From NCBI GenBank assembly GCA_030018135.1, contig JASEGJ010000011.1:1-36020 (forward strand): a stretch of DNA of 36,020 bases, read 5' to 3'. The translations under genes were made by a program, and so were the position numbers. Below the pieces are notes generated by a model. That model saw only the letters and a list, made by a program, of their open reading frames with translations, did not search any database and had not been told where the DNA came from. How positions within the stretch are numbered: position 1 is the stretch's first letter; each line of letters starts with the position of its first letter. Shown in pieces: positions 1 to 36,020 of this stretch. The DNA comes from Candidatus Hodarchaeaceae archaeon (GTDB lineage: Archaea; Hadarchaeota; Hadarchaeia; Hadarchaeales; Hadarchaeaceae).

Positions 1-33
1 ACTGATGAAAAGAAGGTCAAAAAAAGCTCCGTT

Positions 34-240
34 TTAAAAACAGCTTAATACGTACTCTTCATACCATTTATATGGGGCGTAATGAACTGGAAACCTTACA
101 ATTTTTATGTTCCACTCTTTCATTTTCTCAAAATAACTTTTATCCCATTTTTTGCTAGTATAGCATTTCGCCGACGCCTCCGAGCTATTTAAAGTGTGGT
201 TTTGCCGTCTAAACGCAGATTTGAACGAGAATTTTAAGGG
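34..240 (-). pseudogene. Decayed fragment resembling the N-terminal part of a GH5-type glycosidase
   Basis: On the minus strand an open frame runs from after a TAA at 241-243 to a TAA at 36-34. Its second half reads like protein, with KSYFEKMKEWNIKIVRFPVH followed by YAPYKWY. In GH5 cellulases a similar stretch precedes a conserved R in VRxPV, as in FExMKEWGFNxVRxP. There is no room for a catalytic domain before the stop, and the only in-frame ATG (121-123) would give about 29 residues. I read it as a remnant, or as a gene broken near its start whose rest lies left of the window. The family call rests on one short motif and is weak. Confidence 0.3.
185..194 (-). promoter_or_regulatory. TATA-like box ahead of the glycosidase-like fragment
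   Basis: The minus strand reads CTTTAAATAG here, a good archaeal TATA element. Transcription would start near 160-168, inside the open fragment, so it may be a relic or may serve an unseen gene left of the window. Confidence 0.3.
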
Positions 241-330
241 TTAGAGAAACGCAAACCCACCAAAGACCCAACGATCTTCAATTTCTCAGAAAAGTCCTCG
301 TAAAACCAAGAATTTCGCCGAATAGACGCA

Positions 331-849
331 TTACGAGGGCGTAGTCAGCTTAATACATACTCCATCGTCTTTGATCTCGTCCCTCAGGACCGCTTCCCGC
401 ACGAACCCAAGTTTTCCATGAAGGGCCTTGGATGGCTCATTGTCCTCGAACACGCACGACCTGACGATTTCAATTTCCGCCCTCTCAGCCATCCTCAGGG
501 CCTCGCGGGAGATGGCCTCGGCAATCCCCAACCGACGATACCTCCTCTTAACCCCGATCCCAAAGTTCGCCACATGCGACATTCTGTGTGTCCTCCTCCT
601 GAGTTCACAGACCGATACAATTTCTCCATTTTTCTCGGCTACGAGCATGATGATTTGTCCCCTTTTGATCCCGTCGATTTGCCTCCGGAGCCGTGCCCGC
701 TCCGTTCTCAACGCTACCTCTTTGTCGATGTTTATAGGGGCACCCTCCTTAACCAGCTCGTTGATGTATTCCAAGCAAGCTTTGGCATCCTTCATCTTTG
801 GCTCCCTAAAGATGAACGTACTTCCGTCCCTCGCCACAAACTTCAGCAT
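331..849 (-). CDS. GNAT-family N-acetyltransferase
   Basis: A 172-aa protein, the usual size for a single GNAT domain, which transfers an acetyl group from acetyl-CoA to an amine. The beta4 strand leads into the acetyl-CoA pyrophosphate-binding motif with RRYRRLGIA at about residues 102-110 (consensus R/Q-x-x-G-x-G/A). The late FEDNEPSKALHGKLGF segment matches the typical GNAT C-terminal pattern, in which an N and an aliphatic-GF end are conserved. The start follows an AGGGG sequence. It sits 8 nt downstream of the phosphoribosyltransferase-like gene on the same strand and is probably co-transcribed with it. The substrate cannot be read from the sequence; RimI-like protein acetylation or small-molecule acetylation are both possible. 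Confidence 0.85.
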   Translation of the reverse strand: MLKFVARDGSTFIFREPKMKDAKACLEYINELVKEGAPINIDKEVALRTERARLRRQIDGIKRGQIIMLVAEKNGEIVSVCELRRRTHRMSHVANFGIGVKRRYRRLGIAEAISREALRMAERAEIEIVRSCVFEDNEPSKALHGKLGFVREAVLRDEIKDDGVCIKLTTPS

Positions 850-857
850 TAGAACCC

Positions 858-1820
858 CTAAGGTCTGGAGGCCTTGACGAGCTGCCGATTCAGCCTCTTA
901 AGCTCGAGCCTCGCCTCCCTCTCCACCCTCCTCAGAACTTCCTTACTCTTCTTATCCTTCGCCGCCTTCAGCGAACTCCGAACGAACTTGAGCACGTCCT
1001 CAAGGTGGCGCTCGGGCTTGAAGTTCCGATCGCCCCAGTCGAAAATCGCACATATGTTACTCGGCAGAAAGCCAGTTTCATAATCGCCGTAAAGTCTGCT
1101 GACGCGCTCCTTTGTTTCATCAGGCAAGATCGCCTCGCCCTCCTTTCGAAAGAGCAAGTCCGTGCCGTTCTCGGCCAGTCCAAACAGCGCCTCGGCGACG
1201 AACAGGTGTATGCGGAAGTCGGGCCACCACTCCCTGAAGCGCTCCTCCCACCAAAGCAGGCGGGAGCAACCTTTAAATGATGCGGCGATGCTGAGGACGA
1301 GCAACTTCCGCACCTCATAATCTCTCCTGCGCAGCTCATCCCGTACCTCCGCGAGCGTTCTACTGAGCGATGCGCCGGTGGCGATGGTGTCGCCGGTCAG
1401 CAACACGCCGTTGTTCGGAAGCGGGTCAAAGTTGCGGTAGGTTACCTCCGCACCGAACTCGCCGCCCGATATCCTAAACCGCTTTGCGCCGACAAAGCAT
1501 CGAGGCAAGTAGCTTTTGAAAAGTTGTCCAAATGCCGCATCAAAACGGTAGCCAAGGCTACCGCGCAACACGACGATCTCGCAGATATCGCGCGTGCTCA
1601 ACCTCCCTAGCCCAGGGAGCATGCTCCAAGCCGCATTCAGGAAGACCTTGCTACACTCGAGCGAAAGCCCTTGGAGCTCATCGCCGCAGACGACCGGGTT
1701 ATAGAGGATTTTTCCTGCTTGGGGCATGCAGATTATATGGGTATTCTTCGGGAGCTCTGGGTGATCAACCCTGTAAACGTTCGCGTCTATCGGCACGTCG
1801 ATCCCTTTGAGACCCCCCAA
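858..1820 (-). CDS. Phosphoribosyltransferase-like protein
   Basis: A 320-aa protein with a PRPP-binding-like motif, VLLTGDTIATGASLSRTL, at about residues 139-156. It matches the type I phosphoribosyltransferase pattern of a hydrophobic strand, an acidic residue, then T-G-x-S/T. An RGSLGYRF segment near residues 86-93 may be the upstream R-G loop of the fold. The first GD replaces the more usual DD/ED, so catalysis is uncertain. The C-terminal 50 residues are a very basic helix rich in K and R, not typical of housekeeping PRTases. The start is TTG at 1820, with a TATA-like element about 30 nt upstream, suggesting a short or absent leader. It is the first gene of a likely two-gene unit with the GNAT gene. 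No substrate can be assigned. Confidence 0.6.
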   Translation of the reverse strand: MGGLKGIDVPIDANVYRVDHPELPKNTHIICMPQAGKILYNPVVCGDELQGLSLECSKVFLNAAWSMLPGLGRLSTRDICEIVVLRGSLGYRFDAAFGQLFKSYLPRCFVGAKRFRISGGEFGAEVTYRNFDPLPNNGVLLTGDTIATGASLSRTLAEVRDELRRRDYEVRKLLVLSIAASFKGCSRLLWWEERFREWWPDFRIHLFVAEALFGLAENGTDLLFRKEGEAILPDETKERVSRLYGDYETGFLPSNICAIFDWGDRNFKPERHLEDVLKFVRSSLKAAKDKKSKEVLRRVEREARLELKRLNRQLVKASRP

Positions 1821-1847
1821 GCTAGCACCGTTGAGCCTTGATTTCCG

Positions 1848-1859
1848 CGATTTATAAAT
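1848..1859 (-). promoter_or_regulatory. TATA box for the phosphoribosyltransferase-like gene
   Basis: The minus strand reads AATTTATAAATC about 30 nt upstream of the TTG start at 1820. This fits a near-leaderless archaeal transcript. Confidence 0.5.
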
Positions 1860-1946
1860 TTCGTGTTTCCTTTAGCCTTTAGTTCCGTTTCCTTAGGCGC
1901 GGCCATACTTGCCAATGACACAATGTCCGTAAAGCTGACGCCTTCC

Positions 1947-2174
1947 TCACGCGACTATCATCGACGTCTCGGTGCTTTTGACTCCCTCGATCGCTTGGAT
2001 CCTCCTCACGACGGTTTCGCCAAGGGCCTTTAGGTCAGCTGCTTCCACCTTTGTGACGACATCGAACCTTCCGGTAGTCGCGTATGCTTCCTTTACACCC
2101 TTCACCTTCTTGATGGCTGCTAGGATGTCAAGCGATTTACCGGCGTCGGCACGGACGAACACGAGCGCTTCCAA
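1947..2174 (-). CDS. Stand-alone Lrp/AsnC ligand-binding (RAM) domain protein
   Basis: A 75-aa protein consisting only of the RAM fold (alpha-beta sandwich) found at the C-terminus of Lrp/AsnC regulators, without a DNA-binding helix-turn-helix. The features are the opening strand ALVFVRADAG, the helix leading to VKGVKEAYATTGRFDVV, and the closing IEGVKSTETSMIV strand. In the family the G-x-x-D turn after the second strand lines the amino-acid pocket. Such proteins oligomerise and are thought to sense amino acids or modulate full Lrp proteins. The start is TTG at 2174, preceded by a GGGGGATC sequence at suitable spacing. It is divergent from lhr. Two further RAM proteins lie at 21171-21792. 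Confidence 0.8.
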   Translation of the reverse strand: MEALVFVRADAGKSLDILAAIKKVKGVKEAYATTGRFDVVTKVEAADLKALGETVVRRIQAIEGVKSTETSMIVA

Positions 2175-2336
2175 AAGATCCCCCCGTTGTTTTCGTTTTC
2201 AGCCGAAATAAAGATTACCCTTTCGGCGACACCTTTGGCGAGCGTTAGTTTGTATTGGATGATGCCGAAAACTCAGCAATTTGGCAGGACGATCACCATA
2301 GGATTGGCTTTCATTTAATTAGGATGAAGCCAATTT

Positions 2337-5264
2337 TTGATTGTGGTAGAATTGAAAAAGGCCGGGGACATCCTCGAACTCTTCTCAAGACCAATAAAGG
2401 AAGCGATCGAGCGAAGGGGCTTCATGGCATTAACTGAACCGCAGGAGAAGGCGATACCCCATATATTCAGGGGCGATAACGTCCTCCTCATCGCGCCCTC
2501 GGGTACCGGCAAGACGGAGGCCGCAATGTTGCCTGTCTTCGACATGCTAATCGCCTCGCAAAAGTCGCCGGGCATCAAGCTTCTCTACGTGACGCCGCTG
2601 AGGGCGCTCAACAGGGACATGCTGGAAAGGCTCGAGTGGTGGTGCAAGGCCCTCGACCTCCGCATAGCCACGAGGCACGGCGATACAGATGTTAGGGAGA
2701 GGGCAAAACAGGCGCTCGCGCCGCCGGATATCCTGATAACCACGCCCGAGACGCTCCAGGCGATCTTGGTCGGCAGGGTGCTCCAGCGCCACCTGCAAGC
2801 CCTGCGATGGGTGGTCGTAGATGAGGTGCACGAACTCGTGAACAACAAACGGGGAAGCCAGCTCGCCCTAGCGCTCGAGAGGCTCAGGCTGGTGGTGGGC
2901 CACGACTTTCAGACGATCGGCCTGTCGGCGACGGTCGGCTCGCCGGATGAGGTGGCTAGGTCGCTAGTCGGCGAGGGGCGCGAATGCATCATTCTAAAGG
3001 TTCCGGTTGCGAGGATGATGCTCCTCAAGATTTTATACCCGAAACCGACGAAGGAGGACTCGGCGCTGGCGGCGAGGCTTTATACATATCCCGAGGTCGC
3101 GGCGCGTCTCCGAGCCATGCGCGAGCTGATGGAGAAGTACCGCTCGACCTTGCTCTTCACAAATACCCGCTCGATAGCCGAAATCCTGGCAAGCCGCTTC
3201 AAGACTTGGGACATAAACGCACCCATAAGCATTCATCACGGCAGCCTGTCGAAGCCCTCGAGGCTTCAAACTGAGGGCGGGTTAAAGCAGGGTTCCCTAA
3301 AGGGCGTCGTCTGCACATCGTCGCTCGAACTCGGGATAGACATCGGCTCAATAGAACTCGTCATTCAGTACAACTCGCCGCGCCAAGTTACGAGGCTTGT
3401 GCAAAGGGTCGGGCGAAGCGGCCATTGGCTTGAGTGGGTCGCAGAGGGCGCGATAGTGTGCATGGACTCGGACGACCTCTTTGAATCGGCGGTCATAGCC
3501 AGACGGGGGCTCCAAGAAGACCTAGAATCGGTCAACATCCCGAGAAAGCCCCTCGATGTGCTGGCGCATCAAATTGCTGGCCTGCTCATGCAGCGGGAAA
3601 CTTGGTCGCTCTCCGAGATCTTAAAGCTGTTCACCAAAGCTTACCCCTACCGTGACCTTGACAGGCGCGAGCTGCAGGAAGTGTTAAACTATATGTATAC
3701 TAGAAGCCCCCGACTGGCGAATCTTTCCGCGGACGGAAAACTGGTTTCAAAGCCGTTCAATCGAAAGCCTCTTTATGACTATTACTTCTCCAAACTTTCC
3801 ACGATTCCGGAGGAGGTACAATACCTCGCGGTTGATGACGTGACAAATTCGCCCGTGGGCTTGCTCGACGAGGCTTTCCTCGCTGAGCATGGGGAGCCGG
3901 GGACGAGGTTGATCCTCAGGGGCTCGGCTTGGGAGGTACTCCACATCTATGAGAACACCGTCTACCTGAAGCCCGAGCACGACCCGACCGGTGCGATACC
4001 GAGCTGGGTGGGCGAGGAGATACCTGTACCGCTGGAGGTCGCGATGGAGGTCGGGGAAATCAGAAGGCTTGTTGAGCAGGAGATCGCGGACGGCAAGTCC
4101 GTATCGAACATCGTCGAGGGATTAAGCACGAGATACCCGATCGACGGAGAGGTGGCCGAGCGCGGCCTGTTGGAGATGCTCGAGCAATTGAAGCGAGGCC
4201 TACCGCTGCCCACGGATCAAAGGGCGACCGTCGAAGAGTGGGGAGAGATGATCATTGTGAACTGCACCTTCGGCTTGCTCGTCAATCGCACGCTCGCCCG
4301 ACTTTTGGGACATGTGCTCAGCGAGAAGATCGGCGCCTCCGTTGGGGTGCATCAGGACCCATATCGAATCGTGCTCAAAAGCCCCGACCTAACCGCGCGG
4401 GATGTAATCTCAACCATAAAGCAGCTTGCATCTTCGCCGATAAGACCGCTCCTCCGCCAGGCTGTGGCAAAGACCGGGTTGTTCAAGCGCAGATTCATCC
4501 ATGTCGCTAGGCGCTTTGGGGCGATGGAGAAGGGAGCCGAGCTGAGCTCCATGAAGATGTCACGGCTTTTAAAGGCATTTGAGGGGACGGTGGTTCATGA
4601 AGAAGCGATCACCGAAACGCTGGCCAACGATTTCGACGTCGAGGGTACCATGAAGGTGATGGACATGATAAATCGCGGCGACATAGATGTGGTACACATC
4701 GAGAACAAGGGCGAGCTCACGCCGATTTCTAGGGTCGGGATAACAGAGCTCACCTGGAAGAGCGACATCGTGCCGCCCGAGCGGATGCGGAAGGTGCTCA
4801 TCGAGTCCACGCGGGCTAGGGTAATGGGCGAGGGCAAGGTGCTCGCCTGCGCCGACTGCTGGAAATATTGTGAGCTCAAGGCTGTAAAGGACATCCCGCC
4901 GGAGCCCCGCTGCCCCGCATGTGGCTCGCGCTCCATGGGCGCGGTGGACGAGGAATACGAGCGGGTGCGAGAGGCGTTGGAGAAGTTCGCCCACGGCGAA
5001 AAGCCCACGCCACAGGAGGCTAGGATAAAGGGCGAGATCTCGAAAACTTCCAAGCTGGTCGGTAAATATGGCGCATCGGCGGTCGCAGCACTTTCGGCGC
5101 GCGGTTTGACCTTAAGTGAGGTCGAATCCGTTCTGGAGCGGGAAAGCGAGTTGAACTCACGCTTCTTCGAGCTGCTCCTCGAAGCTGAGAGGCAAGCATT
5201 GAGAAAGAGGTTCTTGTTCAGGCCCAGATATCGACTCGGCCGTCGGACCCGGGCGATGAAATGA
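2337..5264 (+). CDS. lhr: Lhr-type DEAD/DEAH-box helicase
   Basis: A 975-aa superfamily 2 helicase of the Lhr family (ATP-dependent DNA or RNA:DNA unwinding in repair). Visible motifs are Walker A APSGTGKTEAA (about 53-63), TPLRALNRD, motif II VVVDEVHEL (DEVH at 162-165), motif III GLSATVG (195-201), and in RecA2 SSLELGIDIG and QRVGRSGH. A winged-helix and Lhr-core region follows. A four-cysteine ribbon near the C-terminus (C838, C841, C859, C862) resembles that of archaeal Lhr2-type proteins. The start is TTG at 2337, or GTG at 2343. A TTTAATTA element at 2313-2320 lies 17-25 nt upstream, so the mRNA is probably leaderless. Its stop lies only 9 nt from the stop of the convergent KITE-like gene. 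Confidence 0.93.
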   Translation: MIVVELKKAGDILELFSRPIKEAIERRGFMALTEPQEKAIPHIFRGDNVLLIAPSGTGKTEAAMLPVFDMLIASQKSPGIKLLYVTPLRALNRDMLERLEWWCKALDLRIATRHGDTDVRERAKQALAPPDILITTPETLQAILVGRVLQRHLQALRWVVVDEVHELVNNKRGSQLALALERLRLVVGHDFQTIGLSATVGSPDEVARSLVGEGRECIILKVPVARMMLLKILYPKPTKEDSALAARLYTYPEVAARLRAMRELMEKYRSTLLFTNTRSIAEILASRFKTWDINAPISIHHGSLSKPSRLQTEGGLKQGSLKGVVCTSSLELGIDIGSIELVIQYNSPRQVTRLVQRVGRSGHWLEWVAEGAIVCMDSDDLFESAVIARRGLQEDLESVNIPRKPLDVLAHQIAGLLMQRETWSLSEILKLFTKAYPYRDLDRRELQEVLNYMYTRSPRLANLSADGKLVSKPFNRKPLYDYYFSKLSTIPEEVQYLAVDDVTNSPVGLLDEAFLAEHGEPGTRLILRGSAWEVLHIYENTVYLKPEHDPTGAIPSWVGEEIPVPLEVAMEVGEIRRLVEQEIADGKSVSNIVEGLSTRYPIDGEVAERGLLEMLEQLKRGLPLPTDQRATVEEWGEMIIVNCTFGLLVNRTLARLLGHVLSEKIGASVGVHQDPYRIVLKSPDLTARDVISTIKQLASSPIRPLLRQAVAKTGLFKRRFIHVARRFGAMEKGAELSSMKMSRLLKAFEGTVVHEEAITETLANDFDVEGTMKVMDMINRGDIDVVHIENKGELTPISRVGITELTWKSDIVPPERMRKVLIESTRARVMGEGKVLACADCWKYCELKAVKDIPPEPRCPACGSRSMGAVDEEYERVREALEKFAHGEKPTPQEARIKGEISKTSKLVGKYGASAVAALSARGLTLSEVESVLERESELNSRFFELLLEAERQALRKRFLFRPRYRLGRRTRAMK

Positions 5265-5273
5265 AGGACTAAA

Positions 5274-5843
5274 TTACTTTAACCCCACTTCCTTCCCCAT
5301 TACCTGCTGAAGCAAGGTCCTGCTATCTATCTCCGCCCTAGCCTTCCAACCAGCGTAGAGCATGTCCTGTTCATCCTGCGACAGATAACCCCGCTTGATG
5401 AAGCGGTCGAGCGTCATCCCCACCACCCACTCGGGGAACTTTTCCTTGAGGAGCTGCTCCACCTCGCCTCTCGACGCCTTGCCATGTTTGGAGTAAAGAT
5501 AGGCCAAGGCAACGGAAAGCATGGCGAGTTCATCAACCCGCCACCCCGAGAGGTGAGCTTCGGTGGGCGATATCGGTCCCTTCGCCACGACATAAAACCT
5601 GGCCCTCTCGAGCTGCTCCTCTGTTGGCTTCGCTGGTTCTTCCGCCTGCTCGTAGACCACTCTTATTTCTAACCCGAGTTCGTCTAGTTGTCTTCGCGCG
5701 AGTTCGAGGATTTTTACGTAGTCCTTCCCCAAGCTCTTCCTCAGCTCCCATCCACGGATGCCTGGGGAGCGATGCCTCTGGAAGAGTAGCAGACGAACCG
5801 CCCGCCTCACCTTTTGAATGAATTCTGCCTCTTCCTCAGCCAT
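5274..5843 (-). CDS. Nse3/MAGE-like tandem winged-helix (KITE) protein
   Basis: A 189-aa protein, last gene of the smc operon; its start overlaps the kleisin gene by 8 nt. I see two winged-helix-like units. The first (about 10-90) contains FIQKVRRAVRLLLFQRH, then LGKDYVKILELARRQLDELG and a strand RFYVVAKG. The second (about 101-182) contains VDELAMLSVALAYLYSKHGK, then LDRFIKRGYLS and GWKARAEIDSRTLLQQVM. In Nse3/MAGE proteins the second unit has the same order: LL..iLs.I..kg, a KYLE-type helix end, then WGPRAxxE followed by an L-rich helix. Nse3 and ScpB are KITE proteins that bind the kleisin of an SMC complex. The call rests on motif order and operon position; a generic ScpB-like KITE is the alternative. 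Confidence 0.6.
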   Translation of the reverse strand: MAEEEAEFIQKVRRAVRLLLFQRHRSPGIRGWELRKSLGKDYVKILELARRQLDELGLEIRVVYEQAEEPAKPTEEQLERARFYVVAKGPISPTEAHLSGWRVDELAMLSVALAYLYSKHGKASRGEVEQLLKEKFPEWVVGMTLDRFIKRGYLSQDEQDMLYAGWKARAEIDSRTLLQQVMGKEVGLK

Positions 5844-6633
5844 GCTTACCGGACCTCCTCGCCTTCTCCCACTGCTCGTGGGTAAGGGGAACCGGCATTG
5901 AACTCATGGGGGCTGCTTTCCCCTGCCCGTCCAGGGGCCTGATGTAAATCTCTCCCTTGAGAGGGTCTTGCTCCAATGTCGCGAGCGCTTGGGAGATCAT
6001 GAAAGCAACATAGTATGCCCTCTCGACGGACTTCTCGTAGGTGTCCTCAAGGACGAACTGCCAATAGTCGACCCTTCCAGACTTTGCCTCTTTCCTCAGC
6101 TGGCTGTAAAGTGCCTCAACCCTCTCCTTCAGCTCCGCCTGGGAGACGAACCTGAACTTAAGCAGCTCGAGTAAGGACATAGAACTCGGCGAGGTCTCGG
6201 CGACCTCCTCCATCCTCATTCGCTCGCGGAGCGGTGGGAGGGTGTTCCAATAGTCTGCCGCCTCCTCAAGCCTCTTCGGCGTGATCTGCTCGAGCACCAT
6301 GAGGGGCCTCCACGCCGCGAGTAGGCAACGTGAGAGCTCCTCCGGCTCGAGGAGCTTGAGCTTCATCTCCACGAGAGTTGGGTCGACGTAAAGCATCGAC
6401 GCCTGCCGCTTGATCCAATCACCCTGAAGCTTAATCACGGTCGAGAGCTCGTTAAACGCCTCCGCATCCGTAAGTAACTCGTCCACCGTCTTCCATCGCG
6501 GCAAATACTTCCTCAGCACCTCTAGCTTTCTCCTCACGTCCACGTCGAAAGGATCCAATCCCTTGAGCCTGACGCTTTGGCAGAGACTTATCACCCTTAG
6601 AAGTTCCCCGAGTGCGACCTTCCTGTTCATCAT
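5836..6633 (-). CDS. Kleisin (ScpA/Nse4-like) subunit of an SMC complex
   Basis: A 265-aa protein between the SMC and KITE-like genes; its ATG overlaps the smc stop by one base (TGATG). The N-terminal part carries RLKGLDPFDVDV (about 22-33), matching the ScpA hallmark LDPWDIDI, then a DAEAFNELSTVIKLQGDWIK helix similar to the ScpA helix that ends in the AxxLxxIKS region. The C-terminal part has AYYVAFMISQALATLEQ then GEIYIRPL (about 207-234), like the kleisin winged helix that ends FLALLEL...Q...F..I.I. In SMC complexes the N-terminus binds one SMC neck and the C-terminus the cap of the partner head, with KITE proteins on the middle. Residues 235-265 are a probably disordered tail. A second ATG at 6630 is equally possible. 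Confidence 0.7.
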   Translation of the reverse strand: MMNRKVALGELLRVISLCQSVRLKGLDPFDVDVRRKLEVLRKYLPRWKTVDELLTDAEAFNELSTVIKLQGDWIKRQASMLYVDPTLVEMKLKLLEPEELSRCLLAAWRPLMVLEQITPKRLEEAADYWNTLPPLRERMRMEEVAETSPSSMSLLELLKFRFVSQAELKERVEALYSQLRKEAKSGRVDYWQFVLEDTYEKSVERAYYVAFMISQALATLEQDPLKGEIYIRPLDGQGKAAPMSSMPVPLTHEQWEKARRSGKHG

Positions 6634-8513
6634 CAGCTCACGACCGAAACCTCTGATTTGCCTTGAACCTTTTGCACAACGATCATGTTCGCGGCCTCGC
6701 TGCTGAACACGACCTGGCTGGGGGTGATGAAGATGTACTGCGCGTCGGCATCTCCAGCCGAATCGAAGATGAGCCTCGCCATCAGCTCGCGATTGAGCGG
6801 GTCCATGTGTATATCGAACTCGTCCACCGCGCGCAGGGGCGATTTCAGATGTTGCTGGAGCGAGAGCAAAAACGCCATTATCGCTACTGTCCGCTCGCCA
6901 CCGCTTTGGGTGTAAGCGTCGAGCACCAATGACTCGCCACCCCTGTGGCCGACGAGGACCTCGAGCCCTGCCTCCTCGACGTTCTCAATATTCACAAGCC
7001 TTACCGAGCCGGACGCCCCGGCCCTAGCTAAGTTGGATTGATAAAGCGGATTGACCTCCTCGATGAGCTTCTCGAGCGTCCTCCTCCAGATTGACTTCCT
7101 CAGCTCCACATCTTCAAGCGCCTTCTGCCTGTTCTCCGTCACTTCCCTTATCCTGTCGCTTAGCTGGCTATAGATCTCGAGATGGTGGTTGTAGACCTCC
7201 TCCGCCTCCTCGGATACCTCCGCCAGGGATAGAAGCTGAGCGTTGACGTACTTGAGCTCCTCGAGCACCTCGGCAGGCGTCCTCTCGGTGGGAATTCTCT
7301 CTCCGGCCTTTGCGTGGAGCGGCTCAAGTTGTTTGAGGCCTTCCTCTTCCTCCGAGATCTTTCTGTTCAAATGGCGAATCTCCCTCTCGACGATCTCCCT
7401 CCTATACATAGAAATTGCCTCGTCCACCCTGACTTCAACTATTTTATCGAAGAGCCCTGAGATCTCCTTTTCGGACTTCGCTATGTCGCCCTCGATTTTA
7501 GCTACGCTCTGCTCAAGCCCCTTCTTCCCGCCAAGGGATTTGGGCCGCTTACCAGCTACGCCGGAGCCGCCGACCGTCTTGAGGGCCTCCAGCTGTGCTC
7601 TCTGTTTTTCAAGCGCGATGAGGTCGTAGAAGAGCCTCCGGTACTTAAATCTCTCCTGCTCGAGCTGCTGGGAAAGGGAGTCGTAGCTGGACTGCCTCTC
7701 GGCGATCCTGCGCGTCAGCTCCTCGAGCGTCGCTTCCTTTTGTTTGATCTTCTTCTTAAGTTCCTCGATGTCCCTCTCATGTTTTGTTATCCTTGCCCAG
7801 ATCTCCTCCCTCTCGAGAATTGCCTTTTTAGACCTCAGCTCGCGCTTGAGCTTGAGCCTCTCGTACTGCTCCTTCCAGTAGCCCAAGGTTTGTTCCGCTG
7901 ACCTTAACAGGTTCGTGACCGCCTCTTCCTCGCTGAGGAGCCTGTTCAACTTTTCCTGAGCCTCCAGCACCTTGCGCCTGTAATCCTGAAATCCAACGGC
8001 CTCCTCGACGAGCTGTAGCCTTTCCTCGGGCGAGATAACGCCAAATTGCTCGATCATGTTCTGATGCATTATGACAAGCAGGTTGTCCGGATTTAAGCCG
8101 ATCTCCCTGAAGATGCGCTCAACCCTACCTTTCGGGACCTGCCTATAGTCCATCTCATACCAATAGGTGCCGTCTTCCTTCAAGTATCTTGAAACTGCGA
8201 CTGAGTCGGAGCGACTGAAGGGGAAGGGCCTAACGCCGTTTATGGGCTTGTTGTCGAACAAAAGCGTTATTCTCCCGGCCTTTTTACCATGTCTTATTAA
8301 ATCACGCAGCTTTCTGGCGCGCTCAGTGTAGCTCTGACCTATCGCGACCGAGATCCCAACGAGGATCGCGGATTTTCCAGCCCCGTTCGGTCCGCAGATT
8401 AGATTCAAGCCAGGCTTGAAGGGGATCCTAGCGTATTCATATGACATGAAGTTCTCCAGGATTACCTCCTGAACGTGCGTCCTCGAAATCTGAGTTCCTT
8501 TAACAGTCGGCAT
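6633..8513 (-). CDS. Compact Smc5/6-like SMC ATPase lacking a hinge
   Basis: A 626-aa SMC/Rad50-superfamily ATPase. N-terminal head: VILENFMSYEYARIPFKPGL, Walker A GPNGAGKS (41-48), IRHGKKAGRITLLFDN, Q-loop MHQN (149-152). C-terminal head: signature TQSGGER (535-541), Walker B and D-loop RAVDEFDIHMDPLNRE (561-576), then AQYIFITPSQV. The NFMSY opening, DEFDxxMDxxNR and QYxFITPxxx read like eukaryotic Smc5/Smc6 rather than Smc1-4 or Rad50, where this site has an H-loop. Arms are about 130-150 residues each (roughly 176-310 and 333-480), against about 300 in usual SMCs. They meet at a Gly/Lys-rich turn GGSGVAGKRPKSLGGKKG (315-332), with neither a globular hinge nor a CxxC hook. It is first in the operon with the kleisin and KITE-like genes. 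It likely acts on chromosomal DNA. Confidence 0.8.
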   Translation of the reverse strand: MPTVKGTQISRTHVQEVILENFMSYEYARIPFKPGLNLICGPNGAGKSAILVGISVAIGQSYTERARKLRDLIRHGKKAGRITLLFDNKPINGVRPFPFSRSDSVAVSRYLKEDGTYWYEMDYRQVPKGRVERIFREIGLNPDNLLVIMHQNMIEQFGVISPEERLQLVEEAVGFQDYRRKVLEAQEKLNRLLSEEEAVTNLLRSAEQTLGYWKEQYERLKLKRELRSKKAILEREEIWARITKHERDIEELKKKIKQKEATLEELTRRIAERQSSYDSLSQQLEQERFKYRRLFYDLIALEKQRAQLEALKTVGGSGVAGKRPKSLGGKKGLEQSVAKIEGDIAKSEKEISGLFDKIVEVRVDEAISMYRREIVEREIRHLNRKISEEEEGLKQLEPLHAKAGERIPTERTPAEVLEELKYVNAQLLSLAEVSEEAEEVYNHHLEIYSQLSDRIREVTENRQKALEDVELRKSIWRRTLEKLIEEVNPLYQSNLARAGASGSVRLVNIENVEEAGLEVLVGHRGGESLVLDAYTQSGGERTVAIMAFLLSLQQHLKSPLRAVDEFDIHMDPLNRELMARLIFDSAGDADAQYIFITPSQVVFSSEAANMIVVQKVQGKSEVSVVS

Positions 8514-8538
8514 GAGTATCGACCAAATTCTTCTCCAA

Positions 8539-8548
8539 CTTATTTTAG
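8539..8548 (-). promoter_or_regulatory. TATA box for the smc operon
   Basis: The minus strand reads CTAAAATAAG, 26-35 nt upstream of the smc ATG at 8513, which predicts a very short leader. The divergent 8606 gene shares this intergenic region. Confidence 0.45.
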
Positions 8549-8605
8549 GTCTCCAAGCCTTAAGAAAGGTGTGAGTACCCGTACTTAACGTCGATAATTG
8601 GGGCG

Positions 8606-9304
8606 ATGGGTGGAAGGATGGTCACGGCTGGGAAGATCTTTCGGCTGAGGGAGGAGATGGGCCTGAAGGCGATAGCCGCCAGATTAAAGGACCTTAGAGA
8701 GGAAGAAGCCCACCCCGTGGAAGGCGGCGAGGTAGGGCTCTTGACGGAGGTGTCCGATCTGAGCCTTTCTGCGGAGGACCTAAAAGGCATCTTCTCCCAG
8801 GATAAGGTCATCGAAATCTACCAGAGGGGCAAGTTCGTCCAGCAGGTGAAAACGAGGGAAACGCCATTTTTATTCTCATCCTACCGCGGTCACGTGCTGT
8901 TGACCATTTTGGAGCGAAAATTTCAGGCCAACAATATAGCCAACCAGCTCAGCAAGGCACTGTTCATCACCTCTGGTCAAATAGCGGAAGCCAAGATCTC
9001 GCCGGAAACCCTTAAAGCATTCCACGAAGGCAACCCGGAGGACACGAAGGTGATATTTTTCGACGAGGTAGACATGCCGAACATAAACAAGCTCTCGCTC
9101 TACGGCTCTGGTTTGATCGACACCTCGCTGTACAATGAGTACTGCAGTCGCGGGAAAATTTGGTACATGGTGTTCAAGTCCAAGAAGTATGGGTACATAG
9201 TCGGGGTAACGCGAAATGCTATAGTCACCATCTTCAACAACGTATCGAGAGATGAGTTTACGAGCTACGTGAAGAGCGAGGTCTTCCCGTTGCTGTCCCT
9301 GTAG
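8606..9304 (+). CDS. Conserved-looking protein of unknown function, divergent from the smc operon
   Basis: I do not recognise this 232-aa protein. It has no signal peptide, membrane segment or cysteine cluster. The N-terminal third is helical and charged (LKAIAARLKDLREEE at about 22-36). The rest looks like a mixed alpha/beta fold, with strands such as TKVIFFDEVDMP, IWYMVFKSKKYGYIVGVT and NAIVTIFNN. The second half (YMVFKSxKYGYIVGVTRNAI) vaguely recalls Roadblock/longin-like profilin folds, but this is only an impression. The start is either ATG 8606 or ATG 8618; the latter has GGTGG at 8609-8613 and may be the true one. It is separated by 92 nt from the divergent smc gene, and tRNA-Ala follows in the opposite orientation. 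A link to the SMC complex is possible but rests only on position. Confidence 0.75.
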   Translation: MGGRMVTAGKIFRLREEMGLKAIAARLKDLREEEAHPVEGGEVGLLTEVSDLSLSAEDLKGIFSQDKVIEIYQRGKFVQQVKTRETPFLFSSYRGHVLLTILERKFQANNIANQLSKALFITSGQIAEAKISPETLKAFHEGNPEDTKVIFFDEVDMPNINKLSLYGSGLIDTSLYNEYCSRGKIWYMVFKSKKYGYIVGVTRNAIVTIFNNVSRDEFTSYVKSEVFPLLSL

Positions 9305-9310
9305 AAATGG

Positions 9311-9397
9311 TGGACCGGGCGGGATTTGAACCCGCGACCTCCCGCTATTTCGGCTGAACATGCGAAGCGGGCGTTCATACCGCTGAACTACCGGCCC
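9311..9397 (-). tRNA. tRNA-Ala(CGC) with a 14-nt intron
   Basis: The minus strand folds as a full tRNA: acceptor GGGCCGG/CCGGTCC, D stem GTTC/GAAC, anticodon stem CCCGC/GCGGG, and a T arm with GGTTCAAAT. The third acceptor pair is G3:U70, the alanine identity element, agreeing with anticodon CGC. CCA is encoded (9308-9310). The anticodon loop is too long by 14 nt because of an intron at 9347-9360. The exons rejoin to a normal 7-nt loop, TTCGCAA. Confidence 0.93.
9347..9360 (-). other. tRNA-Ala intron at position 37/38
   Basis: The insert TGTTCAGCCGAAAT lies between tRNA positions 37 and 38. TTCG of the anticodon loop pairs with CGAA of the intron, flanked by 3-nt bulges (CAT and ATA). Cutting each bulge after its second base gives exactly these ends, as expected for the archaeal splicing endonuclease. 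The outer helix inside the intron is almost absent, so this is a relaxed bulge-helix-loop form. Confidence 0.8.
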
Positions 9398-9428
9398 CCA
9401 ACTTATTTTTCAGAATCAAGCCTTAAAG

Positions 9429-10486
9429 CTACGCCTCCCATTTGAGCAGAAGCAACCCCATTATCAAGAGAGCTAGTGCAAAGCAGGCCACGAAGGCAAG
9501 CGCTGGCGCGATATCGAGCAAGCCCTTTCCCCTAATTATTACATCCTTAAAAGCGTTTACCGCACGCGTCGTAGGCAACGCTCGTGCAATGGTCTGCATT
9601 GCCTTTGGCATAACTTCAACTGGTGCAAAAAGTCCGCCAAGCATGCTGATAGGCCAGACAATAGCTGACACCGAGTTTTCGGCAGCCTTTGGGGAACGCG
9701 CAAAGGTCAGGACCATTAAGCCAAGCCCAATACCAAGCAAAATTACTTAGCACTTATCAGAGCTATAAGCCAGATGCTTCCTGCTATTTTCAAGCCTAAA
9801 ACTCCCACCCCCGCGCCAAAAAACACCAAAACCTGCAAGCACCCTATAAGGAATGCCGACAGGAAATACCCTCCCAAAAAGCTCGACCTCCCAATCGGCG
9901 CTAACAAGTTTTGCTTAAATGTGCCGGCTTTCCGCTCGTTAAGTATGTCAACTGAAATGCCCATCCCCGCGCTGAATAAAATAAACATTATGCTCATACC
10001 AGAGACAAAATGTGAAACGGGGTCCCACTTTTCGCCCTTACCATAAACGCCTTCGATTGTGATGGGTACCTGTATCCTGAAAAAAGCTCGGGTGACGCCC
10101 TCGATCGTACGCACGGCGATGGTCGCTACCTCTCCCTGAGCCTCATCGTAGATTAAACGTACATTTCCCGAGCCCGCGGTGAATCCAGGAGGGATGATAG
10201 CGGCGGCTACGGTTTTGCCATCACGTACCCTAGCTTCAGCCTCGGCCACATCATCAATCCTTTCGATGACAAATATTTTTGTGTTATCTAGCGCTGAGAC
10301 GTAAGCATCTGCTAATTGGCCGTTATCCTGCTGGACTACCGAAAGCAATACACTGATTTCTCCTCCTCTAAAAATCAAGCTGAGGAAAGTGATTAGAAGA
10401 AGCGGAAATACAATTACCCAGAAAAGGGCGGTTCGATCCCTAGAGAACAGGCGTATGTTTTTTCCAGCAATCGTCAACAGCTTCAT
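9429..10486 (-). pseudogene. ABC-2 type transporter permease, frameshifted
   Basis: Two minus-strand frames together make one ABC-2 permease of about 350 aa. The first part (10486 to 9743) has a cytosolic start, the membrane segment ALFWVIVFPLLLITFLSLIF, a large external loop (about residues 42-150), then membrane segments ending at ISAK-stop. The second (9740 to 9429) continues with LGIGLGLMVLTFA and IVWPISMLGGLFAPVEVMP, the conserved P-rich ABC-2 loop, and a last membrane helix. At the join GCTAAGTAATT, one extra G (AAGG) would restore K-V-I-L-L-G through the break, so a single-base deletion is the simplest explanation. It could be true decay, a sequencing or assembly error, or less likely programmed slippage. 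It partners the ATPase gene 1 nt upstream, in a DrrAB/NatAB-like exporter. Confidence 0.75.
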
Positions 10487-10487
10487 C

Positions 10488-11420
10488 TTAATCCCTTAGT
10501 GCCCGCCCAATCAGCTTGATGAATACATCCTCAAGCGTTGGTTGAACTATGTGTAATGAGTCCACATGCACACCGCCGTCCGCCAACGATTTCACCACTC
10601 GACTGAGCACAACATCTGCTATCGGGGTGAGCAACCTTAACCCGTCCGACGTGGCATCCACTTTTTCGATTTTAGGTAATCTGCGTAATCCGACGACAAG
10701 CTCCTTCGGCACCCTCGCCTTCACCTCAATTACTTCAAGTTTTCCTATCGAGCGCTTGAGCGCGGCTGGTGCGTCGAGGGCAACGATTTTACCTTGGTCA
10801 ATGATCGCAACACGATCGCAGAGGTAATCCGCTTCCTCCATGTAGTGCGTAGTCAGCAGGATCGTGATGCCTTCGGCTTGAAACCTCTTGATAAGTTCCC
10901 AAACCGTTAATCTGGCCGCGGGATCTAAGCCTGTGGTCGGTTCGTCGAGGAATAGTATCTTTGGTTTGTGGATCAGCCCGACCGCGAGGTTGAGGCGGTG
11001 TTTCATGCCGCCCGAAAAGGTCTTAACGCGGCTCTTCGCGTGATCCCTAAGCTGTACCAGATCTAGTAGCTCGTCAATTCGTTTGCGGAGCTTGCTACCC
11101 TCGATGCCGTGAAGCCTGCCGAAGTAGGCTAAATTCTCAACTGCGGTTAAATCGTCGTATAGCCCCACATCTTGGGTTACGACTCCAATTATATCCCGAA
11201 CCTCCTTTGGTTGCTTTCGAATATCATAAGCGCCAACAATCGCAGTACCTTCCGTCGGCCGTAGAATTGTCGAAAGCATCGCCACGGTGGTGCTCTTTCC
11301 TGCGCCGTTGGGGCCGAGCAAGCCGAAGAGCTCGCCCCCCTCAATCTCTAGGTTTAAATGATCCACCGCTTTCCGGCCGTTAAAGACCTTCGTGAGATCG
11401 CGGGTTTCCACAATGGCCAT
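10488..11420 (-). CDS. ABC transporter ATP-binding protein (DrrA/NatA-like)
   Basis: A 310-aa nucleotide-binding subunit that would power export through the neighbouring ABC-2 permease. All motifs are intact: Walker A GPNGAGKST (36-44), Q-loop VVTQD (80-84), signature FSGGMKHRL (135-143, with F for the usual L), Walker B ILFLDEPTTGLD (155-166), and the switch histidine in LLTTHYMEEA. The last 80 residues form the extra C-terminal domain of the DrrA subfamily, ending in the typical PTLEDVFIKLIGR. The permease begins 1 nt downstream, so the two are translationally linked. The substrate is unknown; lipids, drugs or sodium are known for the family. The ATPase is intact while the permease is broken, which favours a recent lesion or an error. 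Confidence 0.92.
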   Translation of the reverse strand: MAIVETRDLTKVFNGRKAVDHLNLEIEGGELFGLLGPNGAGKSTTVAMLSTILRPTEGTAIVGAYDIRKQPKEVRDIIGVVTQDVGLYDDLTAVENLAYFGRLHGIEGSKLRKRIDELLDLVQLRDHAKSRVKTFSGGMKHRLNLAVGLIHKPKILFLDEPTTGLDPAARLTVWELIKRFQAEGITILLTTHYMEEADYLCDRVAIIDQGKIVALDAPAALKRSIGKLEVIEVKARVPKELVVGLRRLPKIEKVDATSDGLRLLTPIADVVLSRVVKSLADGGVHVDSLHIVQPTLEDVFIKLIGRALRD

Positions 11421-11547
11421 GATTACGCACCGCAGGGTTTATCGCTTTTTTTAACTCTACCACCACATAAAAACATTCTGAGGCTTGTTTCTTTTTTCAA
11501 TGCTTTTATGTTTACGTTTATCGCTAACCCACAACCCACAACCGCAT

Positions 11548-11557
11548 ATTTTATAAG
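11548..11557 (+). promoter_or_regulatory. TATA box for the zinc-ribbon gene
   Basis: ATTTTATAAG is a strong archaeal TATA element. Transcription would begin near 11578-11584, giving a leader of roughly 90 nt, long for an archaeal mRNA. Confidence 0.6.
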
Positions 11558-11578
11558 CACCACGATTCAGGTAAAAGA

Positions 11579-11648
11579 GGATACGTCGGGTCTTCATAAA
11601 AGGGCCCCTCAAAGAAACAGCTAAGCTGTTGTCTTGGAGCTTGTATCC
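11579..11648 (+). ncRNA. Structured 5' leader of the zinc-ribbon mRNA (candidate)
   Basis: The predicted transcript starts with GGATAC (11579-11584), which pairs with GTATCC (11643-11648). Inside, CTCAAAG (11608-11614) pairs with CTTGGAG (11633-11639) with one mismatch. AACAG (11616-11620) pairs with CTGTT (11626-11630) around the loop CTAAG. The closing helix ends 8 nt before the AGGAG ribosome-binding site (11656-11660). This nested stack could be a regulatory leader or a small RNA. It is not a riboswitch class I recognise. Confidence 0.35.
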
Positions 11649-11669
11649 AAAAAATAGGAGTGTAGAAAA

Positions 11670-11840
11670 ATGGCATACAGACGTTTTGGTGGCCGCAGAG
11701 AGGGCTTCCAGCGCGAGATGCATAAGGCAACGTGCTCCGATTGTGGAGCAGAGACGGAAGTCCCCTTTAAACCGGTCGAGGGCAGACCTGTGTACTGCAG
11801 GGAATGCTTCCAGAAGCGCCGAGCATCGAGGGGCCGGTAG
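11670..11840 (+). CDS. Small CxxC-x17-CxxC zinc-ribbon protein
   Basis: A 56-aa basic protein starting MAYRRFGGRREGFQRE. The metal site is C22-S-D-C25, then exactly 17 residues, then C43-R-E-C46, with EVPFKPVEGRPVYCRECF in between. This is the CxxC-x17-CxxC domain, common as a small stand-alone protein in archaea and some bacteria, with a zinc-ribbon fold and an unknown but probably nucleic-acid-related role given its R-rich ends. AGGAG at 11656-11660 lies 9 nt before the ATG. It is monocistronic: an upstream TATA box, a T-rich stop signal after it and tRNA-Ile next. The long structured leader suggests regulated translation. Confidence 0.85.
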   Translation: MAYRRFGGRREGFQREMHKATCSDCGAETEVPFKPVEGRPVYCRECFQKRRASRGR

Positions 11841-11899
11841 AGCAGTCCAATAATTTGGAATTCTGGGCCGTCCGCGCGGGTCAGTGGTAGCTTTCTTGA

Positions 11900-11915
11900 T
11901 TTTTTTTAAGTTTTT
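11900..11915 (+). terminator. T-rich transcription stop after the zinc-ribbon gene
   Basis: A run of eight T, then AAG, then five T lies 60 nt after the stop codon. Oligo-T tracts of this kind terminate archaeal RNA polymerase without a hairpin. Confidence 0.5.
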
Positions 11916-11959
11916 AATAAACAACGGTTGAAGGGAAGCAATCCACGGAAGAAATCGGG

Positions 11960-11969
11960 CTTTTAAACT
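11960..11969 (+). promoter_or_regulatory. TATA box for tRNA-Ile
   Basis: CTTTTAAACT is centred about 32 nt before the mature 5' end of tRNA-Ile, which fits a start a few bases ahead of the tRNA. Confidence 0.5.
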
Positions 11970-11996
11970 CAAGAACATAATAAGAAGTTTTGGCGT

Positions 11997-12072
11997 GGGC
12001 CCGTAGCTCAGCTTGGCTCGGAGCGCTCGGCTGATAACCGGGAGGTCCGGGGTTCGAATCCCCGCGGGCCCA
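11997..12072 (+). tRNA. tRNA-Ile(GAT)
   Basis: The sequence folds as a complete tRNA: acceptor GGGCCCG/CGGGCCC, D stem GCTC/GAGC, anticodon stem CTCGG/CCGGG with loop CTGATAA (anticodon GAT), and T arm CGGGG-TTCGAAT-CCCCG. There is no intron. CCA is encoded at 12073-12075. Confidence 0.95.
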
Positions 12073-12115
12073 CCACCCGAAAAATTTATGTGACCTTCAA
12101 AAAATTTTCTAAAAA

Positions 12116-13492
12116 TTGAGGATCGCTTTGGAGGATATCAGAGAAGCACCCGAGGCGGTTCGTGAGTGGGAGCGAATCTCGGCCCACTCCCATGTCGTCG
12201 GGTTGGGCTTGGATGGCCTAAAGGCGAGGCCGGTGGCAGGCGGCATGGTCGGCCAAATTGAAGCGAGAGAAGCCGCAGGCATAATTGTCGACATGGTGAG
12301 AAAGGGGAAGTTCGCGGGCAGGGCGATACTTTTGGCCGGCCCCCCGGGGACGGGTAAGACCGCGCTCGCTACAGCTATAGCGAAGGAGCTGGGGCGGGAT
12401 GTGCCCTTCGTGCCAGTAGCCGCGAGCGAGATCTATTCGGCTGAGATCAAAAAGACCGAGTTCTTGACGCAGGCGCTCAGAAAGGCGATAGGCGTGCGGA
12501 TACACGAGATGCGCAGGATCTACGAGGGCGAGGTAAAGGAACTCTCGGTCAAGGAGGAACCGCATCCCTACAATCCTTACTCGAAAGTGCCGACGGGTGC
12601 GACGATAAAGCTCGCTACCGCCGACGCATCTCAGAAGCTCACGATGGATCAATCCTTCGCCATTTCGCTCATTAGGCAAGGAGTTGAAACTGGCGACATC
12701 GTTCAAATAGACGCCGATAGCGGCAGGATAGCCAAGGTGGGCAAGTCGAAGGAGGCGGCTGAGAAGGAGAAGCTCGACCTCAGCACAGTCCAAGCAGTTG
12801 AAGTCCCCAGCGGACCAGTGTTGAAGCACAAGGAGTTCGTCTACACCCTGACGCTGCACAACCTCGACGTTGCCCAATCCCGCGCCGGTATAAGTATGTT
12901 CAGCCTCTTCTTCGGTGGGGAGGATAGGAAGGAGATCTCCAACGAAACGAGGAGGGGCGTCGACGAAGCCGTTAGATCGTGGGTTGAAGAGGGGCGAGCG
13001 GAGATCCTTCCGGGCGTGGTGTTCATCGACGAGTGCTCGATGCTCGATGTGGAGACGTTCTCATTCTTGGGGAGGGCGATGGAACAGGAATTGGCGCCCA
13101 TAATCATCTTCGCCACCAATCGGGGCATAACCATCGTCAGGGGTACGGATCTAAAATCGCCGCACGGCATGCCGCTAGACCTGCTCGACCGGATGCTCAT
13201 CATAAGCACGAAGTCGTACTCGCGGGAGGAGATTCTCGAGATCCTGAAGATAAGGGCCAAGGCGGAGAAGGTCGAGCTGCCCAAGGAGGCACTTGAATAT
13301 CTCGCCGATATAGGCGAGGCGACATCGCTGAGGTATGCGGTTCAGCTCCTCGCCCCAGCTTCGAACATTGCGGAGGCCGAGGGATCGAAGAGGGTAAAGA
13401 AGGAGCACATCGAACGGGTCAAGCAGCTTTTCGCGGATATCAAGCGATCGGTCGCATATCTTCAGGAGTATGAGGCCAAGATGCTCAAATAA
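12116..13492 (+). CDS. TIP49/RuvB-like AAA+ ATPase (archaeal RuvBL homologue)
   Basis: A 458-aa AAA+ ATPase, equal in length to eukaryotic RuvBL1/2 (Pontin/Reptin). The opening HSHVVGLGLDG and VGQIEAREAAGIIVDM are family hallmarks. Walker A is GPPGTGKT (75-82), Walker B VVFIDECSML (301-310), sensor I IIFATNRG and the arginine-finger region LDLLDRMLII. The long insertion between the Walker motifs (about 125-290) is the RuvBL-specific domain II, an OB-like fold. In eukaryotes these hexamers chaperone assembly of chromatin remodellers, snoRNPs and PIKK complexes; the archaeal role is not established. The start is TTG at 12116, about 28 nt after an AAAAATTTATG TATA-like stretch, so the message is probably leaderless. 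tRNA-Ile lies immediately upstream. Confidence 0.93.
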   Translation: MRIALEDIREAPEAVREWERISAHSHVVGLGLDGLKARPVAGGMVGQIEAREAAGIIVDMVRKGKFAGRAILLAGPPGTGKTALATAIAKELGRDVPFVPVAASEIYSAEIKKTEFLTQALRKAIGVRIHEMRRIYEGEVKELSVKEEPHPYNPYSKVPTGATIKLATADASQKLTMDQSFAISLIRQGVETGDIVQIDADSGRIAKVGKSKEAAEKEKLDLSTVQAVEVPSGPVLKHKEFVYTLTLHNLDVAQSRAGISMFSLFFGGEDRKEISNETRRGVDEAVRSWVEEGRAEILPGVVFIDECSMLDVETFSFLGRAMEQELAPIIIFATNRGITIVRGTDLKSPHGMPLDLLDRMLIISTKSYSREEILEILKIRAKAEKVELPKEALEYLADIGEATSLRYAVQLLAPASNIAEAEGSKRVKKEHIERVKQLFADIKRSVAYLQEYEAKMLK

Positions 13493-13495
13493 TTC

Positions 13496-13547
13496 AAAAA
13501 TCGACCTTTCCTCATGGTCTCGCCCAATCCTATTTGTCGATTTTTTT
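13496..13547 (+). terminator. Inverted repeat with T-run after the TIP49 gene
   Basis: AAAAATCGAC (13496-13505) is perfectly inverted as GTCGATTTTT (13536-13545), with a 30-nt loop, and the second arm runs on into T's. It begins 4 nt after the TIP49 stop codon. It may act as a terminator or an mRNA 3'-end structure. Confidence 0.4.
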
Positions 13548-13670
13548 GCCCAACTAGGGCAAAATCCTCCCGCCCACGTAAACTGGAGACCAGTTCTCAC
13601 GTCCGTCGCTTCGCCTTGGCCAATAAAAAATATTGTGCTGTGGTTGTGGTGCGGCTATGGTTACGAGAGC

Positions 13671-13679
13671 CTTTTAAAC
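13671..13679 (+). promoter_or_regulatory. TATA box for the CARDB-like gene
   Basis: CTTTTAAAC is centred about 22 nt upstream of the ATG at 13697. This suggests a leaderless start there rather than at 13682. Confidence 0.45.
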
Positions 13680-13681
13680 AA

Positions 13682-14599
13682 ATGCCAAAACCATTCATGG
13701 GACTGAAAACGGCGAGGCGAAAACCGAGGGTCTCCGCGAAAATGGGGCTGATCGCGGGAGTCACCTTGGCCTGCATAGCGGCAGCTGCAATCGCCCTAAC
13801 CAGACCGGCACCAGCAAGGTTTGAGGTCTCGGATCTGGTGATAGATCCAAGCGAGGTCGAGGCGGGTAAGCCAGCTGAGATCTCGGTCAAGGTGAAAAAT
13901 GTCGGTGAAGCCGCCGGTACATATACCGCAGTTTTGAGGGTGGATGGCAGGGTGGAGGCTACGAAGGACATAGCGCTCGCGGGAGGAGCAACGCAGACGG
14001 TATCGTTCACGATAACGAGGGATGTCGTCGGGACGTGTGGGGTGGAAGTGGATGGGCTGGGCGGAGACCTAAAAGTTTACTTCGAGCTTGCGGACGCAGT
14101 TGGGGACGTCGAATATTTCTTTGATATAACCGGGATCACGCTTGTGAGGGAGGAGGATGGCCTGATCCTGATAATGGAGGCATCGCGCGACATCCCAACA
14201 TTGGGGGGACTCGATTCCGGGGTTTATTGTTTCTTCTTCGACGTGGACAATGATCATTCCGCGGACTTCGAGGTTTTTGGTCTTTATCGTGGGCCATTGC
14301 ATATCTCCCTCCTCGATCGTCAGGAAATGGATCTAATGGAGTTGACATACGAGCACTTAGGCCGGGCGCTAAAGATAAAGATACCGTTGGCTGAAATGGG
14401 AAGCCCGGAGTCGTTCAACTTCAGGGCCGAGGTCTACGTAGTGGGGCGGGGGCGCAGCTTTCCGATACCGCCCCGGACGCTGGATGGGCCGAAGTACGCC
14501 TCGCCTAATCTAAGAAAGGGCAGGACCGTGAAAAGGAAGCTATCCGCCGAGTTGAGGAAAAATCGCGCGGTTCGATCTACGGGCCGGAATCGAGCATAA
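13682..14599 (+). CDS. Membrane-anchored protein with a CARDB-like domain
   Basis: About 305 aa from ATG 13682, or 300 aa from ATG 13697, which suits the TATA box better. The longer open frame back to 13514 is not protein-like. The N-terminus is basic (KTARRKPRVSAK), followed by one membrane helix MGLIAGVTLACIAAAAIALT (about 21-40), so the rest is probably outside the cell. Residues 47-130 look like a CARDB/Ig-like beta sandwich: VSDLVIDPSEVEAGKPAEIS, then VKNVGEAAGTYTAVLRVDG and a GGATQTVSFTI strand. The remainder has acidic strands FFFDVDNDHSADFEV that could bind calcium. The tail is very basic. The role is unknown; cell-surface binding or adhesion is typical of such domains. Confidence 0.75.
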   Translation: MPKPFMGLKTARRKPRVSAKMGLIAGVTLACIAAAAIALTRPAPARFEVSDLVIDPSEVEAGKPAEISVKVKNVGEAAGTYTAVLRVDGRVEATKDIALAGGATQTVSFTITRDVVGTCGVEVDGLGGDLKVYFELADAVGDVEYFFDITGITLVREEDGLILIMEASRDIPTLGGLDSGVYCFFFDVDNDHSADFEVFGLYRGPLHISLLDRQEMDLMELTYEHLGRALKIKIPLAEMGSPESFNFRAEVYVVGRGRSFPIPPRTLDGPKYASPNLRKGRTVKRKLSAELRKNRAVRSTGRNRA

Positions 14600-14679
14600 T
14601 CTAACCAAACCAGCCCCCCTTTTGTTGCCATTAGCAGGATGTATTCATCATAAGCAACCTAGATTTAGGCGAATCGACT

Positions 14680-16581
14680 TTAAGACTTCTTTTTACGTCC
14701 CTCTACGGCCCTCTTGATCTCATCTATGGCTGTCCTGTCCTCTATCGTGGAGTAATCCCCGAGCGGTTGACCGGTAATTATGGCTTTTATGAGTCTCCTC
14801 ATTATTTTACCGCTTCTAGTCTTTGGGATCTTATCGACGAAGCTAATGTCCCCGAGTACCACGACCGGGCCCATGGTATCCCTGACGGTTTTTCTGAGTT
14901 CGTCCTGTAGCTCGTCGCTGGGGACGTGGTCCTTTTTAAGGACCACGAATGCGGTCGCGACTTCCCCCCTCAGAGGGTCCGGCTCCCCAGTTACGGCCGC
15001 CTCAGCGACGGCCGGGTGGGAGAGGAAGGCGCTCTCTACCTCCACGGTTCCAACCCTGTGTCCCGCAATCTTTATCACCTCATCGGCCCTCGCGACGAAC
15101 CATATGTATCCGTCCTCGTCTTTTTTGGCCGCATCCCCCGTGTAATAGCAGTTCGGGATTTGGTTCCAGTACTCTTCGACGTACCTTTCGTCGGCCCTCC
15201 ATAAGGTCTGGGTTAGCCCCGGAAATGGTCTCCTGCATACGAATATGCCCTCCCTCCCGGGTGGAAGTGACCTGCCCCTTTCATCTACCACGTCCCCATC
15301 GATACCCGGGAGGGGTATGCCCGCCGAGCCCGGTTTTATGGGAATCGTCGCGATGCCGTAAGGGTATCCGGTCATGGGGCCCGAACTCTCCGTCTGCCAC
15401 ATGTGATCTATCACGGGGGCCCTATCCTTCAGGACGACCTTCTGCAACCAACTCCACGCAGGAGGATTAAGGACCTCCCCGGCACAAACCACCAATTCAA
15501 TTGTACTTAGGTCGTGTTTATTGGGCCATTCGTCACCATATCTCATCAGCCCCCTGATCAAGGTTGGGGACATCCACAATCGCGTTACCTTGTTTTTCTC
15601 CACCAACCTCCACAGGATATCGGGCTCAGGGTAGTCGGGGGTCCCCTCGTACATAAGGGTGGTGCAACCGATGAGGAAGGGCGCATAAACGACGTAACTG
15701 TGGCCGACTATCCAACCAATGTCGGACAGACACCACCAAATATCACCGTCCTTCAAACCGTAGACCCACTTCGCCATGGCATATATGTGAACCTGGTAAC
15801 CGCCGTGGGTCTGGACCGTCCCCTTCGGTTTTGCGGTGGTTCCCGAGGTGTGAAGGATGAATGATAGCTCGTTGGACCCCATCGGGACGACATCTGCGGT
15901 TATTCCCTTGCCCTCGTCCAGTGCTTTCTCCCAGCAGATGTCCCTTCCATCCCTCATTGGGAGCTCCACCTCGCCCCTCCTCAGCACTATGACTTTCTGA
16001 ACCTCGTTGGGCATCTCCAAGGCCTTATCGACTATTCCCTTTAGGTCGATTGCTTTCCCCCTCCTGTACCCCACATCCGCGGTGATCAGCACCTTTGAGC
16101 CCGCGTCCGCCACCCTATCGGCGACAGCCTTGTACCCGAATCCGGCGAACACGACCGAGTGAATGGCACCTATTCTGGTGGTTGCCAACATCGCTATCGC
16201 TGCCTCGGGGATCATCGGCATACATATGGTTACCCTATCCCCCCTCCCCACCCCGAGTGCCTTCAGCGCCGCCGCGAACCTCTCCACTTCACGAAGCAGT
16301 TCTCTATAGGTCAAAACCCTAGTTTCTCCAGTTTCGGCCGACTCCCAGATGATGGCTGCTTTATCACCCCTATTTTTCTTAAAAACTTGATAATCGAGGC
16401 AATTGTAGGATATGTTAGTCTTCCCACCCACAAACCACTTGAAGAATGGATACCCTTCCTCCTTGTAGACCTTTTCCCAGGGCTCAAACCAGTGGAGCTC
16501 CTTAGCGATTTCTCCCCAGAAGCCCTCCATGTCATTTGCCGCCCTATCCAGCATTTGCTTGAGCTGCGGTGGAAATTGCAT
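14680..16581 (-). CDS. AMP-forming acetyl/propionyl-CoA synthetase-like enzyme
   Basis: About 633 aa from ATG 16581, the usual length for acetyl-CoA synthetases. The frame is open to 16737, but those 52 extra residues are low in family-like features and would precede the TATA box. It activates a short carboxylic acid with ATP to acyl-AMP and then acyl-CoA. Motifs: P-loop TSGTTAKPKG (about 245-254), WQTE (395-398), YYTGDAAKKDEDGYIW, hinge-region DEVIKIAGHRVG, and the catalytic lysine in PKTRSGKIMRR near residue 592. Acetate, propionate or another short acid could be the substrate. It lies 47 or 200 nt after the DUF1116 gene on the same strand with its own TATA box, so it may be transcribed alone or with the fdrA cluster. 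Confidence 0.9.
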   Translation of the reverse strand: MQFPPQLKQMLDRAANDMEGFWGEIAKELHWFEPWEKVYKEEGYPFFKWFVGGKTNISYNCLDYQVFKKNRGDKAAIIWESAETGETRVLTYRELLREVERFAAALKALGVGRGDRVTICMPMIPEAAIAMLATTRIGAIHSVVFAGFGYKAVADRVADAGSKVLITADVGYRRGKAIDLKGIVDKALEMPNEVQKVIVLRRGEVELPMRDGRDICWEKALDEGKGITADVVPMGSNELSFILHTSGTTAKPKGTVQTHGGYQVHIYAMAKWVYGLKDGDIWWCLSDIGWIVGHSYVVYAPFLIGCTTLMYEGTPDYPEPDILWRLVEKNKVTRLWMSPTLIRGLMRYGDEWPNKHDLSTIELVVCAGEVLNPPAWSWLQKVVLKDRAPVIDHMWQTESSGPMTGYPYGIATIPIKPGSAGIPLPGIDGDVVDERGRSLPPGREGIFVCRRPFPGLTQTLWRADERYVEEYWNQIPNCYYTGDAAKKDEDGYIWFVARADEVIKIAGHRVGTVEVESAFLSHPAVAEAAVTGEPDPLRGEVATAFVVLKKDHVPSDELQDELRKTVRDTMGPVVVLGDISFVDKIPKTRSGKIMRRLIKAIITGQPLGDYSTIEDRTAIDEIKRAVEGRKKKS

Positions 16582-16640
16582 CTTCCTCGATTTTTCCTCT
16601 CCCAAACTATCGCCCAAAAGGTTGTTGTGGTCCTCTTTTA

Positions 16641-16649
16641 CATAAAAGG
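16641..16649 (-). promoter_or_regulatory. TATA box for the acyl-CoA synthetase gene
   Basis: The minus strand reads CCTTTTATG about 65 nt upstream of ATG 16581. It argues that the upstream in-frame TTG at 16737 is not the start. Confidence 0.4.
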
Positions 16650-16783
16650 ATGTGATGGAGGGGTGGCGCGAACTGGGGGCAATTTGCGAGGAAAATCCCG
16701 AGGAATCAACGGCAACACCGTTCGAGCTAGGTGACAACCCTTAATCCACGCTGTGGTGGCACCCCCTTGACGCCGCCCCCCGA

Positions 16784-18052
16784 TTACCCGTATTTCTCGA
16801 CGAATGCCCTGAGTGCTTTCTTAAAGCAGTCCATCGGCGCCCGCACGAGCCCGAACCCAACCCCCCCGACCCCGGCTTTCTTGTGGGTCACGCCGGTGTT
16901 TATGGATGGCTCTATCCCGGTCTCGACCACCTTTCGTATGTCTATCCCCAGTGATGTCCCCTCGAAGTTCATGTAGGGGATTGTGAATGCCTTGTGTCTG
17001 GCGATGGTTACCTCCCTCATCTCCCGCGTGAAGTTCTCGGCGTCTTTCACCGTCCCTCCGACTACTTGGACGACCGCCGGTGCGCAGATGCAAGCGAAGT
17101 TACCCAAGCCCATTGTTTCCATGATCGCGCTATCTCCGATATCCCCGCCCTCATCTCCCTCCTTGAAGCCCGGGAAGAACAGCGTTTTCGGCTTGGGGGC
17201 TGGCGCGGTGAACCACTGCCCGGGGAGACCGCTGACCCTAATCCCGAAGTCGGTTCCGTTCCTCGTCATCGTCGTGACCACGGTGCTGTAATCGATCCCA
17301 TGTCCAGCATCAAGCATCGCCTTGGACGCAGCCATCGAGAGCTGGAGGAAGGTCAGCTCGTTCCTGCCCATGAACTCCATTACCCTGCTCACAATTTTCC
17401 CGTCGAAACCCGTCTCAACCATATGGGGGCTCATGGTCTTCAAGAAGATGAGGCTGGCCGCGGTGTTCCTGCAATGGAGCTCGTCTCCCATATGGAGGGC
17501 CTTCGCCATTATCCCCACGAGGTCAATCGGACCTGATCTCTTGAATGCCTCCGCCAGCAGCGGGGCCATCTCGCTCTCCATCCACCTCAGCCTATCCAAC
17601 ACTTCCTCCGAGTAGGCCCCGTACCTCAAGACCTTGCCCAACCCCTCGTTGAGGTTGCAATAGGCCATGTTTCCGTGCACCTCGTTCTTGACCACGTACA
17701 CGGACATCGAGGGCGAGGTTATCCCTGCCATCGGACCGACCGAGTCGTGGTCGTGGCAAGCGGCAAACTCTATCTCCCCGCGCTCGGCCATTTTCGCCGC
17801 TTCCTCAGGGGTATCGACCCAGCCCTCGAAGACGGCGGCGCCCATCACGGCTCCGCGCTGCGGGTCACACATCCTCTCCCACGTGATGGGGGGGCCCGCG
17901 TGAAGGAGCATGTGTTCTTTCGTCCCTGGTATCACGTCCCTCGCTTTCTTGATCCCGATTACCGTCGGCTTGGCCTCCATGATTTTCTTAACAGCTTTTT
18001 CATTCGCCTCCTCTATTTTTCCCAATTCCCTCACCCCTTCACCCTTGTTCAA
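16784..18052 (-). CDS. DUF1116 (YlbE/YahG-like) protein
   Basis: A 422-aa protein of the DUF1116 family, whose E. coli members YlbE and YahG are encoded beside fdrA-type genes. Family-like segments are MLLHAGPPITWERMCDPQRG, the FAACHDHDSVGPMAGITSPS block with adjacent His/Asp residues, ALHMGDELHCRNTAAS, and the C-terminal GIDIRKVVETGIEPSINTGV. In E. coli the FdrA-YlbE-YlbF set has been linked to oxamate carbamoyl transfer in allantoin breakdown, so a carbamoyl- or acyl-transfer role is possible here. The conserved H and D residues would be the active-site candidates. The start is TTG at 18052, overlapping the stop of the preceding small gene by 3-4 nt (TTGA), so translation is coupled. Confidence 0.88.
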   Translation of the reverse strand: MNKGEGVRELGKIEEANEKAVKKIMEAKPTVIGIKKARDVIPGTKEHMLLHAGPPITWERMCDPQRGAVMGAAVFEGWVDTPEEAAKMAERGEIEFAACHDHDSVGPMAGITSPSMSVYVVKNEVHGNMAYCNLNEGLGKVLRYGAYSEEVLDRLRWMESEMAPLLAEAFKRSGPIDLVGIMAKALHMGDELHCRNTAASLIFLKTMSPHMVETGFDGKIVSRVMEFMGRNELTFLQLSMAASKAMLDAGHGIDYSTVVTTMTRNGTDFGIRVSGLPGQWFTAPAPKPKTLFFPGFKEGDEGGDIGDSAIMETMGLGNFACICAPAVVQVVGGTVKDAENFTREMREVTIARHKAFTIPYMNFEGTSLGIDIRKVVETGIEPSINTGVTHKKAGVGGVGFGLVRAPMDCFKKALRAFVEKYG

Positions 18053-18222
18053 AGTTTCTTCAACTTATCGAGCAGGTCTGCCATCTCCCGGTCCCCTCCG
18101 GCAGGCGGCCTCCAATCGACGTGAACCGTATCGGCCCCCTGAGATTTAAGATCATCATAAAAATGTTTTGCACCAACGTTGATGATCTTTGGCTCCCGCA
18201 GGAATCTCGCTGGTTCCCTCAT
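18049..18222 (-). CDS. Small FdrA-domain protein
   Basis: A 57-aa protein from the ATG at 18222, which overlaps the fdrA stop as ATGA; the frame is open further upstream, but the overlap marks the start. It carries EPKIINVGAKHFYDDL and VHVDWRPPAGGD, the short domain found either at the end of FdrA-type proteins or as a separate gene next to DUF1116. It lies exactly between fdrA and the DUF1116 gene with overlaps on both sides, so the three products are probably made in equal amounts and form one complex. The strand NVG and the WRPPAGG loop look like a binding interface, but no function of its own is known to me. Confidence 0.8.
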   Translation of the reverse strand: MREPARFLREPKIINVGAKHFYDDLKSQGADTVHVDWRPPAGGDREMADLLDKLKKL

Positions 18223-19811
18223 AATTTTTCCTCCACCATCCTTTCCCAAACCTTGCCCCTCGTCGCGATCAGCGCTGTCATCCGCGCCGCCTGAGCATTA
18301 CTCGGCATTACAACCGCGCCAGCGCCCCTAAGCTTTTCCTCTTGGGAGGTTAGATCCTGGGGATCCTGAGGCGTGCCGCAAACCGAGGCGACCACCGACA
18401 GGTACCTCCCGCCCTCCTCCGCAATTTTCTTCGCCCGTATTATGGTCTTCGCTAAGGCGCCTGCGGGGTCCATATCCGCACCGTGGCCGAGCACGATGTC
18501 CAAAAGGATCACTGCTGTTTCAGGATCAGAGGCCTCGGCCAACATTCGCTTCTGTCTTAGCTCGTGATAGATCATCGGATGAGGTTTGCCAATCTTCGCC
18601 GTGAACTCATCCTCTCCATAGTCGACGAAGGTGTGCTCTCTGCTCCTGTTCGAATCCTCCAATTTCAGCTCAGGCTTCAGGGGTATGTTGGAGTACGCAT
18701 CCCCGATCAAATCTCTCACGATCAACATCGCCTCGTTGCAAAATGTCCCGCCCGAGTAAATGCCTCGGATGTACCGCTGTCCGGGCTCGAGTCTACTGTA
18801 TTCCTCCTCCGCTGTTTTCCTGACCTCGTCGAAGCTTGCGGAGAATATCATGCTTTTCGGCTTTTCTCCCCGCTGGACCGCCATCGCCTTGACCGCCGCA
18901 TCCTCGAGCGTGGTGGCGGGGATCAAGCCGGCTTCCTCTATGATTTTTGGATCTCCTCCGAGAAAACAAACCACAATTGGCTTCCCAACCTGCTTCGCGG
19001 CGTCCAAGACCTTCTTTGACACGGTTGGGGCTGGCGGCTTTGAGATCAAGACGATTGTTTGTGTTCCTGGGTCATCAGCAAGATATTGAATCCCCATGAG
19101 CATGGTAATTCCGCCCACCTCGTCGTGCAGATCGCGACTCCCGGTGCCGATGACATGAGAAACCCCGGGACCTGCACTTATCAGCGATGAAACCGCCTGG
19201 GCTCCGGTTCCCGCGGCCGCGACGATGCCGATGGGGCCCCGATTGACCACGTCCGCGAACCCGAGACCGATCCCATTTATGATCGAGGTACCGCAGTCGG
19301 GCCCCATCACCAACAGGCCCCTCTCCCTCCCTATGCGCTTCAGCCTTACCTCGTTCTCAAGGGGGACGCCATCGCTAAATATCATCACGTGCTTGCCCAG
19401 CTCCAGCGCCCGTTCGGCCTCCCTGGCGGCGAACGCGCCGGGCACCGAAACAAGGACGAGGTTGGAGTCCGGCCTTGCCTCGGCTGCGGCGTCCAACGTC
19501 CTGTAAATAACTTCGACCTTTTCCGCTAACTCCTTCGCTGCCTCAACCATCATCTCCCTAGCCTTCGAGATCACCTCCTCAGCGCGCTCGGGGCTCACTG
19601 TATCGACCACGATGGCGAGGTCGTTTGGACCAGCGCGCTCGACCTCATCGGTGAGCGTGCCAGCCTCCCTGAGCAAACATTTGTTGGCATCCGTCGCCAT
19701 CAACGCCGATGCCTGTCGAACGCCATCCAAACTTCCGAGCTGCTGGGATATGCGCATCAGGAAGATGGAATCCCGGTACTCGCCCTTGTACACGCGGCTC
19801 CTGATAACCAT
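18219..19811 (-). CDS. fdrA: FdrA-family acyl-CoA synthetase-like protein
   Basis: A 530-aa FdrA-type protein, related to the alpha subunit of succinyl-CoA synthetase. Seen here: MATDANKCLLREAG near residue 43-56, the CoA-binding Rossmann part with MGPDCGTSIINGIGLGFAD and GIVAAAGTGAQAVSSLISA, then a second ligase-like domain with PIVVCFLGGD and a late VILLDIVLGHGADMDPAGAL. Residues around HVIGTGSRDLHDEVGG resemble the phospho-histidine loop region of the family. With DUF1116 it may catalyse carbamoyl or acyl transfer, as proposed for the E. coli oxamate carbamoyltransferase. GGAGG lies 6 nt before ATG 19811. It is first in a tightly overlapping three-gene operon and divergent from the cyclase gene. 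Confidence 0.9.
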   Translation of the reverse strand: MVIRSRVYKGEYRDSIFLMRISQQLGSLDGVRQASALMATDANKCLLREAGTLTDEVERAGPNDLAIVVDTVSPERAEEVISKAREMMVEAAKELAEKVEVIYRTLDAAAEARPDSNLVLVSVPGAFAAREAERALELGKHVMIFSDGVPLENEVRLKRIGRERGLLVMGPDCGTSIINGIGLGFADVVNRGPIGIVAAAGTGAQAVSSLISAGPGVSHVIGTGSRDLHDEVGGITMLMGIQYLADDPGTQTIVLISKPPAPTVSKKVLDAAKQVGKPIVVCFLGGDPKIIEEAGLIPATTLEDAAVKAMAVQRGEKPKSMIFSASFDEVRKTAEEEYSRLEPGQRYIRGIYSGGTFCNEAMLIVRDLIGDAYSNIPLKPELKLEDSNRSREHTFVDYGEDEFTAKIGKPHPMIYHELRQKRMLAEASDPETAVILLDIVLGHGADMDPAGALAKTIIRAKKIAEEGGRYLSVVASVCGTPQDPQDLTSQEEKLRGAGAVVMPSNAQAARMTALIATRGKVWERMVEEKL

Positions 19812-19850
19812 TCCAATCCTCCAACATTCATTAGACCAATGCCAAAAATC

Positions 19851-19860
19851 TCATATAAAT
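19851..19860 (-). promoter_or_regulatory. TATA box for the fdrA operon
   Basis: The minus strand reads ATTTATATGA about 45 nt before the fdrA ATG, leaving a short leader that holds the GGAGG ribosome-binding site. Confidence 0.55.
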
Positions 19861-19980
19861 CATTCGCTGTTTTTGGCCTTGACGCGGAGAATTGCCGCGA
19901 GACCTGTGGCCGTTCCACTTGAATATCCCACTGGGAAAGCTCGCGCGGCGTGCGCAAAAAAATCGCTCCCCACTCCCTAA

Positions 19981-19990
19981 TCTTTATAAG
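19981..19990 (+). promoter_or_regulatory. TATA box for the cyclase-family gene
   Basis: TCTTTATAAG lies about 40 nt before ATG 20026. AGGAGG at 20012-20017 is a strong ribosome-binding site. Confidence 0.55.
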
Positions 19991-20025
19991 TTCCCACTAA
20001 GTCATTCCCTTTAGGAGGCTAGAAA

Positions 20026-20850
20026 ATGGACAAATTGCTCGAGTTGTTCGAAGGAAAGAAGGTGGAGATGTACGACCTCTCGCAGCCGCTCGGAATCCAC
20101 ACGCCCTTCTGGCCCTACTACCCGCCATTCGAGGTGAAGTACTTCAAGCGAAAGCCCGAGCACGGGGTGAACGCACAGTACATCCAGAGCTCGCTCCACA
20201 TCGGGACCCACCTGGACGCTCCGAGGCACTTCCTTACCGGGGGCAAGACCATCGATCAATTGCCTCTGGAGTGGATGTGCGGTCCGGGGGTCGTTGTGGA
20301 CCTTAGGGATGAAATGGACGACCTAGCCATCTACACCCCGGAGATGATCGAGAAGCGAGTGGATGTCCACGAGGGAGACATCCTCATCCTCCACACAGGT
20401 TTCGAGAAATACGCATGGTGCGGATCGGAACCGGATGAGGAACGCTATATTCACCGACATCCAGGGGCCGACCGACGAATGGTGGATTGGCTGATAAAGA
20501 AGAAAATACACATCTGGGGGATGGACTGCGTTTCCACGGACCACCCGATGAACTTACCCATAGGCAGATTTCTGGGGAAGGGGACCTTCGGCCAGTGTGA
20601 GAGGGTCCGGGCTCTGTGCGAGAAGAAGTTCGGTGGCAAGGAAGCGGTGGACAAACTCTTCCCACCCGAGGACTACCAGCTGACGCACAACAAGCTGTTT
20701 CCCTACGATTGTATCCACCTTGAGAACCTCGGAGGTCAGATCGCAGCTCCGGAGATCCAAAACAAGCGTCTCGTCATAAGCTGCTTCCCGTGGCTGTTCG
20801 AGGGCGGTGAGTCCGCCTGGTGCCGGGTCGTAGCATTTCTCAGCGAGTGA
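20026..20850 (+). CDS. Cyclase-family metal-dependent hydrolase (kynurenine-formamidase-like)
   Basis: A 274-aa protein of the cyclase family, which includes bacterial kynurenine formamidase and isatin hydrolase; these hydrolyse amide bonds in a two-metal site. The signature HIGTHLDAPRHF lies at about residues 58-69, with H58, H62, D64 and H68 as metal-binding candidates. GDILILHTGFEKY, GMDCVSTDHP and the C-terminal HLENLGGQI (a conserved E) complete the usual set. The protein is somewhat longer than kynurenine formamidase (about 210 aa), with an insert near residues 190-220. It is divergent from fdrA, with promoters facing away from a shared region, so it may act on a substrate feeding that pathway. 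The actual substrate is unknown. Confidence 0.85.
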   Translation: MDKLLELFEGKKVEMYDLSQPLGIHTPFWPYYPPFEVKYFKRKPEHGVNAQYIQSSLHIGTHLDAPRHFLTGGKTIDQLPLEWMCGPGVVVDLRDEMDDLAIYTPEMIEKRVDVHEGDILILHTGFEKYAWCGSEPDEERYIHRHPGADRRMVDWLIKKKIHIWGMDCVSTDHPMNLPIGRFLGKGTFGQCERVRALCEKKFGGKEAVDKLFPPEDYQLTHNKLFPYDCIHLENLGGQIAAPEIQNKRLVISCFPWLFEGGESAWCRVVAFLSE

Positions 20851-21170
20851 ACATGACTGGGGCGATTGGCGCATCGGCTTGGCGAGAGTAGTCATATTTG
20901 GAATTGCCAGAAAATCCAAGCAGTACGCAAACTCTTAGGAAGAATAGCGTTCACGGTTAAAACAACAAAACCTCGCCGTGATTCATCAGCGTCAAGACGG
21001 GCGTCCTCCATTCGCCCCCAAGATTTTTCTTTCTTCACGAGCCCTTCTACTTCTGATTCTGAGGGTTTCGGGGGAAATCGATCAGCTCGTGAACCCCCTG
21101 AGTAACGCGCACGATGGCGAGGCAGGCTGTATCATCCCTCGAAGACTGCCATTCACGGGAGCCGAGGAAT
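20851..21170. other. Intergenic stretch of 320 nt with no gene found
   Basis: This lies between the 3' ends of the cyclase gene and the RAM-Cys gene. I see no protein-like frame, tRNA or clear repeat. A TATA-like GTTTTTAAATTC on the minus strand near 21167-21178 points into it but leads to nothing recognisable. Confidence 0.5.
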
Positions 21171-21548
21171 TTAAAAACCGTATGTTATCACTCGCGCGCC
21201 GTAGCTGCAGAGCTTCAGTTGCTTGCAGCTCCTGCAGAGGCCATAGAGCTCCTTTATGGCACCGCTTCTCGCCAGCTCCCTCGCCTTTTCGCACGCCTCG
21301 AGCCTAAGCTCCCGGCCGACACCAAACGCGAGCAGCGTTAGGGTGCCCTTTATCCCATCTATGCTGTGGACCTTCGCGGGGATTATCTCGGTCAGCTTCT
21401 CGAACTTTTCAGCCTCGATTTTTGCCAGGATGGCATACGGCCCGGCGACGGAGTAAGCTTCAACGACCTCGTCTATTTTCAACAGCTCGCTCAGGACGTC
21501 GTCTATCCTGCCGATCTCAGCATTTATCAGGACAAAAGCTATGGGCAT
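21171..21548 (-). CDS. RAM-domain protein with a cysteine-rich tail
   Basis: A 125-aa protein. Residues 1-76 are a stand-alone Lrp/AsnC-type RAM domain (MPIAFVLINAEIGRIDDVLS, then VVEAYSVAGPYAILAKIEAE). It is followed by a helix and a tail with C86, C105, C108 and C114 (LCRSCKQLKLCSYGARVITY). The C-x-x-C-x5-C cluster could bind zinc or an iron-sulfur centre, which would be unusual for a RAM protein. It is the last of three genes in a probable operon with trpB2 and the RAM-only gene, whose sequence it closely shares. A role in sensing an amino acid or redox state and reporting to a regulator is possible; I know of no assigned function. Confidence 0.8.
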   Translation of the reverse strand: MPIAFVLINAEIGRIDDVLSELLKIDEVVEAYSVAGPYAILAKIEAEKFEKLTEIIPAKVHSIDGIKGTLTLLAFGVGRELRLEACEKARELARSGAIKELYGLCRSCKQLKLCSYGARVITYGF

Positions 21549-21561
21549 TTTCGGCCTCCAT

Positions 21562-21792
21562 TCACTCGAACGCGAACAACGTCACGGTATTCTTTATCCC
21601 GCCGATCTTGTGCAACTTTTGAGTGACACTTTCCGCGACCCTTTCAAACTTCTCCGCCTGAAGCTTCACCACGATATCGTGTGGCCCGGCGACGGAGTAA
21701 GCTTCAACGACCCCGTCGATTTTCCGCAACTCGCTCAATATTCCGCGAATTTTTCCGACCTCGGCATTTATCAAAACAAATGCGACGGGCAT
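21562..21792 (-). CDS. Stand-alone RAM (Lrp/AsnC ligand-binding) domain protein
   Basis: A 76-aa RAM-only protein (MPVAFVLINAEVGKIRGILS, then VVEAYSVAGPHDIVVKLQAE), 13 nt upstream of its paralogue on the same strand. The two share most residues, including the EAYSVAGP turn that lines the ligand pocket in the family, so they arose by tandem duplication. It has no DNA-binding domain and no cysteine tail. It begins 12 nt after trpB2, so it is probably co-transcribed and may respond to tryptophan or another amino acid; this is inference from position. Confidence 0.82.
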   Translation of the reverse strand: MPVAFVLINAEVGKIRGILSELRKIDGVVEAYSVAGPHDIVVKLQAEKFERVAESVTQKLHKIGGIKNTVTLFAFE

Positions 21793-21804
21793 GCATTCAC
21801 CTCC

Positions 21805-23160
21805 TCATTTCGGTAATTTGGCAAGCGCCTGTTTGACCAGCTCGGCCGGATACTCATAGTCGATCAACTTGCCCGTGAGATATGCGTCGTAGGCCGCTAG
21901 GTCGAAGTGCCCATGCCCGCTGTTGGCAAATAGTATCACCTTCTCCTCGCCAGTTTTTTTGCACCTCAAGGCCTCATCTATGGCGGCCTTCACGCAGTGC
22001 GCGGTCTCAGGCGCCACGACGAAGCCCTCGGTTCGCGCAAATAGGACCGCTGCCTCGAAAACTTCGTTTTGGTGATACGCGGCCGCCTCCACGAACCCAT
22101 CTTTCACCAGCTTGCAGAGCAGTGGGGCATCGCCGTGATATCTGAGCCCACCCGCATGGATTGGCGGCGGGACGAACTCGTGCCCCAACGTATACATCTT
22201 CAGAAGCGGCGTGAGCTTAGCGGTGTCGCCGTGATCGTACGTGTAAGGGCCCTTCGTCAGGGTTGGGCAAGCCTTGGGCTCGCAGGCCACAGCTCTCAGC
22301 TCCGGCTTCTCACCACTTAGCTTGTCTGCGACGAATGGGAAACAGGCACCTGAAAAATTGCTCCCCCCGCCGACGCAGCCGAAGATGACATCGGGGTAGT
22401 CGTCGGCCATCTCAAATTGCTTCTTGCACTCGAGCCCAACGATGGTTTGGTGCAACAAGACATGGTTTAGCACACTTCCCAGCGAATATTTCGCGTCCTC
22501 GTGCGTCGCGGCATCCTCGATCGCCTCCGAAATCGCGATCCCCAAGCTCCCCGGGCACTCGGGATCTGCCTCCAGCATTTTCTTTCCGAATTGTGTTCTA
22601 TTGCTGGGACTGGGTATGCACTCCGCGCCCCATGTTTCCATCAATATCCTGCGGTATGGCTTTTGCTCGTAGCTCACCCTGACCATGTAGATCGTGCAAT
22701 CCAAATCGAATAGACAGGTGGCGAAGGCCAGCGAACTCCCCCATTGCCCAGCACCAGTTTCCGTGGCAAGCCTCGCGACGCCCTGTTTCATGTTGTAGTA
22801 GGCTTGCGCCACGGCGGTGTTCGGCTTGTGACTCCCCGGCGGGCTCACCCCTTCCCACTTGAAATAGATCCTCGCGGGGGTCTTCAGGGCTTTCTCTAGC
22901 TTCACCGCCCGATACAGTGGAGTGGGCCTCCACAATCGGTAGACATCTAGGACCTCTTCTGGTATTGGGATCCATCTCTCTGTACTGACCTCTTGTTTTA
23001 TCAACTCCACCGGAAAAATCGGCTCCAAGTCCGATGCCTTCACCGGCTCCTTCGTGGCGGGATTTATCGGCGGATCCAGTGGCGTTGGAAGATCCGCTTG
23101 GATGTTATACCATTTCCTCGGTATCTCGTCCTCGTCGAGCAGGAACTTCGTGTTTTCCAT
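21805..23160 (-). CDS. trpB: Tryptophan synthase beta chain, TrpB2 type
   Basis: About 451 aa from ATG 23160; the frame is open to 23214, but the TATA box and family length support this start. It is a PLP enzyme that joins indole and serine to make tryptophan. The PLP lysine is in [11 protein letters not shown] (K112), the catalytic glutamate in ETGAGQWG (E134), the phosphate-binding loop is [12 protein letters not shown], and the C-terminus has [10 protein letters not shown]. The extended N-terminus ([11 protein letters not shown], then WRPTPLYRA) and overall length mark the TrpB2 group, which works without a TrpA partner, in line with no trpA here. Two RAM genes follow at 12-13 nt spacings. 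It is divergent from the LysE-type exporter. Confidence 0.93.
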
Positions 23161-23190
23161 CCTCGACCCTCGCCTCACTTCCTTTGTTGT

Positions 23191-23202
23191 ATTATTTAAA
23201 GC
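23191..23202 (-). promoter_or_regulatory. TATA box for the trpB operon
   Basis: The minus strand reads GCTTTAAATAAT 31-42 nt ahead of ATG 23160, which predicts a leader of only a few bases and confirms that start. Confidence 0.55.
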
Positions 23203-23278
23203 TTTTTGGCACAATTTTGTACCTTAATAAATTATATGGGGAGGGCAAAACTACCTAATCAACGATGATGGGATTTAA

Positions 23279-23920
23279 TTGATAGAAACTATAGCTCAGT
23301 TTCCCATTGGTTTTATCGTGGCGCTGTCCGGCGTCCTGCTGCCCGGCCCATTGCTAGCGTTCGTCGTGGTCAAGACAATTTCAGGCGGCGCAAGGATTGG
23401 CACCTCCGCCGCGGTGGGTCACATCCTGGTCGAGCTCGGGATAGTTTCGCTAGTTTGTCTCGGCTTGGGCTTCGTGCTCCGGAGCCAAGCCTTCCAAGTT
23501 GGGGTAGGTGCACTTGGGGGGGGCCTACTTTTAATTCTTGGGGTTCTCAACCTCGTGCAGGTTTGGAGAATTCGTGAATTTAAACCGGAGATCGCGGGGG
23601 TGAGACATCATGCGATCATTGGAGGCGTGCTCTTCAGTACCGTCTTGAACCCAAGCGTGATCCTGTGGTGGGCAACGATCGGCTTAGCTATGCTCACCGA
23701 GGCATTTCTGACGGCGGCGGCGATCGGCGCCGCGCTTTGGTTGACTGGGCATTTCCTCGCGGACCTAGGTTGGTATTCATTCGTCTCGTACTCGATAACC
23801 AAGGGAAAGTGGTTGATGGGAAGCAGGGGCTACAAGGGACTTTTAATCGCTTGTGGATGCGTTTTGCTCCTCTTTGGGATCTACTTCATCATCAAATTTT
23901 GGTCGATTTTGATTGATTGA
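23279..23920 (+). CDS. LysE-family amino-acid exporter
   Basis: A 213-aa membrane protein with about six hydrophobic helices, the size and layout of the LysE/RhtB translocators that export amino acids by proton or sodium exchange. The opening IGFIVALSGVLLPGPLLAFV holds the conserved PGP of the family. The internal GGVLFSTVLNPSVILWW (about 115-131) matches the family NPK/NP motif at the fifth segment. The start is TTG at 23279; an ATG 14 nt earlier is out of frame. A TATA-like AATTATATG at 23230-23238 lies upstream. It is divergent from trpB2, so export of an aromatic or related amino acid is possible. Its end overlaps cofC by 29 nt on the opposite strand. Confidence 0.88.
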   Translation: MIETIAQFPIGFIVALSGVLLPGPLLAFVVVKTISGGARIGTSAAVGHILVELGIVSLVCLGLGFVLRSQAFQVGVGALGGGLLLILGVLNLVQVWRIREFKPEIAGVRHHAIIGGVLFSTVLNPSVILWWATIGLAMLTEAFLTAAAIGAALWLTGHFLADLGWYSFVSYSITKGKWLMGSRGYKGLLIACGCVLLLFGIYFIIKFWSILID

Positions 23921-24548
23921 GTTGGCGGCGTATTAAAAAATCGTGCGTCCGCGCGCCCAGCTCATGGACTTTAACGCCCAGCAAATCCGCCACATCATCG
24001 ACATCAAAGGCGACGGCGCGCGAGCGATAAATGCGCGGCCTTATGCCAGCCTTGCGGGCCTCCATCAGATGAACTGGAAAGCTTTCCCCCCCAAATCGTG
24101 GCTCCATCACATTAGGCGGCCTTAGAAACATGGCATTCGTGCCGTTGTCCTTCGACGGTGCCAGCACGATATCTTGGGGTGAAGATGCCATCGCGACGAT
24201 GTTTTCCACATCCGAGTGGCTTAAAAGCGGGAGGTCGGAGGGGATTATCAGCACAGAAGTCGCGCCCTTTGACAAGGCATGCAGAATGGCCAGCTTTATC
24301 GCTTCATTGAGCCCAACGCCCGGCTCGAGAAAACCGAGGGCGCCATTTTCCTTTGCGAAGCTCAAAACCTCCTCATCTGGGGACACGACGATTATGCCAG
24401 CTGCCGAGGGCGCACAGCGGACGGCCTCTAGCACGTCTGCAAGCATGCGGAGCGCTATTTCGCGGCGCTGGTCGTCGGTCAGTACGCCACTTAAGCTCGA
24501 CTTCGCCTCGCTCAAGCGCTTGGCGGGCACGATCGCCCACATCGACAT
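23892..24548 (-). CDS. cofC: CofC, 2-phospho-L-lactate guanylyltransferase
   Basis: About 218 aa. It activates 2-phospho-L-lactate (or phosphoenolpyruvate) with GTP for F420 assembly. Family features: MWAIVPAKRLSEAKSSLSGV at the start (nucleotide-binding P-x-K), the VLIIPSDLPLLS metal site with its aspartate, APSKDNGTNAMFL, the FGGESFPVHLMEARKAG segment, and late DVDDVADL. TTG 24557 and ATGs at 24554, 24548 and 24542 are all possible starts. ATG 24548 sits on a CATG shared with the divergent cofG ATG, so regulation of the two may be linked. The lactate/PEP preference cannot be read from the sequence. Confidence 0.92.
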   Translation of the reverse strand: MSMWAIVPAKRLSEAKSSLSGVLTDDQRREIALRMLADVLEAVRCAPSAAGIIVVSPDEEVLSFAKENGALGFLEPGVGLNEAIKLAILHALSKGATSVLIIPSDLPLLSHSDVENIVAMASSPQDIVLAPSKDNGTNAMFLRPPNVMEPRFGGESFPVHLMEARKAGIRPRIYRSRAVAFDVDDVADLLGVKVHELGARTHDFLIRRQLNQSKSTKI

Positions 24549-25734
24549 GTCCATCAAGCACTTTTATGGCATCGTGCATCTTTATGTTGGTGTCCATTTG
24601 GGTTTCGATGAAGCACTCGTCAGAATTTGCAACCATGAACCAACGCTCGAGGATCTAACACTCTTGCTTCGATCGACAGACAATCAGCTGACCGAATTGA
24701 TCAACCAAGCATCGGATGTTCGTGAGCTGGGGGGGCGCGAGGTCAGCTATTCGCGCAATGTTTTTTTGCCAATCACAAACCTGTGCCGCAATCGCTGCTG
24801 GTACTGTGGCTTTAGGCGCGACCCGGGCGACTCCGAGGCTTGGTTCATGTCGCTTGGGCGGGTTGCCGAACTCCTCGAGCGCGCGAGGGATGCCGCTTGT
24901 TCGGAGGCGCTTTTCACGCTCGGCGAGAGACCCGAGGTCCATGCGGAGGTCGGACGAGCACTCCGCGAGCTAGGGTATGAAATGATGATCGATTACCTGG
25001 AGGACCTTTGCCAATTTACGCTGAGTTTGGGATTGCTGCCTCACACGAATGTGGGCGTCATAAGTGAACGCGAGATGCGACGCCTGCGAAGGTTGAATGC
25101 AAGCATGGGGCTGATGTTGGAGTGCGCCGCGGATCTACCCGCGCACAGGGATAGCCCGGGCAAGGATCCACTTTTACGTCTGGAGGTGATAGAAACGGCC
25201 GGCAAGCTACGAGTGCCCTTCACCACCGGCCTGCTCATAGGCATAGGTGAGAGCTTCGAGGATCGGGCGCTCTCTTTGCTCTCGATTAAAAAAATTCATG
25301 ATGAGTACGGTCATATCCAAGAGATCATCATTCAAAATTTCGTGCCCAAGCCGAACACCCCGATGGCAAACTGCCCCGGCCCGAGCATCGAGGAGTTGTT
25401 AGCGATAGTTGCGACGGCGCGATTGTTGATGCCCGAGATGAACATCCAGGTGCCGCCGAACTTGCTGGATTTCAAGTGTGGACTTGAAACTTTCCTTTTG
25501 GCGGGCGCAAACGATCTGGGTGGGATCTCGTCCGTGACGCCAGATTTCATCAATCCCGATCACCCTTGGCCTAGCGTCGTCGAACTCCGAGCTTCGATCG
25601 AGCGGGCTGGGTTCGTCCCATGCGAGCGGTTGCCAATTTACCCACGCTACGCGAGAAACCCGAAGTTCATGTCGAGGGAGGTGAGAAAAGTTGTGCAAGA
25701 TCTTGCAGACGAGAACGGTTACCGCAGGGGCTAA
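24547..25734 (+). CDS. cofG: CofG, radical SAM half of F0 synthase
   Basis: About 395 aa from ATG 24547; the frame is open further left, but that part only mirrors cofC. With CofH it makes the deazaflavin F0. The radical SAM cluster is CRNRCWYC (C80, C84, C87), followed by the usual EALFTLGERPEVH, GYEMMIDYLEDLC, HTNVGVI and QNFVPKPNTPM segments of CofG, and a late GANDLGGISSVTPDFINPDH. Other starts are TTG 24598, which fits a CTTTTATGG TATA-like box at 24558-24566, and GTG 24574. In many archaea cofH directly follows cofG; here an endonuclease gene lies between. Family length (about 330-390 aa) is intact. Confidence 0.93.
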   Translation: MSIKHFYGIVHLYVGVHLGFDEALVRICNHEPTLEDLTLLLRSTDNQLTELINQASDVRELGGREVSYSRNVFLPITNLCRNRCWYCGFRRDPGDSEAWFMSLGRVAELLERARDAACSEALFTLGERPEVHAEVGRALRELGYEMMIDYLEDLCQFTLSLGLLPHTNVGVISEREMRRLRRLNASMGLMLECAADLPAHRDSPGKDPLLRLEVIETAGKLRVPFTTGLLIGIGESFEDRALSLLSIKKIHDEYGHIQEIIIQNFVPKPNTPMANCPGPSIEELLAIVATARLLMPEMNIQVPPNLLDFKCGLETFLLAGANDLGGISSVTPDFINPDHPWPSVVELRASIERAGFVPCERLPIYPRYARNPKFMSREVRKVVQDLADENGYRRG

Positions 25735-25833
25735 ATCGCTGAATCTGCGTGATTCGGAGGATATATCAGCAATCCGCGTTACGGATCGGAGCGCTTATAG
25801 GTTACTTTCGGTCCCCTCTCCCCCCCAAAACCG

Positions 25834-25845
25834 TTTAAAAGCGTC
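25834..25845 (+). promoter_or_regulatory. TATA-like box ahead of the endonuclease gene
   Basis: CCGTTTAAAAGC lies about 40 nt before the proposed GTG start at 25880, suggesting the endonuclease gene brought its own promoter. Confidence 0.4.
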
Positions 25846-25879
25846 CCCTAAATCACGAGCGGAAAACGAAACGTGGAGG

Positions 25880-26701
25880 GTGATAACGATCGAGCGCCAC
25901 CTGAAACGACGAGGAAATTATCTGCGCAAGAAAATCTCTTTTCGTGTTTTAAAACAAATGTATGGGGATGCCCTTCAGTTCCACCAAAAACGCGGATGGG
26001 GAGCCAGAAGAATCGCAAAATTGTTGACGCAACGTTATCAAACCGTGCAGAACTATGGACGCGAGTTTTCGTGGATTACTGTTGGCGGTTGGCTATACAA
26101 AGGTCATAACCCACTTAACGTTGTTAACACGTTGGACTGGAGCAAGCGATACGAGCTCGGATATCTAATCGGCGCTAGACTCAGCGATGCGTCCCCAGTC
26201 ATTGGGAAGAGGTGCAATAATTATGGACTCGAAACGGCGTCAAAAGACAAAGATTACGCTTTAGAACTCGCGCGGGTAGGCACAAAAGCTCACCAAAAGG
26301 ATAAGCCGTATGTAGTGCGTCGGTATGCCGGCGGCCATTGGCGTGTTTACGTATCCGGCGGAGAACTCGCTGAGTTACTTTCCATGGATCTGATGAAACT
26401 AAAACCATTCATAGAAGGTGACGCAAAAATTGCAAAAGGAGTTACACGCTCGTTCTTTGATGGCGACGGAAGTGTGGGTGGAAGAAATATCTCTGCTTAC
26501 GGAGATAGAGAAACGCTCGAATTCATCGTCGGCCTCTTGCGCAAACATTTCATGATAAATGCGTACGTTTTGTCAAAGCCCGTCTACAGGCTCCACATCC
26601 CCCGTAGATACTGGTTGGATTTCTATGAGGAGATAGGTTTCGCTATTCGCAGAAAGCAAAGAGTCTTGGCTGAGTTAATCAAAGAGCGTAAGGTGTTCTA
26701 A
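25880..26701 (+). CDS. LAGLIDADG homing endonuclease, free-standing
   Basis: About 273 aa from GTG 25880; the frame is open to 25691, overlapping cofG, but that part is not protein-like. There are two LAGLIDADG helices, LGYLIGARLSDAS (about 93-105) and KGVTRSFFDGDGSVG (about 186-200). Both end in the acidic residue needed for cleavage, so this is a single-chain nuclease that looks active. An N-terminal HTH-like stretch (KRGWGARRIAKLLTQRY, then TVGGWLYKG) precedes it, as in some archaeal intron and intein endonucleases. It sits between cofG and cofH with its stop 1 nt before cofH. Such genes cut a target site and copy themselves in. The neighbours are not split, so it is neither an intein nor an obvious intron. 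Confidence 0.88.
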   Translation: MITIERHLKRRGNYLRKKISFRVLKQMYGDALQFHQKRGWGARRIAKLLTQRYQTVQNYGREFSWITVGGWLYKGHNPLNVVNTLDWSKRYELGYLIGARLSDASPVIGKRCNNYGLETASKDKDYALELARVGTKAHQKDKPYVVRRYAGGHWRVYVSGGELAELLSMDLMKLKPFIEGDAKIAKGVTRSFFDGDGSVGGRNISAYGDRETLEFIVGLLRKHFMINAYVLSKPVYRLHIPRRYWLDFYEEIGFAIRRKQRVLAELIKERKVF

Positions 26702-26702
26702 G

Positions 26703-27902
26703 ATGGTTAGCTCTAACTCGAAGTTAGACTACTCCATACGGATGAAGCGAACTTCGCCGTCTATTGATGAATGTTTTAAGGAGATTGATCCCATCGTGGG
26801 CTCAATACTTGACAAGGCGCTCTGTAACAAAGATATCGACGTAAAAGAGGCAACGGAACTGTTTGGGGTTGAAGGACAAGAGCTTTGGCTTCTCGCAGTG
26901 ACAGCGGATGAATTGCGGCACAGGGCTGTGGGGGGTATCGTAACCTATGTGATAAACAGAAACATTAATCACTCGAACATCTGCGTGGGATCCTGCAAGT
27001 TCTGCGCTTTCCGACGCTCGCTAGGGGACCCGGATGCGTACGTGCTCACGCGCGAGCAGATCGCGGCAAAGGTCCGTGAGGCTGTTCGGTTTGGAGCGAC
27101 TGAGGTTTGCGTGCAAGGCGGGCTGCATCCCGACTTTGGACTCGAGGATTATTTGGTGATACTCCGCGCGATCAGGGGTGTGAGCCGGAGTATTCACATC
27201 CACGCCTTTTCCCCAGCCGAGCTCGACCACATCTCGAGGCAGGAGGGGCTGTCGATCGAGGAGGTGATAAAAACGCTTCGCGAAGCTGGATTGAATTCGG
27301 TTCCCGGCACGGCGGCCGAAATCCTCGTCGATCGCGTGCGTGGCATCATCTGCCCGAAGAAGCTGAGCTCGGAGCGATGGATCGGGATAATCAAAGCCTG
27401 CCACCGCTTGGGCTTGCCGACCACTGCGACGATGCTATACGGCCATGTTGAAACACCGCGGGAGCGGGCCAAACACATGGAAATCCTGAGGGAGATCCAG
27501 CGAGAGACACATGGCTTTACAGAATTTGTGCCGCTTTCCTTCATGCCACACAACACACCGCTGCAACGTGGGGGAGTCGTAACCGATGTCTCAACTGGCG
27601 CAGATGACATTCGTGTGCACGCCGTCGCACGCCTGATGCTGACGGGCTACATCGACAACGTCCAAGCATCCTGGGTGAAACTCGGGCCGAAGCTGGCGCA
27701 GGTGATGCTGGGCGCCGGAGCGAACGATCTGTCGGGCACGCTCATGGAGGAGAACATCTCCCGCGCGGCTGGTGCTCAACAGCAATCGATGCTGCCGCGC
27801 CAACTCGAGCGGCTCATCCTTGACATGGGACGAGTGCCTAGGCAGAGAACCACCACGTACGGGACGCCGCCACGCCGGAGTGCATACGCATCGATCGCCT
27901 GA
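26703..27902 (+). CDS. cofH: CofH, radical SAM half of F0 synthase
   Basis: A 399-aa protein that forms F0 together with CofG, by joining a tyrosine-derived radical to 5-amino-6-ribitylamino-uracil. The cluster motif CVGSCKFC (C94, C98, C101) follows YVINRNINHSNI, a CofH hallmark. Then come VCVQGGLHPDF, IHIHAFSPAE, AGLNSVPGTAAEIL, TTATMLYGHVE, TEFVPLSFMPHNTPL and GANDLSGTLMEENISRAAG, all typical. The C-terminal 40 residues are more variable. Start at 26703 or at M14 (26742); GGTG lies 8 nt before the first. It comes 1 nt after the endonuclease gene and ends 6 nt from the convergent cofD stop. Confidence 0.93.
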   Translation: MVSSNSKLDYSIRMKRTSPSIDECFKEIDPIVGSILDKALCNKDIDVKEATELFGVEGQELWLLAVTADELRHRAVGGIVTYVINRNINHSNICVGSCKFCAFRRSLGDPDAYVLTREQIAAKVREAVRFGATEVCVQGGLHPDFGLEDYLVILRAIRGVSRSIHIHAFSPAELDHISRQEGLSIEEVIKTLREAGLNSVPGTAAEILVDRVRGIICPKKLSSERWIGIIKACHRLGLPTTATMLYGHVETPRERAKHMEILREIQRETHGFTEFVPLSFMPHNTPLQRGGVVTDVSTGADDIRVHAVARLMLTGYIDNVQASWVKLGPKLAQVMLGAGANDLSGTLMEENISRAAGAQQQSMLPRQLERLILDMGRVPRQRTTTYGTPPRRSAYASIA

Positions 27903-27908
27903 CCGCGA

Positions 27909-28838
27909 TCATTTGAATTTTGCGAGTTCCAATATCGTCCGCGCCAGCGCCACCCTATTGATGTGGTCTGGCATAAGTATGTTGGCAAATACCGCCTTTA
28001 TGTTGAGTTCCTCGACCGCCGGCGCGAAATGGTTATCCGTGTTGTCCAGAACAAGCGTGCCGACGAAATCACGATAGAGCTGCGCCACGCCGACCGAACT
28101 CACCTCGTAGCCGAGGCCTTGCATGAGCGCGCCAGCTGGGCCGCTAACCGCACGATCGCCGATGATTGGGCTGACGGCGAGCACCTTCCCGCGATGTCGC
28201 GACAACGTGGCCCGGATCTCCTTGATGGAGAGGATGGGTCCTATGCTCGTTACCGGATTGCTGGGCCCGATCAAAATTGCATCGGCGGCCTCGAGGGCCT
28301 CGATCACGCCGGGAGCGGGTTCAGCGCCCTCCGCGCCCTTAAACGCGACGTCGAGAACTTTATCAGCGGCCCCTCGGACGACCCAAAATTCATGAAACGT
28401 CATCACGCCTGCCTCGGTGTTTATGTATGTGGTCACACGGTCGTCGGACATCGGCATGACGTTCGCTTCGATGCCAAGCTTGCGGCAAAGCAACTTTGTT
28501 GCCTCGGAAAGCGTCTTTCCCTGATTAAAGAGAAGCGCGCGATGAATCTTGATTGCTCGGTCCCTATCGCCTATCATTAGGAGCTCCTCCTCGCCAAGGC
28601 GCTTGAGCATCTCGTGGCAGAAGAAAGTATCGCCTCTTATGCCGTACCAAGTCTCCTCATTGACTATACCGGCGAGAGTGTAGACGACGGTATCGATATC
28701 CGGCGAGATGTAAATGCCCGACATCCCAAAGTCCTCGCCAGTGTTGACGACGATCGAGAGTTCCTTGGGCTCGAGCAGGCGCGAAAGGCCCTGTAGCAGT
28801 TTGGGCGTGCCGGTACCGCCGGAAAGCACCGCGAGCAT
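27909..28838 (-). CDS. cofD: CofD, 2-phospho-L-lactate transferase
   Basis: A 309-aa enzyme that transfers the phospho-lactyl group from the GDP-activated donor to F0, giving F420-0. The start MLAVLSGGTGTPKLLQGL has the GGTG nucleotide-binding loop. VNTGEDFGMSGIYISPDIDT is the F0/metal-site region, and GDRDRAIKIHRA and the late ILIGPSNPVTSIGPIL segment match the family. It is complete (usual length about 310 aa). It lies 4 nt after the cofE stop on the same strand, so the two form a unit that performs the last two steps. It converges on cofH. Confidence 0.95.
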   Translation of the reverse strand: MLAVLSGGTGTPKLLQGLSRLLEPKELSIVVNTGEDFGMSGIYISPDIDTVVYTLAGIVNEETWYGIRGDTFFCHEMLKRLGEEELLMIGDRDRAIKIHRALLFNQGKTLSEATKLLCRKLGIEANVMPMSDDRVTTYINTEAGVMTFHEFWVVRGAADKVLDVAFKGAEGAEPAPGVIEALEAADAILIGPSNPVTSIGPILSIKEIRATLSRHRGKVLAVSPIIGDRAVSGPAGALMQGLGYEVSSVGVAQLYRDFVGTLVLDNTDNHFAPAVEELNIKAVFANILMPDHINRVALARTILELAKFK

Positions 28839-28842
28839 TTTA

Positions 28843-29583
28843 TCACCTGAACAAATCTCGCTCCAAAGGCATCACCAGATCGCGCGCGCTTCCAAAACCT
28901 CGCTCGTAGACTGCACCCTTTATAATAATGACGGGCGTTCCCTCGTTTGCCTCGCCCATTACCGCGACCGCGGTCGCAGCCAACGCATCGGCCGGCGAGG
29001 TGATGGTGGTCTTCAGTTCCTTGCCGTAAAGGTCACGCCTGCCGCGCATGTCAAGCAGTGGTTTAATGCCGGCGACTCCGACCGCGACTCCGACCGCACC
29101 GCACCTGAATGGCCTGCCTTGCGTGTCCGACACGATAACCGCGACATCAACACCAACCGCCCGCTTTATACCATCTCGTATTTGCCTAGCGCTTGCGTCA
29201 GGGTCCTTTGGCAGGAGCGTCACGTGCTCATCCCAAACGTTCGAGTGGTCGACGCCAGCATTTGCGCAGACGAAGCCGTGCTCGGTGCGCGCGATCAAAA
29301 CGTGTTTCAGTCTGACTATTTCCTTGGATTGCTGTAGGATGACTTCAACCTCGCGCGGGTCCTTGTCCAATTGTCCGACAAGTTTCCTCGCGCGCCGACT
29401 GGGCTCTATGGTTCTGAGGTCAACTACCCTACCCTCAGCCTTCGAAACGATACTCTGCGCCACGACCACGACATCCCCGTCCTCCAAGCGCAAGTTTTGT
29501 TCCTCTAAAGCGTGCACGATGAGTTCATCGATGCGATCACCCCTCTTCACCAACGGCAGGCCCTTGAGCGCGATTACCTCCAC
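28843..29583 (-). CDS. cofE: CofE, coenzyme F420-0:L-glutamate ligase
   Basis: A 246-aa GTP-dependent ligase that adds gamma-linked glutamates to F420-0. Family motifs are IALKGLPLVKRGDRI, GDVVVVAQSIVSKAEGR, the metal-binding FVCANAGVDHSNV, and DTQGRPFRCGAVGVAVGVAG with the D-T pair near residues 152-153. The lengths and motifs are intact, so it is the likely true F420 ligase. It is first of a two-gene unit with cofD. A divergent paralogue lies at 34958-35728. The divergent mer-like gene starts 53 nt away. Confidence 0.94.
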   Translation of the reverse strand: MEVIALKGLPLVKRGDRIDELIVHALEEQNLRLEDGDVVVVAQSIVSKAEGRVVDLRTIEPSRRARKLVGQLDKDPREVEVILQQSKEIVRLKHVLIARTEHGFVCANAGVDHSNVWDEHVTLLPKDPDASARQIRDGIKRAVGVDVAVIVSDTQGRPFRCGAVGVAVGVAGIKPLLDMRGRRDLYGKELKTTITSPADALAATAVAVMGEANEGTPVIIIKGAVYERGFGSARDLVMPLERDLFR

Positions 29584-29636
29584 CCCAACACCGTCGGGTA
29601 TTTTAGCATGCCTACCTTAAATCGTGCGGGGTTAAT

Positions 29637-30614
29637 TTGAAGTTCGGCGTCGAGTTTGTGCCCTATAAATCATCGGATGTTTTGGTCGGGCTCGCCAAGC
29701 AGGTTGAGGACGCTGGTTTTAATTACATTTGGGTGTGCGACCACTATCACAACCGCTATGTGCACTCCGTGCTGGCCACGCTTGCCCTCGCAACCAAGCG
29801 CGTGAGGCTTGGTCCGGGAGTCACGAACCCGTATCTTGTCCACCCAGCCGTAACTGCCGCGGCGATCGCCACGCTCGATGAGCTCTCTCGGGGTCGTGCC
29901 GTGTTCGGCATCTCCGCGGGCGACCCGACCTTCCTCGCCACGGTTGGAGTAAAACATCGCAGGCCGATCGTCGCCGTGCGCGAGGCGGTCTACATCGCGC
30001 GAAGGTTGCTGGCTGGTGAGCGGGTGGATTTCTCGGGTGAGGTCTTCACTTGCCGCGGCGCGAAGCTTCGATTCAAGCCAGAGGTAAACGTGCCGATATA
30101 CATCGGGGGTCGCGGACCCAAGATGCTTGAGCTCGCGGGCTCGATCGCGGATGGCGCGTTAATCAACGCGTCGCACCGCGATGACCTGAGGGAATGCGTC
30201 GATTACGTCAGGAGGGGGGCAGAATCATCGAATCGAAAACTGGAGGGGCTGGATGTCGTCGCATACATGGCGACCTCCATCGGCGGAGATGCCGCCAAAG
30301 CTCGAAGGACGGCTAGGACGGTCGTAGCGTTCATAGCATCCTCCGCGCCACCTTGGGCGTTGGAGAGGCACGACATACCCGCGGACGACGTCGATGAAAT
30401 CCGCAAGCACCTTCGCGTCGGGGAGATCCAAAAGGCGGCAGAGGCGGTGAGTGATAGGATGGTAGACGCGTTCGCGGTATGCGGGACGCTGGTCGAGTTC
30501 GAGCGGCACATCAACGACCTCAGCAAGCTCGGCATAACACAGGTGGTCGTCGGCTCCCCCATAGGGCCTGAACCGACCAAGGTGATAGACTCGATAAAAA
30601 AGCTCCTGCGATAA
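29637..30614 (+). CDS. mer: Mer-like F420-dependent reductase (LLM family)
   Basis: A 325-aa luciferase-like (LLM) flavin-fold protein using F420. It strongly resembles methylene-H4MPT reductase: MKFGVEFVPY, WVCDHYHNR (33-40), GPGVTNPYLVHPAVTA, TLDELSRGRAVFGISAGD, PIYIGGRGPKMLELAG and DGALINAS. Mer converts methylene- to methyl-H4MPT with F420H2. The length equals that of methanogen Mer (about 320-330). The start is TTG at 29637 with a CTTAAATC element 15-22 nt upstream; a leaderless start is likely. It is divergent from cofE and converges on the FrhB-like gene. Another F420-dependent oxidoreductase of the same family cannot be ruled out. Confidence 0.8.
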   Translation: MKFGVEFVPYKSSDVLVGLAKQVEDAGFNYIWVCDHYHNRYVHSVLATLALATKRVRLGPGVTNPYLVHPAVTAAAIATLDELSRGRAVFGISAGDPTFLATVGVKHRRPIVAVREAVYIARRLLAGERVDFSGEVFTCRGAKLRFKPEVNVPIYIGGRGPKMLELAGSIADGALINASHRDDLRECVDYVRRGAESSNRKLEGLDVVAYMATSIGGDAAKARRTARTVVAFIASSAPPWALERHDIPADDVDEIRKHLRVGEIQKAAEAVSDRMVDAFAVCGTLVEFERHINDLSKLGITQVVVGSPIGPEPTKVIDSIKKLLR

Positions 30615-30616
30615 GC

Positions 30617-31732
30617 TTACTTGGGGCTTTCCTCCGGAGCTGGTGGCAGGAGCCAGGGCGGCAGGGGCTTGCCGATCCTCCTTCGTCGCTCGATCTCGTT
30701 GTTCGCCTCCCGCTTCTTCTTCGTCGCGATCCGCCTGACGGCCTCGACCCCGGGCCCGACATCATCGAGCGGCCGAAGCTCGATGGCCCTCGCCCTCTTG
30801 GCTAAATCGAGCGCTTCAAATCCGGGGGAGGTGCGCAGGAGAATCGTGGAGTAGTTGAGCGGCGATCCAACGGCTCCGACGGAGATGTCCGCTAGCTCCG
30901 CGGCGAAATCGAGGCAGAGCTTGCAGGGAACGTCCACAAATTGCTCCAAAGCATCGACAGCCAACTCGCGCTTGGGCCTGCCCCTGCGATAGATAATGAA
31001 CCTCCCCCGCTTGATGTCGAACTTCGCCACCTCCCTCAACTTGGTCTCCAGTTGCCCCTCGATGACGCGCTTGAAGAACCCCTCGTACGGGAAGGCCTCC
31101 ATGCAGAAGAGCCCGATGCAGAGCTTGATTCTATCCGTGAGGCGATGGACGGCCCGCTCGCTCGACCTCATAGCTCGAAGGGCCTTCATTTGACAGGGCG
31201 TGCCTACCAGCGCCAATCGCTCGCCGGAGTAGAGGTCCACGGCGTCGCGCAGCCCCAGCAGGATTGCGCCTCGGGAGTACTTTGTGCCGCTACACTCCAC
31301 CAGCTCCTCTCGAGTCACCGCGACCTTGGGCACGGGGCGCCACTCGTCATCTCTCCCCATCACCACCGCACCATCGATGAAGCCCGTCTTAAGCAATGCG
31401 GCGAGCAATGCTGTGACCACGCCGCCATCCTGACCATGTGCGGTTATCTCCGGATCTGACGCTCGAGCTGAAAAGGCCCGTTCATAAATACCTAAAACCT
31501 CGCTCGCGGCAGCGCCACGCCCGAAGATTCGAGCTTCCAGCGCGGCTTGGTCGTTGACCTGCGGGCAATGGTAGTAGCAGACGTTGCACAGCTCGCATCG
31601 CGCCTTGAGGACTGGCTTTTCATCCTCCATATGCAGCACGCTATGCGGACATGAAGCCACGCACGCCCCGCAGCCCAAGCAGAGCCCAGGGTTGATGACC
31701 TCCTTCATGAGGTGTGCAAATATCTTGGTCAA
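30617..31732 (-). CDS. FrhB-like F420 dehydrogenase/hydrogenase beta subunit
   Basis: A 371-aa iron-sulfur flavoprotein of the FrhB/FpoF/FqoF family, which moves electrons between F420 and ferredoxin-like clusters. Two ferredoxin motifs are at the N-terminus: C18-x2-C21-x2-C24-x3-C28-P and C46-x2-C49-x2-C52-x3-C56-P. Then come AHGQDGGVVTALLAALLKTG, the CSGTKYSRGAI segment, ALVGTPCQMKALRAM and IGLFCMEAFPYEGF, which are FrhB hallmarks, plus CKLCLDFAAELADISVGAVG. The tail is K/R/P-rich. The ATG at 31732 overlaps the gcvT stop by 4 nt, so the two are co-translated. No hydrogenase genes are nearby, so it probably serves as an F420:ferredoxin-type or sulfite/formate-linked module. Confidence 0.9.
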   Translation of the reverse strand: MTKIFAHLMKEVINPGLCLGCGACVASCPHSVLHMEDEKPVLKARCELCNVCYYHCPQVNDQAALEARIFGRGAAASEVLGIYERAFSARASDPEITAHGQDGGVVTALLAALLKTGFIDGAVVMGRDDEWRPVPKVAVTREELVECSGTKYSRGAILLGLRDAVDLYSGERLALVGTPCQMKALRAMRSSERAVHRLTDRIKLCIGLFCMEAFPYEGFFKRVIEGQLETKLREVAKFDIKRGRFIIYRRGRPKRELAVDALEQFVDVPCKLCLDFAAELADISVGAVGSPLNYSTILLRTSPGFEALDLAKRARAIELRPLDDVGPGVEAVRRIATKKKREANNEIERRRRIGKPLPPWLLPPAPEESPK

Positions 31733-32853
31733 GTCATCCTCCTCGTGAAACCATATTTCTCCGTGTCATAAAACGGCCAGTTCACGACCTCTGCGGCGCG
31801 GGGCTTGCCGTGGATTTCGATTGCCACCCTCGCGCCGGGGGCAATGTCGGGGCTAGCATAACCCATTGCGATGCCTACGTTCAGAAGCGGGGAAATTGTG
31901 CCGGACGTCACGTAGCCAACCTCCTCGCCGTCCTCCAGCACTCTATAGCCCTGGCGCGGCACTCCACGATCGAGCATTCTCATACCTATACGAACTCGCC
32001 TTAAGCCAGTTGCCCTTTGCCTCATCAGAGCTTCACGGCCGATGAACTCGCCTTTCTCAAGCTTAACCGCGTATGATATCTTTGCCTCAAATGGTGTCGT
32101 TTCCTCGTTTAACTCGTGATCGTACAGCACGAAGCCAGCTTCCAAGCGGGTGGTGTCCCTAGCCCCAAGACCGCAAGGCTTGATGCCCACCCCCCTGCCA
32201 GCGCTCAATAATGCATTCCAAAGCCCTTCAGCCCTCGCTGGGTTTGAAGCGGGCTCACCGGTTAGGTACAATTCGAACCCGTCCTCGCCGGTATAGCCGG
32301 TGCGGCTGACCAGCGTCGGTAAGCCAGCGACTTCAATCGAAGTTGCCCTAAAGCGTCCGAGTTGGTCCAGCTCGAATTCTGTAAGCTGTTGCAACACCTG
32401 CTCCGCCCTCGGGCCTTGGAGCGCAAGCATCAGCGTCGTGTCGGTGATGTTTTGAATCTCAACGTCCCCGCTCTCTTGTTGTTTGAACCAACCGTAAATC
32501 TTCTCGATGTTTATCGCATTCGTCACCACCATGTATGCATGTTCTTCGACGCGGTAGATGAAGACATCATCCATAATCCCGCCGCGCTCGTTCAGGACGG
32601 TTGAGTAGTGCGCATCGAACACATTGAGCCTTGAAATGTCGTTGGTCGTCGTACGTTGCAGGAAGCTGCCAGCGTCTTTTTTCCTGACCAAAATCTCGCC
32701 CATGTGGCTGACGTCGAAGAGCCCGACTGCCTCGCGGACCGCCAGATGCTCCTCGACGATGCCGGAGTACCTGAGAGGCATCTCCCAGCCCGCGAATGGC
32801 ACCATCTCGGCGCCGAGCGAGCGGTGAACGCGCGCGAGCTGAAGCTGTTTCAT
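31729..32853 (-). CDS. gcvT: GcvT-like aminomethyltransferase
   Basis: About 374 aa from ATG 32853 (open to 32940), the usual GcvT size. In the glycine cleavage system GcvT moves the aminomethyl carbon from lipoyl-H protein to a folate, here possibly an H4MPT-type pterin. Motifs: MVPFAGWEMPLRYSGIVEEH, REAVGLFDVSHMGEI (the conserved catalytic aspartate region), GGIMDDVFIYR, LMLALQGPRAEQVL, SRTGYTGEDGFELY and the C-terminal VGYVTSGTISPLLNVGIAMG. The first gene of a unit with the FrhB-like gene (4-nt overlap), it lacks visible gcvH or gcvP neighbours. A relative acting on another methyl donor is an alternative. Confidence 0.88.
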   Translation of the reverse strand: MKQLQLARVHRSLGAEMVPFAGWEMPLRYSGIVEEHLAVREAVGLFDVSHMGEILVRKKDAGSFLQRTTTNDISRLNVFDAHYSTVLNERGGIMDDVFIYRVEEHAYMVVTNAINIEKIYGWFKQQESGDVEIQNITDTTLMLALQGPRAEQVLQQLTEFELDQLGRFRATSIEVAGLPTLVSRTGYTGEDGFELYLTGEPASNPARAEGLWNALLSAGRGVGIKPCGLGARDTTRLEAGFVLYDHELNEETTPFEAKISYAVKLEKGEFIGREALMRQRATGLRRVRIGMRMLDRGVPRQGYRVLEDGEEVGYVTSGTISPLLNVGIAMGYASPDIAPGARVAIEIHGKPRAAEVVNWPFYDTEKYGFTRRMT

Positions 32854-32886
32854 GTGCCGACCAAGTCGACGATAGTGGCCGAGCCA

Positions 32887-32895
32887 CCTTAAAAC
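32887..32895 (-). promoter_or_regulatory. TATA box for the gcvT-frhB unit
   Basis: The minus strand reads GTTTTAAGG, 34-42 nt before ATG 32853, supporting that start rather than the longer frame. Confidence 0.45.
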
Positions 32896-33065
32896 TTTTT
32901 GAAAATCATTCGATAGGTTTAAAACAATCGGCATGCACATTTACCTAGGTGGGTTTTTTGCGGAGAAAAAGGTGGAAGCTGAGCAAGGCGGAATGCAAGA
33001 AAAATAGCTGCGTGTGTGCATCGTGAAGGCTGGAGCACCGAGGCACCTCTTTTTAGGGTATTCCG

Positions 33066-34070
33066 ATGGTTTGGCACGGTCTTTATTCCGTAACTTGGAA
33101 TGTGACGAGCAAGTGCAACTTTTCCTGCGAGCACTGCTACGTGCCATCGTCGGAGCAAAGAGATTTGAGCCATCGAGAAGCAAAAAGGTTGTTGGGCCAA
33201 CTGGCTGACCTCGGCGCGGAGGAGCTTTACATCAGCGGAGGTGAGCCCCTCATGAGGGGGGATCTTTTCGATTTGATAGGACACGCCGCAGACCTCGGAT
33301 TGCGAGTTGCAGCGATTACCAATGGGTGGCATCTGACGAGGGAGAAAGCCCTCCTCTTCAAGAACGGTGGCGTCGACCATGTTTCGGTCAGCGTCGACGG
33401 GATTGGGCGGACTCACGATGAATTCAGAAACAAGACTAGGTCCTTCGAGAGGTGCGTAAGGGCGATAAGGCTGTTGAAGGAGGCGGGCGTAAAAACCTAC
33501 CTCTCGCCGACCTTTTCCAAGCACAACATAGATGAACTCCCAGCCCTATTTTCGCTCGCGCTTGACCTTGGGGTGAACTTTTCGACCAAGGTGATGATTC
33601 CCATGGGTCAGGCGAGGGCCTTAAGCGAATATTGCCTCAGCCCAGATGAGCAAAAAGGGCTCTACGAGTACCTCCGTGCCAAGAAGGCCGAGTTCGATGG
33701 GAAGATCGACATCGTCACCACTTGCAACCCATATTCAGTACTCTTCAGCGGAAAGCGCAAACTAGCCAGCGATAGAATCCGCGGCGGATGCACCGCTGGC
33801 GTCTCCATCCTTTGCATCTCGGCAGACGGAAACATCCTGCCATGCTCTAGGCTGCAGATTGCACTCGGCAATGTGCGCGAGGTTTCGCTCCCTGACATCT
33901 GGTATTCGTCCGAATATTTGGCCATGCTCCGGGACAGGGATAACTTAAGGGGAAAATGTGGCGCGTGCCGCTATAAGAACTGGTGCGGCGGATGCAGGGC
34001 TATGGCCCTCGCGCGGCTTGGCGATCATTTCGCTGAAGACCCGAGCTGTTGGATTGAGGAAGGGGGTTAA
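33066..34070 (+). CDS. Radical SAM/SPASM-domain protein
   Basis: A 334-aa radical SAM enzyme. The cluster motif is CNFSCEHC (C17, C21, C24), followed by LYISGGEPLMR (the GGE SAM-binding motif) and VSVSVDG. A SPASM-type C-terminal domain with auxiliary clusters is seen: CTAGVSILCISADGNILPCS, then CGACRYKNWCGGCRAMA. This architecture occurs in haem (AhbC/AhbD, NirJ) and peptide-modifying enzymes and in some cofactor makers. The next gene starts 16 nt later and is a DHPS-like pterin enzyme, so a pterin-related role is conceivable. The product cannot be assigned from sequence alone. Confidence 0.85.
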   Translation: MVWHGLYSVTWNVTSKCNFSCEHCYVPSSEQRDLSHREAKRLLGQLADLGAEELYISGGEPLMRGDLFDLIGHAADLGLRVAAITNGWHLTREKALLFKNGGVDHVSVSVDGIGRTHDEFRNKTRSFERCVRAIRLLKEAGVKTYLSPTFSKHNIDELPALFSLALDLGVNFSTKVMIPMGQARALSEYCLSPDEQKGLYEYLRAKKAEFDGKIDIVTTCNPYSVLFSGKRKLASDRIRGGCTAGVSILCISADGNILPCSRLQIALGNVREVSLPDIWYSSEYLAMLRDRDNLRGKCGACRYKNWCGGCRAMALARLGDHFAEDPSCWIEEGG

Positions 34071-34086
34071 CCGAGCGGGACACATC

Positions 34087-34926
34087 ATGAGGCGCGCCGA
34101 TCTCGCTGGCGTGAGAGTTGGCGATGATGGCCCCGTCGTCATAATTGGGGCGCTGAATATCGGGCCAGAATCATTTTACCGGGGCTCCGTCGTGCGAGGC
34201 GAGGGCGAAGTCATCGAGCGCGCAGGGCGCATGCTCGAGGAGGGAGCCAGCATCATAGACATCGGGGCGATGTCTACTGCACCCGGGATCAAGCCCATCT
34301 CTGCTTCTTTAGAAAGGCGAAGGTTGATCCCCGTCATTAAGGCTTTGGCGAAGGAGCTCGATGCACCTATCTCCGTCGACACCCAGCGTGCCATAGTGGC
34401 CGAGGCCGCACTCGAAGCCGGCGCGGGCATGGTAAACGATGTCAGCGGGCTCAAGGCCGACCCGAGGATGGCACGCGTCATCGCCGACTTCAAATGTTCG
34501 GCTGTGCTCATGGCAGCGCGGCAGAGGCCGGGCGATGCCCGAACCGTAGACGAGATCCGGCGCGCGCTGGAAGATAGCCTTCGCATATGCGAGCGCCACG
34601 GCATCGAAGCGCAAAAAATTGCCGTCGACCCAGGCATAGGATTTGGCAAGGGTGCCGAGTGGGACCTCTACATCCTTGCGAATCTCAATCGGTTGAAGGC
34701 GCTGGGGCGGCCGATATGTGTTGCAGTTTCGCGCAAGTTTTTCATCGGACATGTGTTAAACTTACCCGACCCCGCAGACCGGCTGTGGGGCTCGCTGGCC
34801 GCCACGGCGATTGCCGTGCTCAATGGCGCTGATGTCGTTAGGACTCATGATCCAAAGGAGACATCTCACGCCATCCGCGTTGCTGAGGCAGTTCGAAGTG
34901 GCAAAAACCAAAGATTAAAACGTTAG
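34087..34926 (+). CDS. Dihydropteroate synthase-like pterin-binding enzyme
   Basis: About 279 aa from ATG 34087; the frame is open to 33958, but that would overlap the radical SAM gene. It has the DHPS fold motifs GALNIGPESFYRGS (like G-x-LNVTPDSFSDG), IIDIGAMSTAPG (like DIGGESTRPG), PISVDTQRAIVAEAAL and KIAVDPGIGFGK. DHPS joins a pterin pyrophosphate to an aminobenzoate. In archaea with methanopterin the acceptor is a ribofuranosyl-aminobenzene phosphate, and the M-S-T-A variant of the second motif is in line with that. It follows the radical SAM gene by 16 nt and precedes the second cofE, suggesting a pterin-cofactor unit. Confidence 0.82.
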   Translation: MRRADLAGVRVGDDGPVVIIGALNIGPESFYRGSVVRGEGEVIERAGRMLEEGASIIDIGAMSTAPGIKPISASLERRRLIPVIKALAKELDAPISVDTQRAIVAEAALEAGAGMVNDVSGLKADPRMARVIADFKCSAVLMAARQRPGDARTVDEIRRALEDSLRICERHGIEAQKIAVDPGIGFGKGAEWDLYILANLNRLKALGRPICVAVSRKFFIGHVLNLPDPADRLWGSLAATAIAVLNGADVVRTHDPKETSHAIRVAEAVRSGKNQRLKR

Positions 34927-34957
34927 GCGGGTGAGCAAAGGCTAGGAGGGTGGCTGA

Positions 34958-35728
34958 GTGCGGGTGTTGGGTTTAAACATGCCGCTAATCAAGCCGGGCG
35001 ATGAGCTGCCACAGATGATTTTGAAAGCCGCTGAGCAGGTCGGCGGCCTCAGGGACGGCGATATCGTAGTCATAGCATCGAGCGCCCTCGCAACCGCGCA
35101 GGGGCGCCTTAGGAGGCTCGCGAGTGTCCGCGCGTCCCCTCGCGCGAAGCAGCTGGCGAAGGAAAGCGGCCTCGAGCCAGAATTTGTGGAGCTTGTGCTC
35201 AGGGAGGCAAAAGAGATTTTGGGTGCGACCAAGCGGGCCTTGATGACCCTTAAGGGTGGCACGTTCCGTGTGAATGCCGGCATAGATCACTCCAATGCTC
35301 CCCCAGGGTACGTCGTGTTAATGCCAGCCAAGCCAAATCGGGCCGCAAACGAGATCATGCGGGCGCTTAGACAGCAGTCAAATGCCCTCGTCGCCGTAAT
35401 AGTCGCGGACAGCCACATTCAGCCGCTTCGACTCGGCACGATCGGCATGGCGGTCGGCGTCGCTGGCATGGAGCCGGTGATCGACTGTCGCGACCAACTC
35501 GACCTCTTCGGCAAGCCCCTGCGGATAACCTTCAGAGCTGTAGCGGATCAGCTCGCTTCGGCGGCGCAGGTCTTGATGGGAGAGGGCGCTGAGCGGGTGC
35601 CGGTCGTAGTCATACGCGATGTAGGCGTGGCCCTCGTGGACGCGCCAAAAGTCTCGCCTAAAATTGCGCCGAAGCGCTGCGTGTACATCGGCTCGTTGAA
35701 GCTCCTAAAGCTTTTTAAAAGGCGCTGA
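34958..35728 (+). CDS. CofE-like glutamate ligase, second copy
   Basis: A 256-aa paralogue of CofE. The fold is intact: MPLIKPGDELP, GDIVVIASSALATAQGR, FRVNAGIDHSNAPPGY (metal site) and LRLGTIGMAVGVAGMEPVID. But the active-site stretch reads DSHIQPLR where CofE has DTQGRPFR, so T, G and R are replaced. The substrate may therefore differ. It follows the DHPS-like gene by 31 nt; a role in glutamylation of a pterin or other cofactor is a reasonable idea, not shown. The start is GTG at 34958 with GGAGG at 34945-34949. The tail, GSLKLLKLFKRR, is short and basic. Confidence 0.85.
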   Translation: MRVLGLNMPLIKPGDELPQMILKAAEQVGGLRDGDIVVIASSALATAQGRLRRLASVRASPRAKQLAKESGLEPEFVELVLREAKEILGATKRALMTLKGGTFRVNAGIDHSNAPPGYVVLMPAKPNRAANEIMRALRQQSNALVAVIVADSHIQPLRLGTIGMAVGVAGMEPVIDCRDQLDLFGKPLRITFRAVADQLASAAQVLMGEGAERVPVVVIRDVGVALVDAPKVSPKIAPKRCVYIGSLKLLKLFKRR

Positions 35729-35775
35729 GGTGGGCCCGCCTAGCTTCAAATTCCCGTTCGCACTATGTGCTTGAT

Positions 35776-35892
35776 TTGGGCATAAGTTGAGCAGATTATA
35801 CGCCATTTTGGGGCAAAAATATTGCAGGCTTGATAGACAAAAATTGGGCAAGAATCGAGCAGTTTTAGAGCTATTTCTAGGCAAGAGGCAGC
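35776..35892 (+). repeat. Degenerate short direct repeats, about 32-36 nt apart
   Basis: Units starting at 35776 (TTGGGCATAAGTTGAGCAG), 35808 (TTGGGGCAAAAATATTGCAG), 35844 (TTGGGCAAGAATCGAGCAG) and about 35876 (CTAGGCAAGAGGCAG) share a GGGCAA...GCAG core. The copies are imperfect and the steps are 32, 36 and about 32 nt. It is too degenerate for a CRISPR array. Confidence 0.4.
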
Positions 35893-35962
35893 CCGTAAAT
35901 TGACGAGCGGAAAACAGCCTTTGTATGCCGCCCGAGTTGGCCGTACGATCGCCCCCGCACAG

Positions 35963-36020
35963 TTATCGCCTCTTCAAAATGACCACCGTAGCAACAGCTA
36001 TGATCGCAATCAGGGATAGC
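35963..36020 (-). CDS. C-terminus of a membrane-anchored protein (partial)
   Basis: The minus strand enters the window from 36020 and ends at TAA (35965-35963). It reads LSLIAIIAVATVVILKRR-stop, a hydrophobic helix followed by a basic end. This is the classic C-terminal anchor of an archaeal extracellular or substrate-binding protein. The rest of the gene lies to the right of the window, so nothing more can be said about its function. Confidence 0.6.
   Translation of the reverse strand, partial: LSLIAIIAVATVVILKRR

Follow-up and report, generated by a model that had tools for sequence, protein, structure and literature searches.

SMC-kleisin complexes are defined as rings closed by a hinge. 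Eukaryotic Smc5/6, a ring-shaped machine of DNA repair, combines related SMC heads, an Nse4-type kleisin and an Nse3/MAGE-type KITE in the same three-part logic as the archaeal operon analysed here, whereas the operon encodes one SMC instead of two and one KITE instead of two, its SMC is hinge-less by sequence and has short arms, and a RING domain would not fit in its KITE. In the yeast Smc5/6 clamp, Nse3 lies on top and the heads beneath, with Nse4 as the scaffold (PMC9191643). In Smc-ScpA-ScpB the SMC, kleisin and KITE are encoded together, as in the operon, but the two partners belong to the ScpA and ScpB families and a hinge is usual, while those of the operon were assigned to the Nse4 and Nse3 families; archaeal Smc-ScpA was reported to be functional without a KITE (PMC7055376). 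Core-only Wadjet (JetABC) consists, like the operon product, of a head-proximal SMC-kleisin-KITE core, but it is engineered, is of the Wadjet family and has artificially cross-linked arm tips (PMC12647877). A hinge-less SMC without zinc hook, like that of the operon, was described from marine Actinomycetes, but it belongs to a bacterial clade and kleisin or KITE partners were not reported for it (PMC12153180). Archaeal relatives, which the original prediction suspected might already be described, have been published as SMC5/6-related SMCs, and the class is therefore not new (PMC9389158). According to the part of that account available here, head trees place them with eukaryotic SMC5/6, as is the case for the operon SMC, and in the same part kleisin, KITE, hinge loss and gene neighbourhood do not feature; compared by their description there and not by sequence, they probably overlap with the operon clade. 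Van Hooff et al. 2025 (Cell Rep 44:115855) aside, no description was found of a hinge-less SMC with one kleisin, one KITE and the neighbourhood reported below.

The window, i.e. the whole stretch of DNA analysed (36,020 nucleotides), lies on a contig of Hadarchaeota, from a genome that is 92.9% complete. Misbinning was considered, the operon being TACK-like, and is unlikely because the tetranucleotide profile and GC of the contig match those of the remaining contigs of the same genome. Three overlapping minus-strand genes had been predicted and were found as open reading frames (Table 1); the ATG of the kleisin gene and the stop of the SMC gene have one base in common, and the KITE and kleisin genes overlap by 8 bases. 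All motifs quoted in the original prediction (NFMSY, RAVDEFDIHMDPLNRE, QYIFITP, LDPFDVDV and GWKARAEID) were located in the three frames, except that GWKARAEID, described as ending the KITE protein, occupies residues 165-173, short of the extreme C-terminus. Structure prediction (of the two small proteins), a head phylogeny and a survey of gene order, all proposed as checks, were run; what the subunits are, which ATPase motifs they carry, how far the operon is conserved and that a hinge is absent were read from sequence and predicted structure. Neither of the outcomes named beforehand as refuting was obtained, since the head tree did not place the SMC with Rad50 or SMC2/3-type proteins and the two small proteins have predicted kleisin and KITE folds; the original identification is thus supported.

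Table 1. Features of the operon and of the flanking genes (positions in the window).
Feature	Position	Strand	Size or residues	Basis
Convergent Lhr-type helicase, candidate functional partner	2337-5264	plus	975 aa	DEAD, DEAD_assoc and WH_Lhr domains
KITE gene; Nse3/MAGE-type KITE, tandem winged helix	5274-5843	minus	189 aa	predicted fold
Kleisin gene; Nse4-like kleisin	5836-6633	minus	265 aa	Nse4_C profile, PDB profile, Foldseek
Kleisin C-terminal winged helix	5935-6141	minus	residues 165-233	predicted structure
Kleisin N-terminal helical domain	6394-6633	minus	residues 1-80	helices 4-24, 33-46 and 50-80
SMC gene; short, hinge-less Smc5/6-type SMC ATPase	6633-8513	minus	626 aa	PF02463, E 1.3e-31; best PDB match yeast Smc5, E 4e-27
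Walker B, RAVDEF	6816-6833	minus	residues 561-566	R561, D564 and E565 invariant in 26 relatives
ABC signature, SGGER	6891-6905	minus	residues 537-541	S537, G538, G539 and E540 invariant in 26 relatives
Coiled-coil hairpin apex (hinge site of other SMCs)	7494-7613	minus	residues 301-340	least conserved stretch, indels
Walker A, GPNGAGKS	8370-8393	minus	residues 41-48	G41, P42, N43, G44, G46, K47 and S48 invariant in 26 relatives
Divergent gene, candidate fourth partner	8606-9304	plus	232 aa	without recognised family

Its sequence identifies the 626-aa protein as an SMC ATPase of Smc5/6 type, as the head motifs had suggested. The glutamine of the Q-loop was likewise invariant in the alignment of 26 relatives, and in profile matches to the PDB yeast Smc5, Smc6 and human SMC5/SMC6 outranked archaeal SMC and SMC2/3. 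For phylogenetic analysis of the heads, eukaryotic SMC sequences were taken from PDB records, which were retrieved with bait queries whose N-terminal parts were approximate (only the sequences of the PDB records entered the tree), and human SMC2 was excluded as the second half of its sequence was missing. Because the first tree relied on one Rad50 as outgroup and contained a canonical sequence on a long branch (L095), it was rebuilt with L095 removed and five Rad50s included. The operon SMC grouped with eukaryotic Smc5 and Smc6 (support 98/94), and canonical archaeal SMC, SMC2/3 and Rad50 fell outside this group, in a tree constructed without SMC1, SMC4 and ASRP sequences. Within the group the branches of Smc5 and Smc6 were long, the archaeal clade of operon SMCs was weakly supported (55/53 in the second tree), and a topology in which Smc5 and Smc6 are sisters and the archaeal clade lies outside them was not rejected (p-AU 0.354). 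At its completeness of 92.9%, the genome yielded a single SMC of Smc5/6 type; the other match was the canonical SMC. From the sequence, the operon SMC has neither hinge nor zinc hook: Pfam domain search gave no SMC_hinge match in this protein or anywhere in the genome at its 92.9% completeness, no CxxC was present between the lobes in any of the 26 relatives, and the span between the head halves (233-320 residues across relatives) is too short for a hinge. At the apex, conservation among the aligned relatives was 0.27-0.31, with 21-28% gaps.

Structure prediction was performed for the two small proteins and gave a kleisin fold and a KITE fold. The 265-aa protein, for which a kleisin-like start and a winged-helix-like end had been noted, is by profile and predicted fold a kleisin nearest Nse4: PF08743 (Nse4_C) matched 49 of 59 relatives (best E 1.5e-7; residues 188-257 are covered in the operon protein), profile matches to the PDB included human EID3 (2.4e-6) and yeast Nse4 (7.4e-5), and yeast Nse4 (7qcd_F, 7.7e-6) was the first Foldseek match of the model. 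Its N-terminal helical domain (pLDDT mostly >95 as far as residue 70) is expected to bind the SMC neck, and its C-terminal winged helix is expected to cap the SMC head; Foldseek matched the latter over short stretches to the C-terminal winged helices that ScpA and Scc1 show in complexes with SMC heads. Whole-chain TM-scores were low because the domain arrangement is uncertain (pTM 0.43). The 189-aa protein is predicted to be a KITE of Nse3/MAGE type, mainly from its fold and with weak sequence support. Its AlphaFold model (pLDDT 82.5, pTM only 0.47) matched MAGE-G1 (5hvq_D, 4.1e-6) and Nse3 (7dg2_C, 6.2e-6) first in Foldseek, in line with the two winged-helix-like units and the Nse3/MAGE-like KITE of the original prediction, followed by other MAGEs, MukE and yeast Nse1/Nse3 chains. 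This fold search was used because a broad profile of the KITE family found no KITE in the PDB; with a narrower profile a MAGE-domain protein came first (E 0.048). Pfam MAGE matched 6/59 relatives weakly (best 3.6e-4), and the family as a whole gave weak matches to MAGE and Nse1 models alike. At an E of 1, Pfam gave no ScpA match for the kleisin and no ScpB match for the KITE, nor was a Pfam RING domain matched in the latter. A profile search of the genome returned one KITE copy, a search that a diverged second KITE could escape, and no Nse2, Nse5 or Nse6 was seen in the neighbourhood adjoining the operon.

About 18 genomes belonging to the same order share the arrangement SMC-kleisin-KITE, and in a separate scan (a few loci of which are also counted among these genomes) 64 of 80 related archaeal loci carried the operon, spread over several phyla (Bathyarchaeia, Nitrososphaeria, Methanomethylicia and others); where the SMC gene stood apart, kleisin and KITE were still paired elsewhere in 11 of 12 genomes. 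The arrangement recurs and is therefore not due to chance. The gene for a protein of ~230 aa, for which Pfam gave no convincing family, was present upstream in 49 of the 66 loci with sufficient DNA, divergent every time, and in 28 of 29 surveyed genomes that have the kleisin. Of 56 loci that could be tested, only about half (26) had Lhr at a distance of no more than 3.2 kb from the KITE gene, in 23 cases convergently.

We consider it likely that the operon encodes a compact archaeal Smc5/6-type SMC-kleisin-KITE complex which acts as a DNA clamp. What follows on the geometry of the clamp, its stoichiometry, its part in repair and Lhr as its partner is a proposal. Two copies of the single SMC ATPase would engage via ATP, the Nse4-like kleisin would bridge them by binding one at its neck and the other at its cap, and the Nse3-like KITE, seated on the kleisin, would shut the clamp over the engaged heads. 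As this SMC is hinge-less, its arms could not form the usual large ring, and DNA would be kept in a compartment of heads, kleisin and KITE; any joining of the arm tips would need a contact other than a hinge. Wadjet cut down to its head-proximal core was still able to cleave plasmid DNA, for which extrusion is required, once its arms had been cross-linked, and was active only with arm tips joined (PMC12647877); an SMC without a joining device might therefore not extrude loops. The most likely role would be that of an ATP-driven clamp binding and stabilising repair or replication intermediates, perhaps with the Lhr helicase and the ~230-aa protein.

Whether the complex is an unduplicated ancestral Smc5/6 and not a reduced side branch concerns its history, and either is compatible with a clamp; the ancestral reading is possible, although we lean against it. 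One SMC in place of Smc5 and Smc6 and one KITE in place of Nse1 and Nse3 fit a state before duplication, as do the weak matches of the KITE family to both MAGE and Nse1 models and the sisterhood of Smc5 and Smc6 allowed by the topology test. The low support of the archaeal clade and the long Smc5/Smc6 branches weigh on the other side, and, because canonical SMCs and eukaryotic Smc5/6 have hinges, secondary loss is the simplest account of their absence from this clade. The original prediction, a single-SMC version either ancestor-like or reduced, thus holds in part on each side, subunit number fitting the former and the missing hinge the latter. Tests were also made of the readings as a defence system, as canonical Smc-ScpAB, as Rad50 and as ASRP, each of which was rejected or given a low rank. 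An anti-plasmid or anti-phage system of Wadjet, Lamassu or MADS type is unlikely: Wadjet also pairs SMC with kleisin and KITE, eukaryotic Smc5/6 restricts extrachromosomal DNA (PMC10586767), and PADLOC models matched the SMC (mad3 2.2e-29, JetC 2.5e-12), but these matches fall on the ATPase head or the coiled coil, a common property, no PADLOC model matches kleisin or KITE, the operon has no nuclease gene and no further gene that could be JetD, and its stable gene order and presence in most genomes of one order differ from the typically patchy defence genes. It is very unlikely that the operon is a merely shortened canonical, chromosome-organising Smc-ScpA-ScpB without relation to Smc5/6. The general SMC_prok_A model fits the head (E 2.3e-55), LDPFDVDV at the kleisin N-terminus resembles KLDPWDVDI of ScpA from the same genome, and the C-terminal winged helix is also ScpA-like; however, that genome has a separate set of SMC (773 aa, with canonical SMC in the tree), ScpA and ScpB on contig C22, and the operon proteins side with Smc5 and Smc6, with Nse4_C and with MAGE/Nse3. 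A Rad50-like or ASRP (coalescin/Sph) repair ATPase is highly improbable, since, although ASRPs include short SMC-like ATPases (~600 aa), the ASRP model NF045487 scored 62.5 bits on the operon SMC against a cut-off of 300 bits, the zinc hook of most ASRPs and Rad50 (PMC9389158) is absent from all relatives aligned here, a Rad50 carrying CPVC is separately encoded in the genome (contig C43), the tree, in which ASRPs were not included, separates Rad50, and Rad50 lacks kleisin and KITE partners (PMC10586767).

The clamp reading may extend to a wider proposal, which we put forward tentatively: a widespread natural Smc5/6-type SMC-kleisin-KITE complex that is hinge-less, has the ~230-aa protein and Lhr as partners and descended from a single-SMC, single-KITE state before duplication. 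A natural hinge-less SMC with kleisin and KITE, retained in several archaeal phyla, would tell whether clamping and ATP-driven action need a closed ring, a need probed in 2025 with the engineered core-only Wadjet (PMC12647877). The operon KITE qualifies the view of archaeal SMC complexes as generally KITE-less (PMC7055376), the protein of ~230 aa encoded beside the operon is a new and specific candidate for a subunit, and a relative with one SMC and one KITE would be a means to study the origin of the Smc5/6 heterodimer and of the Nse1/Nse3 pair.

The window, one entire contig of 36,020 bases from a source genome of 1.1 Mb (92.9% complete), was held in the original prediction to carry three overlapping minus-strand genes between 5274 and 8513; the ORFs were located there as claimed, and all of the sequence motifs named for them were found. 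The 626-aa SMC matched SMC_N in Pfam (1.3e-31) and yeast Smc5 as top match in the PDB (4e-27). When the SMC family profile was searched against the PDB, the top ten matches were Smc5 and Smc6 chains only (yeast and human), with archaeal SMC and SMC2/3 lower. A maximum likelihood tree of SMC heads (51 rows, 359 columns, Rad50 as outgroup) recovered a group (98/94) made up of the operon SMC clade, eukaryotic Smc5 and eukaryotic Smc6; archaeal canonical SMC, SMC2 and SMC3 fell outside it. Branching within the group was unsettled (archaeal clade 55/53; p-AU 0.354 for Smc5 and Smc6 as a sister pair, an arrangement not rejected). Across 26 relatives no variation was seen in Walker A, Walker B, the signature or the Q-loop Gln, and from these motifs the operon SMC is predicted to be an active ATPase.

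Features of the window (coordinates in window numbering)
Feature	Coordinates	Strand	Arrangement
Lhr-type helicase gene	2337–5264	plus	convergent with the operon
KITE ORF (189 aa)	5843–5274	minus	overlaps kleisin ORF by a few bases
Kleisin ORF (265 aa)	6633–5836	minus	overlaps both neighbouring ORFs by a few bases
SMC ORF (626 aa)	8513–6633	minus	overlaps kleisin ORF by a few bases
230-aa gene (product here 232 aa)	8606–9304	plus	divergent from the operon
Homing-endonuclease-like ORF	25691–26701		between two radical-SAM F420 cofactor synthase-like genes
CofE-like ORF	28843–29583		
CofE-like ORF	34958–35728		

The 265-aa kleisin alone gave a weak match to Nse4_C (0.0045), which was matched by 49 of 59 kleisin relatives (best 1.5e-7). 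Its family profile retrieved human EID3, a kleisin of the Nse4 family (2.4e-6), and yeast Nse4 (7.4e-5) from the PDB, with ScpA reaching only 0.5–0.8. In the AlphaFold model (pLDDT 82.7) the N-terminal domain is helical and includes a long helix, and the C-terminal part forms a winged helix. Yeast Nse4 was the top Foldseek hit (7.7e-6), ahead of a ScpA winged helix in complex with an SMC head and, lower, cohesin and condensin kleisins; whole-chain TM-scores were low because the domain arrangement of the model is uncertain. For the KITE, profile matches were weak: a MAGE-domain protein was top in the PDB with a narrow profile (0.048), Pfam MAGE was found in 6 of 59 relatives (best 3.6e-4) and the Nse1 model in 5 of 18 (best 0.026). 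The AlphaFold model was a tandem winged helix (pLDDT 82.5, pTM 0.47), for which Foldseek returned MAGE-G1 first (4.1e-6), Nse3 next (6.2e-6; TM 0.61 by query length) and then other MAGEs, MukE and chains from yeast Smc5/6 structures. Structure prediction thus shows a KITE fold for the 189-aa protein, and its affinity is likely to Nse3.

The operon was found in about 18 genomes of the window's order. When named genomes were scanned, the best 80 of 400 loci came from Bathyarchaeia, Nitrososphaeria, Methanomethylicia, Hecatellales, Hadarchaeota and ANME-1 relatives; in 64 of these 80 the three genes were contiguous. The SMC gene lay apart in 12 genomes, most of them from ANME-1 or its relatives, and in 11 of the 12 kleisin and KITE adjoined each other elsewhere; this split was seen in the ANME-1-like genomes G394–G405 (loci L238–L259). 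Kleisin and KITE profiles hit almost identical genome sets in 394 surveyed genomes. Such contiguity, pairing when split and matching distribution is the linkage seen for subunits of one complex. The 230-aa gene belongs to a highly conserved family that many archaea encode divergently to the SMC operon. Of 66 testable loci, 49 had it no more than 3.5 kb away, divergent every time, and it also adjoined the operon in 20 loci from the order of the window. Of 29 surveyed genomes in which the kleisin matched strongly, 28 contained it, as did 11 others that all belong to a single genus; no convincing Pfam family was found for its product. An Lhr gene lay within 3.2 kb of the KITE gene in 26 of 56 testable loci. 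Elsewhere on the contig, the homing-endonuclease-like ORF, its flanking genes and the two similar ORFs, CofE (F420 gamma-glutamyl ligase)-like paralogues, were assigned by eye.

No SMC_hinge match was found in the window SMC with Pfam, nor was this family among the 25 most frequent matches listed for its relatives; short SMCs of other archaea (~830–850 aa), used as positive control, matched it at 1e-25 or better. Across the 26 aligned relatives, only 233–320 residues separated R179, at the conserved N-lobe end, from the conserved N461, no CxxC was present between the lobes, and the apex of the span was its least conserved and most gapped stretch. The span has room for two arms of an estimated 115–140 residues each, roughly the head-proximal part of the arms of longer SMCs. 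The canonical-type SMC of the same genome (773 aa, L053:5952-8943, contig C22), which adjoins ScpA (222 aa) and lies near ScpB, likewise had no recognisable hinge, and the entire genome, at 92.9% completeness, gave no SMC_hinge match. Two genomes of the order retained only a sub-threshold SMC_hinge remnant.

A single SMC with a single KITE fits the state preceding the eukaryotic duplications, but hinge absence is most simply read as loss within the archaeal clade. In the head tree the window SMC clustered with Methanomethylicia and Nitrososphaeria inside a clade (100/98) that excluded four other Hadarchaeota rows, and the window Lhr was likewise nearer TACK sequences; by both, this operon copy is atypical for its order, which suggests that the whole block (2337–9304) was acquired by transfer. 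Misbinning of the contig is less likely than transfer, since composition agrees with the host genome. All five genes of the block in this genome, and those of a second genome, G005, look nearer TACK than other Hadarchaeota.

Archaeal SMC5/6-related SMCs are already published (Yoshinaga and Inagaki 2021, as described in PMC9389158), archaeal Smc-ScpA is described as generally without KITE (PMC7055376), and marine Actinomycetes are reported to have SMCs that lack a hinge (PMC12153180). The class is therefore known; for the hinge-less archaeal form with Nse4-type kleisin and KITE, the literature searched, which did not cover van Hooff et al. 2025 as the likeliest place, yielded no description. 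In yeast Smc5/6, DNA is held by the heads below and Nse3 above, with Nse4 connecting all parts (PMC9191643). The archaeal parts fit the same plan: two SMC heads would form the base of the clamp, the kleisin would run from neck to cap between the SMC copies, and the KITE would be the roof over the DNA. Without a hinge, the normal mode of closing the large ring would be unavailable. In a core-only Wadjet, extrusion-dependent DNA cleavage persisted with the arms cross-linked and was lost once the link was reduced (PMC12647877). Since core Wadjet needs this link, either the archaeal arm tips would be joined through another contact, or the complex would serve mainly to clamp DNA rather than to extrude loops over long distances. 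Judged only from homology and the Lhr neighbour, a clamp that would act on repair or replication intermediates is favoured.
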